Positions 1 through 64,000 of a stretch of DNA of 64,000 bases are shown here, piece after piece. The DNA is from Candidatus Peregrinibacteria bacterium GW2011_GWF2_39_17 (GTDB lineage Bacteria > Patescibacteriota > Gracilibacteria > UBA1369 > UBA12473). The stretch spans positions 1 to 64,000 of the forward strand of contig LBWM01000004.1 of NCBI GenBank assembly GCA_000993615.1. Reading direction: 5' to 3'. A program made the position numbers and the translations under genes. The stretch's first letter is position 1. Each line of letters opens with the position of its first letter. Under the pieces are notes generated by a model. It made no database searches and was not told the DNA's origin. It saw only the letters and a program-made list of their open reading frames with translations.

Positions 1-1
1 A

Positions 2-826
2 AAACCGTTAGATTGGCAGTCAACCACGCCCTCGATTTGTGGCCAAAACATGATTCAGTGTTTTATCCCCATGCCAGGCACCGGTAGCGCTGGAGAAAAC
101 TGCAATTTTGAAGACCCCAACCAAACTTGGGCTATGGACTTCGAAGATAAATGTAACTGGGACAAAATTGGATATAATGAAAACATAACCATTCCCCTAT
201 ATTATTCAGACCCCATTTGTACCCAAGACGGAATTTGCAATCCGGCTGAAACAAGCATGGCTGAATTTGCTTTAAAAATCCGCACTCCAAATGGCGAAAC
301 ACTCGCTGGTGGCGATAAAACAATCATCATGAACTGGGAAATCAGCGGCGATTGCGACGTAGACGGAGATTATGTAGGGGATGAAACGTGCTATTTGCTG
401 CCAAAAAACCCCGAATGGGAATTAGACTCAAACACCCAACTATCAGCAACTAGAATTAATAACGCCGCCACAATAAATTACGAAATCCTTATGGAAATTG
501 ATGAAGGCACTAACGATTTTAATCAAGATCCTTATTTAATTATTGATTTTTTAACTGCTTTTTTCGGTGACCACTATCTTAACCGCGAAATTTTAAATCC
601 TGTCCTAAAACTAATTGTTATCTCGCCCTTAATTGATTCTCTATATTCTACCCCTATCCCTTATCTTGAATATCAAATCACCACTGATAAAAATATTTCC
701 GATAATAAAATTATTTATCTTGCTGATGGGAAAAGCGAGGGTAATCAAGGAATTTATGTTCAGCATCTTAGAGCAACTCAAAGCCTAGGCAATGCCGCAG
801 TCATTAACTTTGTAGTGCAAAATTAG
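2..826 (+). CDS. Hypothetical protein, 5' end outside the window
   Basis: The reading frame is open from the first bases of the window, with no stop before the ATG at position 50, so the gene most likely begins upstream and only its C-terminal 274 or so codons are seen. The visible part is acidic, has several cysteines in its first third and ends with beta-rich, Gly/Asn/Ala-containing segments such as GNAAVINFVV. I see no catalytic motif and no membrane segment. The composition fits an exported or pilin-like surface protein, and the next gene is also a probable surface protein, but this is only inference. A promoter for the next gene lies just after the stop, so the two are probably separate transcription units. 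Confidence 0.6.
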   Translation, partial: KPLDWQSTTPSICGQNMIQCFIPMPGTGSAGENCNFEDPNQTWAMDFEDKCNWDKIGYNENITIPLYYSDPICTQDGICNPAETSMAEFALKIRTPNGETLAGGDKTIIMNWEISGDCDVDGDYVGDETCYLLPKNPEWELDSNTQLSATRINNAATINYEILMEIDEGTNDFNQDPYLIIDFLTAFFGDHYLNREILNPVLKLIVISPLIDSLYSTPIPYLEYQITTDKNISDNKIIYLADGKSEGNQGIYVQHLRATQSLGNAAVINFVVQN

Positions 827-827
827 T

Positions 828-857
828 TTGACAAAACACCTATTTTTATGCTAAAAA
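828..857 (+). promoter_or_regulatory. Sigma70-like promoter of the MopE-like surface protein
   Basis: A perfect -35 TTGACA (828-833) is followed after 18 nt by an extended -10, TGC-TAAAAA (849-857). The predicted transcription start is near 864, giving a leader of about 28 nt before the ATG at 892. The same TTTTTATGCTAAAA core recurs just before the cyclase gene at 4175. Confidence 0.6.
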
Positions 858-891
858 TATAAACCTCTCATAATCCTAACCATAGGATAAT

Positions 892-3462
892 ATGGAAAAT
901 CTAAAAAACGCTACACGGGTCGATAAAACGAAAACCCCACCTATTTTAGGTATACCTCAACTCGCCGTATTAACTGGAGCTACAAGTGCTTTTTCCGCTA
1001 AAATTAGTCAAGCCGCCGCTCCTATGATTTTAGGGACAAACACAGATCAATTCGAAACCATAATTGTTATCAATCCAGATGGTGAAATATTTAGTCTTGA
1101 ATATCCAATAACAAATATCACTGCTAATGATTTTACAATAGGAGGGACTTTATCCCTTCCTGATGGAAGAGTAATTTTAAGTGTCGCTAGCTTTGGGACA
1201 TCAACTTACGCTTTACTTGAGGGATCAGATTTATCAACAAATTACCCCACATTTAGAGACCTTCATATCTTAACAAATGCGCCTCGTAAAATATCTTATG
1301 ATTCAACAACAAATGGCATTGCTGTTGCGAATCAAGGAGGTGATAGTGCAACTGTTTGTGATGAAAATTTTATAGCATGTGATGAATATCCATTAATAAC
1401 AGGGAGTAAGCCATTCGAAGTAACTCCCATTCCAGGACAAAGTCGATACTTTGTTGTTTTAGCCCCTGGTGTTAAAAGAATCGATATTTATGATTTTAAC
1501 GCTCAACCTCCAATTTTATTAAAATCATTTGAAAATTTCCAAAATCCAAGCGGAGCTGTGTGGATAAATAATTCATTATACATCACTTCCCGTGATCAAA
1601 ATAAATTAGGGAAAGTGACTTTTTCGGATCTCAGTAATCCCTTAACTGCCGAATATAAAGATGTAGCAACTTTTAATTTTAGTCCATTAGGGGGATTAGT
1701 AGCTCATCCTACTAACCATGATAAATTGATAATAGGAGGAAATTTAGTGGCTTCTGGTCAGCCAGGACAGTTAGCCATTTTCAATTCAACAACTGAAAAA
1801 ATAGAAAGCATCGCTGATTTAGGAAAAGGATATACCCTGGCAGAAGGTGGAGCTGTGGATGTTGATAAAACAACAGGAGACATATGGGCAGTATTACCAT
1901 TCAAAGATATAATCAAAGCATTCAACTCCAATGATCTTACTGCAACCGGAGAAGAAAAACCTTTATCGGATAACACTTATGGATTTGCTATAGCCGCCGT
2001 TCCCGCCACTCCACTCCCCACTGATAATGATGGCGATGGATATACTACAGATGGTGGTGATTGCAACGATAGCGTTTCAGGCATTCACCCCGGAGCCGCA
2101 GAAATTTGCAATAACGTGGATGATAACTGCAATGCCGCCATTGATGAAGGAGCTACACACACTTATTATCGTGATGGAGACGGAGATGGATATGGGCTAA
2201 ATTCTTCAACAAGTACAGCTTGCTATGTACCCACTGGATACTCTGCCATAGGTAATGACTGCAATGACTCCAATTCTTTTGCTTATCCAGGTGCTTCTGA
2301 AATTTGCAACGACGATGATTTAAATTGTGACGGTATTCCGGCTGTTGAATGTGCTACCACGGCTACGCCCGCAAATCCAACCGAGACCCCATTACCTACT
2401 CAAACCCCTCAACCAATTGATCATGATGGTGATGGGCAAACATCTGAACAAGGCGATTGTAATGATCTGGACGCAACTATTTATTCCGGGGCGCCAGAAC
2501 GAGCTGATGGCCAAGATCATAACTGTAACTTTCTATTAAGCGGGCAATTAGACGGTAAAACTCCTTGGACTGTTAATACAGATCCAGAAACTCCAGTAGG
2601 AAGCTATGATTATCAAATAGAAGTACAAAGCGGAGCTGCCTTAATTAGCCTTAAACAAAATCCAGGAACAGGCGAATACACCATTTCTTATGACGTGGCA
2701 TCAGGCGCTTCAAATACAAACTTTAATTTTGCAAAAAATCCAGACGCACCATTAGCTTCAGTCCAAGAAGTCATGAACGGAATGCCTGCAGGTTGGATGG
2801 CAGGAATCAGTGGAACCGTAGTAGAATTTAACACTAAAAGAAGCCAATCTACCTCAGAAACAAATATTAATCTCGTTCATAGAGCAGGTCATAATAATCC
2901 AGAAGCTATCTTTACAACAGCTAATCAAACCCTCCATCTAACCAACGATGGTAATCAGGGAGGACAAGCAGATTTTGTTAATCTTCAGGTAAACACCCAA
3001 AATCCCAGCATCCCAGTTACAGAAGTTCTTGCTTATCAAAGTAGCGATGAAACACCCTTACCTACTGATATACCAGGTGATGATGACGTTACTAACCCAA
3101 GTGAAACCGATACACCGGGTGATGATGACGTAACTAACCCAAGTGAAACCAATACACCGGGTGATGATGACGCTACTAACCCAAGTGAAACCGATATACC
3201 GGGCGATGATGACGCTACTAACCCAAGTGAAACCGATATACCGGGCGATGATGACGTAACAGCTACCATAGCACCATCAACCCCTGAAACCACTGCAACA
3301 TCTGCACCAACCCCCACTCCCATAGCAAGAGAAGAAGAACCCGGCTGCGCCTGTAGTCAGGTTATTAGTGAAAACCCTCTTACTGGTGAAATAAACTTAG
3401 ACGTATCCCCTCTTTTATTCGCAGCAACACTTCTTGCCCTCAAGTTTAAGGTAAAAAGATAA
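892..3462 (+). CDS. MopE-like / beta-propeller surface protein with C-terminal sorting-like tail
   Basis: This is an 856-residue secreted-type protein. Residues 18-45 form a weak hydrophobic export segment. Residues 50-375 have short repeated beta segments of the kind seen in YncE-like propellers. Residues 378-550 carry three Asp/Cys-rich repeats (DNDGDGY, DGDGDGYG, DHDGDGQ with paired Cys and 'GDCND') that match the MopE-type putative metal-binding motif. A Thr/Pro/Asp-rich linker with 14-residue repeats follows. The end is a Cys-containing stretch (GCACSQV), a hydrophobic segment and a basic KFKVKR tail. That tripartite end resembles MYXO-CTERM-type sorting signals, although no processing enzyme is in the window. 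The role is probably cell-surface display or calcium/metal binding. No enzymatic motif is visible. Confidence 0.7.
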   Translation: MENLKNATRVDKTKTPPILGIPQLAVLTGATSAFSAKISQAAAPMILGTNTDQFETIIVINPDGEIFSLEYPITNITANDFTIGGTLSLPDGRVILSVASFGTSTYALLEGSDLSTNYPTFRDLHILTNAPRKISYDSTTNGIAVANQGGDSATVCDENFIACDEYPLITGSKPFEVTPIPGQSRYFVVLAPGVKRIDIYDFNAQPPILLKSFENFQNPSGAVWINNSLYITSRDQNKLGKVTFSDLSNPLTAEYKDVATFNFSPLGGLVAHPTNHDKLIIGGNLVASGQPGQLAIFNSTTEKIESIADLGKGYTLAEGGAVDVDKTTGDIWAVLPFKDIIKAFNSNDLTATGEEKPLSDNTYGFAIAAVPATPLPTDNDGDGYTTDGGDCNDSVSGIHPGAAEICNNVDDNCNAAIDEGATHTYYRDGDGDGYGLNSSTSTACYVPTGYSAIGNDCNDSNSFAYPGASEICNDDDLNCDGIPAVECATTATPANPTETPLPTQTPQPIDHDGDGQTSEQGDCNDLDATIYSGAPERADGQDHNCNFLLSGQLDGKTPWTVNTDPETPVGSYDYQIEVQSGAALISLKQNPGTGEYTISYDVASGASNTNFNFAKNPDAPLASVQEVMNGMPAGWMAGISGTVVEFNTKRSQSTSETNINLVHRAGHNNPEAIFTTANQTLHLTNDGNQGGQADFVNLQVNTQNPSIPVTEVLAYQSSDETPLPTDIPGDDDVTNPSETDTPGDDDVTNPSETNTPGDDDATNPSETDIPGDDDATNPSETDIPGDDDVTATIAPSTPETTATSAPTPTPIAREEEPGCACSQVISENPLTGEINLDVSPLLFAATLLALKFKVKR
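3064..3261 (+). repeat. 42-nt tandem repeat, four full units plus a partial one
   Basis: Four 42-nt units (3064, 3106, 3148, 3190) and a partial fifth (3232-3261) encode the 14-residue unit T-D-I/T-P-G-D-D-D-V/A-T-N-P-S-E. The units differ by only a few bases, so the expansion is recent or homogenised. It forms an acidic, flexible linker before the C-terminal anchor of the surface protein. Copy number is likely to vary between strains. Confidence 0.95.
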
Positions 3463-3632
3463 CACCTAAATCGCGCAAACCATAAACCTAGCCTTTAGCC
3501 ACCTTAAGCGGTAACTTAAAGATTATAAAACCTATGAACATAGCATCCATTCTTTTAATGAAAGCTTTCATAATTGGCTACAAAATTACGGAACCCCAAT
3601 CAATCTAGAAATTTATTAACTAATATTAATTT

Positions 3633-4088
3633 ATGACTAAATTTTTAATTTTGGAAAGTATACTTGCTATAGCAATAGCAATATTTTTTTATTTAACTCA
3701 CAAGATATTAAATCTTGCAAACTATGACTTATTCATATTTATCCTATTCCCTTCAGTTATCTATCTATTTAATTTATACTGTTTCAAATATTTAGAATAT
3801 AAAAATAGACAAACTCTAAAACTAAGCCTATTAGAATTTATTATTCTACTGCCGGTTGTAACTACTTATTTAATTTATCATCAAATAGGTAAATTTACAG
3901 AAGATCATTCCATGTTAGAAGTAATTTTTTATATAGTTATTTTCCATGCTATTTATTTTATCTTTATAAATATTTTAGAATTTACTTATTTAAAATTTTT
4001 TAAAAACCAAAAAATTCACAATTTAATAATTGAACTAATACCACTATTCTTATTTATCGGTTTATTAATATTTTTAAAGTTTAATTAG
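3633..4088 (+). CDS. Small integral membrane protein, unknown
   Basis: A 151-residue, very hydrophobic protein with about five predicted membrane helices (roughly residues 4-24, 31-51, 63-83, 94-116 and 130-149) and short lysine-rich loops. The codons are more AT-rich than in neighbouring genes, partly because of the Ile/Leu/Phe content. No conserved charged residue or signature is visible inside the helices, so no transport or enzyme role can be assigned. It stands alone between the surface protein and the cyclase. Confidence 0.6.
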   Translation: MTKFLILESILAIAIAIFFYLTHKILNLANYDLFIFILFPSVIYLFNLYCFKYLEYKNRQTLKLSLLEFIILLPVVTTYLIYHQIGKFTEDHSMLEVIFYIVIFHAIYFIFINILEFTYLKFFKNQKIHNLIIELIPLFLFIGLLIFLKFN

Positions 4089-4159
4089 GGGGAACTGAAA
4101 AAAAGAATATAGCTCTAAACTAATACCCTGGTTAAAATCTAGTCCTTTAGCTCTTTTTA

Positions 4160-4168
4160 TGCTAAAAT
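4160..4168 (+). promoter_or_regulatory. Extended -10 placed for leaderless cyclase mRNA
   Basis: TG (4160-4161), C, TAAAAT (4163-4168) form an extended -10 element. Only 6 nt separate it from the ATG at 4175, so transcription would start at or one base from the start codon and the mRNA would be leaderless. Confidence 0.5.
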
Positions 4169-4174
4169 ATAAAG

Positions 4175-6256
4175 ATGAAAAACAAAAAAAATAACCAAAA
4201 AATTACCGCCTTAGCAATAATCATCGGAGGAGTAATCCTACTCTCAAGCGGACTCCTATTTCTCAATCCCCTTGAAAAATGGCAATTAAAGCTCACCAAT
4301 CACCTCTATAATCGCGATGAACCAAGTAAGGATATCATTATTGTCGGAATTGATGAAAAATCACTTAATGACCAGACTGGCTTAGGCCGTTTCCAAAATT
4401 GGGATCGCGCCTATTACGCCCAGGCTATCGAAAACCTCGAAAGGCAAGGAGCTGCAGCTATTTTTCTAGATGTCCTTTTTCCTGAAAAATCCCGAGGATT
4501 AAGCGAAAAAGCTCTACTCTCCATTATGGGGGGAAACCCCAGCCTAACAGCTTATTTTACGCAAACATCACAATATTTAGTTGATCCCCACCCAAGCGAC
4601 CAGCTCCTTGCAAAAACTCTTCAAAGTTACGACAACATTGTTCTTTTAAAATTCGGACTAAATACATCAACAAAATACAAAGTTTTTCCTTCAAATTCTA
4701 TTAATCTTTTTAGCGAAAATTCAAAACAAGGATGGGGCATATTTTATCCTGATATAGATGATGTTATTAGGCGCATACCGTACAAAATTTATGACACCAA
4801 TGAAAAAAATTGGAGTTACTCAGCCGCCTTTGAAATTTTTCAAGCAACAGGGAAAACCCTACCTGTAAATCTAGAATCAAAATTAGTTAAAGAGAATATG
4901 CTAATTAATTTTGCAAATAAACCGTATCAATACTCAAATCTTTCCTTTATTGATATCTACAACAACAATTTTAAGGAAGAAGACGTTAAAAACAAAATTG
5001 TACTCATTGGACCTACTGCTGAAAAATTAAAAGACGGTTTCACCACACCAACCCTAGCTTCTATGCCTATGCCTGGAGTGCAGGTCCACGCCAACGCCAT
5101 CCAAACCATTCTCGAACAAAAATTCCTCACCGAACAATCTGCTATTTCGCAAATTACAACGATCACCGCGGTTAGTTTACTTCTTGGATTTTTGATAATG
5201 TTCTTGGGTATTATTCCGGGCATAGCAATCACAGCAGGAACCATCACCGCTTACCAACTTTCCGCACAGTGGTTTTTTAATCACGGATTTATTCTAAATT
5301 TAGTATATCCAACAATCGCTTTTTTCACCGTTTATTTAACCATCACCCTCTACAAAACCTTTACGGAAACAAGAGAAAAAGCCGAACTAAGAACGGCATT
5401 TGGAAAATACGTCAACAAAAATTTAGTCGAAAAAATCATCGAAAATCCCAACATGCTCAAACTTGGCGGAGAAAAACGCCTCATTACGGTATTTTTCTCA
5501 GATATCGCCAATTTCACCACCTTTTCCGAACAAAGAACGCCAGATGCCCTAGTCGCTCAACTTAATGAATATTTTGAGGTTATGGCGAGCCTCATTCTTA
5601 AAAACGAGGGAAACTTAAATAAATTTGATGGAGATGCAATTATGGCTTTTTGGGGGGCACCACTCGATCAACCTGATCATGCTTTACTAGCGGCAAAAAG
5701 CACTCTCGAATGCCGAATCGCCCTACGTTCGCTCCACGAAAAATGGAAAAAAGAAAATAAACCACTCCTCGATTTTCGAGTGGGATTAGCTACAGGAGAA
5801 GTCATTGCCGGAAATGTAGGGTCTAAAGAACGATTCGACTACACAGTCATGGGCGACATTGTTAATTTGGGATCACGCCTTGAAGGTGCCAATAAAATCT
5901 ATGGCACCCACATGATGATGTCCGGCGCCACCTTGGCCGCCCTGGGAGACACATTTGAAGTTCGTCGCTTAGATCGTCTCCGCGTTAAAGGCAAAAAACA
6001 GCCTGTGGATATTTTTGAACTTTTAACTCCGAAAGGGCAACTCAGTCAAACACAGCAAACAATTGTAAACAACTTTCATCAAGCCCTAGAATTCTACCGA
6101 AACGGCCAATTTGAAGAAGCCAAAACTCATTTTTTGGAAATTGCTCAACTCTCCCCAGAAGATGGTCCAACTCAAACCTACCTAAAACGTTGCGACGAAT
6201 TAAAACAAAACCCACCCCAAAACTGGGATGGGACATGGACATTAGATCACAAATAA
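4175..6256 (+). CDS. CHASE2-domain class III adenylate/guanylate cyclase
   Basis: The 693-residue protein starts with a signal-anchor helix (about residues 10-30). An extracytoplasmic CHASE2 sensor region follows (about 45-310, beginning DIIIVGIDEKSL), then three closely spaced membrane helices (about 325-405) and a cytoplasmic class III cyclase catalytic domain (about 430-610). The two metal-binding aspartates are present: D443 in FFSDIANFT and D487 in KFDGDA. Lys483 and the DYTVMGD...NLGSRLE segment with its transition-state Asn/Arg pair are also conserved, so the enzyme should be active. YTVMGD favours ATP over GTP. A short TPR-like tail (about 625-670) ends the protein. The ligand sensed is unknown, and no cyclic-nucleotide receptor is seen in the window. 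Confidence 0.92.
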   Translation: MKNKKNNQKITALAIIIGGVILLSSGLLFLNPLEKWQLKLTNHLYNRDEPSKDIIIVGIDEKSLNDQTGLGRFQNWDRAYYAQAIENLERQGAAAIFLDVLFPEKSRGLSEKALLSIMGGNPSLTAYFTQTSQYLVDPHPSDQLLAKTLQSYDNIVLLKFGLNTSTKYKVFPSNSINLFSENSKQGWGIFYPDIDDVIRRIPYKIYDTNEKNWSYSAAFEIFQATGKTLPVNLESKLVKENMLINFANKPYQYSNLSFIDIYNNNFKEEDVKNKIVLIGPTAEKLKDGFTTPTLASMPMPGVQVHANAIQTILEQKFLTEQSAISQITTITAVSLLLGFLIMFLGIIPGIAITAGTITAYQLSAQWFFNHGFILNLVYPTIAFFTVYLTITLYKTFTETREKAELRTAFGKYVNKNLVEKIIENPNMLKLGGEKRLITVFFSDIANFTTFSEQRTPDALVAQLNEYFEVMASLILKNEGNLNKFDGDAIMAFWGAPLDQPDHALLAAKSTLECRIALRSLHEKWKKENKPLLDFRVGLATGEVIAGNVGSKERFDYTVMGDIVNLGSRLEGANKIYGTHMMMSGATLAALGDTFEVRRLDRLRVKGKKQPVDIFELLTPKGQLSQTQQTIVNNFHQALEFYRNGQFEEAKTHFLEIAQLSPEDGPTQTYLKRCDELKQNPPQNWDGTWTLDHK

Positions 6257-6429
6257 TTAGACAGCAAATGCTTCATCTGAATCATCAAAAACCCCCCACT
6301 CTAACAACAAGTTTTCTTTGACAGAAAAATTAATATGATAAACCTCATAGCCATGCTATCATCCACCAGCCTACTTTATTTTGCACTCATCCCAATTCGC
6401 AATAAAAACAAATTATTTTTATCCTTACC

Positions 6430-7731
6430 ATGAATCAAAATCCTCAACCAAATACATCTCCAATCAATCCCCAAAGCGGACCGAGCTTTTTCAACCTAGG
6501 AATTGCTCCTAAATTAATGGAAGTCATAACTCGCTTGAATTACAAAATTCCAACCTCGATCCAGCGCCAATCCATTCCGGTTGGTCTACAAGGCAAAGAC
6601 CTGGTAGGCGTGGCGCAAACCGGCACCGGAAAAACATTAGCCTTTGGTATTCCTTTAATTCAACGCCTTATTCAAATCCCGGGCAGTAGTGGGTTAATTG
6701 TTTTGCCTACGCGCGAATTAGCACTCCAGGTCGATGAAGCTCTACGCCAAATAGGTTCCAGCCTTGGGCTAAAAACAGTCGTAATTATTGGAGGCGCTCC
6801 TATTCGTCAACAAATTCAAAAACTAAGCTATAACCCACATATTATTATTGCCACACCTGGTAGGCTTAATGACCATTTACAACAAAGAACAGCTAATCTA
6901 AAAAATGTTAAAATTGTGGTCTTGGATGAAGCAGACCGCATGCTGGACATGGGCTTCGCTCCCCAAATTAAACAAATTTTTCAATACCTACCGCAAGAAC
7001 GCCAAACCATGCTTTTTTCCGCTACCTTAGGCCCTGAAATTATGAAAATGGCAACTAGTTTTCTTAAAATCCCCATTCGGATTGAAGTAGCCCCAACCGG
7101 TTCAGTAGCCGACCATCTAACTCAAGAAATATTTATCATCTCCAAGCCTGATAAATCCAGGCTAGTTGATAAACTTTTACAGCAATATTTAGGCTCAACT
7201 CTTATCTTTACCCGCACAAAATACGGAGCTCGCAAATTAACCCGAGAAATTAAAAACATGGGACACAGCGCAGTTGAAATTCATTCCGATTGCTCCACCT
7301 TCCAACGCAAAGATGCTATTGCCGGCTTTAAATCAGGTAAATATCGAATTTTAATCGCTACCGATATCGCTTCCCGCGGTATCGATGTAAATAATATTGA
7401 ACTGGTTATAAATTATGATTTACCCACCAACACCGAAGATTACGTGCACCGTATTGGACGAACCGCCAGAGCCGGCGGCAGCGGCCATGCCATTTCTTTG
7501 GCAACTCCTGACCAACGCCGAGAATTACGCAACATCGAACGCTTAATTCGGAAAAACCTACCTATTTCACCTGTGCCACAATTACCACCCCAACGACCAT
7601 CTCCGACAATGCCAGACCACCACGACCAAAAATCTTTTTCAAAAAGCCATTCGGCTCAAAATAATTCTAGATTCCGCCGAAGACCGCCTTCTCGCGATCG
7701 AAAATACGGCTCGAATCATCACAGAGACTAA
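6430..7731 (+). CDS. DEAD-box ATP-dependent RNA helicase (RhlE-like)
   Basis: A 433-residue protein with the full set of DEAD-box motifs: Q motif (PTSIQRQSIP), motif I AQTGTGKT, Ia PTRELA, TPGR, motif II DEAD at residues 166-169, motif III SAT, and motif VI HRIGRTARAG. The basic, Arg/Pro/His-rich tail (from about residue 385, including RFRRRPPSRDRK) is typical of RhlE/DeaD-type helicases and probably binds RNA. It would unwind short duplexes during ribosome assembly or mRNA turnover. The ATG at 6430 overlaps the stop of a chance 32-codon ORF. No Shine-Dalgarno site precedes it. It is convergent with the restriction-modification locus. Confidence 0.93.
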   Translation: MNQNPQPNTSPINPQSGPSFFNLGIAPKLMEVITRLNYKIPTSIQRQSIPVGLQGKDLVGVAQTGTGKTLAFGIPLIQRLIQIPGSSGLIVLPTRELALQVDEALRQIGSSLGLKTVVIIGGAPIRQQIQKLSYNPHIIIATPGRLNDHLQQRTANLKNVKIVVLDEADRMLDMGFAPQIKQIFQYLPQERQTMLFSATLGPEIMKMATSFLKIPIRIEVAPTGSVADHLTQEIFIISKPDKSRLVDKLLQQYLGSTLIFTRTKYGARKLTREIKNMGHSAVEIHSDCSTFQRKDAIAGFKSGKYRILIATDIASRGIDVNNIELVINYDLPTNTEDYVHRIGRTARAGGSGHAISLATPDQRRELRNIERLIRKNLPISPVPQLPPQRPSPTMPDHHDQKSFSKSHSAQNNSRFRRRPPSRDRKYGSNHHRD

Positions 7732-7791
7732 CCGTTTAAGAAACCGCGAAAAAAAATCTTAATCTTCATTTTCTCAACACTGGAAAAGAAA

Positions 7792-9198
7792 TTATAATTT
7801 TACTCCCAACTTTTCAATTTCGCTCTCAATCCATTTTCCTGCTTCTTGTTCATCTTTTTCTATTGCCATTTCCACGCCTCGCTTGGCGATTTCAAGTAGG
7901 GATTTGGATAATTTCTTTGTTTCGTACATTTCAGTAATTTTCTCTTTAATCTCTTCTTGTATTTCTGAATCAATTTTTGGCAGAAGAAAATTTAAAATAT
8001 CCTCATCTGTAATTATTGGATAAGATGTCCCAGTATTAAATTTCAACGAAAAATCTAATAGCGGTTTAAGACGAAGAAAAACCATAAGTGTTTCTTTGTT
8101 TACAACTCCATTTTCTTGCAAAACGGTAAAAGCTCCACTTCCCACATAATAATCACAATCAACAATACCTATTGCTCCACGATATGGTCTAACTTTTGAA
8201 ACGATTACATCATCCTTCTGTAATTTTATTTTCGCATTTGCTGGTAAATCTGATCCTTGAAAAATCATTGATTCCATACTTCCATCTGAAGTGCTTACAC
8301 AACCAATTTCGATATAATCGTATTCTTTATCGCTTATCTTTTTAAATGATTTTTTATTTGGTTTAAATTGTCCTTTGATGAAATCAAATCCGCCTTTATA
8401 TTTTTTCACCGCTTCAATAATCTCCTCGTATTTTGGTTGAAAATACTCCGCGTCAAAACGCTCGGATTCTTGTGTTTCGGAAAAGTTTTTAACAAAAGAA
8501 AGTGTGTGTTTTGGTCTCCAGCTCAAAAGTCCGAGTTCGGAAAAGAGTAATTGCTCGGCTTGTGAATAAAATAATGAAGAATTTTCTTTGTATTGATTAG
8601 CTGTAAGGACTAATTTATGAATATTTCCTCTTAAACTCTGTGAGACATTGGCGATTTTTAAGTTTCTAATATCTTCAAGCTCTAGTTTTCCTTGCCCTGA
8701 TAACATGGCTACTCTTAAAATCTGGTTTCTACCAAATTTTGAAAGTAAATATGCAAGCAAAAAGCCAGATTCAATTCTATCTTTCTTTATACTTAATCCA
8801 GTTACATTTTGACTAAAATTGTACTTTGGAAATTTTGGAGGAAGAATCGCAACATCGCCAATGCATGCACCAATCTTTGTAAATACTATATCACCATCTG
8901 TTAATTGCGTTTTTTTGTGGATTTTATGAACATCTTCATCAAGATACACGGTCGATGTAAAATTCAATAATGGGTCTTTGATTTCTGATGTTCTTATCAG
9001 TGGTACTCCTTCTTCTCTGTAATAATCAGGGCTAATATCAAAAATTCCTTTTTTGCAAAAATTGCAAAACTCATTTAATGATGAAAATGTTGCGTTATTT
9101 AACAACTCATCTGTTTTTAAAAATTCAGGCAAATAATAATCAGCGTCTATTCTGATTCCTTTTTGTAGCTGATTATAATTTACAACTGAATATTGCAT
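7792..9198 (-). CDS. hsdS: Type I-like DNA specificity subunit (HsdS)
   Basis: A 468-residue protein with the two-part plan of HsdS. The first target-recognition domain (about 1-190, with YYREEGVPLIRTSEI and DGDIVFTKIGACIGD) is followed by a helical spacer. The second target-recognition domain (about 235-430, with DYIEIGCVS and DVIVSKVRPYRGAIGI) is followed by a second helical region. The two domains differ in sequence, so the recognised site should be bipartite and asymmetric. It begins 2 nt after the rhuM-fic stop and forms one transcription unit with the fused methylase upstream. It would direct that methylase/nuclease to its DNA site. Confidence 0.9.
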   Translation of the reverse strand: MQYSVVNYNQLQKGIRIDADYYLPEFLKTDELLNNATFSSLNEFCNFCKKGIFDISPDYYREEGVPLIRTSEIKDPLLNFTSTVYLDEDVHKIHKKTQLTDGDIVFTKIGACIGDVAILPPKFPKYNFSQNVTGLSIKKDRIESGFLLAYLLSKFGRNQILRVAMLSGQGKLELEDIRNLKIANVSQSLRGNIHKLVLTANQYKENSSLFYSQAEQLLFSELGLLSWRPKHTLSFVKNFSETQESERFDAEYFQPKYEEIIEAVKKYKGGFDFIKGQFKPNKKSFKKISDKEYDYIEIGCVSTSDGSMESMIFQGSDLPANAKIKLQKDDVIVSKVRPYRGAIGIVDCDYYVGSGAFTVLQENGVVNKETLMVFLRLKPLLDFSLKFNTGTSYPIITDEDILNFLLPKIDSEIQEEIKEKITEMYETKKLSKSLLEIAKRGVEMAIEKDEQEAGKWIESEIEKLGVKL

Positions 9199-9200
9199 AG

Positions 9201-10199
9201 TTATTCCGCAATTAAACTTTTGATAATTTTGATCATGGTTTCTTTTTCTTTCGGGTCGCTTTCGGCGATAAGTAAAGCAAGCGCAGTCAAGGCATTATCA
9301 TTGATTTTTCGCTCGCCGGATTTTTTGAAAAGATAATTTAATTTGTCCAGAAAATAGACAAACAAAAACGCCGCTGAACGTTTATTTCCATCGAGAAAAG
9401 GATGATCTTTGATAATTAAATAAAGCAAATGTGCCGCCTTGTCTTCAATAGTTGGATACAGTTCTTCTTTACCAAATGTCTGGTACAGCCCCTTTATAAT
9501 GCCATCAAAACTTCCGCCTCTTTTCTGACCAAACAAATCGCCAGCTTCTTTTTTAGAAATAAGCTCATTTTTTAATTCAGCGATAATTTTTAGGCAATCT
9601 CCATATTTTAAAACAAATTTTGTTTTTCTGCCTTTTCCGACGCTTAAATTGCCTTTATCATATTGTCCCAGCAGAGAGAGTGTTTTGGAATAATCCACCA
9701 ATAAATTCAAAATCTCAGTTTCTTGTCCTTGCAATAATTCCTTTTTTGACTGCTTTTGCAAAAATAAAACAGCCTCTTGGAGCTCGTGAAATTTATTTTG
9801 CGTTTCAAGCAATCTTTTTTCATTTATAGCGTAACCTTTAAGCACATATTGTCGTAATGTTTTCGTTGCCCATTGGCGAAATTTAGTAGCATTGGCAGAA
9901 TTAACCCGATAACCAATAGAAAGAATAAGATCTAAATTATAGTATTCCACCTTTCTTTTCACCGCTCTTTTCCCTTCTATTTGAACTGTTTCCGAAATGG
10001 AAACAGTTGATTTTCTGCCCAGTTCACCAATGTCAAAAATGTTTTTAACATGCTTGGAAATAGCCGCTTTTTGCACATTAAAAAGAGCGCCGACTTGTTG
10101 CTGTGTCAAAAAAATTGTTCCTTTTCCGGCATCAAAACGCACTTCTACCGCCCCGCTTGGAGCCTGATAAATCGCAATTTGTTTGCTATCTTTTTTCAT
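9201..10199 (-). CDS. RhuM-domain protein fused to a Fic domain
   Basis: With the ATG at 10199 (2 nt after the hsdM stop) the product is 332 residues. A longer frame reaches 10238 but would overlap hsdM. The N-terminal half (about 1-150) resembles the RhuM 'virulence protein' family: DNA-binding-like LTQQQVGALF, then YYNLDLILSIGYRVNS and FRQWAT. The C-terminal half is a Fic/Doc domain with a full HPFLDGNKRS motif at residues 266-275, so AMP-transfer or related nucleotide transfer to a protein is plausible. RhuM-Fic proteins are known companions of type I-like restriction loci. Here the gene sits between methylase and specificity subunit with 2-nt gaps on both sides. Its target is unknown. Confidence 0.85.
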   Translation of the reverse strand: MKKDSKQIAIYQAPSGAVEVRFDAGKGTIFLTQQQVGALFNVQKAAISKHVKNIFDIGELGRKSTVSISETVQIEGKRAVKRKVEYYNLDLILSIGYRVNSANATKFRQWATKTLRQYVLKGYAINEKRLLETQNKFHELQEAVLFLQKQSKKELLQGQETEILNLLVDYSKTLSLLGQYDKGNLSVGKGRKTKFVLKYGDCLKIIAELKNELISKKEAGDLFGQKRGGSFDGIIKGLYQTFGKEELYPTIEDKAAHLLYLIIKDHPFLDGNKRSAAFLFVYFLDKLNYLFKKSGERKINDNALTALALLIAESDPKEKETMIKIIKSLIAE

Positions 10200-10201
10200 A
10201 A

Positions 10202-12244
10202 TTATTTCCAAAAACTTAATTCCTCTTCTTTTGCCCATTCAATAAACTTTTCTGCCACGCCGCCCTCCAATTCTCCGTCGTGGTTGTGCAAATCGTGATT
10301 AATTATCAAGTGGCCATTTTTATCCAATTTTGACTGACCGCCTCCGTTTTTCAAAAATACATATTCGCCGGAATTGTCTTTGCCTGATTTTTCCGAAACC
10401 GCAAAGAAAATTGGGTAGTCTTCAACTTTTGGGCAAAGCTTATCGTCCCATTTCTGCACAAAAAGTACGCTTGTCTTGGTTCCCGTGTGCGGTTTGAAAG
10501 TGTTTACATGGAGTCCGACAACCGCCAAAATTCTAGCTTTTTCGGAAATATACTCACGAATATTTTTGTCCGAGGTATTGTTGAAACGGCCTTGCGGTAA
10601 GACAATCGCCATTCTTCCGCCCGACTTTAAAAAATTTAAGTTTCTTTCAATAAACAAAATGTCGCGTCCGACTTTTGATTTTGGTTTATTCTTGTCGTTG
10701 TAGCCAAGATCGTATTTATGGATTATACGGGATTCTTTGATGTCTCCGGCAAAAGGTGGATTTGCCATAAGAATATCAAAATTAAATTCTTTGTAAGAAC
10801 TTTTATCTTTTTGCAGAGCTTCAAGTCTTTTTAATCCTGCGCCATACACTTCCAGCCAATCGCGATTTTGGATTGTCTCATTCCAGCGGTCATAATCAAG
10901 ATTGTTGAGGTGCAAAACATTGGTGTTTCCGTCTCCGGCAATCAGATTTAAGGTGCGAGCTACACGCACCACTTTTTCGTCAAAATCAATGCCAAAAACC
11001 TTAAGCACATTTTCTTTTTCATCTTCGGAAATATCCGTATTTTGAAATAGATGTCCCGTGATTTGGAAAATAGTGTGTACGGTAAATCCGCAAGAACCGG
11101 CGGCGGTGTCCACCATGTATTCACCAGCTTTGGGATTAAGCATTTTGACGCACATATCAATCACATGACGAGGCGTGAAGTATTGGCCTTTTTCTCCTTT
11201 TGATGACTTGTTGACCAAGTATTCAAAGGCTTCATCTATAATTTGTAAATTAGAATTGAAAAGTTTTATATCCTGTAAACTGGAAACGCTAACGGAAAGA
11301 TGAGAAGGTGAAAGCTGGATTTGGCTGGATTCGTCAAAAACGCCAGGCCATTTGGCTTTGGCTTCGTCAAAAAGTTTTTGGATTTTCTTTTTAAGTTCAC
11401 TTTCTGATTGTCCGGTATTTCTAAATTCCAAAACCCTGAAATTGGAATCATCAATTTTTACCAAAACTTCTTTCACCTTGTCATAATCTCCACGATCTTC
11501 TTTGCTTAACTTATCTTCAAGATAAATTTCCAAACGCATTTTATCTTTTTTACTCTGCAATTCATCGTACAGTTTAGTGAAAATCAGTTTAAATACTTCC
11601 TCAAAAACATCCACGCCAGCGTTTGCCAAAACCTCGTCTTCCATTTCCTGAATAATAGTTTTGAGCGATTTTCCCTCATTTGGAATTTTGTCTTTGATGA
11701 TTAAGTCTTTGAGGGTAAATCTTTCTTTTAAAATATCTTCAAGCGTTTGGTCGGCTTTTGGAATATCGGTAATGTCTTCAAAATAATTCGGGTCCTTGCG
11801 GTTGTAATGCGAAATTTGTCCGCCGTTGGTCCAAACGGCAATCGGCGCGCCGGTGGCGTTGGTGTAAGAACGAAGCTGATTTTTTCCGTCTTGGAGCTTT
11901 GGCTTTTTGATTTCAACGATGATGTATTCAACAGTCGGGCGGTCTTTGTCAAAAATAACAATATCAGCGGATTTTACCTCGCGACCAAAATGGATTGCAT
12001 GTTCAAATTTGATTCTCTTTTTTGGATAACCATATTCAAAAAGCAACTTCATCACATAGAGCTGACGAACAACTTCTTCCGGCCTTAAAATAATCTCCTT
12101 ATCGCGGATCGCGCAAGATACATAAAACTTACCATCTTTTACAATAATTCTCTGTTCAAGATCTCCAATTAATTTTGGATCGAACAATAAAAGACTGTAA
12201 TTTGAATCTTTTAAAATTTGCTGTAATTTATTATTTTCAGTCAT
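10202..12244 (-). CDS. hsdM: Fused PD-(D/E)XK nuclease-like / N6-adenine methylase (HsdM-type)
   Basis: From the ATG at 12244 the product is 680 residues; a GTG at 12265 is an alternative start. Residues about 55-135 match the HsdR N-terminal nuclease-like domain, with candidate catalytic D94 (SADIVIF), E111 and K113 (VEIKK) followed by QLRSY. Residues about 330-630 are an N6-adenine DNA methylase with the SAM motif DTAAGSCGF from D379 and the catalytic NPPF at 495-498. No separate HsdR translocase is in the window. A nuclease domain on the methylase plus a separate specificity subunit recalls BcgI-type (type IIB) enzymes. The alternative is that the domain is non-cleaving and hsdR lies elsewhere. 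Confidence 0.88.
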   Translation of the reverse strand: MTENNKLQQILKDSNYSLLLFDPKLIGDLEQRIIVKDGKFYVSCAIRDKEIILRPEEVVRQLYVMKLLFEYGYPKKRIKFEHAIHFGREVKSADIVIFDKDRPTVEYIIVEIKKPKLQDGKNQLRSYTNATGAPIAVWTNGGQISHYNRKDPNYFEDITDIPKADQTLEDILKERFTLKDLIIKDKIPNEGKSLKTIIQEMEDEVLANAGVDVFEEVFKLIFTKLYDELQSKKDKMRLEIYLEDKLSKEDRGDYDKVKEVLVKIDDSNFRVLEFRNTGQSESELKKKIQKLFDEAKAKWPGVFDESSQIQLSPSHLSVSVSSLQDIKLFNSNLQIIDEAFEYLVNKSSKGEKGQYFTPRHVIDMCVKMLNPKAGEYMVDTAAGSCGFTVHTIFQITGHLFQNTDISEDEKENVLKVFGIDFDEKVVRVARTLNLIAGDGNTNVLHLNNLDYDRWNETIQNRDWLEVYGAGLKRLEALQKDKSSYKEFNFDILMANPPFAGDIKESRIIHKYDLGYNDKNKPKSKVGRDILFIERNLNFLKSGGRMAIVLPQGRFNNTSDKNIREYISEKARILAVVGLHVNTFKPHTGTKTSVLFVQKWDDKLCPKVEDYPIFFAVSEKSGKDNSGEYVFLKNGGGQSKLDKNGHLIINHDLHNHDGELEGGVAEKFIEWAKEEELSFWK

Positions 12245-12274
12245 AACGTAACAAACAAAAATCACCTTATCCTC

Positions 12275-13675
12275 TTAATTTTTCTCACTCCTATTTTGCC
12301 CCAAATTATACCAATCAATACTTCGCGATAAAAACATCACCAAGGCCAAAATCACGAAAAGCCCAACGCTTCCTACTAATAAGGCATAATCTTGTAATTG
12401 CAAAAGCGAATAAAAAAATCCATACAAAGCCACCAAAATTAATGCCACTAAACCACTTGATCGTAACGATCTAAAAACAGCCCTTGAATAAGCAGCCACC
12501 AAAACCACAGTAGCGATTGTGGCCACCAAATACGCCAAAGCAAAAGCAATATATTCAGAAAGCGAAAGCAGCAACAAGTAAAAAAGACAAATCGCGAACC
12601 CAACTAAAAGATATTGCAAAGGATGCACTCGTTTCCGCTGAAAAATTTCTATAAAAAAGAAGCTCAAAAAAGTCAGAAAAATCATCATTAAGGCATATTT
12701 AACAGCTCTGGTGTTTTTTTGATAAGTATCCACTGGCAATAATAAATTAACCCCAAAAGCCGATCCCGCAATTAATTGCGGCTGCCCACCAGTAAATTCA
12801 TTACCATAAACAAAAGTCTCATCAAAACCCTTTCCATCTCTTGTGCTGGAAAATCCATAAGTTGCATCAAGCCATTCCTGCGGAAAACTCCGATTAAAAT
12901 GCAAGACATTCCAACTAGCCGTGAACCCCTCCTTTGAAATATCTCGTGTTGTTGGCAAAAAAGCACCGTCAAAGCTAGGGTTTGCCCAAGAAGAATTCAA
13001 ATTCGTCACCGTTGTTTTACCTACCGGATTAAAAGCCAACCACTCACTACCATTTAAGCGAAGATTTATTTTAAAATCATATTTATCATTTCCTGAATTA
13101 TTATTAGCAATTTTAATTGGGGCATTAACTCCTGAATCAAACAAATCAACATCCGGGATACCAGGCTCAAAACTCAATTTTTCTCCGTTCCAATCCAAAC
13201 CAAAATTCTCACTAATCCCTTTCATATCAGTAATTCCCATCGAGACATAAGCCTTTTCCCATAAAAAATAATTACTATTAAGTTTTAAAACCGAAACATC
13301 AGGGAAAAGAAAAGAACCGGAAATATTCAAATCAGTTGTATAAAGCACTAATTCATAAATACTTCGAGATCTAATTTCGGGCTCAACTACACCATCAATT
13401 TGTAAAGTCTCAGGAAGAAAATGAGCTGTCCCATTTTTATATTCAGTTGCATAAGGAACATTCAAAATCGGCCCCGTAAGCACCTGGGAATTAGCCCATT
13501 TAGAAGCAACCTCTATTTTAACATTAGAACTACGCATTTCCCTTTCCCTAATCACCCCATCAATTATCGAAGACGGAATCATTAAGATAAGCATCAAAAA
13601 CCCAATCGCAAAAATCTTTAACCCAATCGAATTACTCATCCAAGAGTTCAGACGACTAAAAAAAGAAGATTCCAT
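12275..13675 (-). CDS. creD: CreD-like inner-membrane protein
   Basis: A 466-residue membrane protein matching the CreD family in length and layout. There is one N-terminal helix (about 17-38), then a large extracytoplasmic beta-rich domain (about 50-320, with GPILNVPY), then a group of about six C-terminal helices (330-450). CreD proteins are linked to envelope integrity and, in Enterobacteria, to the CreBC regulon, but their biochemical role is unknown. No creBC-type two-component pair is here. The gene is co-oriented with and 30 nt upstream of hsdM, so co-transcription is possible but a functional link is doubtful. Confidence 0.85.
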   Translation of the reverse strand: MESSFFSRLNSWMSNSIGLKIFAIGFLMLILMIPSSIIDGVIREREMRSSNVKIEVASKWANSQVLTGPILNVPYATEYKNGTAHFLPETLQIDGVVEPEIRSRSIYELVLYTTDLNISGSFLFPDVSVLKLNSNYFLWEKAYVSMGITDMKGISENFGLDWNGEKLSFEPGIPDVDLFDSGVNAPIKIANNNSGNDKYDFKINLRLNGSEWLAFNPVGKTTVTNLNSSWANPSFDGAFLPTTRDISKEGFTASWNVLHFNRSFPQEWLDATYGFSSTRDGKGFDETFVYGNEFTGGQPQLIAGSAFGVNLLLPVDTYQKNTRAVKYALMMIFLTFLSFFFIEIFQRKRVHPLQYLLVGFAICLFYLLLLSLSEYIAFALAYLVATIATVVLVAAYSRAVFRSLRSSGLVALILVALYGFFYSLLQLQDYALLVGSVGLFVILALVMFLSRSIDWYNLGQNRSEKN

Positions 13676-13780
13676 AATGGTTTAAAGTTAATCAAGTATA
13701 TTTAGGCTAAATTATAGCAGTTTTAAATATTGCTACAATTAATTAATTCACCAACCAATTACACTTTTGCACTTTCCTCC

Positions 13781-13850
13781 CCACCCCTTCCGGGGGGCTA
13801 ACCACCCCTCAACCCCCTTATAGCACATCACCCCTGAACAAAACCTTTCA
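13781..13850. repeat. Intergenic repeat, copy A
   Basis: About 70 nt with a C-run/G-run hairpin (CCCCTTCCGGGG core) followed by TATAGCAC and, 8 nt later, CTGAACAAAACC. The same order of elements occurs in copies at 23271-23330 and 28191-28260. The rest of the window is AT-rich, so this island stands out in base composition. Confidence 0.8.
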
Positions 13851-13965
13851 AAAAAATGAAAAATCTATAAAAAATTCATAAACAAAACCACAAACGAGCC
13901 AAATAGCATAAATGCAGCCAAAACATTAAAATTTTATTAATAAATTACAAAATATAAAAAAAGAC

Positions 13966-13994
13966 TTGCACCACAAAAAATGATCAGGTAAAAT
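13966..13994 (+). promoter_or_regulatory. Promoter of the ribosomal-protein operon
   Basis: TTGCAC (13966-13971), a 17-nt spacer and TAAAAT (13989-13994). The start point would be near 14001, giving a leader of about 46 nt before infA. The nine genes that follow have no comparable internal promoter, so this site probably drives infA to rpsI. Confidence 0.6.
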
Positions 13995-14046
13995 CCTACC
14001 GCTCTAATCGGCGATGCCGTTTTAGTATAAGCTCTTTATCAGTTTT

Positions 14047-14370
14047 ATGGCCAAACAAGTAATTCAAGTATACGGAGTGATTCAAGAATGTCTTCCAAAC
14101 GCGACCTTTAGAGTAAAAATTGACGACCCGAATTACCCTAAAAATCACTTAATTCTATGCCACCTCTCTGGTAAAATGCGAGTTAATTATATCCGCATTA
14201 TCCCAGGAGATTACGTAACCGTTGAATTAACCCCCTACGATTTATCCAAAGGAAGAATTGTCTATCGCCACAAATCAAAACCTAAAGAAGCTCTAAATTC
14301 CCCTGAACAAATTTCCGAACCAGAAGAAGCTAAACCCGCAGAAAACTCTGCGCCCACCGAAACCCCCTAA
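14047..14370 (+). CDS. infA: Translation initiation factor IF-1 with C-terminal tail
   Basis: Residues 1-75 are a normal S1/OB-fold IF-1: [24 protein letters not shown], and [14 protein letters not shown] followed by KGRIVYR. IF-1 binds the A site of the 30S subunit during initiation. The product is 107 residues against the usual 72 or so because of an added acidic, Pro/Glu-rich tail of about 32 residues ([18 protein letters not shown]). The gene leads the operon directly, without the secY-adk-map genes that often precede it. No Shine-Dalgarno site is present. Confidence 0.95.
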
Positions 14371-14380
14371 CTAAAAATAC

Positions 14381-14494
14381 ATGAAAGTTAAAAGCTCTAT
14401 TAAAATAATTTGTGATAAATGTCAACACATTTGCCGTCGTGGCGTAAAAAGAGTAATTTGTAAAAACCCACGCCACAAACAACGCCAAGGGTAA
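14381..14494 (+). CDS. rpmJ: 50S ribosomal protein L36
   Basis: A 37-residue protein with the canonical L36 sequence pattern, [14 protein letters not shown] at the start and NPRHKQRQG at the end. The zinc ligands C11, C14, C27 and H32 are all present, so this is the zinc-binding C+ form. It begins 10 nt after the infA stop, the usual infA-rpmJ-rpsM order. L36 stabilises 23S rRNA near the peptidyl-transferase centre. Confidence 0.97.
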
Positions 14495-14538
14495 AAGCTC
14501 TCAAAATCGTTAACTTAATCAAATCTTAATATCTAAAT

Positions 14539-14922
14539 ATGGTTCGAATCGCTGGAGTTAATCTCCCCAATGAAAAAAGAATTACCATTGCTCTAACCTA
14601 TGTCTACGGCATTGGACGTTCATTAAGTAGAAAAATACTAACAGAACTAAATATTAGCGAAAATGTTAGAACCAAAGATTTAAGTGAAATTGACGAAAAA
14701 AAATTACGCGAAGCTATTGATAAAGTCCCAACCGAAGGTGACTTACGCCGCAAAAAAACCCTGGACATCAAAAGATTACAAGAAATTGGCTCTTACCGAG
14801 GTTTTCGGCATCGTCGTCGCTTACCCTCAAGGGGACAAAAAACCCGTTGTAATGCCCGCACCCTGCGAGGCAAAAAATCAGTTGGCGTTGGCAGCGGAAG
14901 GGCTAAAGAAACTAAGAAATAA
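14539..14922 (+). CDS. rpsM: 30S ribosomal protein S13
   Basis: A 127-residue protein with the S13 hallmarks: [14 protein letters not shown] at the start, the helix-two-turns-helix [15 protein letters not shown], and the C-terminal [18 protein letters not shown] with a lysine/arginine tail that contacts P-site tRNA. Its position between rpmJ and rpsK is standard. The 44 nt before it hold no Shine-Dalgarno site. Confidence 0.97.
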
Positions 14923-14959
14923 ATTATTCCTAAGCGTTACTCTTTAAACAATTATCCTT

Positions 14960-15364
14960 ATGGCCGAAGCTCCAAAAAAGACGAAAACGAAGAAAAAATC
15001 TTCACGAAAAAAAATTAATGTCCCCGAAGGACGCGTTAATATTATGGCTGGCTACAATAACACCTTAATTACCATTACTGATCCTATTGGAAACGCCATT
15101 GCGTGGAGTTCATCGGGAGCAAGTGGCTTTAAGGGAACCAAAAAAGCAACTCCCTATGCAGCGCAAGTAGCAGCCGAAAACGCTACAGAAAAGGCAAAAG
15201 CCTACGGCCTAACCAAAGTTAATGTTTTTGTTAAGGGAATAGGCAATGGCCGAGAACAAGCTCTCCGCGGCCTAATCGCTAGCGGACTTGAAATTCAATC
15301 AATCACCGATATCACCCCCGTCCCCCATAATGGTTGCCGCAAAAGAAGAGTACGCCGCGTCTAA
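14960..15364 (+). CDS. rpsK: 30S ribosomal protein S11
   Basis: A 134-residue protein with the S11 core ([47 protein letters not shown]) and the conserved C-terminal [16 protein letters not shown]. The first 20 residues form a lysine-rich extension. S11 lies in the 30S platform and contacts mRNA near the E site. It is the fourth gene of the operon. Confidence 0.97.
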
Positions 15365-15419
15365 AATTACTTCCAAATCTTTTTCTCTTTTTCCTAATCA
15401 CTCACTACCAACTTAATCT

Positions 15420-16040
15420 ATGTCACGATATACCGGCCCCAAAGCGAGACATTGCCGACGTTTCGGTGTCAATATTTATGGCGCTGATAAATATGATAAA
15501 ATCTTAGCTAAACGCGATTATCCACCTGGGTTGCATGGAAAAACTCAATTTTCTAAAAAAACAGAGTTCAGAAAGCAACTTGAAGAAAAGCAAAAAGCAC
15601 GTTTCATGTTTGGAATAAGCGAAAAACAATTTCGAAATTATTATGTTAAAGCAGATAAAAGTTCAGCTATTACCGGTGACGAATTGCTAAGACTTTTAGA
15701 AAAAAGACTCGATAACGTTCTTTACAGATCAGGATTTGCCAACACTAGAGCTCAAGCCAGACAAATGGTTAGCCATGGCCTTGCCCTGTTAAACAAAACA
15801 AGAGTCACTATCCCTTCCCAGCAAATTAAAATTGGCGACAAGATTGAAATTCGGCCTCAAAACTTAGAAAGCCCCCTTTTCGCGATACTTAAAAGCGGCA
15901 AAAAGAAAATTAATCCAGCCAGATGGCTTACTGTTGATCCAAAAAACCTTACTATTGAAATTTTATCCTTACCCGAAGTAGATGATCTAGAAAAAAGCAT
16001 TGAAAGTCACCTTATTGTTGAATTTTATTCTAAATCCTAA
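15420..16040 (+). CDS. rpsD: 30S ribosomal protein S4
   Basis: A 206-residue protein of normal S4 length. It starts MSRYTGPKARHCRRFG, contains the PPGLHG segment and the EKQKARFMFGISEKQFRNYY region, and has an S4 RNA-binding domain (RLDNVLYRSGFANTRAQARQ, with VSHG and the basic NPARWL segment). S4 initiates 30S assembly and in many bacteria represses its own operon. No such operator structure could be confirmed here by eye. Confidence 0.97.
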   Translation: MSRYTGPKARHCRRFGVNIYGADKYDKILAKRDYPPGLHGKTQFSKKTEFRKQLEEKQKARFMFGISEKQFRNYYVKADKSSAITGDELLRLLEKRLDNVLYRSGFANTRAQARQMVSHGLALLNKTRVTIPSQQIKIGDKIEIRPQNLESPLFAILKSGKKKINPARWLTVDPKNLTIEILSLPEVDDLEKSIESHLIVEFYSKS

Positions 16041-16068
16041 TCTTTCTAATCCTTAACTCGCTCCTTTC

Positions 16069-17064
16069 ATGCATATCATTCAAGCTGAAATTGGGCTCCC
16101 CAAAATTGAATCCAAATCCATTGGGGAAAATCGTGTTATGTTCACTATTGCCCCACTTCCGCAAGGCTATGGAGCAACTCTTGGCAATGCCCTCAGGCGA
16201 GTTCTCATTTCTTCATTGCCTGGAGCAGCCGTTTCTTTAGTAAAGATTAAAGGGGTTTCTCATGAATACAGCACAATTAAAGGGGTAAGAGAAAGTATTC
16301 TCGATATTACCCTTAATCTAAAACAGATTCAGTTAAAAAAAGAAACCAAGGAACCATCCATTATTACCCTTAAAAAAACTGGCCCTGGCGAAATTTTGGC
16401 TAAGGATTTTCAGTGTCCAACCGGCGTAGAAATCCTCAATCCTGATCTCTATATCACCAGCCTAGACAATAAATCAACTGCCCTAGAAATGGAGCTTACT
16501 GTTGAAAAAGGAGTTGGCTATCGACCTGCCAAGCTTCAAAAAAATGATGAATTAAACTTAATTCAAATTGATGCCAGTTTTTCACCTTTAACTCATATTC
16601 GCTACGACGTCGAAAACACCCGCGTAGGAGAAATGACCAATCTTGATAAATTAATCCTAGAAGTGGAGACCAATGGCGCTATTACTCCTGAAGATGCCCT
16701 TAAGTTCGCAGCTAATATTTTAAAATCCTACTACGAACTTTTCGACATTAGCGGCGAAATGCCAGAAAACGATTTTATGAGCGATATTGGTTCAATTATG
16801 ACTAAAAGCGCTAATGATAACCAAGCTACACCTGGCCAAGAATCCTACACCCCTATTGAAATTCTAGGACTTTCACCTCGCACTCTTAATGCACTAATTA
16901 ATGGAGGTATTGGATCAATTGAACAACTCGTGAAATGTTCGGAATCAAAATTAACCAATTTACGAGGTTTTGGGAAAAAAGCTCTTAACGAAGTTCGCGA
17001 AGCTCTAGCTCCAAGAGGCCTAAATCTTAACGGCGAAGGGAGCGAAAATATAACCGAAGAATAA
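16069..17064 (+). CDS. rpoA: RNA polymerase alpha subunit
   Basis: A 331-residue protein with both alpha domains. The N-terminal dimerisation domain (about 1-235) includes GYGATLGNALRRVLISSLPG and TPEDALKFAANILKSYYELF. The C-terminal helix-hairpin-helix domain (about 262-320) includes LGLSPRTLNALINGGI and LRGFGKKALNEVREAL. Length and order are normal. The C-terminal domain would contact UP elements and activators. Confidence 0.98.
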   Translation: MHIIQAEIGLPKIESKSIGENRVMFTIAPLPQGYGATLGNALRRVLISSLPGAAVSLVKIKGVSHEYSTIKGVRESILDITLNLKQIQLKKETKEPSIITLKKTGPGEILAKDFQCPTGVEILNPDLYITSLDNKSTALEMELTVEKGVGYRPAKLQKNDELNLIQIDASFSPLTHIRYDVENTRVGEMTNLDKLILEVETNGAITPEDALKFAANILKSYYELFDISGEMPENDFMSDIGSIMTKSANDNQATPGQESYTPIEILGLSPRTLNALINGGIGSIEQLVKCSESKLTNLRGFGKKALNEVREALAPRGLNLNGEGSENITEE

Positions 17065-17093
17065 AGAATCATTTATTTATAATAAAACTGCCC

Positions 17094-17465
17094 ATGCGCC
17101 ATCGCGTTAACAAAGTAAAATTAGGACGAGAAAAAGATCATTTAAAATCTTTACTTAAAAATCTAGCAACTTCCCTAGTCCTTTACGAAAAAATCAAAAC
17201 CACGAAACCAAAAGCTAAAGCAGTTGCTCCCAAAGTTGAAAGACTTATTACCTTGGCCAAAGCAGCCGACACCGGCAAAAAATCACAACGAGAAGTAATT
17301 AGAACCATGCAAAAGAATTTATTTGATGAAAATGCCACTAGAAAATTACTAGAAGAATTAGCTAAGCGTTACACTGACCGATCTTCTGGCTTTACTAGAA
17401 TTGTTAATATTGGCATCAGAGACGGTGATGCCGCCACCATGGTCCAACTTGAATTACTTCCCTAA
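17094..17465 (+). CDS. rplQ: 50S ribosomal protein L17
   Basis: A 123-residue L17, starting MRHRVNKVKLGREKDHLKSL, with LATSLVLYEKIKTTKPKAK and ending GFTRIVNIGIRDGDAATMVQ. It directly follows rpoA, as in most bacteria. L17 lies close to the polypeptide exit tunnel of the 50S subunit. Confidence 0.97.
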   Translation: MRHRVNKVKLGREKDHLKSLLKNLATSLVLYEKIKTTKPKAKAVAPKVERLITLAKAADTGKKSQREVIRTMQKNLFDENATRKLLEELAKRYTDRSSGFTRIVNIGIRDGDAATMVQLELLP

Positions 17466-17496
17466 ACCCACTATAAATCACTCTTATTAACTCAAT

Positions 17497-17937
17497 ATGA
17501 AATCCACCCCTGCTGCCAAACTCAGTGATTTTACTGCCCATAGACAATGGTATCTGGTTGATGCCCAAGATTGCATCCTAGGCAAACTCGCAACTGTTGT
17601 TGCAGACACTCTTCGAGGGAAAACCAAGGCCGTATTCAGCCCTCATGTTGATTGCGGAGATTATGTTATTATTATTAATGCTGGCAAAGTAAAACTCACT
17701 GGCGCAAAAAGAGAAAAAAAGATTTATCGCCGACACAGTGGCTATTTGGGACATCTTAAAGAAGTGGTAGCCAAAGACGTCTTAGATAGGCAACCAAAAC
17801 GCGTCATTCAAGAAGCGGTAGCTGGCATGCTTCCCAAAAATAAACTGCGCAAACATTTCCTTGAAAAAATGTATATCTACGCCGAATCGGAACATAAACA
17901 CGCCGGCCAAAACCCTATTCCCCTTAAAATTAAATAA
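17497..17937 (+). CDS. rplM: 50S ribosomal protein L13
   Basis: A 146-residue L13 with WYLVDAQDCILGKLAT, the FSPHVDCGDYVIIINA segment, the RHSGYLGHLKE loop and the GMLPKNKLRKHFLEKMYIYA signature. It is the usual partner of rpsI and here is joined to the alpha operon, 31 nt after rplQ. L13 is an early 50S assembly protein. Confidence 0.97.
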   Translation: MKSTPAAKLSDFTAHRQWYLVDAQDCILGKLATVVADTLRGKTKAVFSPHVDCGDYVIIINAGKVKLTGAKREKKIYRRHSGYLGHLKEVVAKDVLDRQPKRVIQEAVAGMLPKNKLRKHFLEKMYIYAESEHKHAGQNPIPLKIK

Positions 17938-17966
17938 GAAATTTCTTAAAAACTATCCTAATTTCT

Positions 17967-18422
17967 ATGCCTACCAAGAAAAAAGAAGAAACCAACAATG
18001 AAGCCCCTGCTAACAAAGGATTACGTTTTAATGGCCCCAATTATTACGCTCACGGAAAACGCAAAACTTCAATTGCCCGGGTCAGACTTTATCCCAAAGG
18101 ACAAGGTCGTATTCTAATTAATAACATTTCTTATCGGGAATATCTAACTATTAAAGAAACTCACGAAATTGTAATCTCGCCGTTAATGCTTTGCGATCAA
18201 GTGAAAAATGTCGATATCGCCGTAAAAGTGGAAGGTGGTGGCCCACATTCGCAAGCAGAAGCAATTCGTCACGGAATTTCTAAAGCTTTACAAACCTTTA
18301 ATCCCGAATTTAGGCCTGTTTTAAAAAAAGCTGGCTTTTTAACACGAGATTCTCGCATTAAAGAACGCAAAAAATTCGGACTCAAACGTGCCAGAAGAGC
18401 TCCACAATTCAGCAAGCGTTAA
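17967..18422 (+). CDS. rpsI: 30S ribosomal protein S9
   Basis: A 151-residue S9 with a short charged N-terminal extension (about 25 residues) before YAHGKRKTSIARVRLYPKG. The core includes GGGPHSQAEAIRHGISKAL and DSRIKERKKFGLKRARRAPQ, and ends in the conserved basic tail QFSKR, whose terminal arginine touches P-site tRNA. It is the last gene of the operon and is followed by a terminator-like hairpin. Confidence 0.97.
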   Translation: MPTKKKEETNNEAPANKGLRFNGPNYYAHGKRKTSIARVRLYPKGQGRILINNISYREYLTIKETHEIVISPLMLCDQVKNVDIAVKVEGGGPHSQAEAIRHGISKALQTFNPEFRPVLKKAGFLTRDSRIKERKKFGLKRARRAPQFSKR

Positions 18423-18470
18423 TTTTTAGAATTAATATACCAATAGCAAATATACCTTTGGAGCTTTTAG

Positions 18471-18490
18471 AAGCTACTAAGCTTATTTTT
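18471..18490 (+). terminator. Terminator-like hairpin after rpsI
   Basis: AAGCT (18471-18475), loop ACTA, AGCTT (18480-18484), then ATTTTT. The stem is only 5 bp. An overlapping alternative stem (AGCTT/AAGCT, 18462-18475) exists. It is the only hairpin with a T-run between rpsI and the convergent gene at 18535. Confidence 0.4.
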
Positions 18491-18534
18491 ATAAAAAAAG
18501 TATCCACCTTCGTTAACATCTTTTTGAACCTAAG

Positions 18535-19353
18535 CTAAGCCAAATTAGGCTCATTTCCAAAAGAAGAACCTTTCGTCGTTCCAGAAACCTGCCTATCAAA
18601 TCCCTGAACAGAATTTGATGTCCTTTCTACCACTAAAACTAATGGACAACTAGAATGAGAATTTAATAAAAGATCATCTGTATAAGGAATTGCTAAGAAA
18701 TGTTCCTCTCCACTCCCACTTACTTGCTCAGCATAACAACTATAAAAAAAATGGGGTTCCGCACCCGAAGTCTGTATAAATTCCAAAAAGGGAATATTTC
18801 GATCTAACAAACCTGATACGATTCTCGATTGAGCTACCTGAGGATACCCTAATTGGGTTAGGGCAACCGTTGCTTGAAATGTATGGGCTCGCAACAAAAA
18901 CTGCATTTCTGGTGAAAAAACTTCGCGTTTTCCACAATTACCAAGGTACCTATTTTTAAACAAAAAATTGTGCAATCTTCTTGCTGCTCCTTGCATCATC
19001 CCTGCAAAACTTCCCAAGTTCCTCATTAACTCCATACCAAAAGCCTCAGGATCATTTGCATCGACATCTTTCCTTTGACCCACAGCCTGAATGGCTGATA
19101 TTAATTCCGGCTTAAATACATCTCCAATTTCCCAAACATTATTTCCGTGCAAACTACATTGCTCAATAATTGACCTAATGAGTGTATCAACAAAATTGTC
19201 AGCATTCTTGCTTTCTGCATATGCACGACAAGCACTATGCCATATAGCAGGCCTACATTGAAACCATACAAAAAATTCACGCGCGAAATCAAGCTTGCGG
19301 CGTTCCGTAGGCTCATCCCCTGATTCTCTTCCTGGATTTCTATCAATTTCCAT
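18535..19353 (-). CDS. Hypothetical protein, 272 aa
   Basis: The ATG at 19353 is chosen because a good promoter (19376-19404) places transcription just upstream of it. The longer frame to 19407 would start inside that promoter. The product looks soluble and mainly alpha-helical, with many aromatic residues and cysteines and a C-terminal beta-like part ending in FGNEPNLA. I recognise no domain, no signal peptide and no membrane helix. It lies downstream of another unknown minus-strand gene (19436-19867) but has its own promoter. The function is unknown. Confidence 0.65.
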   Translation of the reverse strand: MEIDRNPGRESGDEPTERRKLDFAREFFVWFQCRPAIWHSACRAYAESKNADNFVDTLIRSIIEQCSLHGNNVWEIGDVFKPELISAIQAVGQRKDVDANDPEAFGMELMRNLGSFAGMMQGAARRLHNFLFKNRYLGNCGKREVFSPEMQFLLRAHTFQATVALTQLGYPQVAQSRIVSGLLDRNIPFLEFIQTSGAEPHFFYSCYAEQVSGSGEEHFLAIPYTDDLLLNSHSSCPLVLVVERTSNSVQGFDRQVSGTTKGSSFGNEPNLA

Positions 19354-19375
19354 AGAAAAATTAAAAAAGTAATTT

Positions 19376-19404
19376 ACTTTATCAATAAAACTAATATTTG
19401 TCAA
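19376..19404 (-). promoter_or_regulatory. Promoter of the 18535-19353 gene
   Basis: On the minus strand a perfect TTGACA (19404-19399), a 17-nt spacer and TAAAGT (19381-19376). Transcription would start near 19369, giving a leader of about 16 nt to the ATG at 19353. Confidence 0.6.
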
Positions 19405-19435
19405 CAAAAAGTCCCCGTAAACACCAACTTATTGT

Positions 19436-19867
19436 TTAATTTAACCCCTCAAGCCCAGCTAAAAATATTACTAACCTTTCGCTAGCATTCGCAGTTTTCT
19501 CTTGTTTTAATCCTTTGCCAATACCCGGTATTAAAATTTTTGCTGATATGCTTAACCAATTAGTCTCATAACCAGCAAGAACTTCAGCTAAGCAATTATA
19601 ACCATTTATACGTCTAGACTCCGGCTTAACCAAAAACAAATAGGCCTCCACTAATAAATAAATCAAAACCTCAATGTTTTGCGCCCCTTGAATCTCAAAA
19701 ATATCATCAAAAGACTTTAAATCACCCCAACTAAAACCAGGAATTTGCCCCAAAGCTTTCTGAAACGCAACCGCATTACTTGCCAATTCCCCTATAGCTT
19801 CCCTTATTACTTTTTCCGGGAAAAGAGGCGCTCCTATTTCTTCACCATTTCTTGTTACTGCTTCCAT
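19436..19867 (-). CDS. Hypothetical protein, 143 aa
   Basis: A 143-residue, mostly helical protein beginning MEAVTRNGEEIGAP with a hydrophobic helix near residues 65-82 (EVLIYLLVEAYLFLV). I see no known signature. It is divergent from trmD (63 nt apart) and upstream of another unknown gene on the same strand. The ORF has a normal start and sensible composition, so it is probably real. Confidence 0.55.
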   Translation of the reverse strand: MEAVTRNGEEIGAPLFPEKVIREAIGELASNAVAFQKALGQIPGFSWGDLKSFDDIFEIQGAQNIEVLIYLLVEAYLFLVKPESRRINGYNCLAEVLAGYETNWLSISAKILIPGIGKGLKQEKTANASERLVIFLAGLEGLN

Positions 19868-19930
19868 AAAGCTTATTTAGTCGCTAAAATAGCCAAGATT
19901 TATTTATAAGGTGATCTACCAAAATAAGCA

Positions 19931-20602
19931 ATGCAATTTGACATTTTAACCATATTTCCTACCTTCTTTACGCAAAATCCGTATTTTACTTACAGTATTT
20001 TAGGTGAAGCTATCAAAAATAAACACCTTGAGCTTAAAATTCATAACATTAGAGATTATTCTAAGGATAAACATAAAAAAGTAGACGATACACCTTATGG
20101 CGGAGGAGCCGGCATGATTATGACCTGCCAACCTATTTTTGACACCATCAAAGCTGTTAAAAAAGAACAAGCCAAAAACCTAGGAAAGGCTGGCCCTGTA
20201 ATTTTTCTAAGCCCCCAGGGTCAAACCTGGACTCAACCCAAAGCCGAACGTTTTGCCCAAAAATACCAAGGAATTATTTTACTTTGCGGTCGATATGAAG
20301 GCATTGACCAACGCATCCGCGACCACTTAGTAGATCAAGAAATCTCCATTGGAAATTACGTACTTACGGGTGGTGAACTTCCAGCTATGACGATTATTGA
20401 TTCCATCACCCGCCTTTTGCCAGGGGTATTAGGCAATGCAGACTCGCCAGAAGAAGATTCATTCAGTAAAAAGCTCAACCGCAAAAAAGAATATCCGCAC
20501 TATACCAAACCAGCAATTTTCCAAGGGTTACAAGTTCCCCAAGTACTACAAAACGGAAACCATGCTGCTATTAAAAAATGGCGAGAAAATCATTTAAAAT
20601 AA
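19931..20602 (+). CDS. trmD: tRNA (guanine-37-N1)-methyltransferase
   Basis: A 223-residue SPOUT-family TrmD: MQFDILTIFPTFF, DDTPYGGGAGMIM, the trefoil-knot SAM site (LLCGRYEGIDQRI, then EISIGNYVLTGGE) and SPEEDSF with the catalytic aspartate. It makes m1G37 in tRNAs with G36-G37, which prevents +1 frameshifting. The tRNA-Arg at 63044 has G36-G37 and is a plausible substrate. The usual rpsP-rimM-rplS neighbours are absent. It is followed after 27 nt by the P-type ATPase. Confidence 0.96.
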   Translation: MQFDILTIFPTFFTQNPYFTYSILGEAIKNKHLELKIHNIRDYSKDKHKKVDDTPYGGGAGMIMTCQPIFDTIKAVKKEQAKNLGKAGPVIFLSPQGQTWTQPKAERFAQKYQGIILLCGRYEGIDQRIRDHLVDQEISIGNYVLTGGELPAMTIIDSITRLLPGVLGNADSPEEDSFSKKLNRKKEYPHYTKPAIFQGLQVPQVLQNGNHAAIKKWRENHLK

Positions 20603-20629
20603 AATTTCTTATTTTTTACCCTCCTACTT

Positions 20630-23251
20630 TTGTCTTTACTGAAAAAAAATCAACTTTTCACCTTTTTTAAAACTACTGAACAAGGCCTCACCGATCTTGA
20701 AGCCCAAAAAAGGCTAAATCAATACGGCCCAAATGCCATTATTGCTAAAAAGAAAAAACCGCTTTGGCGATCATTTTTAGAAGAGTTCACAGACTTAATG
20801 GTAATTATTTTAATTATCGCTGCCATCTTAGCCGCCATAGCCGGCGAAAAAACAGACGCAAGTGTGATTTTATTTATCGTTATACTTAATGCCACTATTG
20901 GTTTTATCCAAAAATTTAAAGCAGAAAAAGCCCTAGAAGCGTTAAAAAAAATGCTTTCGCCGACTGCCAAAGTAATCAGAAATGGAAAATTAAAACAAAT
21001 TGAAGCCCATCTATTGGTCCCGGGAGATCTTATTATGCTTAGCGAGGGCGATAATATTTCAGCAGACGCCCAAATCATTGATGCCAAAGAATTACAAATT
21101 GATGAATCTGCCCTCACCGGTGAATCAATTCCTGTTACTAAAAACAGTAATTTAATTACTAAAAAAGGCACCAGCGAAGAACATTGTCAGTTAATTTTTA
21201 TGGGAACAGCCGTAACCCACGGCACTGGCACAGCCCTAGTGTTAAGAACTGGCATGAATACTGAATTTGGGAAAATAGCTCATCTAACGCAAACCACAAA
21301 AAAAGACAAAAGTCCTCTTCAAAAAGAACTATTTAAAATTGGAATTTTTGTAAGCAAAATCACTTTCCTCATTTCATCTGTGCTGCTATTAGTAGGCTGG
21401 CTATGGCAAGGCAAAAATTTTGTGGACACCCTTTTATTTGCCACTTCAGTGGCCGTAGCTGCAGTCCCAGAAGGATTACCAGCAACAATAACTATTGCTC
21501 TAGCAATTGGCGTGCAGCGCCTGGTTAAAAACCAGGCCATCATTAAAAAATTAGCCTCGGTTGAAACATTAGGATCAACTACCGTAATCTGCTCTGATAA
21601 AACCGGAACACTCACCCAAAATCGGATGACTGTTACGGAAATTTTTACTGACAATTTGAGTAAAAATTTATTATTCGAAAGTGCTATTTTATGTAATAAC
21701 GCCAAATTAAATAACACTAAAAAAACATTTATTGGAGACCCAACAGAAGGAGCCCTTCTTTTAGCGGCGGAACAAAATAAATTAAACACTTTTGCCTTTT
21801 TGAAAAATCACCACCGAATAGATGAAATCCCCTTCGATTCAGAACGCAAAATGATGACCACTATTAACCAGAATAAAAAAACTAAAAAACTTAATGCTTA
21901 TTTAAAAGGCGCTCCAGATGAAGTCCTCAAATGTTGTACCCATTGTTACGAAAATGGTAAAATCGTCAAACTTACGCCCAAAAAACGCGAAACTATCCTT
22001 CAAGCTAACGAACAAATGGCCAGAAAAGCATTACGTGTTTTAGCCTTTGCCCAACGCCCGCTTAAAAATCACACTTCGCTAGTTGAACAAAATATGATTT
22101 TTCTGGGACTAATGGGAATGATTGATCCACCTCGACCAGAGGTCAATGAAGCCGTTAAAATTGCTAAACAAGCTGGAATCAAAATCTATATGATAACTGG
22201 AGATTATGGTCTAACAGCAAAAGCCATTGCTGAAAAAGTGGGGATTGTTAAGGGTGATAATGTTCGCATTATTAAAGGTGAAGAATTAAATCAAATATCG
22301 CAAAAATCATTGGCAAAATTATTCAAATCAAACAAAGAAGAACTTATTTTTGCTCGCGTAAATCCAGAACATAAACTAAAAATTATAGCTGCACTTAAAG
22401 AAAACGGGGAAATTATTGCCATGACCGGAGATGGAGTTAATGATGCTCCAGCCCTAAAAAGAGCCGACATTGGCGTGGCTATGGGCATTACCGGAACAGA
22501 TGTCTCCAAGGAAGCAGCTGACATGATTTTAGTTGATGATAGCTTTGGGACTATTGTCCGCGCCATAAAAGAAGGAAGAACTATTTACGAAAATCTTAAA
22601 AAATTCGTTTTCTATGTTTTTTCCTGCAACATTGGTGAACTTATAACGGTTTTTGTAGCAATCATTTTAGCAATTCCCGCACCTCTAACTGCTATCCTTA
22701 TCTTGGCTGTTAATTTGGGCACCGATGTTTTACCAGCCATTGCACTAGGAGTTGACCCTCCTGAACCGGGAATCATGGACAAGCCACCGCGTTCGCCCAA
22801 AGATCATATTATGAAACGCAATTTTATTCTTCATTTTAGTTATTTAGGATTAATAATTGGAACACTCGTAATTTTAGTATATTTTAAATTTTTATATGCC
22901 TATGGCTGGACATGGGGAGAATACTTAACCGAAGGAAGCTACATCCATTTAAAAGCTTCCACCTCTGCGTTTGCTTTATTAGTTCTAATTCAAATGGCTA
23001 ATGCCCTTAATTCGAGAAGCCAAAGTCAATCTATTTTTAAACTGGGAATATGGAGTAATCGTACTCTTCTAGCCGCAATCATGATTTCCATCATCAGTGT
23101 ATTTTTATTTGTAGAAATTCCATTTTTTCAAAAATTCCTCCATACCACCAGTCTCAATTTACAAGAATGGGGTATAATCGTAATAATGTGTAGTGGAATT
23201 TTAATTGTTGAAGAATTAAGAAAACTAGTTCTAAATAGAAAATTTATTTAA
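20630..23251 (+). CDS. Type II P-type cation-transporting ATPase (Ca2+ or Na+)
   Basis: An 873-residue P-type ATPase starting with TTG at 20630. Visible parts: N-terminal cation-ATPase domain; actuator TGES (in DESALTGESIPV); M4 PEGLPATITIAL; phosphorylation site DKTGTLTQNRMT with D323; nucleotide-binding domain with KGAPDEV; hinge MTGDGVNDAPALKRADIGVA; and six C-terminal helices. The class is type II (SERCA/PMR1/Na,K-like). M4 fits Ca2+ pumps, but M6 reads NLGTDVLPAIALG, closer to the LGTD of Na+,K+-ATPases than to the NLVTD of Ca2+ pumps, so the ion is uncertain. It probably exports a cation to keep the cytoplasmic level low. Confidence 0.93.
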   Translation: MSLLKKNQLFTFFKTTEQGLTDLEAQKRLNQYGPNAIIAKKKKPLWRSFLEEFTDLMVIILIIAAILAAIAGEKTDASVILFIVILNATIGFIQKFKAEKALEALKKMLSPTAKVIRNGKLKQIEAHLLVPGDLIMLSEGDNISADAQIIDAKELQIDESALTGESIPVTKNSNLITKKGTSEEHCQLIFMGTAVTHGTGTALVLRTGMNTEFGKIAHLTQTTKKDKSPLQKELFKIGIFVSKITFLISSVLLLVGWLWQGKNFVDTLLFATSVAVAAVPEGLPATITIALAIGVQRLVKNQAIIKKLASVETLGSTTVICSDKTGTLTQNRMTVTEIFTDNLSKNLLFESAILCNNAKLNNTKKTFIGDPTEGALLLAAEQNKLNTFAFLKNHHRIDEIPFDSERKMMTTINQNKKTKKLNAYLKGAPDEVLKCCTHCYENGKIVKLTPKKRETILQANEQMARKALRVLAFAQRPLKNHTSLVEQNMIFLGLMGMIDPPRPEVNEAVKIAKQAGIKIYMITGDYGLTAKAIAEKVGIVKGDNVRIIKGEELNQISQKSLAKLFKSNKEELIFARVNPEHKLKIIAALKENGEIIAMTGDGVNDAPALKRADIGVAMGITGTDVSKEAADMILVDDSFGTIVRAIKEGRTIYENLKKFVFYVFSCNIGELITVFVAIILAIPAPLTAILILAVNLGTDVLPAIALGVDPPEPGIMDKPPRSPKDHIMKRNFILHFSYLGLIIGTLVILVYFKFLYAYGWTWGEYLTEGSYIHLKASTSAFALLVLIQMANALNSRSQSQSIFKLGIWSNRTLLAAIMISIISVFLFVEIPFFQKFLHTTSLNLQEWGIIVIMCSGILIVEELRKLVLNRKFI

Positions 23252-23270
23252 AAAAACAAATAAACAACTA

Positions 23271-23330
23271 CCCCTAAAGTGGGCACACCCCTAGGATAGC
23301 ACCTTACTCATGGACAAAACCATTCCGCGC
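23271..23330. repeat. Intergenic repeat, copy C, overlapping a start codon
   Basis: Starts with CCCCTAAAGTGGG, then CTAGGATAGCAC, 7 nt, then ATGGACAAAACC. The GGATAGCAC and ATG-ACAAAACC blocks are shared with copy B, and in part with copy A. Here the ATG of the repeat is the start codon of the DUF167 gene at 23310. Confidence 0.75.
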
Positions 23331-23552
23331 TATTATCGCCTTAAAGTCATCCCTAAAAGTTCAACCACGGAACTAGTGGAAATCATGAGTGACGGCACGC
23401 TTAAAATTCGCGTTGCCGCTCCCCCTGAAAAGGGAAAAGCCAATGCAGAATTAATCAAATTTTTAAGCAACCATTTTGGAGTTCTCAAAACAGCCATCAC
23501 AATTGTGAGCGGGAAAAGCGAACCACTAAAATTAATACGGATTACAAAATAA
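23310..23552 (+). CDS. DUF167 / YggU-family protein
   Basis: An 80-residue protein with the DUF167 pattern: YRLKVIPKSSTTELVE, LKIRVAAPPEKGKANAELIK, then VSGKSEPLKLIRI. The family is a small, widespread alpha/beta fold of unknown function. The gene is 24 nt upstream of rsmA and probably co-transcribed with it. Its first codons (MDKT) come from the intergenic repeat, so the N-terminus may have been remodelled by repeat insertion. Confidence 0.9.
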   Translation: MDKTIPRYYRLKVIPKSSTTELVEIMSDGTLKIRVAAPPEKGKANAELIKFLSNHFGVLKTAITIVSGKSEPLKLIRITK

Positions 23553-23576
23553 CTAAAAATTCATGAAAAAACTTTA

Positions 23577-24362
23577 ATGTCTATTAAAGCCAAAAAATCA
23601 CTCGGCCAAAATTTCCTTCATCACCAAGGGACACTTCACAAAATCGTTGAATCAGCCAATCTCAACAAGGAAGATTACGTTATCGAAATAGGCTCTGGGA
23701 AGGGCATCCTCACAAAAGCATTGGCTGAAAAAGCTAAACACGTTACCACTATCGAACTAGATGATCGACTCATCCCTTTATTAAAAGAACAATTTAAAAA
23801 TGAGAATAAGATCACAATCCTGCATCAAGACGCCCTCACCTTTTCCCCACCCAAAAACCCTTATAAAATTATAGCCAATATTCCCTATTACATTACTTCG
23901 CCACTACTCAATCATTTTTTAAAGGAACAACCTCCAGAAAACCGCCCAACACACATTACTTTTCTAGTCCAAAAAGAAGTAGCGGAAAAAATTTGCACTA
24001 AACCCGGCAAACTGAATGTCCTAGCACTTCAGGTTCAAATTTTCGGAAAACCCAAAATCATCGCCAAAATTCCGGCAACGCATTTTCACCCAAGCCCTAA
24101 GGTAGAATCCGCTATTTTAGTTATTGAAATTTATTCAGAGCCCTTAATTCCCGAAAAAGATATCGCCACTTTTTTTAAAATCATGTATGCCGGATTTTGC
24201 CACAAAAGAAAAAAATTAACAAACAACCTAAAATCAATAAATGGACTAACCACCGAAAAAATTAAAGGGGTATTTACAGAATTAAACTTATCAGAAAATA
24301 CTCGCGCCCAAGAATTGACAATTGAACAATGGGAAAATTTAATAAATTTAATAACAAGATAG
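23577..24362 (+). CDS. rsmA: 16S rRNA dimethyladenosine transferase (KsgA)
   Basis: A 261-residue RsmA/KsgA: KKSLGQNFLHH at the start, SAM motif I VIEIGSGKGILTKAL (about 35-49), and the catalytic NIPYYITSPLL (from about residue 101). The C-terminal helical domain has FHPSPKVESAIL. It dimethylates the two adjacent adenines in the 3'-terminal helix of 16S rRNA, the last check of 30S assembly. That helix sits next to the anti-Shine-Dalgarno sequence, which matters because this genome hardly uses Shine-Dalgarno sites. Confidence 0.96.
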   Translation: MSIKAKKSLGQNFLHHQGTLHKIVESANLNKEDYVIEIGSGKGILTKALAEKAKHVTTIELDDRLIPLLKEQFKNENKITILHQDALTFSPPKNPYKIIANIPYYITSPLLNHFLKEQPPENRPTHITFLVQKEVAEKICTKPGKLNVLALQVQIFGKPKIIAKIPATHFHPSPKVESAILVIEIYSEPLIPEKDIATFFKIMYAGFCHKRKKLTNNLKSINGLTTEKIKGVFTELNLSENTRAQELTIEQWENLINLITR

Positions 24363-24456
24363 AAAAATTTTGTGATTTTCATTATTTATTATTAAAAATC
24401 GCGCTCTTACATTTTTAAAAGCATCACTAGAACGAAAACATACATTGCAAAATACA

Positions 24457-25449
24457 CTATAAAATCTCCAACTCCCTCGCCATTTCCAAAGTTGCAACTC
24501 TGGCCGCCTCCGCATAAGATTCAGGAGAAAAAATCTCGCTCTTTTCGTAAGCAAAAATAATTCCGCGCGAAGAATTTACAATCGCGCCTAATCCATCCTC
24601 ATCAAAACAAGGTTTCACATCGGAAGCTCCACCTCCTTGAGCTCCATACCCAGGCACCAAAAAAATCGCTTGTGGTAAAAGTTTTCGAATTTGCTCTGCC
24701 TGCTTAGGATACGTTGCACCAACCACAGCACCAATTGAACTATAGCCGGAATCACCAATTAAATCCGCGCCCCAAGACTCAATCAAATGAGCCATAAGTT
24801 CATAAGTAGTAATGCGCCCATTTACCCCAAAACCCTCCGCTACTTTTTCATCCAAAAGTTGATCCTGCAAATCACCAGAAGAAGGATTCGAAGTCTTTAA
24901 CAAAACAAAAATCCCCTTTCCATATTCGCAACATGAATCGACAAAAGGTTTAACACCATCATATCCCAAATAAGGCGTGACTGTTAACGCATCAACATTC
25001 AACCCAGAAATTTTCTCACCAAATAGTTCAATTTCACCCAAATAGGCACGAGCATAACCTTCAGCCGTTGATCCAATGTCATTCCGCTTAGCATCCGCAA
25101 TAACTAAAAGCTCCTTATCATGAGCATATCTACAAGTTTCTTCAAACGCCCATATCCCATGGAACCCATACTCCTCATAAAACGCAATTTGCGGTTTTAC
25201 ACACGGCACCAAATCCGCAACTGCATCAATAATTCCCTTATTAAATTCTAAAAGACACCGTGCAGCCGCTTCCTTAGTTTCACCATATTGTTTAATCTGT
25301 TGTTCCTTAATAAATTTTGGAATTTGCTTAAGACGCGGATCCAATCCCACACAAATCGGATTACCTTTCCGCTTAATAGCGGCAATCAACCGATCCGCAA
25401 AATTACTTTTTATTTTTGGAACCGCAGAAAGAGAAAGATCAATTTCCAT
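24457..25449 (-). CDS. pyrF: Orotidine 5'-phosphate decarboxylase
   Basis: A 330-residue PyrF of the longer type-2 kind. It has the NPICVGLDPRLKQIP start and the catalytic DAKRNDIGSTAEGYA with its Asp-Lys-Asp network. Later come the VGATYPKQAEQIRKLLP segment and the phosphate-binding VPGYGAQGG and VNSSRGIIFAY. It converts OMP to UMP, the last step of the de novo pathway. It is the last gene of the minus-strand pyrC-D-K-E-F cluster, 106 nt after pyrE. The C-terminus ends MARELEIL. Confidence 0.95.
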   Translation of the reverse strand: MEIDLSLSAVPKIKSNFADRLIAAIKRKGNPICVGLDPRLKQIPKFIKEQQIKQYGETKEAAARCLLEFNKGIIDAVADLVPCVKPQIAFYEEYGFHGIWAFEETCRYAHDKELLVIADAKRNDIGSTAEGYARAYLGEIELFGEKISGLNVDALTVTPYLGYDGVKPFVDSCCEYGKGIFVLLKTSNPSSGDLQDQLLDEKVAEGFGVNGRITTYELMAHLIESWGADLIGDSGYSSIGAVVGATYPKQAEQIRKLLPQAIFLVPGYGAQGGGASDVKPCFDEDGLGAIVNSSRGIIFAYEKSEIFSPESYAEAARVATLEMARELEIL

Positions 25450-25555
25450 AAAAAAATTTACGTTTAAAAAACCGAAAAATTCCTAAAACCGATTAGCAGT
25501 ATAACATATTTAGCACAAAATAAATTCCCCTTAAAACTAAAAAATTATTCCTTCA

Positions 25556-26236
25556 TCAAACTCCATACTCTTCTCTATATTTCTTAATCATCTCCATCTT
25601 CTCATCATCAATATAAATTTGACCACCTACTTCACGATTGTATAAAACCTCAATCACCTCATTTAAATTCACAATTGAAAATACCTTTACTCCTAGTATT
25701 TTTTCTACTTCCTCCAGAGCATTTTGCCCATCATTATTTTTTTCCATTCGATTCATAGCAATTAATACTCCGGCAATTTGCGGATTACCATTTTCACGTA
25801 AAAGCTCAACACTTTCCCGAATCGCAGTCCCAGCCGTAATTACATCATCAATTAGCAAAACACGTGTTTTTTCATTCAAGGGCGCCCCCACTAATGGATT
25901 TCCTTTAGCATCCCCATAATTTTTTGCTTCTTTTCGGTTAAAACAAAATGAAATATTTTCCTTAAATTCAGAATACAAAGCACAAGTCGTAGCCACCGAA
26001 AGCGGAATTCCTTTATAGGCCGGCCCAAAAATTACCTCTACTTCTATCCCCGAATCAAGATAGGCCTGCGCGTAAAACCGACTCAATTGATGCATTAATT
26101 CACCTGTATAAAAACTTCCCACATTCAAAAAATAAGGCGCGATACGCCCGCTTTTTAAAGTAAAAGTTCCAAATTTAAGCGCCTCGGCCTTAACCAAGAG
26201 CTCAATAAATTCCGATTTATAAGCAGATAGTGACAT
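25556..26236 (-). CDS. pyrE: Orotate phosphoribosyltransferase
   Basis: A 226-residue type I phosphoribosyltransferase. Diagnostic parts are LKSGRIAPYFLNVGSFYTG, VIFGPAYKGIPL, the FNRKEAKNYGD loop and the PRPP-binding motif VLLIDDVITAGTAIRES. It joins orotate to PRPP to give OMP. It lies 33 nt after pyrK on the same strand. The start codon follows an AT-rich stretch without a Shine-Dalgarno site. Confidence 0.95.
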   Translation of the reverse strand: MSLSAYKSEFIELLVKAEALKFGTFTLKSGRIAPYFLNVGSFYTGELMHQLSRFYAQAYLDSGIEVEVIFGPAYKGIPLSVATTCALYSEFKENISFCFNRKEAKNYGDAKGNPLVGAPLNEKTRVLLIDDVITAGTAIRESVELLRENGNPQIAGVLIAMNRMEKNNDGQNALEEVEKILGVKVFSIVNLNEVIEVLYNREVGGQIYIDDEKMEMIKKYREEYGV

Positions 26237-26269
26237 ATCAAGAAAATTAAAAATAAAATTAATTTGGCT

Positions 26270-27115
26270 TTACCATTCTTTTTTCCGTCCCACTTTATCA
26301 CGATGATATTTCCCAAACTCTGCTTGTGCGCGTGCCAATTTATGATCCATAACCGGACCGTTCATACACACCGCCATTCCACTTTCATCTACCACGCATT
26401 GCCCACAAATCCCAAATCCACATTTCATATATCTTTCCAAACTCACTTGGCAAGCAATATCCCTAACCAAAGCCACATCCGAAACCGCTTTCATCATCAT
26501 CTCCGGCCCTACTGTCATAATTCGATCCACCTTCATTCCCTCATTCAACAAATGATTTAATAAATCCACACTCGTACCAGTAAATCCACGAGACCCATCA
26601 TTTGTGGCCACATGAACTTTTACAGCTTTCAACTGCATCGCTTTTTCCTCAAACATTAAATATTCCGCGGACCGAGCTCCAATAATAAATTCAACTGTAC
26701 AACCACGCACCACGGCTTCAACCGCCAAAAAATAGAGCGGAGCGGCTCCATATCCGCCACCCAAAACCACCAAATGCTCACCATCTTCATATTGAAAAGT
26801 TTTCCCGTAAGAACCCCTGATTCCAACTTTATCACCAGGTTTTTTAGTAAATAATTGCTCCGTAAAAGTTCCTACATTGGCAATAGAAAGCTCTAAATTT
26901 TGTCCATCATCATACGCAATACTAAACGGCTTTTCATCTACTCGTGGAAGCCAAAGCATCACAAACTGACCAGGCTGACCATCCACACTACAATCCAAAG
27001 TAAAAGTTTTTACAAAAGGATTTTCGTTCTTGATATCCACGATGGAAACCATTTCCGGCATAGCGTTTTTAGGCTTTAAATTCTGACAACAATGATGACC
27101 TTTTGAACATGACAT
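26270..27115 (-). CDS. pyrK: Dihydroorotate dehydrogenase electron-transfer subunit
   Basis: A 281-residue PyrK. It has an FAD-binding beta barrel (VDIKNENPFVKTFTLD, GQFVMLWLPRVDEKPFSIAY), an NAD-binding region (VVLGGGYGAAPLYFLA) and a C-terminal [2Fe-2S] site (MKCGFGICGQCVVD ... VCMNGP). It passes electrons from PyrD to NAD+, which marks the class 1B enzyme. The first 20 residues are an unusual Cys/His-rich extension (MSCSKGHHCCQN). A start at the second methionine (27061) would remove it. The gene follows pyrD by 21 nt. Confidence 0.95.
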   Translation of the reverse strand: MSCSKGHHCCQNLKPKNAMPEMVSIVDIKNENPFVKTFTLDCSVDGQPGQFVMLWLPRVDEKPFSIAYDDGQNLELSIANVGTFTEQLFTKKPGDKVGIRGSYGKTFQYEDGEHLVVLGGGYGAAPLYFLAVEAVVRGCTVEFIIGARSAEYLMFEEKAMQLKAVKVHVATNDGSRGFTGTSVDLLNHLLNEGMKVDRIMTVGPEMMMKAVSDVALVRDIACQVSLERYMKCGFGICGQCVVDESGMAVCMNGPVMDHKLARAQAEFGKYHRDKVGRKKEW

Positions 27116-27136
27116 AATTAAATAATTTATTAAAAA

Positions 27137-28075
27137 TTATTGATGTGCCCTACCCACAACTTCCGAAATATCTTCAACACCATTTTTTTCACACCACTGA
27201 CGTATCTCTTCCGCCACTTTCCCAAAAACCTCAACCCCTCGATAATAAACCGCGGTTCCCATTCCCACTAAAGTCGCACCGGACATCATTAATTCAATTA
27301 CATCACGCCCGGTCAACACGCCACCAGTTCCAATGATCGGGATTTTTACCGCCTTATAAAGATCAAAAATCATTTTCACAACCAATGGCTTTAACCCCGG
27401 CCCCGAAAGACCCCCTACTCGATTAGCCAAAATAGGCTGAGCTGTCTCAATATCAATACACATTCCTGGCCCAAAAGTGTTAAAGCAAGTTAAGCCATCC
27501 GCTCCAGCGTCTTCAATAGACTTAGCAATTTCCACAATATTGGAAACATTTGGCGATAATTTAATTATTATTGGAATTTTTGATACTCGTTTTTTAACCT
27601 CCCTCGTAACTCGCGCTGCTTGATTAAAATCACAAGCAAATGGTTTTCCTAATTCATCCTCTACATTAGGACAAGATATATTCACTTCAATTAAATGGGG
27701 TTTTAATTCTGCCACCTGTTCCGCGGTTTCCCCAAAATCATCTACTTTTCCAGCGACCACACTAGCAATTAAGGGCGCTTTAACAGACCCATCTTCCTGA
27801 ATTGCCCATTTTAAATAAGTAGCAATTTCTTCCTTGGCCTTTTCAATGCCAGCATCAGGGAGACCAACCGCATTCAAAAAAAAATGCTCATTTCCAATCA
27901 TGGTAGGGTTGGGATGACCAATATGCTCTTTAAGCCAAATAGATTTAATCGTCACTCCCCCAGCCCCATTTTCCACAACGTGTTTTAAGGAATTACCCGT
28001 CACTCCCAAAATACCAGAAGCCAAAACTAAAGGATTTTTAAATCGAACATTATTGTAGATGATTGCAAGATTCAT
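27137..28075 (-). CDS. pyrD: Dihydroorotate dehydrogenase, class 1B catalytic subunit
   Basis: A 312-residue FMN-dependent PyrD. The active-site loop VNISCPNVEDELGKPF carries Cys135, the base used by class 1 enzymes (class 2 has Ser). FMN and phosphate sites are visible in PIIIKLSPNV, GGLSGPGLKP and IGTGGVLTGRDVIELMMSGA. The PyrK partner is next, so the enzyme is the NAD-linked heterotetramer. It converts dihydroorotate to orotate in the cytosol. Repeat copy B lies just upstream, between this gene and pyrC. Confidence 0.96.
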   Translation of the reverse strand: MNLAIIYNNVRFKNPLVLASGILGVTGNSLKHVVENGAGGVTIKSIWLKEHIGHPNPTMIGNEHFFLNAVGLPDAGIEKAKEEIATYLKWAIQEDGSVKAPLIASVVAGKVDDFGETAEQVAELKPHLIEVNISCPNVEDELGKPFACDFNQAARVTREVKKRVSKIPIIIKLSPNVSNIVEIAKSIEDAGADGLTCFNTFGPGMCIDIETAQPILANRVGGLSGPGLKPLVVKMIFDLYKAVKIPIIGTGGVLTGRDVIELMMSGATLVGMGTAVYYRGVEVFGKVAEEIRQWCEKNGVEDISEVVGRAHQ

Positions 28076-28190
28076 AAAATATAAAATTTTGCATAATAAT
28101 TATGTAAACTAATCTACATAAACAAATTTTAAAAACAATAAAATCTTATGCCTGAAGACTAACATAATTTTCTAACAACCTGCAACCTAC

Positions 28191-28260
28191 CCACCCCCCC
28201 TCGGGGGGCCACCATCCACCTCCAGGATAGCACACTACCCATGAACAAAACCTTACAGAA
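28191..28260. repeat. Intergenic repeat, copy B
   Basis: A C-run/G-run hairpin (CCCCCCCTCGGGGGG, 28194-28208) is followed by CCAGGATAGCAC (28222-28233) and then, after 7 nt, ATGAACAAAACC (28241-28252). It lies between pyrC and pyrD, which read on the minus strand, and is in the same orientation as copies A and C, which precede plus-strand genes. The repeat is therefore not tied to gene direction. Confidence 0.8.
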
Positions 28261-28284
28261 AAATTAATTCTTTTAAAAAATCAT

Positions 28285-29661
28285 TCAAAACCTAAAGCAT
28301 TTTTCAATTTCAACTCCTTGTGAGGAACCCACAATCACCCCTCGCTCCATCACCACCTCCCCATTCACGATTGTCATAACCGGCCATCCTTTCAATAATC
28401 GACCGGAAAAAACCGACCAACCGCATTTGGTATAACGCGCACCAAAGGAACCATTTCCCACTTTTTGCTCCAAATTCATATTCACAACAACCAAATTAGC
28501 TTTTGTCCCTTCCCTAAAACTTTCCGCTAAAGCATCCTCCCTCAATCGAAAAATCCGTGCCGGTCCTTCGTACATCACTTTTACCACATCCTCCAAATTT
28601 AATTCACCTCGATTTACGGCATCCAACAAAAGCGGCAAACTCGTTTCCAGTCCAGGGACTCCGGATGGCGCCAGCCAATAATTTTGTTGCTTTTCCTGAA
28701 TGGTATGCGGCGCATGATCCGTAGCCACACAATCCACTAATCCACTTTTTATCCCTTCCATAAGCGCCTTACAATCTTCACTAGTTCTAAGCGGCGGATT
28801 CATTTTGGCAAAATTACCCTGTCGCCCCAATTCAGATTCATCCAAAAATAAATGATGCGGAGAAACCTCACACGAAATACGACCGTTTTTAAATTTCACA
28901 AACTCTTCCAATTCAAGCTGAGTACTTAAATGACAAATGTGCAACCTTGTCCCGTGCTTTTTCGCCAGATGCAAAGCATGCTTAATTGCCGAATAAGCCA
29001 CCTTGTTATCTCTAATTTTAGAATGCAAAGTAGGATCATTTTTATTTTCTAAACCTGGATCATCCAGTTTAAGTTGCGCCAAATTTTGCTTCATCAAAGA
29101 TTCATCTTCAGCATGCACACAAATTAATTTATCCGCTTTTCCGGCTTGTGCAAAAATCTCCTCTAGCCATTCAGTCTGATCCACCAATAAATTACCCGTA
29201 GAACTCCCCATATACACCTTCAAAGCTACTGCATCCGATTTTAAATACTCATCAACATTTATTTTTCCATCAGCAAAAATCGTGGCTCCCATATACAATC
29301 CATAATTCACAAAAGCTTTCCCCGAAATCATCTCCCTTTTTTCATCAAGTAAATCCTGGCTCGTAATCGGAGGTAAGGTATTTGGCATATCTAAAATAGT
29401 GGTAATACCTCCTGCTGCAGCGGCTTTTGTGCCTGTTGTCCAATCTTCCTTATATTCACTTCCTGGTGTTCTCAAATGAACATGCGGATCAATCAAGCCT
29501 GGTAAAATAAAAAAATTAGCACAATCGATCACTTTCCCTCCAGTCACAGCTAAATTTGGAGCAATTTTGACAATGATTCCATTCCTAATCAAAACATCAG
29601 CCTTAAACTGATTTAAGCTGGTCACTACTATCCCCCCTTTAAGCAAAAGAGTAGTAATCAT
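28285..29661 (-). CDS. pyrC: Dihydroorotase
   Basis: With the ATG at 29661 the product is 458 residues, a class I dihydroorotase. Metal ligands are visible in LPGLIDPHVHLRTPG (HxH) and CHLSTQ, the carboxylated-lysine region in ALKVYMGSSTG, and the catalytic aspartate in ATDHAPHT. It closes carbamoyl-aspartate to dihydroorotate. A longer frame reaches 29721 but would begin upstream of the extended -10 at 29685-29693 and adds a non-homologous hydrophobic stretch, so I reject it. It is the first gene of the minus-strand pyr cluster. Confidence 0.94.
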   Translation of the reverse strand: MITTLLLKGGIVVTSLNQFKADVLIRNGIIVKIAPNLAVTGGKVIDCANFFILPGLIDPHVHLRTPGSEYKEDWTTGTKAAAAGGITTILDMPNTLPPITSQDLLDEKREMISGKAFVNYGLYMGATIFADGKINVDEYLKSDAVALKVYMGSSTGNLLVDQTEWLEEIFAQAGKADKLICVHAEDESLMKQNLAQLKLDDPGLENKNDPTLHSKIRDNKVAYSAIKHALHLAKKHGTRLHICHLSTQLELEEFVKFKNGRISCEVSPHHLFLDESELGRQGNFAKMNPPLRTSEDCKALMEGIKSGLVDCVATDHAPHTIQEKQQNYWLAPSGVPGLETSLPLLLDAVNRGELNLEDVVKVMYEGPARIFRLREDALAESFREGTKANLVVVNMNLEQKVGNGSFGARYTKCGWSVFSGRLLKGWPVMTIVNGEVVMERGVIVGSSQGVEIEKCFRF

Positions 29662-29684
29662 AAAAAAAATTAAAGAACAATAAC

Positions 29685-29693
29685 AATATAGCA
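29685..29693 (-). promoter_or_regulatory. Extended -10 upstream of pyrC
   Basis: On the minus strand TGC (29693-29691) directly precedes TATATT (29690-29685). Transcription would start near 29678, about 17 nt before the ATG at 29661. No good -35 is visible, as is usual for extended -10 promoters. Confidence 0.45.
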
Positions 29694-29826
29694 TTGTGCC
29701 TTCTAAAAAGCCCCAAACCATTCAAAGATTATTCTTAAAAATCCCAAGAAGAACTTCGCGAAACAATTATAAACGTCTACATAAAGCCAATAAATTAGTG
29801 TTTGACAAGTTCCTATTTAATTTTCT

Positions 29827-29854
29827 TTGCAAAATAGTACTGTCACCCTATAAG
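29827..29854 (+). promoter_or_regulatory. Candidate promoter of the giant-protein island
   Basis: TTGCAA (29827-29832), a 16-nt spacer and TATAAG (29849-29854). The predicted start is near 29861, about 49 nt upstream of the first small gene. A TTGACA at 29802 has no matching -10 at normal spacing. Confidence 0.4.
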
Positions 29855-29909
29855 ATTCAAAATCCATATTAAGGAACTCTAAACAGCAAGCACCTTAACC
29901 GTGAAAATT

Positions 29910-30122
29910 ATGGCCAACAACAACTCAAAACACCACACCCCTAAATCTCCCTCTGTTTCCTCATCCGACGCCCAACTTTTACTGAAGATTAATAACCTAC
30001 TTCATGAGTATCTTTCTAATCTCGACTTAAGTAAAACAGAAAAAATAAAAATTTTAGCCCAATTTTACAAATTTTTAGGAAAAAAAAATTCAATTTCTAT
30101 TTTACAACCACCTCAATTTTAA
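29910..30122 (+). CDS. Small unknown protein (70 aa) upstream of the giant gene
   Basis: The ATG at 29910 gives 70 residues; a GTG at 29901 would add three. The N-terminal 20 residues are polar and Ser/Lys/His-rich (MANNNSKHHTPKSP). The rest is a predicted amphipathic helical pair (DAQLLLKINNLLHEYLSNLD and KTEKIKILAQFYKFLG). I recognise no family. It is the first of three co-oriented genes (29910, 30161, 30454) with gaps of 38 and 20 nt, inserted between minus-strand pyr genes. It could be a partner or assembly factor for the giant protein, which is inference from position only. Confidence 0.5.
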   Translation: MANNNSKHHTPKSPSVSSSDAQLLLKINNLLHEYLSNLDLSKTEKIKILAQFYKFLGKKNSISILQPPQF

Positions 30123-30160
30123 AAAACTCAATCCTTTTTTAAGTCACTAATTTTATTTCG

Positions 30161-30433
30161 ATGCAATCAAGCCAATTAACCAATCCTACCCTGCATCGTC
30201 AATTTTGGGTTTTTACAAATGAAATTTTAGAAACCTTCCTCTCCACCACCATTCTTTCTAATCTAGAAAAAAACGGTATTCGCCTAAAAACGCACATCTT
30301 TTTCGAAGAAAATTATCGCCTTAACACAATTTACCTCCATCTTCACGAATATTTTCGCAGTCACCCCAAATTGTGTTTTTTACTTGAACCGCTTAACCAA
30401 TACTACCAACAAACCCTCAAAAACCCTCTCTAA
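30161..30433 (+). CDS. Small unknown protein (90 aa) upstream of the giant gene
   Basis: A 90-residue protein, rich in aromatic residues and His, predicted mostly helical (FWVFTNEILETFLSTTILSN near the start, YRLNTIYLHLHEYFRSHP later). There is no signal peptide and no known motif. It lies 38 nt after the 70-residue gene and 20 nt before the 2288-residue gene. The tight spacing suggests one transcript and a shared role, but nothing in the sequence defines it. Confidence 0.55.
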   Translation: MQSSQLTNPTLHRQFWVFTNEILETFLSTTILSNLEKNGIRLKTHIFFEENYRLNTIYLHLHEYFRSHPKLCFLLEPLNQYYQQTLKNPL

Positions 30434-30453
30434 TTTAGATTTAAAATTTCTCC

Positions 30454-33400
30454 ATGGTAAATCAACCAGCCTACCAACTCGATTATTCATCACTTAACGT
30501 TCAAATTGCTGAATTTAAAAGAATAGCTGAAGTTTATGCTCGATCAAGCATTGATGATTCCGGCGTTTCGCAATCCTTAAGTACGACTGTCAACGCTATT
30601 CTCGCCTTACCTAACAACATTTCCGCTGATCTACCCTTTAACCAAATTACTGGCGTTGAAAAAACACTTAAGGATGCAGAAAAACTTTTTAGGGCTTATG
30701 GAAAAGAAGAGATAGGAAAAATGCTAAATGAAATAGCACCCTCAAGAACCTTTCGCGCCCTAGCTGGGACAGCGCAATTCGAAAAAATATTATCCACTCT
30801 TAAAGGCCAAAGCATAGAAGTTAACGGTAAACCAACAACCATTGATAATGCCCATATTTATGCCTTAACACGTTTTAACGTTTCTATTGGAAACCCAATC
30901 GCAAATCCAAAATCCTTTGAATTATTCATGAAAAGCCTTCTGGGAGGCGTAGACATTAGAGAGCTACGGCATATTAGGGACATTCTTTTACCGGATGACC
31001 AAGTAAACTACGAAGAAATTACAGCCCTTCAAAAAGACATTTTAAAGCTTGAAAAAGCCTTCCCTAAAACATCCGAAGATCAAGAAGAACTATTACAAAA
31101 AAAAGGACAATTAAAGGCGGCTCAAGAAAAAATCAAAAAAAATCAGAAAAAAAGAAAAACCCTAAAAACAACTTTTGATAAAATTACTGGTAGCCTCCAC
31201 GCAATGGCCACCACTCGAGGGTACACCACCAAAAAAGAAATCCAAGAATTTGTTCAAGGAAGTTTTACATCTCCTGAATTAAGAGGTGCAACCGGCCTAA
31301 CTGCCAGTGTCATCAATGGCAATACCCAAACCGCAATTCGAATCCTTAAAGACCAACTTTTTCGCAAAACCACTCACGAAACTAAAACCGGCGTAAAACT
31401 AGCTTCTTTTGATCAAAATATTTGGTTTGTAGAAGAAAAAGACCCCCTCATTTCTCATCCACAAGAAGATTCTTCTCAACAAAAACCTGGCATACTCAAT
31501 CAAGATTTTTTTAATCACATGATTGAAAATCCTAATCAATATTGCGTGGTTCAAATGTCTCATATCCCCGCAGGTTTATTTCAAGAACTCGAAGAAACTT
31601 ACCCGGGTCAACACCAGGCAATATTAGGAAGATTAATAATTGTCACCAAAACCAATAAGGGAGAAGCCTCCTCCGCAACCATGGTTTACCATATTCTACC
31701 TGAATTAACTGAACGACTGGATGCTTGTTGCGACCGCGAATTAGGACGTCCCTCTCGCATTCAATTACAACTATATGAATTATTTAGCAAAATATCGATA
31801 GAAGAATTAACAGAACTAAAAGCAGCGGTAGAAAAAAATCGACAAGCTAGAAACCAACAAGGTGCATCGAAAAGCCTAGAAACTTTAAGTGCGCATCCTT
31901 ATTTAGCTGATGAAAGAAGCGAATACAATATGTATAAAGGTTTTGAAAAACTTTTGAATTTTTTTATTGACCTCCACGACCCTCAGAAAAGAGAAACACG
32001 TGCCAAAGAAGAATTAGAAGAATTTGAAAACCAATATCATGCTTATTTCGCGGGCAAAGACGTACCTAAAAAAACCTTTGATTGTGTAGCCATTCCAACC
32101 GGCGGAGGCCGAGAAGAATTAACCATGATTTTTGGATATTGCGCCAAACAGCTACGAGAAACTGCTGCTAATTTTCAGGAAATCGAAACATCTGGGGATC
32201 TTCATCCTAACTCTTCAAAACCTAACGCTGTTTCTTCTATCATAAAAACCATAAAAACCAAAGTACGAGGCCAAACCGGAGAAACAACAAAATCAATTGG
32301 CGTATGTCGCGCTCGTCTCAATGAACTTATTAAAAAACGCTACGGAAGCAATGCTGATGTAACACTAGGCCCGTTACCAATCGACACTGCGAGAAGGATT
32401 GTTGAGGAACGTCAAAATCCTAGCATTGCCACCGACGGGAATTTAGGAAGCAGCATTCTTACAATGGCAGGCGATATGACCGAAATAGGCCTTCGGGAAG
32501 GAGCGACCAAAGTTGAGGGAATCGCCGGAAGTGTTAGAAGCGCCATTGAAGGAATAAGTAGGATGCCTGTATTAAACGGAGTCAGAAAAACCCTCATTGG
32601 AAAATCAAAAAGAAACGGCTTAAATCAAAATGCAAAAAGAACTGAAAGATCTTTCGAAAACCTTGGTGCCCAAACCGCCCCTCTACGTGCGGCTGTTGCC
32701 GGCTTTGCCGCATTACCAGGGATAATTGAAACTGGTGCCGGACGCCTGCGTCAATTTACGCAAACGGAAATTCCTAATTTAGCTCTTATCTTCAATACTC
32801 TAAACGCACTTGAACAAAATACTTTTAAACCAATTCTCGTTAGCTCATTCCAAAGTTGGACCTATGGAGAAGTCGTCAATAAAGACGAATACCCTGATGC
32901 CAACCATTGCGATATACCCATGGACACAGATGGGACACCAAACATCGAAGAATTCGAAACCTACTTACGAAGAAGAAAAGAATCTTTTCAAGGATTTCCC
33001 GAATTATGCGAACTAGATTGCAAAAGACATATTTTTATCTTATGTGATCCTTCCAATCCCAATGGAGCCGTATGGCCCGAGGCCAAAAAACGCCATCTCT
33101 TACAATTAGCTCAAAGATATAAATTTACGATAATCGCGGACACGGCCTACCATAAACTAATTGATAAATCGACAAAAGAAGCTCAAGGGGACCCTATGTT
33201 TACTAGATTCGCCCATAACCAAACCGGATTAGTTGCCCCACTAAGTAAAAAATTGGATTTTCCTCTTTTTGAATCCATCCCTTCCACTAAATGGAATAAC
33301 CCTGATCGCACTGGTTGCATCTGGAGCAACCAAACGAGCTTCAGAGGTTATGTAAGCACTAATCTTTCTGACTCAAGAAATACCATGGCACTCTACCAGG

Positions 33401-36400
33401 AAAATGCCTTAATCCACACCGGTATTGCGGTTAAAAAAGTATGTAAAGCTTTTGAAACCGAAAAAGATCCACTCGAAATATTGACTACCCTGCTAAGTGA
33501 TCAAAAAAACTTTCCGGAAATAAACGACTTAACTCATCGTAATTTTTCCCCAATTGTCCACATGAGATTAATTCGAGCTTTAAACGAAATGAAACAAGTT
33601 GCGAGCCGATCACTACCACAAGAAGTGGCAAAAAATAAAAGAAAATACGCCAGTAAATTAATTACTGAATTAAAAAAAGAAAATCGCCAAGAAAAAATCA
33701 CCCAAATAGATGCCCAAGAGCGTTACAAATGTATCGCAAAAGGCATCGAAGAATTGGCAGAAGAATTTAAAACAAGCTCAGATCCGGAATTAAAAACAAT
33801 TGGAGAAAATCTACGAGAAAGATGCAGTTCACCTCAAGCCGCCTTTTACTTCACCCTTCAACTGGGAGAAAAAAGTGTGGACTCAAACATGAAAGACTTT
33901 CTAGCTGAAATTGCCCAAAAACGTCACATTGGGGTAGTAGGCTGGGAAAAAGGATTAGTTCGGTTTTCATTCGGAGGATTTCTAAATGGCGAAGGGATGG
34001 ATTACGATTTACTCAAATTAAACATAAAAACCGAACTTCGAATCCTCCTAACTTATTGGCAAAAATTCACAAAAAACCGTGAACAAACCAGGGTTCACTC
34101 AAGCCCACAATTAACCGTAGAAGAAGCTGGAGAAAAAGCTCTTGCTGAACTCTTTTCAGGTGATTCTGAAACCCATGTTGCCAAAACCCTTGAGGAAAAA
34201 TCCGAACTTGTAGCACAGCTCATAAAACAATACGGAAAAACCAAAACCATGGCACTTCTGGGTAGCCATTGGAATGCAGATTTGGAAAGTTATATGCATA
34301 AAGTTGAAGCAGACAGCCCCATCACCGTCGTTAATCTTCCGTCTGTAGATTGCGAAGATGTTAATTCTTTAATGGAAAGTGAATTATTCGGAAATTTTTT
34401 CAACCATTACCTTCTAGAGGTAGCCTCTAAAATTCCCGAACTTCAAGGATTAACTCCTGGTCAAATTTTACAAAATTACGGATTTATCGAATTTAAAAAT
34501 TACCACAAAAGTCAACAAATCCCTTCCCACATAAAACCAATTTTAGAAAAAATAGCTCTAGAAATTTACCAACATTGGCACAGTGCGAAAAATATAACTT
34601 TTATTACGCAACCTCATGATTCCAATCAATCCATTAGTGACCGAGCTAATAACCTAAGAATAGCTGTCTATAAATTTTTTGGAGCCTTCGTCAGCCAACA
34701 AAATCAGCCCATTGCTGAAAATTTACGTGATAAATCCATTGCCAAAATGGGTTATACCACTAGGAGGGTAATGGCAAGTAATTCCCTCCCTTCTTGGTCA
34801 CAAAAAATAATCAACCAAACCCCCATGGTGGATAAAGTGACCTCCTTACAGGATTCTCCAAGCGCGCAAGAAGCCTCAACAACTCGCATCGCGGGACATG
34901 ACCAGGGAATTTACAAAAGAGACTCAGAAAAAAATGCCCGAAATTCAGAAGAACACCGATCGCGCCTAGAACAATTTGCCAAAGAATATGACCCAGATAA
35001 GTACACCCTAAAAATGATGCAAATTGGACCAAAACGTGTTCTCCTGGTTTTAAATAAGGGGTTTGAATCCCAACTAATGCAAGATTATCGCTTAAATCCA
35101 CAATATTCCTTAACTGATATTGCCCCGGAAGGATTAGACCAGGTAAATCCGGAGTGTATTTATTTTATGGGTATTCCTGAACATGTTATGGGTAGTTCAA
35201 GTAAAGTTGGTTATTATTTTGACAAAACAGCAAGCGGGGAAAATCTGCCGGTGGGTTGGGTTACTACTGACATGCTGCACGAATATACCGGTTATCTAAA
35301 AAAACCCGCCTTAACTTTGGTTAATGAATTAGTTCTTGATATGGGTGGCCTACCGATTCACGGTTCAGCTTTCACAATTACCACTAAAGACGGCCGAACA
35401 AAAACCGTGGTATTGGGCGGAGACAGTGGCGCCGGAAAATCGGAAACTCTAACCGCCATGACCGAAAAAGTTATTGCCGAATTAGGTGGCCCAGATAACA
35501 TCCAGTACATTGATCTATTAGCTGGAGACATGGTTTCTTTGTGGATTGATGATGATGGAGATTTTAGTGTTATGGGTACAGAACAAGGAGATTTTATGCG
35601 AATGAAAGACATTGGCCAAAATTGGCAAGAACGGTATAAATATTTAATTGATTTTGCTTCATCTACAAACCTGGGCGATGCCAATGCCAGGGAAATGATA
35701 TCTGGTTTATGCGATATTGAAAAATTTACCCATCTTAACAAAGTCGATGTCCTTGCGGCTGTCAATAATTCACAAGAACCTCCGGGCGGAAATCCATACC
35801 AGCTAGTAGAAAATCCCGCTGAATTATTGACCAACACTTTTATTTTGGGGGAACGTATTGAAAAAAAAACCAGTGGCGATCAACCCAATCTTCACCTTTC
35901 ACTTTGGGGAACATATCAAGAAAGCAAATTGACAAACGGGAAAACAGACAATAAATCCCTAGAAAATATTACAACCTACGGCACCACTCTTGATAAATAC
36001 CTGGGGTGGGACACTTTAATCAGCACATCTACTGGTAAAGTAAAAAATGCTTTTTTGCGATTTAACAATATTCCGGGAGGCAGAATAAAAGCCGATCAAA
36101 TGGTCAATGATTTATTTAGAGGCCGAAAAATTACTGAAGATAACGATTGGCGCTTATCTGAACCAACCCAACAAGTAGAAACAACCAGGCTACGTGCGGT
36201 TCAAGCTCGGGAAGCCACTGAGGCAATAAAAAATAAATATGAACAAGCCAAAACAAGTTTTGAAAATATGAAACAAGCTTCTGCCGAAGCTGCGCAAACC
36301 GGCATAGCTGGCAAAGATAACCAAGAAGCTCTAACTCAAACTCAAGAAAATCTAGAAACTCTTGAAAAAGAGATGAATGAACATATAAAAACCCAAAATC

Positions 36401-37320
36401 AAACAGCACAAGAAGCACTAAACGCCGAAAAAGCCGAATACATAACCTGGACAATTCAAGCAATCAAATACGATGCCGTGAACAACCGCTATAACATCAG
36501 TCTTCAAAACGGACAACAAAAAAAACAAGCTACCCTTGATCGAAATATTTTTGACCGCATCTATGTTCCGTATGTCAGTACCTATGGAGGAATCCCTTTT
36601 ATTGATCCTGAAAGAATGAATAAATCACTTGGGCGCTATGCAGACGCAGCCAAAAACAATCCTAACCTTGAAACTGTAGTTGTCTATACACAACTAGGAA
36701 AAGTGGGACGTACCATTTCTGGCCCTATTAATCTTGCGGGAAAAATGGTTGAGGGATTAACTACAAGCCCCAAAGCCGTACAATCCGATCGAAAAAAAAT
36801 AAATCTAATCAGCGAACAGCTAACCGCCAAATACGGCTCAGCCATTTTACAAGGACGGATCGGAGCAACAATCCAACGCACCAATTTAGCACGCCTAAAT
36901 AAACATCGACACCGTGAAGCTTGTGCCATCGATTTCAGCGGCAATGTCATTCCCATGCACACCCCTGGCGGCTTCACCAACCAACGTTCCTCAAAAACAA
37001 ATTTTTCAGATGTCACTTTATTACCTCCGGAATTTAATAGCACCATGGCTTCTATCCTAGATTCTGCCGTCGGATCATCAACGAGAAACCTAACTAAAGA
37101 AACTAGCGAAAAAGCATCACTCACACCATTTCAAAACATTAAAACCTATGATTCAAAAAACGAACTAATTTATCAAATTTTACTTATACAGGGCAAAATG
37201 CGATTAGAAGATACTGAAAGCTTATTTCTAAGAAATCCACAAGATTTATTCATCGCGGAACAAATTGCGGCACGTCTTATGGAAAAAGGAACAGCCCAGA
37301 AAGCACAGGCCTCAGCTTAA
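30454..37320 (+). CDS. Giant 2288-aa protein: PLP aminotransferase-like plus PEPCK/HPr-kinase-like P-loop regions
   Basis: Seen: a 2288-residue uninterrupted frame without membrane segments. Residues 1-540 are helical, with a coiled coil near 185-240. PTGGGREEL at 548-556 recalls the start of aminotransferases. Residues about 775-1200 show fold-type I PLP features: SSFQSW, DPSNPNGA (D865-A872), ADTAYHKL with D896 and Y899, STKW with candidate Schiff-base K946, and GLVRFSFG with R1170. Residues about 1470-1850 resemble PEPCK and HPr kinase: IHGSAF, P-loop GGDSGAGKSE (1655-1664, K1662), LLAGDMVSL with D1692, DDDGDF and GTEQGDFMRMKD. A coiled coil (about 1905-2000) and an unknown C-terminal domain follow. 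Inferred: a cytosolic two-activity enzyme or regulator. The substrate is unknown, and I know of no described protein with this architecture. Confidence 0.75.
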   Translation: MVNQPAYQLDYSSLNVQIAEFKRIAEVYARSSIDDSGVSQSLSTTVNAILALPNNISADLPFNQITGVEKTLKDAEKLFRAYGKEEIGKMLNEIAPSRTFRALAGTAQFEKILSTLKGQSIEVNGKPTTIDNAHIYALTRFNVSIGNPIANPKSFELFMKSLLGGVDIRELRHIRDILLPDDQVNYEEITALQKDILKLEKAFPKTSEDQEELLQKKGQLKAAQEKIKKNQKKRKTLKTTFDKITGSLHAMATTRGYTTKKEIQEFVQGSFTSPELRGATGLTASVINGNTQTAIRILKDQLFRKTTHETKTGVKLASFDQNIWFVEEKDPLISHPQEDSSQQKPGILNQDFFNHMIENPNQYCVVQMSHIPAGLFQELEETYPGQHQAILGRLIIVTKTNKGEASSATMVYHILPELTERLDACCDRELGRPSRIQLQLYELFSKISIEELTELKAAVEKNRQARNQQGASKSLETLSAHPYLADERSEYNMYKGFEKLLNFFIDLHDPQKRETRAKEELEEFENQYHAYFAGKDVPKKTFDCVAIPTGGGREELTMIFGYCAKQLRETAANFQEIETSGDLHPNSSKPNAVSSIIKTIKTKVRGQTGETTKSIGVCRARLNELIKKRYGSNADVTLGPLPIDTARRIVEERQNPSIATDGNLGSSILTMAGDMTEIGLREGATKVEGIAGSVRSAIEGISRMPVLNGVRKTLIGKSKRNGLNQNAKRTERSFENLGAQTAPLRAAVAGFAALPGIIETGAGRLRQFTQTEIPNLALIFNTLNALEQNTFKPILVSSFQSWTYGEVVNKDEYPDANHCDIPMDTDGTPNIEEFETYLRRRKESFQGFPELCELDCKRHIFILCDPSNPNGAVWPEAKKRHLLQLAQRYKFTIIADTAYHKLIDKSTKEAQGDPMFTRFAHNQTGLVAPLSKKLDFPLFESIPSTKWNNPDRTGCIWSNQTSFRGYVSTNLSDSRNTMALYQENALIHTGIAVKKVCKAFETEKDPLEILTTLLSDQKNFPEINDLTHRNFSPIVHMRLIRALNEMKQVASRSLPQEVAKNKRKYASKLITELKKENRQEKITQIDAQERYKCIAKGIEELAEEFKTSSDPELKTIGENLRERCSSPQAAFYFTLQLGEKSVDSNMKDFLAEIAQKRHIGVVGWEKGLVRFSFGGFLNGEGMDYDLLKLNIKTELRILLTYWQKFTKNREQTRVHSSPQLTVEEAGEKALAELFSGDSETHVAKTLEEKSELVAQLIKQYGKTKTMALLGSHWNADLESYMHKVEADSPITVVNLPSVDCEDVNSLMESELFGNFFNHYLLEVASKIPELQGLTPGQILQNYGFIEFKNYHKSQQIPSHIKPILEKIALEIYQHWHSAKNITFITQPHDSNQSISDRANNLRIAVYKFFGAFVSQQNQPIAENLRDKSIAKMGYTTRRVMASNSLPSWSQKIINQTPMVDKVTSLQDSPSAQEASTTRIAGHDQGIYKRDSEKNARNSEEHRSRLEQFAKEYDPDKYTLKMMQIGPKRVLLVLNKGFESQLMQDYRLNPQYSLTDIAPEGLDQVNPECIYFMGIPEHVMGSSSKVGYYFDKTASGENLPVGWVTTDMLHEYTGYLKKPALTLVNELVLDMGGLPIHGSAFTITTKDGRTKTVVLGGDSGAGKSETLTAMTEKVIAELGGPDNIQYIDLLAGDMVSLWIDDDGDFSVMGTEQGDFMRMKDIGQNWQERYKYLIDFASSTNLGDANAREMISGLCDIEKFTHLNKVDVLAAVNNSQEPPGGNPYQLVENPAELLTNTFILGERIEKKTSGDQPNLHLSLWGTYQESKLTNGKTDNKSLENITTYGTTLDKYLGWDTLISTSTGKVKNAFLRFNNIPGGRIKADQMVNDLFRGRKITEDNDWRLSEPTQQVETTRLRAVQAREATEAIKNKYEQAKTSFENMKQASAEAAQTGIAGKDNQEALTQTQENLETLEKEMNEHIKTQNQTAQEALNAEKAEYITWTIQAIKYDAVNNRYNISLQNGQQKKQATLDRNIFDRIYVPYVSTYGGIPFIDPERMNKSLGRYADAAKNNPNLETVVVYTQLGKVGRTISGPINLAGKMVEGLTTSPKAVQSDRKKINLISEQLTAKYGSAILQGRIGATIQRTNLARLNKHRHREACAIDFSGNVIPMHTPGGFTNQRSSKTNFSDVTLLPPEFNSTMASILDSAVGSSTRNLTKETSEKASLTPFQNIKTYDSKNELIYQILLIQGKMRLEDTESLFLRNPQDLFIAEQIAARLMEKGTAQKAQASA

Positions 37321-37353
37321 AAAAACCAAAAACTTTAACTAAAAAATTAACCA

Positions 37354-38283
37354 CTACTCCAGCACCAACTTCAATAACGCCATCCGTACAGCCACACCAT
37401 TAGTAATTTGTTCAAAATATTTAGCGCGCTCATCATCATCCACTTCAACCTTAAGCTGATTGTCAACCCGTGGTAAGGGATCAATAATAATCATTTCTGA
37501 TTTTGCACGCCTTAAAAGTTTAGTCGAAATAGAATACGCCCCACGAAATTTTTCATACTCTCTTAGAGAAGCAAATCTTTCTTCTTGAATGCGCGTATTC
37601 GACAAAACATCCAACTCATCAATCACGGATTCTAAATCTTCGGTCTGCTCAATAGCATGCCCTGCCTCTTTCAAAGAACGAAGTAATCCCTCAGGAAAAT
37701 TCAATTTTTTAGGAGAAACAAAAATAAATCGCGATTGCCCAAAATTTTTCAGCAACTCACATTCGGCATGCACCACCCGACTAAATTTCATATCTCCCAC
37801 CATACCAAAAGTTAAACCATCGAGTCGCTTAAATTTTTTCCAAATCGTATAAACATCCATTAACCCCTGCGTTGGGTGATCCGCTGGCCCATCTCCGGCA
37901 TTAATTACCGGCACATTGGCTCCTTTCGCTAATTCCGCCACCGTCCCCGCCACTGGATGACGCATGGCAATTACATCTACATAAGCACTAACCACTTTCC
38001 CTGTATCATACAATGTCTCTCTTTTCTTAATCGAAGAAGTCTCATTCATCATGGCATTGGAAATCACCTTACCACCTAAACGAAGCATGGCGGCCTCAAA
38101 ACTAAATCTGGTCCTAGTTGATGGCTCAAAAAACAAAGTGGCCAAAATTTTACCTTTCATTATTTCCGATAGCTTTTCTTTTTTAGCATAAGGTTCCATT
38201 TGAGCAGCTTCACGCAAAACATGTTCAATATCTTCTTTTGAAAACTGTTCTGCAGATAAAATATGTTTCCCTTTAAAATTCAT
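37354..38283 (-). CDS. pyrB: Aspartate carbamoyltransferase, catalytic subunit
   Basis: A 309-residue PyrB with the carbamoyl-phosphate motif FFEPSTRTRFSFEAAMLRLGG, and further RHPVAGTVAEL and DGPADHPTQGLMDVYTI. The aspartate-binding end has IIDPLPRVDNQLKVEVDDD. It joins carbamoyl phosphate and aspartate. No pyrI regulatory gene is adjacent. It is on the minus strand, convergent with the giant gene (33 nt apart) and divergent from carA, which supplies its substrate. Confidence 0.96.
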   Translation of the reverse strand: MNFKGKHILSAEQFSKEDIEHVLREAAQMEPYAKKEKLSEIMKGKILATLFFEPSTRTRFSFEAAMLRLGGKVISNAMMNETSSIKKRETLYDTGKVVSAYVDVIAMRHPVAGTVAELAKGANVPVINAGDGPADHPTQGLMDVYTIWKKFKRLDGLTFGMVGDMKFSRVVHAECELLKNFGQSRFIFVSPKKLNFPEGLLRSLKEAGHAIEQTEDLESVIDELDVLSNTRIQEERFASLREYEKFRGAYSISTKLLRRAKSEMIIIDPLPRVDNQLKVEVDDDERAKYFEQITNGVAVRMALLKLVLE

Positions 38284-38311
38284 AATAAGAGATGCTAAAT
38301 TATGGGCTAAG

Positions 38312-38341
38312 TTTATAGCGAAAAAGATAAAGTGTCGACAA
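38312..38341 (-). promoter_or_regulatory. Promoter of pyrB
   Basis: On the minus strand TTGTCG (38341-38336), an 18-nt spacer and TATAAA (38317-38312). The start would be near 38305, about 22 nt before the pyrB ATG. Confidence 0.45.
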
Positions 38342-38427
38342 AATTAACCCTCAACCCCAAAAGTATACACGTTCCACCTACCCCTCAAGCTATTTTTCAA
38401 ATCCCTTTCAATCTTTGTGACTTTCAG

Positions 38428-38433
38428 TAAAAT
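38428..38433 (+). promoter_or_regulatory. -10 element placed for leaderless carA mRNA
   Basis: TAAAAT at 38428-38433 lies 8 nt before the carA ATG at 38442 (5 nt before the TTG at 38439). Transcription would start essentially at the start codon. Confidence 0.45.
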
Positions 38434-38441
38434 AAGCCTTG

Positions 38442-39524
38442 ATGCAAACACCACCAAAATCTCTCACCCTCACTCTCGAAGATGGCACACGCCTCACCGG
38501 TCAATCCTTTGGAGCTTACACGGAAACAGCCGGTGAAGTTGTTTTTAATACCGGCATGGTTGGTTACCCGGAAAGCTTCAGCGATCCTTCCTATAAAGGA
38601 CAAATTTTAGTCCTCACTTATCCGCTCATCGGCAATTACGGCATCCCGAAACAAGCCATCGATGACCATCAATTAGAATGTTTTTTCGAAAGCGAAGCAC
38701 CTAAAATTACAGCTGTAATCGTCTCTGAATATTCCGAAAATTATAACCACTGGGAAGCAGTTGAATCATTAGGCGAGTGGCTCAAAAAATATAATATTCC
38801 GGGGCTTACCGGACTTGATACTCGCGCCCTTACCCAAAAGATTCGCACCAAAGGAGCCATGCTCGGGACAATTACCAAATCCGCTCACACAAAAAACTCT
38901 TTCTACGATCCAAATCTTGCCAATCTTGTCGCTCAAGTTAGCATCAAAGAGCCAACAACTTATTCAGCCGGTAAAAAACATGTGGCAATAATTGACTGCG
39001 GAATGAAACTCAATATTTTACGTAATTTTCTTAAAAGAAATATTTCCGTGACACGCGTCCCCTGGAATTTTAATTTCTGGGAACTTAAAACTAAATTTGA
39101 TGGAGTATTTTTCTCCAATGGGCCAGGTGACCCGGCTATGCTCAAAGAAACCATCAGTCTAATGCAAGAAAGTTTTCAGCATAAATTACCTATTTTCGGA
39201 ATTTGTCTCGGAAACCAAATTATGGGATTGGCAGCCGGGGCAAAAACCTTCAAAATGAAATTTGGCCATCGCTCTCAAAATCAACCCTGTATCGACACCG
39301 AAACCGGCCGGTGCTACATCACCTCACAAAATCATGGGTTTGCGGTTAACGCCAAATCCTTGCCCAAAGACTGGAAAGTCTGGATGGAAAACGCCAATGA
39401 CAAAACCGTGGAAGGCATTAAACATAAAACCCTGCCTTTTTTCGCGGTTCAATTTCATCCCGAAGCTACAGCCGGCCCCACGGATCCGGAATATCTCTTT
39501 GAAAAATTTGTGAAAATTTTATAA
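38442..39524 (+). CDS. carA: Carbamoyl-phosphate synthase small subunit
   Basis: A 360-residue CarA from the ATG at 38442; a TTG immediately before it (38439) is an equally possible start. The N-terminal domain has LEDGTRLTGQSFG, GEVVFNTGMVGYPE and DTRALTQKIRTKGAM. The C-terminal class I glutaminase has the nucleophile in FGICLGNQIMGLAAGAK (C255) and the His-Glu pair in AVQFHPEATAGP. It releases ammonia from glutamine for CarB. carB is not in the window and should be elsewhere. The gene is divergent from pyrB, sharing a 158-nt control region. Confidence 0.96.
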   Translation: MQTPPKSLTLTLEDGTRLTGQSFGAYTETAGEVVFNTGMVGYPESFSDPSYKGQILVLTYPLIGNYGIPKQAIDDHQLECFFESEAPKITAVIVSEYSENYNHWEAVESLGEWLKKYNIPGLTGLDTRALTQKIRTKGAMLGTITKSAHTKNSFYDPNLANLVAQVSIKEPTTYSAGKKHVAIIDCGMKLNILRNFLKRNISVTRVPWNFNFWELKTKFDGVFFSNGPGDPAMLKETISLMQESFQHKLPIFGICLGNQIMGLAAGAKTFKMKFGHRSQNQPCIDTETGRCYITSQNHGFAVNAKSLPKDWKVWMENANDKTVEGIKHKTLPFFAVQFHPEATAGPTDPEYLFEKFVKIL

Positions 39525-39616
39525 AAATCGCTAATCCAATACCGCCACTTTTAAAGTGTGCCTATCATCTCAAGGCAAACGACCTTAGGAACTACTCACT
39601 ATCTCGTTAATTCTCC

Positions 39617-39793
39617 TTAATTATCTAAATCATCTATAAAATTTTTAAATCGAGCTCCTAAACCCTCAGCCTCAGCCATAGAAAGAAAATCACCATCTTC
39701 AACAAATTCTAAAACAACCGGGGCTCCGTCCCCCGTCCTAAAATCTAAACTTTCACCATCAGCACCATCTTTACTACATATATTAAGTGTCAT
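39617..39793 (-). CDS. Small acidic protein, 58 aa, unknown
   Basis: A 58-codon ORF on the minus strand (ATG at 39793, TAA at 39619-39617). The product starts MTLNICSKDGADGESLDF, is strongly acidic and ends NFIDDLDN. A TTGACA (39852-39847) with TATTTT (39830-39825, 16-nt spacer) lies upstream. I recognise no family. Its balanced codon use and upstream promoter suggest a real gene. It fills what would otherwise be a 425-nt gap between carA and the SLH gene. Confidence 0.5.
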   Translation of the reverse strand: MTLNICSKDGADGESLDFRTGDGAPVVLEFVEDGDFLSMAEAEGLGARFKNFIDDLDN

Positions 39794-39824
39794 ATTTTTA
39801 TAATTTTAAAAATTAATAGCCCAA

Positions 39825-39852
39825 AAAATAACAACTATTTTTTATTTGTCAA
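39825..39852 (-). promoter_or_regulatory. Candidate promoter of the 58-aa ORF
   Basis: Minus-strand TTGACA (39852-39847), a 16-nt spacer and TATTTT (39830-39825). The -10 is weak, and the leader to the ATG at 39793 would be about 25 nt. Confidence 0.4.
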
Positions 39853-39949
39853 TAAAAATCTCCCCTTAAGTCTAATTTTCCTCATTTTTTAAGATAAAAT
39901 AAAAAATGAACCTTTATCAAAGTATCTTCTGACCTCTAACCCCTTTCCC

Positions 39950-41176
39950 ATGCCCACTTTTCGCTTTTCTAAATTATATTTCCTTTTAATCACCATTTTT
40001 GCCCTAATTTTGGTAATACCTCTCGCCCTAGCCGCTCTCGCTCAGCCCACTATTAACCCCATCGCCTCTCCTATTGACGCCACTAAATCCATTATCAGCG
40101 GCACAACCATCCCAAATTACAAAATAATCGTCACTGGCGGCCCTTACGAAATTCCTCCAACCTATGCGGACGATCAAGGTAATTTTGAAGTTACCGTTGC
40201 CCTAACCCAAGAAACAACCAACATCTTCAACATTCAAGTAGAAAATAGCCAAGGAGAACAAAGTGAACCTTTGCAAATCAATATCATTGAAAGCGCTAGC
40301 CAGGCAGCAGCAGCCGAAGCTTCCGGCGGGGGAGACCACACGGCCCCAGCCGCTCCAATTATTGATACCTTCCCTCAAACTATCGATGCGGCTCAATATA
40401 CTTTTACCGGTAGCGGCGAAGCTGGCGCCACCTTAAACATAAGCGGATCCCAATCTAAAAGCTTAATTATTGATTCAACTAGCCATTTTTCAATTGTTCT
40501 AACCTTACTCCAAAACACTATCAATACCTTTAATTTTGTTATCCTTGACCCATCTGGAAATATTAGCCCTTCCACTAAAATAACTATTACCGAAAAAACC
40601 GAAGCTAACACCTCCGATCCCAACGAAGAAAACACCAGAGTGCTCGTTTTAAACGACATTAGTGGGCATTGGGCTGAAAATTACATTATCGAAATGATCA
40701 ACAATGGTGATATGCAAGGTTATGATGATCATACCTTTCGTCCCAATAACCCAATTAACCGAGCCGAATTTACCAAAACCATCTTGGAAGCTCTAAACTA
40801 TCCCTCTAACCTCGAAAATTCTCAACCCTCTTTCCCTGATGTCACCCCAGGGATCTGGTATGCTACCTACGTGGCAACAGCCAAAACCGCGAATATTATT
40901 CAGGGTTTCGATGATAATACTTTTCGACCTGGAGATAATATTACCAGAGCCGAAGCTCTCAAAATCCTCCTTTTGGCCGGTAATATCCAATTAGAAACTA
41001 AAACTGAAAGTCCTTTCAAGGATGTCCCTATTAACGAATGGTATACACCATACATTCTTACTGCCTATCACCTTGGTATTGTTAATGGATACCAAAACGG
41101 GGATTTCGGCCCTGGCGATAATCTAACAAGAGCCCAAGTTACCAAAATCGTTATGGAATTAAAAAAACAATTATGA
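39950..41176 (+). CDS. S-layer-homology (SLH) domain surface protein
   Basis: A 408-residue exported protein. The signal peptide is about residues 1-32 (hydrophobic core LLITIFALILVIPLALAALA). Two Ig-like/beta modules cover about 35-110 and 128-210. A linker leads to three SLH repeats: about 234-282 (DISGHWAENYI, GYDDHTFRPNNPINRAEF), 294-344 (FPDVTPGIWYATYV, FRPGDNITRAEA) and 354-404 (FKDVPINEWYTPYI, FGPGDNLTRAQV). SLH domains bind cell-wall polysaccharide and anchor proteins to the surface. The stop overlaps the next start by 4 nt (ATGA), so the next gene is translationally coupled. Confidence 0.9.
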   Translation: MPTFRFSKLYFLLITIFALILVIPLALAALAQPTINPIASPIDATKSIISGTTIPNYKIIVTGGPYEIPPTYADDQGNFEVTVALTQETTNIFNIQVENSQGEQSEPLQINIIESASQAAAAEASGGGDHTAPAAPIIDTFPQTIDAAQYTFTGSGEAGATLNISGSQSKSLIIDSTSHFSIVLTLLQNTINTFNFVILDPSGNISPSTKITITEKTEANTSDPNEENTRVLVLNDISGHWAENYIIEMINNGDMQGYDDHTFRPNNPINRAEFTKTILEALNYPSNLENSQPSFPDVTPGIWYATYVATAKTANIIQGFDDNTFRPGDNITRAEALKILLLAGNIQLETKTESPFKDVPINEWYTPYILTAYHLGIVNGYQNGDFGPGDNLTRAQVTKIVMELKKQL

Positions 41177-41580
41177 TTTCCGCAAAAACTAACTCTCTGG
41201 AAATTCCCCCTAACGAACCAAATTTACCTATCAAAAAATTAAATGAATGGCTAAATGCTCACCCAGGCACCATCCCATTTCTTGTAAACCATCCAAACGC
41301 CGGATTATGGGTTGTTCGAATTAGTTACTGTAATGGCATAACTACTTTTTTAGCAACTCCGGATAATCCAGCAACGACACGCGAAGGGGACGGTGCGGTA
41401 TTTCTGCAATTCGGCCCTGACGGCCATCTTTCTCAAAATTACCCAGCCCCATCATTAGAAGAAGCCATTTGCTTTATCCATGAAAGCGAACCGGTACAAG
41501 AAAATCCATTAGGTTATTTTAAAATATGGCTCCAAAATTTATTAGGTAACATCCCCAAAGAAACATCTGAATCATTTTAA
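41173..41580 (+). CDS. Unknown protein with one copy of a novel ~85-aa domain
   Basis: A 135-residue protein with no signal peptide or membrane helix. Residues about 18-112 share a pattern with two stretches of the next gene: a helix (KKLNEWLNAHPG), a beta strand, the W-V-V-R-I core, F-L-A-T-P, an F-G-P-D-G-H-type turn, then PSLEEAICFIHESEPVQE. The start codon overlaps the SLH gene stop (ATGA), implying co-translation with that surface protein. I do not recognise the domain, and its role is unknown. Confidence 0.6.
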   Translation: MISAKTNSLEIPPNEPNLPIKKLNEWLNAHPGTIPFLVNHPNAGLWVVRISYCNGITTFLATPDNPATTREGDGAVFLQFGPDGHLSQNYPAPSLEEAICFIHESEPVQENPLGYFKIWLQNLLGNIPKETSESF

Positions 41581-41683
41581 ATGGAGTTGACATAAGTAAA
41601 TAATAAGGATTAAATAAAAATTCAAAGTAAAGGTAAAAAAGGAACCTAATTTTTATCATTACTGTATTATTAACCACTCAAAA

Positions 41684-42403
41684 ATGCCTAACCCCCCTGA
41701 TGCCCATCAAAATTATAATCCCAAATTACCCACAACCTTACTAACGAAGCTAGAAACTAATCAAGGTAAGACTGTTTATGTGGAATACGAAGGGAAAATA
41801 TGGATGGGTTCAATTCGCAGGTATGAATCTAGCTTTGAGGTTTATTTCCGATCAGATGATCTGCAAAGGATGGTAAGCTTTGGATATTATCCAAATAATA
41901 ATGAGAAGTTTATTAACGCAGAACCATCAGTACCTGACGCAATTGCCTTTGTTGAAAATTTCCAGCCAGTCCAACCAACTGACCCAAGAATTTCAAATAT
42001 AACAGAAATACAAGGATCTTTTGAGACACAAAAAAGAATCCTGCCTCCTAATCTCCTGGAAAAAATAAGCGCTAATACAGGTCAAAATATCTTTTTAAAG
42101 TACGAAAATGATGTATGGATAGCAACAATTACAACATTCCCAAACGCTGACGACTTCTCCTTTAGCGCAACTCCACCTGACCGAAGAACTTCTCCAATCG
42201 ATTTTCAATATATTCCTTCACTCGGTGGAATTATTAAAGAAAGCCCAAATCTTTCCACGGTGCTGCTTTTTATTCATGGTTTCGAACTAGCCAACGAATC
42301 AGAAATAAACCAGACCATGTCTGATTTCCGAAAAGGAGCTGCCCAAATAATCGGCAACTTACAACAGGAAAACCCCCTCCCGCTTACTCACCAGTTAAGC
42401 TAA
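41684..42403 (+). CDS. Unknown protein with two copies of the novel ~85-aa domain
   Basis: A 239-residue soluble protein made of two tandem related domains, about residues 11-100 and 115-215. Each has a helix (PTTLLTKLETNQG / PPNLLEKISANTG), a strand with YEG-KIW or YEN-DVW, an F-bearing strand and a C-terminal helix (PSVPDAIAFVENFQPVQP / PNLSTVLLFIHGFELAN). The preceding gene has one copy. The pair therefore looks like a local duplication and fusion. There is no known family and no catalytic motif. The 103-nt gap before it has no clear promoter. Confidence 0.6.
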   Translation: MPNPPDAHQNYNPKLPTTLLTKLETNQGKTVYVEYEGKIWMGSIRRYESSFEVYFRSDDLQRMVSFGYYPNNNEKFINAEPSVPDAIAFVENFQPVQPTDPRISNITEIQGSFETQKRILPPNLLEKISANTGQNIFLKYENDVWIATITTFPNADDFSFSATPPDRRTSPIDFQYIPSLGGIIKESPNLSTVLLFIHGFELANESEINQTMSDFRKGAAQIIGNLQQENPLPLTHQLS

Positions 42404-42482
42404 TCCCGTTTAAAATTTTTCGAAACCTAAAAAACATCCTGTATACTTCTTAGTAGAAAGCTACGCTTAATTTTAGTTACCT

Positions 42483-44879
42483 ATGTACCTCGCTCTCGAC
42501 CTCGAAACCACCGGACTTGACCCGACAAACGACAAAATAATTGAAATTGCCCTCATAAAATTTAAACCTGATGGCACCATCGTTGATGAATTTCAAAGTC
42601 TTTTTAATCCTCAAATCCCAATTCCTCCCTTTATTCAAAACCTCACTAAAATTAGCAATGACAATGTTCAAAACGCTCCTTTATTTCAAGAATTAGCTAA
42701 TCAAATCCAAAATTTCATTGGTGATTTACCAATTCTAGGCCACTCAGTTAAATTCGACATTTCTTTTTTGCAGGCTAATGGCCTTACCCTTCCAAATCAA
42801 ATTCTGGATACTTTTCATCTAGCACAAACCCTCCTGCCTGACGAAAAATCCTATAGCTTAGAAATTCTCAGCGAAAAATACGGCCTAACTCACGAAAGCA
42901 AACACCGTGCCCTTGATGACACTCGCGTGACCATCGAACTCTATCAACTATTGCTTCAAAAAATCAGAGAAATTCCTTTTCAAAATATTGCAGCCATCAA
43001 ACAAATTATCTATAAATCAAATTGGGCATGGAAAGACACTTTTTTAACCCACCTTCCTTCAAAAAAATTCAAAATCAGAGAAAAAGAAAAAAATAACCTC
43101 ACTACCACCTCTCACCATCTCGCATTTAAAAATTCTGTTTTCCAAACCACACTGAAAAACCAACTTTCTTCTGGGATGGATGCTCTTATTGAAAATTCAG
43201 CTTACTCACTAGAAGAAATCCTACCCACGCTTGCTGATTTTTGCGAACAATCCGGAGAAAAATATCTTATCGCCACCCCGAATCCAGACAAAATCCACCC
43301 GGATCCTCGCCTTGCCAAACTCAGCCATCCTGATTGCTATCTTTGCCCTTATCGTTTCCAAAATTTTCTAACCAAACCTTTTTTCCAAGATTCGGAAACG
43401 CGTTTTTTAATTAAAATTATAATCTGGAAAAGTTGCACCTCCACAGGCGAAAGAATCGAAATCAGCCTTGGAGAAGAAGAATATGCCACTTGGGATCAAG
43501 TATCCGCCTTAAATCACCTCTACGAAACAACCTGTAACGATAAAAATTGCTTTTACCAAAAAGCTTTTGAGCAAGCTATCAAAAAACCAATTCTTGTGGT
43601 GCATCCTTATTTATTAATTCAAAGCAGCATCCGAGAAAAACCCCTAATCCCTACTCATCATCGACTTATTATCGACGCCATTGAAGAATTTGAAACTCAA
43701 GCCACAAACGCCCTTACTATTCATTTTAGTCTGGAATCTTTTACCGGTCTTGCTTCAAATTTTCAATCAACACAAGAGGAATCACCAAATTTTTTTAATT
43801 TTGAAATTCTATTTGGTCTTTTAGGAATTTTCCTAGAAAAATACGCGGATAACGAAGAATATTTTCGCCGACTTATTTTAAATCAATCGCACTATCAAAC
43901 CATTGAATGGCAAAAAATCAAAGGCGTACTTCAAAACATCGAAACCAAACTACACGCTCTCAATTCCGAAAATGAAAATCTGGCAATTTTAAAAGCTAAA
44001 TTTTCCAATCTTGAAAAATGTCTCACCCTAAATTCGCACCTCCTTACCTGGATTACTTTGAACTCACGACAAATGCCCATTATTTCTTCTTGCTCAACCC
44101 AAATCGGAAAACTACTTGCCCAAGAATTATGGCCGAAATATCACCCTTTTATTGGCTTAAGTCATTACGGAAGTCTTAACCATAATTTAGAATTCCTAAA
44201 ACAACGTCTCCATCTAAACAAAGATCTGCCGGAACTATTACTCGAACCTAAATCAGAAACTTCCCCAATTTCCACTCCTCCTTTTAAGTTAATTATTCAC
44301 CCCCATCTTCCCAATATTTACAGCCCCTCAAATCAAACTGAAACTATCAATATCATTAAAGATACACTTCAAAGTAATCTCTCATGCAACTCAAATTTCA
44401 ATCATTCTTTTCTCCTGACCAACTCCAAAACCGCCATTGAGCATCTTTATGAATCGTTAGTTAAAATTTTACAGCCACTAAAAATTAACGCTTTAGCCGA
44501 AGGAATCAGTGGCGGCCAAGGAAAAATCGCTCAATTATTTAAAAATACATCTTCAACAACCTTACTAATTGGCACTGAAAAATTCTATCACGCAATTTTG
44601 GATCAAAAAGCCGCCTCAACCTTAACGTTACTTTTCATTCACCGTCTACCTTTTTTACCTATTTCTCATCCGGTACATCAACTTGAATGCCGTAATTTTA
44701 CTAATGATTTTACTCAATACACCCTACCCTTAGCCATTTTAAGACTTAAACGTTTTATCTATGAATTTAACACCGCTTGTTCACCACAAAAAATTCAAAT
44801 CCTGGATCCACGTATTGAAAACTATAATGGCCTATTCTTAGAATCCTTCCCTTCTCATCTGAAACCTGTTGCAGGCTGA
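42483..44879 (+). CDS. DEDDh 3'-5' exonuclease fused to a degenerate DinG-like region
   Basis: A 798-residue protein. Residues 1-155 are a DnaQ-type exonuclease with a full DEDDh set: D6 and E8 (LDLETTG), D92 (KFDISF), H141 and D146 (HRALDDTR). The rest follows the DinG helicase plan: YLCPYRF and CNDKNCFYQKAF like the Fe-S region, and LLIGTEKFYHAIL, LLFIHRLPFLPISHP and IQILDPRIENYNG like helicase domain 2. But there is no Walker A motif, the DEAH position reads IIDAIEEFE, and motif VI is replaced by RLKRFIYEFN. The nuclease should be active and the helicase not. The DinG-like part may only bind DNA or partners. Confidence 0.85.
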   Translation: MYLALDLETTGLDPTNDKIIEIALIKFKPDGTIVDEFQSLFNPQIPIPPFIQNLTKISNDNVQNAPLFQELANQIQNFIGDLPILGHSVKFDISFLQANGLTLPNQILDTFHLAQTLLPDEKSYSLEILSEKYGLTHESKHRALDDTRVTIELYQLLLQKIREIPFQNIAAIKQIIYKSNWAWKDTFLTHLPSKKFKIREKEKNNLTTTSHHLAFKNSVFQTTLKNQLSSGMDALIENSAYSLEEILPTLADFCEQSGEKYLIATPNPDKIHPDPRLAKLSHPDCYLCPYRFQNFLTKPFFQDSETRFLIKIIIWKSCTSTGERIEISLGEEEYATWDQVSALNHLYETTCNDKNCFYQKAFEQAIKKPILVVHPYLLIQSSIREKPLIPTHHRLIIDAIEEFETQATNALTIHFSLESFTGLASNFQSTQEESPNFFNFEILFGLLGIFLEKYADNEEYFRRLILNQSHYQTIEWQKIKGVLQNIETKLHALNSENENLAILKAKFSNLEKCLTLNSHLLTWITLNSRQMPIISSCSTQIGKLLAQELWPKYHPFIGLSHYGSLNHNLEFLKQRLHLNKDLPELLLEPKSETSPISTPPFKLIIHPHLPNIYSPSNQTETINIIKDTLQSNLSCNSNFNHSFLLTNSKTAIEHLYESLVKILQPLKINALAEGISGGQGKIAQLFKNTSSTTLLIGTEKFYHAILDQKAASTLTLLFIHRLPFLPISHPVHQLECRNFTNDFTQYTLPLAILRLKRFIYEFNTACSPQKIQILDPRIENYNGLFLESFPSHLKPVAG

Positions 44880-44940
44880 ACAAAAGGCTACTTTAAAGGA
44901 GTATAATTCCAATCTCTATCAACAAACAGTCAAGAGCAAT

Positions 44941-44962
44941 CGCTCCCCAAAGCGCTTTTTTT
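44941..44962 (+). terminator. Weak terminator-like hairpin after the exonuclease gene
   Basis: CGCT, loop CCCCAA, AGCG, then C and seven T (44956-44962). The stem is only 4 bp, so confidence is low, but it lies between the exonuclease stop (44879) and the ATP-synthase promoter. Confidence 0.35.
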
Positions 44963-44973
44963 AATTTTGAGCC

Positions 44974-45002
44974 TTGATTTTTTTCCCAGTGCTCATTAAA
45001 GT
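44974..45002 (+). promoter_or_regulatory. Promoter of the ATP synthase operon
   Basis: TTGATT (44974-44979), a 17-nt spacer and TAAAGT (44997-45002). The start would be near 45009, giving a leader of about 45 nt that contains a perfect palindrome with a T-run. Confidence 0.5.
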
Positions 45003-45016
45003 ATTTTCGCCTGCAC

Positions 45017-45041
45017 GAGAAATTAAATTTCTCTGTTTTTT
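45017..45041 (+). promoter_or_regulatory. Leader hairpin with T-run before atpI
   Basis: GAGAAATT-A-AATTTCTC (45017-45033) is a perfect 8-bp inverted repeat followed by TG and TTTTTT (45036-45041). It lies in the predicted leader, 12 nt before the start codon. It could act as an attenuator, an mRNA stability structure or a protein-binding palindrome. Confidence 0.45.
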
Positions 45042-45053
45042 AGCAAAACTTTC

Positions 45054-45278
45054 ATGGATCCTCTAGCCCAAAAAAAAATACAAGTATTTTTCCAATCTTC
45101 CACCATTACCTTAATTATGATTGGCATTATGGGTGGAATAGGCTATCTACTGGATCGTGCTCTCCATACTGGCCATCTCCTGTTAATCATCGGAATTGTT
45201 ATTTCCTACCCCCTTACGCAATTGTATCTCTACCGCAAATTTAAACCGCCCAAAAACCCAAAAATTTCTAAATTATGA
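45054..45278 (+). CDS. atpI: AtpI/AtpZ-like small membrane protein
   Basis: A 74-residue protein with two membrane helices (about 14-34 and 40-60) separated by a short loop (DRALHTGH), as in the AtpZ/AtpI family that leads many ATP synthase operons and helps c-ring assembly or ion uptake. Its stop overlaps the atpB start (ATGA). Identity rests on size, topology and position more than on strong sequence motifs. Confidence 0.8.
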   Translation: MDPLAQKKIQVFFQSSTITLIMIGIMGGIGYLLDRALHTGHLLLIIGIVISYPLTQLYLYRKFKPPKNPKISKL

Positions 45279-46057
45279 CTATTCCTGAAATCCATGTCGC
45301 TCCTCAAGTTTTTTGGACTATCGGCCCTTTTGAAATTTCTCCACCAATTATTACCGCTTTGATTGTATCCTTAATTTTAATTACTCTAGCGATCATTGTT
45401 CGCGTCAAAATCTCCCTAATTCCGAACCGGCTACAATTAATTTTTGAAATGCTAATCAGCTATTTTTTAGATCAATTAATTATCGCCACCGGATCACGAA
45501 AAAGGGCCCTAAAATTATTACCGTTTGTGGCTACTATTTTTTTATTCCTAGTTATCGCTAATCAATTTACTTTAATCCCTTTTGTAAGCAGTATCGTCCT
45601 AGGAGAAGTATTACTATTCAAAGTTCCTGCGGCTCACTACAGCTTACCAATCGCCCTTATTATAATGGGGCTGGGCACTGCCCATATTTTAGCCTTCCTC
45701 TTTCATCCGATTCGATATATTGGAAATTATATTAAAATTGCTGGCTTATTTAAAGCACGCAGCTTTAAAGATTTTTTCATGGCCGGAATTGATTTCTTCC
45801 TGGGGTTAATGGATATTGTCGGAGAACTGGCTAAATTTATTTCAGTCTCAACTCGTCTTTTTGGTAATTTATTCGCTGGCGAAATTGTAGTGGGAATTAT
45901 TTCTGGATTATTATTTATTACTCAATTTGTAGTCCCTATCCCTTTTATTGTCTTAGGTATTCTTTCCGGGTTAGTACAAGCCTTTGTCTTCACAACTCTA
46001 ACTATGATTTTTATGAGCTCAACCCTAAATAGCGTTAGGCGCGCCGAAGAATATTAA
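45275..46057 (+). CDS. atpB: ATP synthase Fo subunit a
   Basis: A 260-residue membrane protein with about six helices. The essential arginine is R194 in VSTRLFGNLFAGE, facing the c-ring carboxylate. The C-terminal FIVLGILSGLVQAFVFTTLT is typical of subunit a. It forms the two ion half-channels. It is translationally coupled to atpI by a 4-nt overlap and lies upstream of the c subunit, whose residues suggest Na+ use. Confidence 0.95.
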   Translation: MTIPEIHVAPQVFWTIGPFEISPPIITALIVSLILITLAIIVRVKISLIPNRLQLIFEMLISYFLDQLIIATGSRKRALKLLPFVATIFLFLVIANQFTLIPFVSSIVLGEVLLFKVPAAHYSLPIALIIMGLGTAHILAFLFHPIRYIGNYIKIAGLFKARSFKDFFMAGIDFFLGLMDIVGELAKFISVSTRLFGNLFAGEIVVGIISGLLFITQFVVPIPFIVLGILSGLVQAFVFTTLTMIFMSSTLNSVRRAEEY

Positions 46058-46106
46058 CCTATTTTTTACTAATTCTTATTATTTATCTTTTTAACCCCTT
46101 ATCCAC

Positions 46107-46337
46107 ATGGATGCAGAAACATTTAAACTTTTAGCCGCTGGACTTTGTATGGGTCTAGGTGCTATTGGGCCAGCTATCGGTGAAGGCTATATCGGAGGTA
46201 AGGCCATGGAAGCCATGGGAAGAAATCCCCAAATGGCTGACAAAATTTTTACAAATATGATCGTGGCAGACGCAATTGCTGAATCCACTGGTATTTATTC
46301 ACTCGTGGTTGCCCTGATTATTCTCTTCGTTGTCTAA
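46107..46337 (+). CDS. atpE: ATP synthase Fo subunit c, two-carboxylate type
   Basis: A 76-residue hairpin of two helices with the polar loop GRNPQ. The outer helix has E59-S60-T61 and Y64 in IAESTGIYSLVVAL, matching the Na+-binding ESTGIY motif of Ilyobacter-type c subunits. In the inner helix the usual Na+-ligand Gln is Glu (E26 in GPAIGEG). The E26/E59 pair is the two-carboxylate arrangement described for the Fusobacterium nucleatum Na+ c-ring. I infer Na+ coupling, though proton use cannot be excluded from sequence alone. Confidence 0.95.
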   Translation: MDAETFKLLAAGLCMGLGAIGPAIGEGYIGGKAMEAMGRNPQMADKIFTNMIVADAIAESTGIYSLVVALIILFVV

Positions 46338-46361
46338 TTATTTTTCTTTTCCCTATTATTT

Positions 46362-46868
46362 ATGGCGGACCAATTTAAACAACTCGGTATCGATCTTTGG
46401 AGTATAGTGCTATACATGGCTAACACTGGCGTTGTCTTAGTAATTCTTTTTTATTTTCTTTATAAGCCAATTCTAAAAACCCTAGACCAACGCCGAAAAA
46501 ACATTGCCGACAGTATTGAAGAAGCTAATCTTCTTCGCAATGAATTTGAAAAAAAGTTAAAGAAAACAGAACAAGAAAAAGAAAAAACCGAACAAGAACT
46601 GCGCCAAGAAATGGTCAAAATGAAAAAAATGATTGAAGAAAAAAGAACAGAATTAATTGAAGAAATGGAAATTGTGCGCACTGACATGCTTCACAAATCA
46701 CAAGAAGAAATCGATAAACGGAAAAAGTCACTCATCAAAGAAGTGGAACAAGAAATAACTCAAACTATGACCCGTATTATTTTGGATATTGTCCAAAATA
46801 AAGTGCCCGAAACAGTGGTTAAAGAAAGTATTACGGACTCTTGGAAGGAATATAAAATCAAAAACTAA
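46362..46868 (+). CDS. atpF: ATP synthase Fo subunit b
   Basis: A 168-residue protein with one N-terminal membrane helix (about 12-34, ending YFLYKPILKTLDQRRK) and a long charged coiled coil (about 45-140), the peripheral stalk. The KPIL...RR..I junction is characteristic. A single b gene is present, so the stalk is a homodimer. Its stop overlaps the atpH start by one base (TAATG). Confidence 0.94.
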   Translation: MADQFKQLGIDLWSIVLYMANTGVVLVILFYFLYKPILKTLDQRRKNIADSIEEANLLRNEFEKKLKKTEQEKEKTEQELRQEMVKMKKMIEEKRTELIEEMEIVRTDMLHKSQEEIDKRKKSLIKEVEQEITQTMTRIILDIVQNKVPETVVKESITDSWKEYKIKN

Positions 46869-47551
46869 TGATTTTCAAAAATCTTATCGCAGCCGTGCTC
46901 TATGAGATGATTAATTTTATTTTGAAACATCAAGATTTTTTCGAAAAACCAACTAATTCCAGAAAACAAATAATTGATCAAACTGAGCTCCCTCATCCCT
47001 TCAAGGTTTATTTAGAACAAGTTGAAGGAGCTCAATTTATCTTAGACCTCAAACTTATTTTGAGCTTTCTAAAAAACCCACCTAAAACCAAAATCCAAAA
47101 TCATCCTTTTTTTAATGCTCTCTGTGAATTATTTGCGCACTCTTTTTCTATTCGACTAGATTTAATGAGTGACTATGCCACGGCCAAAGAAAATGAACGC
47201 CGCGCTGTAGTTAAAAAACTCATTGCCGTCGAAAATTCCGTAGGGAAAGCCCTTAAAAAATTACTACTCAATAACTCCTATCAGGAATTATCAAATGCCA
47301 TTCAAGCCCTATGCCAAAAAACCTGGGGCAATACCTATACGCTTTTACAATTCCCTTGCTCCATCAACCCGGAACTTAAAAAAGAAATCCGTGGAGAATT
47401 ACGCCAAACCGATTCCACTCTTTTCCCTATTTTTCAAGTAAATCGCCAACTCATAGGTGGTTTCAGAATTTTCAAAGGTGGTAAAACCACTGATTATTCT
47501 TGGATTCGCAAAGTCCTTAAGCTTAAAAATTACGCCTCAAAAGGCATCTAA
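46868..47551 (+). CDS. atpH: ATP synthase F1 subunit delta, divergent
   Basis: A 227-residue protein in the atpH position. The N-terminal part is helical. The C-terminal part keeps the delta/OSCP pattern: INPELKKEIRGELRQT, then FPIFQVNRQLIGGFRIFKGG and YSWIRKVLKLK, corresponding to the usual 'LIGGirv..gd...D.S....L..L'. It is longer than the usual 180 or so residues, and its middle is not recognisable. Position, overlap with atpF and the C-terminal motif make the call fairly safe. It links F1 to the b stalk. Confidence 0.8.
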   Translation: MIFKNLIAAVLYEMINFILKHQDFFEKPTNSRKQIIDQTELPHPFKVYLEQVEGAQFILDLKLILSFLKNPPKTKIQNHPFFNALCELFAHSFSIRLDLMSDYATAKENERRAVVKKLIAVENSVGKALKKLLLNNSYQELSNAIQALCQKTWGNTYTLLQFPCSINPELKKEIRGELRQTDSTLFPIFQVNRQLIGGFRIFKGGKTTDYSWIRKVLKLKNYASKGI

Positions 47552-47592
47552 ATTCATCTAATAATTTTCCATTTAATTTAAACCCTTATTCT

Positions 47593-49107
47593 ATGGCCCA
47601 AGACACCGCTATCCTACGCACCTTTTTAGAAGACCTTGAATCCGCTATTAAAAAAACGCAACTGGGAGGTGACGAAAAAGACCTCAATCAGGGGATTATT
47701 CAATCATACAAAGATGGTGTAATCCAAATTCAAGGCTTGGATGGACTGCGCATGAACGAAGTGGTTACCATTGAAGGCATTGAAACTCAAGCCCTAGTCA
47801 TGAACCTTGAAAAAGACAAAGTTTTTGCTTTAGTCTTACAGCCAAACGATGCCATCCGCGAAGGATTATTTGTAAAATCAACTGATCTATTTTTATCAAT
47901 CCCGGTTGGTGAAGAAATTATTGGACGCGTAGTCGACCCTTTAGGAACCCCCTTAGATGGAAAAGGAAACTATAAAGCGGAGAAACAAATGCCTCTTGAA
48001 AACGAAGCACCAAATGTTATGGTTCGTAAATCAGTTCATCAACCGGTGCAAACCGGCATTGTGGCCATCGACTCTTTGGTGCCAATTGGAAGAGGACAAC
48101 GCGAATTAATTATTGGGGATCGTCAAACCGGTAAAACCACCGTGGCAATTGACACCATCATCAACCAGAAAAAAGAAAACATGATTTGTATTTATGTGGC
48201 TGTGGCTCAACGAGAATCAAAAACCGCTCAAGTAATTGAAAACCTCAGAGCTAACGGAGCCATGGATTACACGATTATTGTTTCTGCTCCAGCTGCCTCC
48301 ACTGCTGTTTTACAATATCTAGCTCCCTATGCTGGCGCTGCAATCGCTGAATATTTTATGGCTAAAGGAAAAGATGTTTTGGTTATTTATGATGATCTTT
48401 CTAAACACGCAGTAGCTTACCGTGAAATGTCACTCTTACTCCGCCGCCCACCTGGGAGAGAAGCCTATCCTGGTGATGTTTTTTACCTCCATAGCCGCCT
48501 TCTAGAAAGAGCTGCCAAACTTAATGACAAAAATGGGGGAGGCAGCATTACCGCTCTACCTATTATTGAAACCCAAGCTAATGACGTTTCCGCTTATATC
48601 CCCACTAATGTTATTTCCATTACAGACGGCCAGATTTTCCTGGAATCAGACTTATTCAATAAAGGAATTCGTCCCGCGATCAATGTTGGAATTTCCGTTT
48701 CCCGGGTAGGTGGAGCTGCACAAACTAAAATTATTAAAAAAGTTTCCGGAAGTGTAAAATTAGATTTAGCCCAATATTATGAACTAGAAGCTTTTTCCCA
48801 ATTTGCCTCTGAATTGGACCAAACCACGAAAGACAAATTGACCCGCGGAAAAAGAGTTGTAGAAGCTCTTAAGCAAAAACAAAATAATCCCTACGCTTTG
48901 TGGAAAGAAGTAGTTGTGCTTTATATCGCTACTAATGGTTACTTGGATTCAATTACAGAAATTAAAGTTGGCGAAAAAATAGAATCCCTCCTTGCCTTAA
49001 TTGAATCTAGCCATCGAGATCTTGTTGATGAAATTCAAGAGAAAAAAGAATTTAGCGAAAAAATAGAAACCATGCTCAAAGAAATTCTAAATAACTTTTT
49101 TAAATAA
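47593..49107 (+). CDS. atpA: ATP synthase F1 subunit alpha
   Basis: A 504-residue alpha subunit with the P-loop GDRQTGKT (K181), VAIDSLVPIGRGQRELIIG, ISITDGQIFLESDLFNKGIRPA and GISVSRVGGAAQTK. It binds nucleotide at the non-catalytic sites of the F1 hexamer. Length is normal. The ORF starts at the ATG 41 nt after atpH, preceded by CCCTTATTCT rather than a Shine-Dalgarno site. Confidence 0.97.
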   Translation: MAQDTAILRTFLEDLESAIKKTQLGGDEKDLNQGIIQSYKDGVIQIQGLDGLRMNEVVTIEGIETQALVMNLEKDKVFALVLQPNDAIREGLFVKSTDLFLSIPVGEEIIGRVVDPLGTPLDGKGNYKAEKQMPLENEAPNVMVRKSVHQPVQTGIVAIDSLVPIGRGQRELIIGDRQTGKTTVAIDTIINQKKENMICIYVAVAQRESKTAQVIENLRANGAMDYTIIVSAPAASTAVLQYLAPYAGAAIAEYFMAKGKDVLVIYDDLSKHAVAYREMSLLLRRPPGREAYPGDVFYLHSRLLERAAKLNDKNGGGSITALPIIETQANDVSAYIPTNVISITDGQIFLESDLFNKGIRPAINVGISVSRVGGAAQTKIIKKVSGSVKLDLAQYYELEAFSQFASELDQTTKDKLTRGKRVVEALKQKQNNPYALWKEVVVLYIATNGYLDSITEIKVGEKIESLLALIESSHRDLVDEIQEKKEFSEKIETMLKEILNNFFK

Positions 49108-49116
49108 TTATTCCTT

Positions 49117-50034
49117 ATGTCCGGTGCCCTTCTTGAAATTCGCAAAAAAATTGGCGGCGTAAAAAATACGCGCACCATTACCAAAGCCATGCAAATGGTT
49201 GCCGCTAGTAAAATGCGCCAATTCCAAAAACGCGCTATTTCCACCAGGGGATACGTTCAAGATTTATTAGCTATTTTAGCAAAAAACCTCACTACTCAAG
49301 AATCAACAATTTACACAGAGAAAAGAAACCACGGCGCCACTTTATTTGTTCTTTATACCTCAGATAAAGGACTTTGCGGACCTTTAAATAATAAAATAAT
49401 TAATGCCCTTTTTCGTTCCAAAAAATGGCTAGAAACTCCTTTAGATCAACGAAAACTCCTAACTATCGGCAAAAAAAGCTATGATTACGCCAAAACCAAT
49501 AAAATTCCGGTATTAAAACATACCGGCCAAATTCCGGAAAAATTAACTCATCTTGATGCCATTAAAGTAGTCGAAACTATCCTTGAAATTTGGGAAAAAG
49601 AAAAAATAAAAGAAGTAATTTTTGTGGCTCCTCATTATAAAAATTCATTTACTTTTTATCCAATAATCAAAACTTTTCTTCCTTTTTCGCAAAAAACCAT
49701 TGAAAGCACCTTAGGCCCACTTCAGGCCACTCAAGAAAACCCAGAAAATCAAAACAAGCAGTTGGCAAGTAATCACTTTATGATTTTTGCTCCTTCGGAA
49801 GAACATGTCCTCAATAGACTTTATGAGCAATTGGTTCAAAGTTTGTTTATTCAGGCTTTTATGGAACTAAAAGCGTCTGAATATTCTAGTCGTATGATTG
49901 CCATGCAAAACGCTACCGATGCCGCGGATCGAATTACCAATGATCTAACTTTAGCCTATAACAAAGCTCGCCAAGCTGTTATTACGCAAGAAATTGCCGA
50001 ACTGCTAGGTGGAGCAGCCAGTCTTGAAGAATAG
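49117..50034 (+). CDS. atpG: ATP synthase F1 subunit gamma
   Basis: A 305-residue gamma subunit. The N-terminal helix has IRKKIGGVKNTRTITKAMQMVAASKMR. The central domain has LYTSDKGLCGPLNNKI, and the C-terminal helix has ASEYSSRMIAMQNATDAADRITNDLTLAYNKARQ. The two end helices form the rotating shaft inside the alpha-beta hexamer. Gene order alpha-gamma-beta is standard. Confidence 0.97.
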   Translation: MSGALLEIRKKIGGVKNTRTITKAMQMVAASKMRQFQKRAISTRGYVQDLLAILAKNLTTQESTIYTEKRNHGATLFVLYTSDKGLCGPLNNKIINALFRSKKWLETPLDQRKLLTIGKKSYDYAKTNKIPVLKHTGQIPEKLTHLDAIKVVETILEIWEKEKIKEVIFVAPHYKNSFTFYPIIKTFLPFSQKTIESTLGPLQATQENPENQNKQLASNHFMIFAPSEEHVLNRLYEQLVQSLFIQAFMELKASEYSSRMIAMQNATDAADRITNDLTLAYNKARQAVITQEIAELLGGAASLEE

Positions 50035-50065
50035 CTCCACATTTCAAAACTTTTAAAAAATTTAA

Positions 50066-51486
<1,421 letters not shown>

Positions 51487-51487
<1 letters not shown>

Positions 51488-51921
51488 TGTCTCTATCGCC
51501 CACTTTTAAATTAAATATTCGCACCCCAGACCAAAAAATCTACGAAAATGAGGCTCGCTCCATTTCGTTAAATTCTGATGACGGCCAAATGCAAATTTTT
51601 GCCAATCATGCTTCCTTAACCACTAGCATCACTTTTTCCAAAATTGTAGTCACCGAAGAAAATGTAGAGGAAATTTTTATGGTTCGAAATGGGATGCTTT
51701 TTATTAACAATCAGGAAAACACCGCTATTTTGCTAGCTCTATATTGCCAAAAACAATCAGAAGTAAGTCATCAAACTTCTAAAGAATATCTTGAATTCCT
51801 CGAAAAACAACTTCACGACGGATCCGACCTAAGTGAATTTCAAATTCTTTATTTGGAAGGAGAAAAGCTGGCCGTGGAGCAACAACTTGTGGGAATGGGG
51901 AACAATCCTTTGGCCAAATAG
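51487..51921 (+). CDS. atpC: ATP synthase F1 subunit epsilon
   Basis: A 144-residue epsilon subunit. The N-terminal beta sandwich (FKLNIRTPDQKIYENEARSI, DDGQMQIFANHASLTTSI) is typical. The C-terminal part is a helical hairpin-like segment without the usual clear second helix repeats. It connects the gamma shaft to the c-ring and may regulate hydrolysis. It is the last gene of the atp operon; the next gene is on the opposite strand. Confidence 0.9.
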
Positions 51922-51970
51922 CTTTTTAGAATTCCGGAAAGCTCGGGGCTGTGAGAATATGCCTCCATCT

Positions 51971-52438
51971 TTAATGGCTTCCCGGTCTTCTATTAGCATT
52001 AAATTCAGCTCTTTCTGTGGAAGTAAGCCTACAGTAGTCACCTAAAACACCATCCGGCATATTTGGAAAAACATTTCTTCCATCACCTGGCGGAATTACT
52101 GCGCAACTTTTCTCCCAGATAGTACGAGAAACCTTACTTATTTTTTCGACTGCACTAAAACAAATATCTAAAGCCTCAAATCTAGCTTCATCTGTTGGAA
52201 AAATAGGAGTTACCTCTCCTACCTTCTTAGTGTTACTAACAAGTACACAATTGCGAATGCCCCTTTCTGGAGATGCTGCTGCCCTAGGATCCATAACTTC
52301 GGTAATACGAACAGCAGTCTGCCCACTGTTTTGTTGTATTGAGTCAGGCGGTTCTGCTAAAACAGGACTGGGAGTAGCCATAATTAAAGCCGCTGAAGCC
52401 AAAGCCATACGGCCGAATGATGGTAATGATAATTTCAT
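51971..52438 (-). CDS. Secreted hypothetical protein, 155 aa
   Basis: A 155-residue protein with a clear signal peptide (MKLSLPSFGRMALASAALIM, then ATPSPVLA before EPP, a signal-peptidase I type site near residue 28). The mature part is small and polar and contains four cysteines (RNCVLVS, DICFSA, KSCAVIPP, DYCRLTS), compatible with two disulfides outside the membrane. No known domain is recognised. It is a single gene, downstream of the EDR1-like gene on the same strand. Confidence 0.65.
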   Translation of the reverse strand: MKLSLPSFGRMALASAALIMATPSPVLAEPPDSIQQNSGQTAVRITEVMDPRAAASPERGIRNCVLVSNTKKVGEVTPIFPTDEARFEALDICFSAVEKISKVSRTIWEKSCAVIPPGDGRNVFPNMPDGVLGDYCRLTSTERAEFNANRRPGSH

Positions 52439-52493
52439 AAAAAAGCGTAATTAGGAAAAATTAAAACATTAAATTATAAAAAAGTCAATAGTC

Positions 52494-53591
52494 TTATTTT
52501 TGCCACCTGTTCCCCCCTCGCCGCCCTCGATTTCTCAAATCAAGCGTTTCTCCTCCAATAGTTCCTACCTTTCTCTCGCTACCATCAAATCGCATATACT
52601 GTTTGGCCTCTACTGACTGCTGTGGGTAAAACTGATCCCTATTTTGCATCAATTCCACGACCTGATAGTCTCCATCTAAAAAAACAACATTCCAAGCATG
52701 ATAACCCGTTGGCTCCCCATAAGCTCCTCTAACCAATCTCAACGGAATTTCCTCACGATCAGCCAAATATTTTAATAAACCAGCCCGATGACGACATTCA
52801 CCAAAACACATAGCTCCAATCGGCATTGCTGATAAATTTCCATTGTCAAAATACCTGTTTGCGAATTCCTTAATTTCCTCCCAGGAAGGCATTCCCTCTC
52901 TCTTACTCGGCCTTCCACTAAAATGCCATTTTACAAATCTAGCAAGTGCTTTAATTTTCTGCTCCAAAGTAGTAGCCTTATAACCATTCAAATATTGATG
53001 CGCCTCGTCAGTAATTCTTCTTAAATCAGGATCACTTTTAGTATCAAATTTTTCTACTACCTCAAACGGATAAACAGTAGGAGCTGTTCGCTTATCTCGA
53101 TCTAAGCTAAATTCAATATTAAAAGTAGTGTAAAAAAACCCATCCGCCATCCTTTCGTCAAAGTCAAGAAAGCCGGTCCGCAAATACTTTAAACTTTGAA
53201 AAACAGGATTTCTCTTTAAATCCTCTAACCTAAGTCGCAAAATTCCTTTCGTTGTTCTCAATATTACTTGCGATAAATCCGCCGCCAATTCTACCCCTTC
53301 TATACACGGGATTAAGTTATTTCTATATTTTCTCTCACCTACTGGTGAAACTCTACTATAAATTCTGACTAATGATTCCTTACCAACCACCAAAGGCCGT
53401 TTTAAATCTCCTTCAACAATACCTACCACCTTAGCCTGGATTAAATCTTGTACGGAGCTTACCACTGCATCACCCTCTTCGATTTTTTCTAATCTAACTC
53501 TCAGCCCTTCTTCCCCATTAACCAAAAAAGCGGTTAGCACTTCTAGGAAATCCGGATCCGAAGTTCTGGGCTTTAAAATTTGTGTTTCCAT
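52494..53591 (-). CDS. EDR1/transglutaminase-like protein
   Basis: A 365-residue protein. Residues about 215-320 match the transglutaminase-like fold as found in EDR1-type proteins: a helix with YFDNGNLSAMPIGAMCF, the nucleophile region GECRHRAGLLKYLADR (C266), then PLRLVRGAYG, GYHAWNVVFLDG (H298) and VVELMQ, with E313 where the family usually has Asp. The N-terminal 200 residues are unrecognised. There is no signal peptide, so it acts in the cytoplasm if active. A peptidase, amidase or transamidase role is possible. It is divergent from the 893-residue TPR-like gene, 104 nt apart. Confidence 0.7.
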   Translation of the reverse strand: METQILKPRTSDPDFLEVLTAFLVNGEEGLRVRLEKIEEGDAVVSSVQDLIQAKVVGIVEGDLKRPLVVGKESLVRIYSRVSPVGERKYRNNLIPCIEGVELAADLSQVILRTTKGILRLRLEDLKRNPVFQSLKYLRTGFLDFDERMADGFFYTTFNIEFSLDRDKRTAPTVYPFEVVEKFDTKSDPDLRRITDEAHQYLNGYKATTLEQKIKALARFVKWHFSGRPSKREGMPSWEEIKEFANRYFDNGNLSAMPIGAMCFGECRHRAGLLKYLADREEIPLRLVRGAYGEPTGYHAWNVVFLDGDYQVVELMQNRDQFYPQQSVEAKQYMRFDGSERKVGTIGGETLDLRNRGRRGGNRWQK

Positions 53592-53657
53592 TTTCTTTAA
53601 TTAGGGAATTAAAGATTATACAACCTTCTGAAATAGATAGCAATCTTAATGAAAATA

Positions 53658-53666
53658 TGTTATAAT
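53658..53666 (+). promoter_or_regulatory. Consensus extended -10 for the 893-aa gene
   Basis: TG (53658-53659), T, TATAAT (53661-53666): a perfect extended -10. The start would be near 53673, with a leader of about 23 nt to the ATG at 53696. No clear -35 is visible. Confidence 0.6.
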
Positions 53667-53695
53667 TAAAAGATAATTATTTCACCTTCTCCCTT

Positions 53696-56377
53696 ATGTT
53701 TTCATATTTTTACCCCCTTTACCCCGCACGTCTAATCTATCGCGAGGTAAAACGTGAGGTAAAAACTGAAACGCGATCAGAAAAAACTTCTTCGTGTACC
53801 GTTGAAGGATTAAATGAATGTCTTGAAACCATAAATACCCTCGATGCCAAACTCGCTCTTTTGAGTGAACTTTTGGCCAAAGAATTCGAACGCAAAAATG
53901 AGTCTGGCATTTCAAAAGGATTTGCCATGATGAAAAAATTACTCAGCGAGCAACTAAACAAAGGAGATCAGGCGACAACTGAAAAAGTAATTACCACTAT
54001 TGAAAATAGTTATTTGATTCCAAAAAGAAGAGCGATTGCGATCCAAGGAACATTCGTCGAAAATCCTCGCCTAACTGCAATGGCAGCTATCGACTATCGT
54101 ACCGAAATGAAACCCCTTGATCGCTACACCCGTGAAGCAGTTTTGGCAGAAGTACAATTTGAACGATTACCTCAAGAGGAAAAAGAATTAATTCAAGCCG
54201 CCCAAATAGCCAATTTCGCTGCTGTTAGCCTTTACGACAAAACTCCGGGATGGACCAATGACGATTCTACTCAAATTCGCGAACAAAATTACACTACAGT
54301 TTTTCAAGAAAAAGAAGATTGGACAGAAGAAGGGAAAAACATAGATCCAAACACCATGAGCCCCTACGTTTTCTATAGTTTATTTATTAAAAGATACGTA
54401 GGAAATTCAACCCCTAATGAGGCTAGAATACGCCTTAGAAATCGCCAACTGGTCATTGCTTTTCTGCAAACCGATGGCGCTAATATTCCAAAAACATTGC
54501 GAGCTCAAATTTACATTGATTTAGCCAATAGTTTCCTGCTCTATAGCCATCCTCCACATCAAGCTAAAACCACCATCAAAGAATACAACCCTGTTTTAGC
54601 CCAAAAATTCTTAGATCAAGCGATTTCCATGTTAGAACCGATTAATTCCCCGCCCACGGCTCTGCATAGCGCGATCTCTTCATTCCCAGAACCTTCAGAC
54701 CGAGAAAAATGGAAAATCGATCAAATTAATTTAGCCTATGCTCATTATAGACGAGCCAAACTGCAAAGCGAAAACACTAAAGAACGAAAAACCACTACTC
54801 CCAACCCCTCCATTATTGCTGAATTTGAAAAATCACTATCTTTATGGCCTCTGACCAGCACTTTTTTCGACTACACTAACTACTTATGGCGGTTCAGGGG
54901 ACAAACCCAAAAAGTCGCTGCTATTTGTGATCGCGCCGAAAAAAACCTTCAAGATCACAAATACCTCTATGCGGATAAAACCCCTCCTACCCTAAGCACC
55001 CGGCGAATCGCCGAAATCCGCATCGCATGCTTACAACGTTTACTTCTCTACGATTACAATATCGAAGGGGTTGACCCCTTATTCCAAAAACTTGAAAAGT
55101 TTAAACCAGAATACGACTATGAATTTCAAATTCTTAAATCAAATTATGAACGAAATAAACGCATCCACCGTCTAAGAGAAGAATTTTTATCTAAAACACC
55201 AGCAAAACGCCGTGAAATAATTGCCTCACACTTTAGTGACACTCCTCCTGGCACTAGAGCAGAATTGCTGTATCGTTATGAACATTCTGCTGTAATAGCC
55301 GTACAACAAGAATTTAAAAATTTGATCACCAAAAAATCCTTGCGCTGTAAAAAAGAAATCGAAGCTTTATTACCAATTATCGCGCGCAATTCCGCAGACT
55401 GGAAACTCCTTGAAGCGCATCTTTTTGATGATTACGCCCCAAATGAAGTCCAGCATCGTCCGAACAGAAAACGAGCTTTCGATTATTATAAAGAAGCGCT
55501 TACCATGAAAGACAATTCCGGAAAATCTCTACTGGGTGAATTCCATGTTTTTACCGCCATTGCTCGATGCTATCGTTTTCTCAACAGCCCAGATCAATAC
55601 AGTGCTTCGGATTATAGTATCTCAGGTGGATTGTCGATTGGCACCGAACTCGTATTAGATCATGAAAAAAATCACTTTACGATCAAAGATCCCTCGGATT
55701 TAGTAATTCTCTATCAAGATGCAAACGGGCGTGGTATAGCGATCAATCGCTATTTAAATTTACCGGAAAGCCTGGGATGGGAATATCTAAAAGGCCAGTT
55801 AAGTAATACTAACGGACTACCCGACCTTATAAAGAAAAGGCGAGAATTACTTAAGAGACGCCGTATCCTAAGTAGTCAACTTAGGGAAATAGCAGATAAA
55901 ATAACTAAAAACAAACATCCGGATGAGCAAGTCGATAATTTTTATCGTTTATATGAAGAAGACGAAAACTGGGAACAAATTTTCACTCCAGAAAATTTCT
56001 CCCTAGCATCAAAAAAATTTGGAGTAAATCTTCGTCAACTCCTAGAAGAGTACTATCAAACTATACCATTTCAACTTAGCCAAATCGAAGCGATCTTGCG
56101 ACCTGAGGCCGCCGGTGGAATTTATTGGATCCAAAAAAATCCAAAGACTGGTCATTTGCAAATTCTTTCGAGGCCAATTACTTCCTTTACACAAGATAAT
56201 GAACCACCTGATTCTAAAACCAACAAAATAAATTTCCCAATAAAAGGATTTTCATGCGATACTTTACATTTACCAGGAAAAGGGTACTACGGGGCAACAA
56301 CACCCTTATTAGAACTAGCGTTCGCCCTAACAGAAAATAACCCTCCTAAATGGCTCGATGTAGTTAATGACTATTAA
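53696..56377 (+). CDS. Large unknown protein with TPR-like helical repeats, 893 aa
   Basis: An 893-residue soluble protein. Residues about 40-130 and 270-500 are helix pairs of TPR-like size (for example YIDLANSFLLYSHPP, ILKSNYERNKRIHRLREEFL, AFDYYKEALTMKD, then FTAIARCYRFLNSP). Residues about 640-890 are a mixed alpha/beta region with a charged helix (PDLIKKRRELLKRRRILSS) and the end GYYGATTPLLELAFALTENN. There is no P-loop, kinase or nuclease motif. The TPR-plus-extension plan recalls eukaryote-like scaffold proteins with TRAF-binding-type repeats, but the similarity is weak. The function is unknown. Confidence 0.65.
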   Translation: MFSYFYPLYPARLIYREVKREVKTETRSEKTSSCTVEGLNECLETINTLDAKLALLSELLAKEFERKNESGISKGFAMMKKLLSEQLNKGDQATTEKVITTIENSYLIPKRRAIAIQGTFVENPRLTAMAAIDYRTEMKPLDRYTREAVLAEVQFERLPQEEKELIQAAQIANFAAVSLYDKTPGWTNDDSTQIREQNYTTVFQEKEDWTEEGKNIDPNTMSPYVFYSLFIKRYVGNSTPNEARIRLRNRQLVIAFLQTDGANIPKTLRAQIYIDLANSFLLYSHPPHQAKTTIKEYNPVLAQKFLDQAISMLEPINSPPTALHSAISSFPEPSDREKWKIDQINLAYAHYRRAKLQSENTKERKTTTPNPSIIAEFEKSLSLWPLTSTFFDYTNYLWRFRGQTQKVAAICDRAEKNLQDHKYLYADKTPPTLSTRRIAEIRIACLQRLLLYDYNIEGVDPLFQKLEKFKPEYDYEFQILKSNYERNKRIHRLREEFLSKTPAKRREIIASHFSDTPPGTRAELLYRYEHSAVIAVQQEFKNLITKKSLRCKKEIEALLPIIARNSADWKLLEAHLFDDYAPNEVQHRPNRKRAFDYYKEALTMKDNSGKSLLGEFHVFTAIARCYRFLNSPDQYSASDYSISGGLSIGTELVLDHEKNHFTIKDPSDLVILYQDANGRGIAINRYLNLPESLGWEYLKGQLSNTNGLPDLIKKRRELLKRRRILSSQLREIADKITKNKHPDEQVDNFYRLYEEDENWEQIFTPENFSLASKKFGVNLRQLLEEYYQTIPFQLSQIEAILRPEAAGGIYWIQKNPKTGHLQILSRPITSFTQDNEPPDSKTNKINFPIKGFSCDTLHLPGKGYYGATTPLLELAFALTENNPPKWLDVVNDY

Positions 56378-56390
56378 AAAACCAAAATCC

Positions 56391-57464
56391 CTAATCTGTT
56401 AACCCTAAGTCCTCTAAAATTACCATTTTAGGTGCTAGAGCTGCTGCAATATCTTTATTTTGCGAATATAAATTCAAAACATTGCCCGCAAACAACTTAG
56501 CCTTTTCAACCAAGCCTTGCTCATAAGCATTGATCGCCTGCTCAAAATAAACGTCAAAGTATAAGCCTACTATTACTTTATTATAATGAAGAAAGTCGTT
56601 TTCATCTAAATAATCGCTCTTCGAAATAAAACTTTCCAAATAATCAACCAATTGCAAAGCTTCCTCTATCTTAGATATAAACCCAGCTTGATCACGCAAT
56701 AAACGACTAACTGTTGCTTGAGCTATTTTTGCTATTACGATTTCTTCTAAAGTATTAGCGGCTCGTCTATCTTTTTGGATATTCTTAAGATCATCACATT
56801 CCAATAAATCGTAAAATTCATTCCCAAGAACAATTACCTGGGCCTCCAAATTTTGATAAAAAGCATTTAAGCCATTTGCATCCAACGTCTCAAGTTTAGC
56901 TAAAAAATTTTCATCAAGATATCTATCTAAAATAGAAACAAAAGCCCTATCAACCTCAACCTGAGCCCGTGATAATTTTTGTTTACAAGCTTGCCCCCTA
57001 GTAGGACTACCTTCTAAATAAAAAAGAGCCAAATCCTCATAAAATGCCGCCAATTCAAAATCCCCTTCATGGTAAGCTATATCGCCCAAATTTCTTGCAT
57101 TGATAGCTGCCCGTTCCATTTTCCCATTTTCAAATTCCAGGTTTAACATTTCCTCCAAAACACGTTTTTTTGCACCCCTATCATCCTTTTCATTTACCTC
57201 CTTCCAATCCACCATTAATCTTGCTCGGGTTTCTTTATATTTCTCAAGTTTAGCATCTCTTAATTTATCATCCTCATTAGCAGATCCATCTAGTGCCTTT
57301 TTTTTGCCATCATTCACCAAATTCACCCGATTTTGAACACCACCAGTAACATCCGCTATATCTGGCGTGGTTAAAGTTGCATCCAAAGATCCCGTTTTAC
57401 TTGGATATAAAGAAAGCCCAGCCGCACATGCCAATCCTAATTTTAACGCATTCCCTAACTCCAT
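56391..57464 (-). CDS. Unknown protein with TPR-like repeats and N-terminal hydrophobic segment, 357 aa
   Basis: A 357-residue protein starting with a short hydrophobic stretch (ALKLGLACAAGLSLYP, about residues 6-21) that could be a weak signal or lipoprotein-like leader (Cys13 is not in a clear lipobox). A polar linker follows, then helices of TPR type (NARNLGDIAYHEGDFELAAF, YEDLALFYLEG, AINAYEQGLVEKAKLFAG). It is convergent with the 893-residue TPR-like gene, 13 nt apart. No function can be assigned. Confidence 0.6.
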   Translation of the reverse strand: MELGNALKLGLACAAGLSLYPSKTGSLDATLTTPDIADVTGGVQNRVNLVNDGKKKALDGSANEDDKLRDAKLEKYKETRARLMVDWKEVNEKDDRGAKKRVLEEMLNLEFENGKMERAAINARNLGDIAYHEGDFELAAFYEDLALFYLEGSPTRGQACKQKLSRAQVEVDRAFVSILDRYLDENFLAKLETLDANGLNAFYQNLEAQVIVLGNEFYDLLECDDLKNIQKDRRAANTLEEIVIAKIAQATVSRLLRDQAGFISKIEEALQLVDYLESFISKSDYLDENDFLHYNKVIVGLYFDVYFEQAINAYEQGLVEKAKLFAGNVLNLYSQNKDIAAALAPKMVILEDLGLTD

Positions 57465-57524
57465 ATTATAAAATTTTAAATAAACCCATACTACTTCGCT
57501 TTTAAATGAGCAAAAGAAAATAAT

Positions 57525-59501
57525 CTACATTTTTTCTTTTAATTCGTCAATTTCATCGCGAAGTTCCGCGGCCTTTTCAAATTCCATATTCTGCGACGCC
57601 AAATCCATCTCCGCCTCCAAAGACTCAACCAGCCGCTTAAGCTCGTTCTTTGGTACCTTCTTGGAATCATAATGTCTAACCTGTTTTTTAGCTTCATCCT
57701 TTTTGTGCATAGCCAAATCTTTAATGGCTTTTACAATCGTTTCAGGGGTAATACCATGTTTTTCATTATGAGCCATCTGTATGGCCCGGCGACGATTAGT
57801 CTCGGAAATAGCTGCTTTCATAGCCGTTGTTTCCCTATTAGCATACATAATCACCAAACCATTAACATTACGCGCCGCCCGTCCAATAGTCTGGATTAAA
57901 GCAGTTTCCGAACGCAAAAACCCTTCCTTATCCGCATCTAAAATTCCGATCAAAGATACCTCCGGTAAATCCAAACCTTCACGCAATAAATTAATCCCCA
58001 CCAATACATCAAATTTTCCCAATCGAAAATCACGCAAAATTTCAATCCTTTCCAAAGTCTCAATATCAGAATGCAAATACCGCACCTTAATCCCCTTATC
58101 CACCAAAAAATCCGTCAAGTCTTCCGAAGAACGTTTGGTTAAAGTAGTGACTAAAATTCGTTCCTTTTGCTCAATTCTTCCATGAATCTCTTTAAGTAAA
58201 TCCAAAATTTGCCCAGTAATGGGACGAATTACCACACCAGGATCCAAAAGACCAGTGGGTCGAATAATCTGCTCCGCAATAAATTTTTTATCCGTATTTG
58301 CGTACTCATATTTACTAGGAGTGGCCGAAACAAAAATAGCTTCCTTAATATGTTTCTCAAATTCCTCAAATTTCAAAGGACGATTATCGTGAGCCGAAGG
58401 CAACCTAAATCCGAAATTAACCAAATTTTGCTTGCGACTATAATTGCCATTATGCATGGCTCCAATTTGCGGAATTGTAATATGTGATTCATCAATCACC
58501 ATTAAAAAATCATCCGGGAAATAATCCAAAAGTGTAGCTGGTTGCTGGCCTGGCTCTCGATCGTTTAAGTAGCGTGTATAATTTTCTAACCCCGGACAAT
58601 ATCCGGTTTCCTGCAAAATTTCCAAATCATATTCAGTCCGCGTTTTTAACCGTTCAGCCTCCAAACCTTTCCCGATTTTTTGCAAATAAACATATTGTTC
58701 CTGAAGCTCTGCCCGAATACCAGTCATTGCTTTTTCAATTCTCTCCCGCGTAGTTACATCATGTTTAGCCGGAAAAATTTTCACAGATTGCAATTCTTGA
58801 TGAACTTCCCCAGTAAAGGCATCTGCTTCGGAAATTCGCTCAATTTCATCACCGAAAAATTCAAACCGAATAATCGTATCTTCACTCGGAGGAAACACTT
58901 CCACTACATCACCAAGAACGTGAAACATACCCTGCTTAAACTCCATTTTCGACCGCGTATACTGCAAATCAGTTAAATGGCGCAAAAATTTATCTCGATT
59001 ACGCTCTTCTCCAACCTTAAGCTCAATCGCCAAATTTCGATATTCCTCTGGGGAACCCAATCCATAAATACACGACACCGAAGCTACAATAATTACATCA
59101 CGCCTAGTTAATAAATTAGTGGTAGCAGCGTGCCTAAATTTATTAATTTCTTCATTGATTGAAGCATCTTTTTCGATATAGGTATCAGTACGTGGATTAT
59201 AAGCTTCTGGTTGATAATAATCATAATAAGACACAAAATAATGAACCGCATTATCAGGGAAAAATTCTCTAAACTCAGTACATAATTGAGCCGCCAAAGT
59301 CTTATTATGAGCAATAACCAAAGTCGGCCGCTGCACTTCTTGAATCACCGAAGCAATCGTAAAAGTTTTACCTGTGCCGGTCGCGCCCAAAAGCGTTTGG
59401 TATTTTTGCTTTTTCTGCAAACCCTGCACCAGTTGAGCAATAGCCCTCGGTTGATCTCCCTTAGGGGTAAAATCTGATTTAAGCTGAAATTCTTGAGACA
59501 T
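57525..59501 (-). CDS. uvrB: UvrABC excinuclease subunit B
   Basis: A 658-residue UvrB: P-loop GATGTGKT (39-46), the beta-hairpin [43 protein letters not shown], helicase motifs [17 protein letters not shown] and QTIGRAARN, and the C-terminal UVR domain ([20 protein letters not shown]) that binds UvrC. It checks DNA damage handed over by UvrA and stays for incision. uvrA and uvrC are not in the window. Length is normal. Confidence 0.98.
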
Positions 59502-59638
59502 TATTAAATCTTAAAACAACAATAAGGAATTTTAGCGTTTTAATAACAAGCTAACAAGCCGTCCTACTCCTAAAAAAGAGATAGATATTTACAAAAAATA
59601 AAAAAGAGGTAAAATATAATACTTTAACAAGAACATAT

Positions 59639-60625
59639 ATGCGAGAAACCCGGTTAGATGAAGATCATCAGCTAAATAGAACCGCATTAACATATGATGC
59701 CTTTCCAAAAAAAATCGAAACTTCTGCTCGCCTCGGAAAATGGCTAGCCCTCTTTTTAGCAAGCCTAAATTTTTTACCTCCATCTCAAACGGCAGCCCAG
59801 GACACTCATTTTGAAAACAATAGAGCGTGCGGAACAGGTGCATCCGGAGTCCCTAATATTTTTCTGTCAGTGAACGGGAAACAATATTATAACCCTAATC
59901 CTACGATCGAGACATGGTTGGCGGCTTTAAATAATTTTAACGCTGACGCGAGTGATTCGACTACTACCATCGAATTTTCAGAAGTACGGTGGCCGTTAAA
60001 AGCCCCTTATCGTCTATTCCGCAAAGGACGAACATTAAATTCTAAAATTAGTGTTCGCCTTCCTTGGTCTATGGTTAGCTATTTTAAAAGGCACCGAAAA
60101 GATCCGAACTTTAGACAAATTCCCCAAATGGAAATACAGGGAGCCATTACACAATGCCTTGAAAGAACCGATCCAAAATTACCAGTTATCATTGTAAATC
60201 ACAGCGATGGCGCTAATTGGGCTTTAGAAGTTATTAATGGGGACAAAGGAACGGGGCTTCCTCCGCTAACAATTCCTACTGATAAAAAATTGGTTGTAGT
60301 TAATTTGGCTCCAGCTATTAATGGTGTTCTTGGCGGGATTATTAAGCCTAGTCATTCTCCTGATGAAATCCGCCAAATGGTAAACGCTGTTTTTTGGACT
60401 ATTTTTATTAGAATTAAAGACGATCCCCTTTCCGGAATGCCACCAATTGATTGTGAAGAAGAAAATTTAAATTGCCAAACATGGGAATTGAAGCCGGGAA
60501 TAGTTGATCTTATCCCTGGAGTCGGTCATGCGCATGTAGAATCAAGAAAAGATGTAATGGATATTTTACACACATTTTTTACTAGAATTTTACTAGATAC
60601 GCAAACCACCCATTCTGCAGAATGA
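59639..60625 (+). CDS. Exported alpha/beta-hydrolase-like protein
   Basis: A 328-residue protein. A hydrophobic segment at about residues 37-54 (WLALFLASLNFLPPSQTAAQ) acts as a late signal peptide or anchor after a charged start. The mature part has VIIVNHSDGANWALEVIN, a nucleophile-elbow pattern with S189, though Asn replaces the first Gly of GxSxG. H297 or H299 in PGVGHAHVES near the end could complete a triad. The substrate is unknown; a lipase or esterase of the envelope is plausible. A TATAAT (59615-59620) lies 18 nt before the ATG. Confidence 0.6.
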   Translation: MRETRLDEDHQLNRTALTYDAFPKKIETSARLGKWLALFLASLNFLPPSQTAAQDTHFENNRACGTGASGVPNIFLSVNGKQYYNPNPTIETWLAALNNFNADASDSTTTIEFSEVRWPLKAPYRLFRKGRTLNSKISVRLPWSMVSYFKRHRKDPNFRQIPQMEIQGAITQCLERTDPKLPVIIVNHSDGANWALEVINGDKGTGLPPLTIPTDKKLVVVNLAPAINGVLGGIIKPSHSPDEIRQMVNAVFWTIFIRIKDDPLSGMPPIDCEEENLNCQTWELKPGIVDLIPGVGHAHVESRKDVMDILHTFFTRILLDTQTTHSAE

Positions 60626-60641
60626 AAAATAAAATATTTTT

Positions 60642-60650
60642 TGCTACAAT
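60642..60650 (+). promoter_or_regulatory. Extended -10 for leaderless transporter mRNA
   Basis: TG (60642-60643), C, TACAAT (60645-60650), with 6 nt to the ATG at 60657. Same geometry as the element at 4160-4168, so the mRNA should begin at the start codon. Confidence 0.55.
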
Positions 60651-60656
60651 AATTCC

Positions 60657-61589
60657 ATGAAAATTATTTCTTTTCTCGAAACCCATTTTGGCCTTTTCTT
60701 TTTGAGCGCTATTTTATTGGCTTTAATTTTTCCGAATTGGGGACAAGCCCTATCGTTCTTAATTATTCCTAGTTTAATTATTATTATTTTTGGATCTTTT
60801 TTGAAAATTAACACCGCGCATATTTGGAAACATCTCAAAAACCCATTACTGCTAATCTATTTACTTGGATTTTATCTTATAATTATTCCTGCGGTTTTAT
60901 TTTTTGTAACCAGTGTTTTCTGGCCTTCTCTAGCCCTCGGAGTACTGCTTTTGTCCGCCTTACCCCCAGGAGTGGCGACTCCTGGTTTTACCAATATTCT
61001 CAAAGGTAACATTTCTTTAAGCCTCCTTTTAACAGTTATCGGACATATTTTTGCCCCATTTACCATGGTTTTTCTTTTTTATTTTTTAACTCCAATAACA
61101 ATAAATTTGGATTTGTTGGGCATTTTTAAAAATTTAATACTCATAATTTTAGTGCCATTTTTAATTGCGCAAGGATTCAAAAAAATAACACCTGAAATTA
61201 GTTCAAAAATAGCTAATTATACCAGCGCCATCACTGTTCTTTTGGTAGGATTTTTGCTCTACATAATAATTTCCCCACAAACTTCTCTTATTTTACAAAA
61301 CCCTCTTATAATCATAAAAAACCTTTGTCTTCTTTACGGGATTTTCACGCTTAACCACCTTATTGGTTATTTCCTTCCTTTTTGGAGGCCATCTCAAGAT
61401 AAAATCGCCAGTTCTATTGCTAAAACTTACGGTAATAATTCACTGGGAATAGTTTTGGCTGCCAAATTTTTTACCCCTGAAATTACCCTGTTTTTAATTC
61501 TTAGTGAAATTCCCTTTGGCACCATGCTTGCACCTTTTAAGTGGGCACTAGAAAATCTTCAAAAACATGAAATTAAAGCCGAAAAATAA
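60657..61589 (+). CDS. BASS-type (bile acid:sodium symporter family) transporter
   Basis: A 310-residue membrane protein with nine or ten predicted helices and an inverted-repeat layout. Family-like features are the polar segment LSALPPGVATPGFTNILKGN in helix 4 and AKTYGNNSLGIVLAAKFF in helix 9, both where the BASS family binds Na+. Known members move bile acids, pantoate, pyruvate or arsenite (Acr3 relatives). The substrate cannot be read from sequence. Na+ coupling would fit the Na+-type c subunit of the ATP synthase. Confidence 0.8.
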   Translation: MKIISFLETHFGLFFLSAILLALIFPNWGQALSFLIIPSLIIIIFGSFLKINTAHIWKHLKNPLLLIYLLGFYLIIIPAVLFFVTSVFWPSLALGVLLLSALPPGVATPGFTNILKGNISLSLLLTVIGHIFAPFTMVFLFYFLTPITINLDLLGIFKNLILIILVPFLIAQGFKKITPEISSKIANYTSAITVLLVGFLLYIIISPQTSLILQNPLIIIKNLCLLYGIFTLNHLIGYFLPFWRPSQDKIASSIAKTYGNNSLGIVLAAKFFTPEITLFLILSEIPFGTMLAPFKWALENLQKHEIKAEK

Positions 61590-61611
61590 ACTCTCTTAAA
61601 AGAGAAAAATC

Positions 61612-61639
61612 TTGACTCTCTAAAACTAAAAACTAAAAT
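61612..61639 (+). promoter_or_regulatory. Candidate promoter of the HtrA gene
   Basis: TTGACT (61612-61617), a 16-nt spacer and TAAAAT (61634-61639). The leader to the ATG at 61732 would be about 86 nt and contains short AAATTT-type inverted repeats. A 14-nt palindrome (TCTCTTAAAAGAGA, 61592-61605) precedes it. Confidence 0.45.
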
Positions 61640-61731
61640 AAAGAAGCAATAATATTGACCATTCTAAGATGTAAATCTTTAGACAAATTTAGGTTCAAAT
61701 TTACAATCAAATTTTTAAAAAATCAATTTAC

Positions 61732-62928
61732 ATGAACTCTACACAAAAAAAATGGCCATTCGTTTTCATCACGGTTTTACTGCTTTTAGTTAATTTTGGA
61801 GCCGGTCTTTCCGGTGCCTACTTGGGGCTAAAAATCTTCACCCCCACAATATCTCAAGAAAAAACCACTAAAACTCAAGTCATAAACGAGCAATCCGCCA
61901 TTATTGACACCGTTGAAAAAACCAAAGACGCAATTATAAGTGTTATAATTTCCAAAGACGTACCTGTTTTTAAAGAATATTACAGTAACCCCTTCGAAGA
62001 TTTTAATCCCTTTGGCTTTAATTTTAACATTCCGCAGCGCGAACAAATTGGCACTGAAAAACAACAAATTGGCGCGGGCAGCGGATTTATAGTCACAGCC
62101 GATGGTCTAATTATCACTAATCGCCATGTTGTTGAAGACGAAACTGCTTCGTATAGCGTAATCATGAACAACGGAGATATTATTGACGCTAAAATTATAG
62201 ATACAGACCCTACTTACGATATTGCGGTTTTACAAATCGACAAAAAAAATCTAACCTATCTAAACCTAGGGGATTCCGATACCATCAAAGTTGGACAAAG
62301 TGTTATTGCCATTGGCAACGCTCTGGGCGAATTTTCTAATACCGTTAGCTCTGGAATTGTTTCAGGATTAGGAAGAACCGTAACCGCTGGCTCGGGTTAT
62401 GGCCAAGTAGAAACGCTTAATAACATCATCCAAACTGATGCTTCTATTAATCCTGGAAACTCCGGCGGACCATTACTTGACCTAAATGGCAACGTTATCG
62501 GAGTTGATGTAGCCATGGCTCAAAATGCAGAAAATATTGGTTTTGCGATTCCTATTAATCCGGTCAAATCCATTCTTACATCTATCCAAGAAAATGGCGA
62601 AATTATTCGCCCATATCTTGGGATCCGTTACACTCCTATTAACAAAACCATCCAAGAAGCCAATAATTTACCTTATGACTATGGAGCATTAATTCTACGA
62701 GGCCAATCTCCAGAAGATCTAGCCGTAATTCCAGGGGGGCCAGCTGATAAGGCCGGCCTTCAAGAAAACGACCTTATTTTAGAAATCAATAATATTAAAA
62801 TTGAGGCGACCCATCCACTTCAAAGCGAAATTGTTAAATATGACGTTGGGGCAACGGTGACTCTAAAGGTTTACAGTAAAGGTGCGGAAAAAGAAGTGCC
62901 AGTAATTCTAGAAAAAAATCCCATGTAA
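61732..62928 (+). CDS. htrA: HtrA/DegP-type serine protease with PDZ domain
   Basis: A 398-residue envelope protease. One N-terminal helix (about 8-33) anchors or exports it. The trypsin-like domain has the triad H132 (ITNRHVVED), D163 (YDIAVLQID) and S244 (SINPGNSGGPLLD). A single PDZ domain (about 300-395) includes GGPADKAGLQENDLILEINN. It degrades misfolded proteins outside the membrane. An unusual Asn/Phe/Pro-rich insert (NPFEDFNPFGFNFNIP) sits before the protease domain. It is followed by the tRNA on the other strand. Confidence 0.95.
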   Translation: MNSTQKKWPFVFITVLLLLVNFGAGLSGAYLGLKIFTPTISQEKTTKTQVINEQSAIIDTVEKTKDAIISVIISKDVPVFKEYYSNPFEDFNPFGFNFNIPQREQIGTEKQQIGAGSGFIVTADGLIITNRHVVEDETASYSVIMNNGDIIDAKIIDTDPTYDIAVLQIDKKNLTYLNLGDSDTIKVGQSVIAIGNALGEFSNTVSSGIVSGLGRTVTAGSGYGQVETLNNIIQTDASINPGNSGGPLLDLNGNVIGVDVAMAQNAENIGFAIPINPVKSILTSIQENGEIIRPYLGIRYTPINKTIQEANNLPYDYGALILRGQSPEDLAVIPGGPADKAGLQENDLILEINNIKIEATHPLQSEIVKYDVGATVTLKVYSKGAEKEVPVILEKNPM

Positions 62929-63043
62929 GCGGAAAAAAGTCTCCAACTTTTTATTTGCAATTCATCAAAACCAGACTATGATAGAAAAAAGTTATGAAAC
63001 CCCCTCCCCTCCCAAAACTTTTCAATCTTTTTACGAACATAAA

Positions 63044-63120
63044 TGGTGTCCCCGACAGGATTCGAACCTGTGGCCTTTGGCTCCGCAAGCCAACGCTCTA
63101 TCCAACTGAGCTACGAGGAC
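63044..63120 (-). tRNA. tRNA-Arg (anticodon GCG), CCA encoded
   Basis: A complete 77-nt cloverleaf on the minus strand. The acceptor GTCCTCG pairs with CGGGGAC. The D arm is GCTC/GAGC with A20 (an arginine identity base). The anticodon stem TTGGC/GCCAA encloses the loop TTGCGGA, and the T arm is ACAGG-TTCGAAT-CCTGT. Discriminator A and an encoded CCA follow. The loop gives anticodon GCG (G34), reading CGC and CGU, instead of the usual bacterial ACG that is edited to ICG. G36-G37 fits TrmD methylation. Confidence 0.96.
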
Positions 63121-63194
63121 AAAATCAAAAAACAAACTAATCCCTTACCAAAACGGGTCTATTATACGATTGCATGCCTTTAAATCAAGCTTGT

Positions 63195-64000
63195 TCAAAA
63201 AATCTCTAATAGCCCCTTCGGATCAGCATAAGATTCTTCTAAATCCAAATCCTTTGCCACACTTTGATAAGTAATTTTCCCTTTATAAACATTCAAACCT
63301 TTAACAAATCGGCCATCACTCTTTATAGAAGCAATTAAGGCCTCAATCACTCCCTTATCCGCCAATTGTAAAAGATAAGGTGTCGTTGCTGCAGTTAAAG
63401 CTTGTGTTGATTGACGAGCCACTTGTCCCGGCATATTAGCGACCGCACAAAAAATTTTATTTCTCCATTTATAGATTGGATTTTCATGAGTCATCACCTT
63501 TGAGCCCCAAATACAGCCACCCTGATCAATAGAGATATCCACAATAACTGCCCCGTCAATCATAGTTCGAACTTGACTTTCGGTAACTACCTGAGGAGCA
63601 CGAGCCCCTTTTACTAAAACCGCTCCAATCAAAACATGGGCAGTTTTAATCTTTTCCGTATAAACCGGCTCCTCTGGCTTCAAAATTTCTAAATTTCTTA
63701 ATAAATTTTCACCCAAAAAAGTTTTAAATGTAGCATACAATTCAGCAATACGATCTTCCCTAATTTCAAATAAGGTCACTTTTCCACCCATCCCTAAGGC
63801 TGTTCGCGCCGCGAATTCACCAGCTACGCCGCCGCCGATAACCACGGTATGACATAACTCTGTCCCCGTAATCATACCCATCGTAATTCCAAATCCACCA
63901 TATTTTTTTTGTAAATAATGAGCTCCATACTGTACCGCCAAAACCCCAGCTACTTCACTCATCGGCGCCAATAAAGGCAATCGCCCACGCTCATCTTCCA
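63195..64000 (-). CDS. ald: Alanine dehydrogenase, 5' end outside the window
   Basis: The frame stays open to the right edge of the window. Upstream of an internal TTG at 63980 it reads EDERGR-LPLLAPMSEVAG, the conserved interior of NAD-dependent alanine dehydrogenase, so the N-terminal third is missing. Seen here: the APMSEVAG site, the Rossmann motif VVIGGGVAGEFAARTALGMG, DISIDQGGCIWGSKVMTHENPIY region and CAVANMPGQVARQSTQALT. The enzyme interconverts alanine and pyruvate plus ammonia. The C-terminus is complete. Confidence 0.93.
   Translation of the reverse strand, partial: EDERGRLPLLAPMSEVAGVLAVQYGAHYLQKKYGGFGITMGMITGTELCHTVVIGGGVAGEFAARTALGMGGKVTLFEIREDRIAELYATFKTFLGENLLRNLEILKPEEPVYTEKIKTAHVLIGAVLVKGARAPQVVTESQVRTMIDGAVIVDISIDQGGCIWGSKVMTHENPIYKWRNKIFCAVANMPGQVARQSTQALTAATTPYLLQLADKGVIEALIASIKSDGRFVKGLNVYKGKITYQSVAKDLDLEESYADPKGLLEIF

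Follow-up and report, generated by a model that had tools for sequence, protein, structure and literature searches.

The locus and its genome

The window (the whole stretch of DNA that was analysed, 64,000 nucleotides) carries a 6.9-kb gene for a protein of 2288 residues, hereafter the giant, in which an aminotransferase (AT)-like region is followed by a region resembling PEP carboxykinase (PEPCK) (Table 1). That the frame is uninterrupted, as a first-pass annotation had claimed, is confirmed. The host genome spans 1.3 Mb and is 98% complete, and its nearest named relatives are Candidatus Peregrinibacteria/Peribacteria MAGs; Patescibacteria of the Peregrinibacteria lineage are among the smallest-genome bacteria known, and the host is both tiny and uncultured.

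The giant sits within a pyrimidine gene cluster, flanked by pyrC and pyrB (window 28285-38283). In a genome of the same family (G001; L186:8022-10256), pyrB and pyrC are adjacent and the giant is missing from between them, so the giant looks inserted at this site. Just upstream of it lies an ORF of 90 residues (window 30161-30433) without a family match, and two of the genomes that carry the giant (G632 and G634) have mutually similar 100-residue ORFs at the same position.

Table 1. Features of the giant gene (window positions) and of its unfused relatives (locus positions)
Feature	Position	Strand	Basis or remark
2288-residue AT-PEPCK giant gene	30454..37320	+	ATG start, single ORF, no internal stop
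N-terminal region, residues 1-600	30454..32253	+	Conserved; AT not recognisable by sequence
Fold-type I AT core, residues 770-990	32761..33423	+	hhalign and Pfam Aminotran_1_2
AT C-terminal small domain, residues 1040-1215, with R1170	33571..34098	+	hhalign
PEPCK-like half, residues 1435-2288	34756..37317	+	Foldseek of a low-confidence model; hhalign to DUF4914-like proteins
PEPCK catalytic core (predicted), residues 1606-1720	35269..35613	+	hhalign; invariant residues
NxR (R1746) and R1801...TSGDQPN (1806-1812)	35674..35889	+	Invariant; PEPCK correspondence by order and motif
Window-specific long helical insertion, residues ~1897-1997	36142..36444	+	Missing from most homologues; long helices in the AlphaFold model
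DUF4914-like stand-alone genes	L174:7021-9405; L178:2374-4641; L200; L201		

A conserved fusion

The first-pass annotation had proposed a search for the same fusion in other Patescibacteria, and whole-genome searches showed that nine further genomes of the host's class carry collinear homologues. Six of these are complete in one frame (G014, G025, G058, G412, G634 and G643; 2043-2207 residues), those of G055 and G640 are split only by contig ends, and an apparent gene split in G632 proved to be a run of N rather than a split gene. It is conceivable that an assembly or gene-calling error joined two neighbouring genes, given that AT and PEPCK genes are neighbours in relatives (see below). However, the homologues align with the window protein from end to end (~30% identity), which argues that the fusion is not an accident of assembly, and the six further complete collinear homologues, with conserved, stop-free linkers in independent assemblies from several genera and families, refute such an error, whose probability we regard as practically nil.

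The giant is under purifying selection: among three close homologues, dN/dS was 0.059-0.063 overall and lowest (0.03-0.04) in the PEPCK core. In the family alignment, W802, D865, N868, D896, Y899, K946, R952 and R1170 are invariant in the AT region, as are Y1611, K1616, K1617, H1636, K1662, D1692, E1710 and R1716 in the PEPCK-like region. No relatives of the giant were found among the IMG/VR viral contigs. In G633, a 2300-residue ORF without a Pfam match (L173:8068-14967, minus strand) lies beside asparaginase and phosphoglycerate mutase genes, and the congeneric G634 carries the giant at that site.

The aminotransferase half

The AT motifs named in the first-pass annotation are all present where it placed them: DPSNPNGA from D865, ADTAYHKL with D896 and Y899, STKW with K946, and GLVRFSFG with R1170. 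Together with W802, N868 and R952 they give the landmarks of a fold-type I AT in the expected order (W802, D865-P-x-N-P, N868, D896, Y899, K946, R952, R1170), in which we take K946 to be the Schiff-base lysine, R1170 the arginine for the alpha-carboxylate and R952 that for the phosphate; an arginine of the R952 type follows the lysine by eight residues in most homologues. In E. coli aspartate AT numbering, the half thus has residues of the W140, N194, D222, Y225, K258, R266 and R386 types, again in order, as in aspartate AT-like members of PF00155.

Profile searches agree with this assignment. The window protein passes the cut-off of Pfam Aminotran_1_2 (PF00155; 26.2 bits vs. 19.7), which matched six of the six AT-region members scanned (best 3e-8). 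The AT core gave hhalign scores of 98-119 (scrambled-column controls, 25 at most); specifically, residues 770-990 scored 98 against stand-alone ATs (E 2e-13; scrambled maximum 20) and residues 1040-1215 scored 46.6 against the AT small domain (E 4e-6; scrambled maximum 22.6). The profile-profile comparison therefore finds a fold-type I AT in residues 770-1215, whereas residues 1-600 show no detectable AT similarity, and residues 100-600 score no better than scrambled controls against AT profiles. These N-terminal residues nevertheless hold invariant columns in the family alignment, namely SIGxP (144-148), YTT (257-259) and PxGGGR (548-553), and SIGxP, YTT and GGGR (from 550) may be the N-terminal motifs of the AT, spread apart by insertions. 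Unlike members of PF00155, the AT half spans ~1200 rather than ~400 residues, is unrecognisable in its first half and cannot be assigned to a subfamily.

The PEPCK-like half

The core of the second half contains GYLKKP (1613-1618), H1636, a P-loop (1655-1664, with K1662), D1692, GTEQGDF (1708-1714) and R1716. Compared with the 27 stand-alone PEPCKs of the class, it reached an hhalign score of 79.6 (E 4.5e-9; scrambled maximum 22), and it is PEPCK, not HPr kinase, that profile-profile comparison finds in residues 1606-1725. The KK pair, histidine, P-loop lysine and metal aspartate follow each other in PEPCK order as the invariant K1616/K1617, H1636, K1662 and D1692, and the blocks GYLKKP-x(17)-HG, GDSGxGKSE, xGD and GTExGDF match the KK, H, P-loop, second D of GDD and EGGC blocks of PEPCK (in E. 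coli PEPCK numbering, Lys212/213, His232 and Asp268/269; Arg333 follows the same numbering). Of the further elements in the first-pass annotation, IHGSAF (H1636), GGDSGAGKSE (1655-1664), LLAGDM (D1692) and DDDGDF...GTEQGDF are where it had put them, but the literal DDDG is not conserved across the family, which keeps D1701 alone.

Later blocks correspond to the C-terminal half of PEPCK by order and motif, with more than 200 residues inserted: R1746 would be the counterpart of SKTxNTR, R1801...TSGDQPN that of GTxxG, and STYxGxPF (2042-2049) follows. Taken by itself the alignment of these blocks to PEPCK is not significant, and the C-terminal ~290 residues were not significant on their own against the PEPCK profile. 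PEPCK_ATP (PF01293) was matched weakly in five of the five kinase-core members scanned (best E 2e-4), and a sequence search of the PDB with the kinase core gave only weak matches, to PEPCK. Since the window protein stays below the PF01293 cut-off (15.1 bits vs. 26.5), we file the second half, on profile evidence, as a divergent member of the PEPCK superfamily and not as a member of PF01293. That is, it shares with PF01293 the order and identity of KK, H, P-loop and the second D of GDD, has GTE-x-GDF in place of EGGC and is collinear in further blocks, while differing from it in the Pfam score, an Arg333 site that lacks a basic residue, a P-loop with GKSE where PF01293 has GKT, the insertion before the C-terminal part and the fusion to an AT.

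Structure prediction, which the first-pass annotation had suggested as a check, was of partial help, as alignments of 5-6 sequences yielded poor AlphaFold models of both halves (pLDDT 52 for the AT half and 48 for the PEPCK half). The top 50 Foldseek matches of the PEPCK-half model were all PEPCK (best E 1e-4), which we count only as agreement because the model is poor and the TM-scores were only 0.1; the AT model had no significant match (best E 0.02). VIA-align found only the window-specific long helix, and PEPCK was not among the matches listed.

These poor models, the very large insertions and the divergence from all curated families would fit a large scaffold or regulatory protein in which one or both halves are pseudoenzymes that keep their ligand-binding pockets. 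We consider this quite improbable, given that the catalytic residues are strictly invariant in both halves at the identity noted above and that the PEPCK core has the lowest dN/dS. Family-wide conservation and the profile comparisons support the two active sites predicted by the first-pass annotation, with matches that lie well beyond chance.

A more serious alternative, which we judge rather unlikely, makes the PEPCK-like half an ATP-dependent kinase whose substrate is not oxaloacetate but an amino or keto acid produced by the AT half, or a protein; it would have retained the nucleotide and metal site and lost the decarboxylating arginine. It is mainly for the missing Arg333 that we keep a different kinase reaction in view: the family alignment of the giant has no conserved basic residue at this position, which is K, R or H in 26 of the 27 stand-alone PEPCKs of the class. 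The first aspartate of GDD is moreover a glycine in the giant (GDD has become xGD), its P-loop has the HPr-kinase form GDSGxGKSE instead of GLSGTGKTT, and the DUF4914-like relatives described below also have GKSE and also lack the arginine. On the other side, the KK motif and the GTExGDF block are PEPCK-like, and true PEPCK is recurrently paired with an AT in the class. HPr kinase/phosphorylase itself shares the P-loop and the HG motif with the giant; we rejected it, as no HPr-kinase family was among the Pfam matches at E up to 1 in five members and as the KK motif separates the PEPCK-like half from HPr kinase. Between the two options left by the first-pass annotation, an aspartate AT with a PEPCK is thus preferred to a kinase for proteins or amino acids, given the KK before the histidine, the uniform PEPCK_ATP matches, the lack of HPr-kinase matches and the recurrent AT-PEPCK pairs. 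A zeta-toxin Pfam match was also rejected, being confined to the P-loop and below the cut-off. Among the stand-alone PEPCKs of the class (loci L082-L115), the residue at the Arg333 motif position is Lys rather than Arg in 22 of 27.

Unfused DUF4914-like relatives

Stand-alone PEPCK relatives resembling DUF4914 occur in four genomes (G641, G646, G649 and G650) that have an asparaginase and lack the giant. They measure 737-795 residues where complete, have no AT part, and carry KK, HG, GQSGMGKSE, GDDM and RFTR in PEPCK order. Their match to PF16260 is only faint (E 0.03), and PF16260 was not among the matches listed for the giant. Against the PEPCK half of the giant they aligned over 264-318 columns with hhalign scores of 40-44 (scrambled maximum 24), and in two of the four genomes (G641 and G649) the asparaginase locus holds such a protein, of 756-795 residues. 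Judging by these motifs and the weak profile match, the DUF4914-like proteins may belong to the PEPCK-like lineage of the giant as a branch without the fusion. Our literature search found no paper on DUF4914, and the relationship gives these proteins a first functional hypothesis. It is also possible, if unlikely, that the PEPCK superfamily has a new branch, made up of the giant and the DUF4914-like proteins, whose phospho-transfer chemistry differs, the fused transaminase supplying the substrate within the chain; the giant would then be a new two-step enzyme rather than a plain combination of aspartate AT and PEPCK.

Gene context

The strongest evidence on the function of the giant is its gene context. 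A type I asparaginase gene directly precedes it in 8 of the 10 genomes, six of which also have glutamate dehydrogenase (GDH) and pyruvate phosphate dikinase (PPDK) within a few kb; in the window genome, the asparaginase lies elsewhere (contig C8), and GDH and PPDK are neighbours on C14. A strong asparaginase is present in all 10 giant genomes, compared with 15 of 343 others. This linkage is strong, but much of it is shared ancestry: genomes that lack the giant can still have the asparaginase-GDH-PPDK block, so the adjacency is partly inherited synteny. No ordinary ATP-type PEPCK scored over the cut-off in the 10 giant genomes. As such a gene is present in just 29 of the 353 genomes, its absence here counts for little; at this base rate, a pattern in which giant and ordinary PEPCK exclude each other is uninformative, and we discarded it. 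In several genomes of the class, asparaginase homologues contain many in-frame TGA codons, as would be expected of TGA-recoding lineages; the giant of the window genome does not need such recoding.

The two activities also occur as neighbouring genes. Of the 29 PEPCK genes that stand alone in the class, 18 have a same-strand AT gene directly beside them. In 15 cases this is a PRK08637-type AT upstream of PEPCK, the order seen in the fusion, and in three it is an AspB-type AT downstream. In G001, of the window's own family, PPDK, GDH, PEPCK and AT form one cluster. These operons resemble the giant in having both activities side by side, mostly AT before PEPCK, but consist of two ordinary-sized genes that are not homologous to it in detail. 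Since two different kinds of AT are involved, one upstream and one downstream of PEPCK, the pairing arose on no fewer than two occasions as neighbouring genes and on one, in the giant, by fusion.

Proposed function

We favour, with a probability of about 0.6, the hypothesis that the giant is a bifunctional enzyme that converts aspartate to oxaloacetate and on to PEP; that one chain probably does so follows from AT and PEPCK being kept as neighbouring genes in relatives. Under this hypothesis, the N-terminal ~1200 residues would be a PLP-dependent, fold-type I, aspartate-type AT enlarged by insertions, and the C-terminal ~850 residues a divergent PEPCK. Asparagine, turned into aspartate by the type I asparaginase, would be a frequent source of substrate; aspartate and 2-oxoglutarate would give oxaloacetate and glutamate at K946, and oxaloacetate with ATP (or GTP) would give PEP and CO2 at the K1616/K1617-H1636-K1662-D1692 site. 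GDH would regenerate 2-oxoglutarate, and PPDK would link PEP with pyruvate and ATP. We infer the activity of both sites, their substrates and any hand-over of oxaloacetate within the chain.

The giant is thus a real and conserved fusion that joins two known kinds of enzyme and has apparently not been described before, and the pathway hypothesis for it is coherent; our literature search found neither an AT-PEPCK (or PEPCK-like) fusion nor a description of the giant. If the hypothesis is right, an enzyme of ~250 kDa links the breakdown of amino acids (Asn, Asp) to PEP, and its fused chain makes the channelling of unstable oxaloacetate directly testable. A published study of Peribacteria reported L-asparaginase and aspartate AT and no PEPCK (PMC4736985), a gap that a divergent, fused PEPCK could fill as a hidden route in Peribacteria-related genomes.

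Finally, the upstream AT of the PEPCK gene pairs (L187, L188, L194-L197 and L100-L114) belongs to NF006388 (PRK08637), which bears the NCBIfam name 'hypothetical protein'; its pairing with PEPCK suggests that the PRK08637-type AT is an aspartate aminotransferase.
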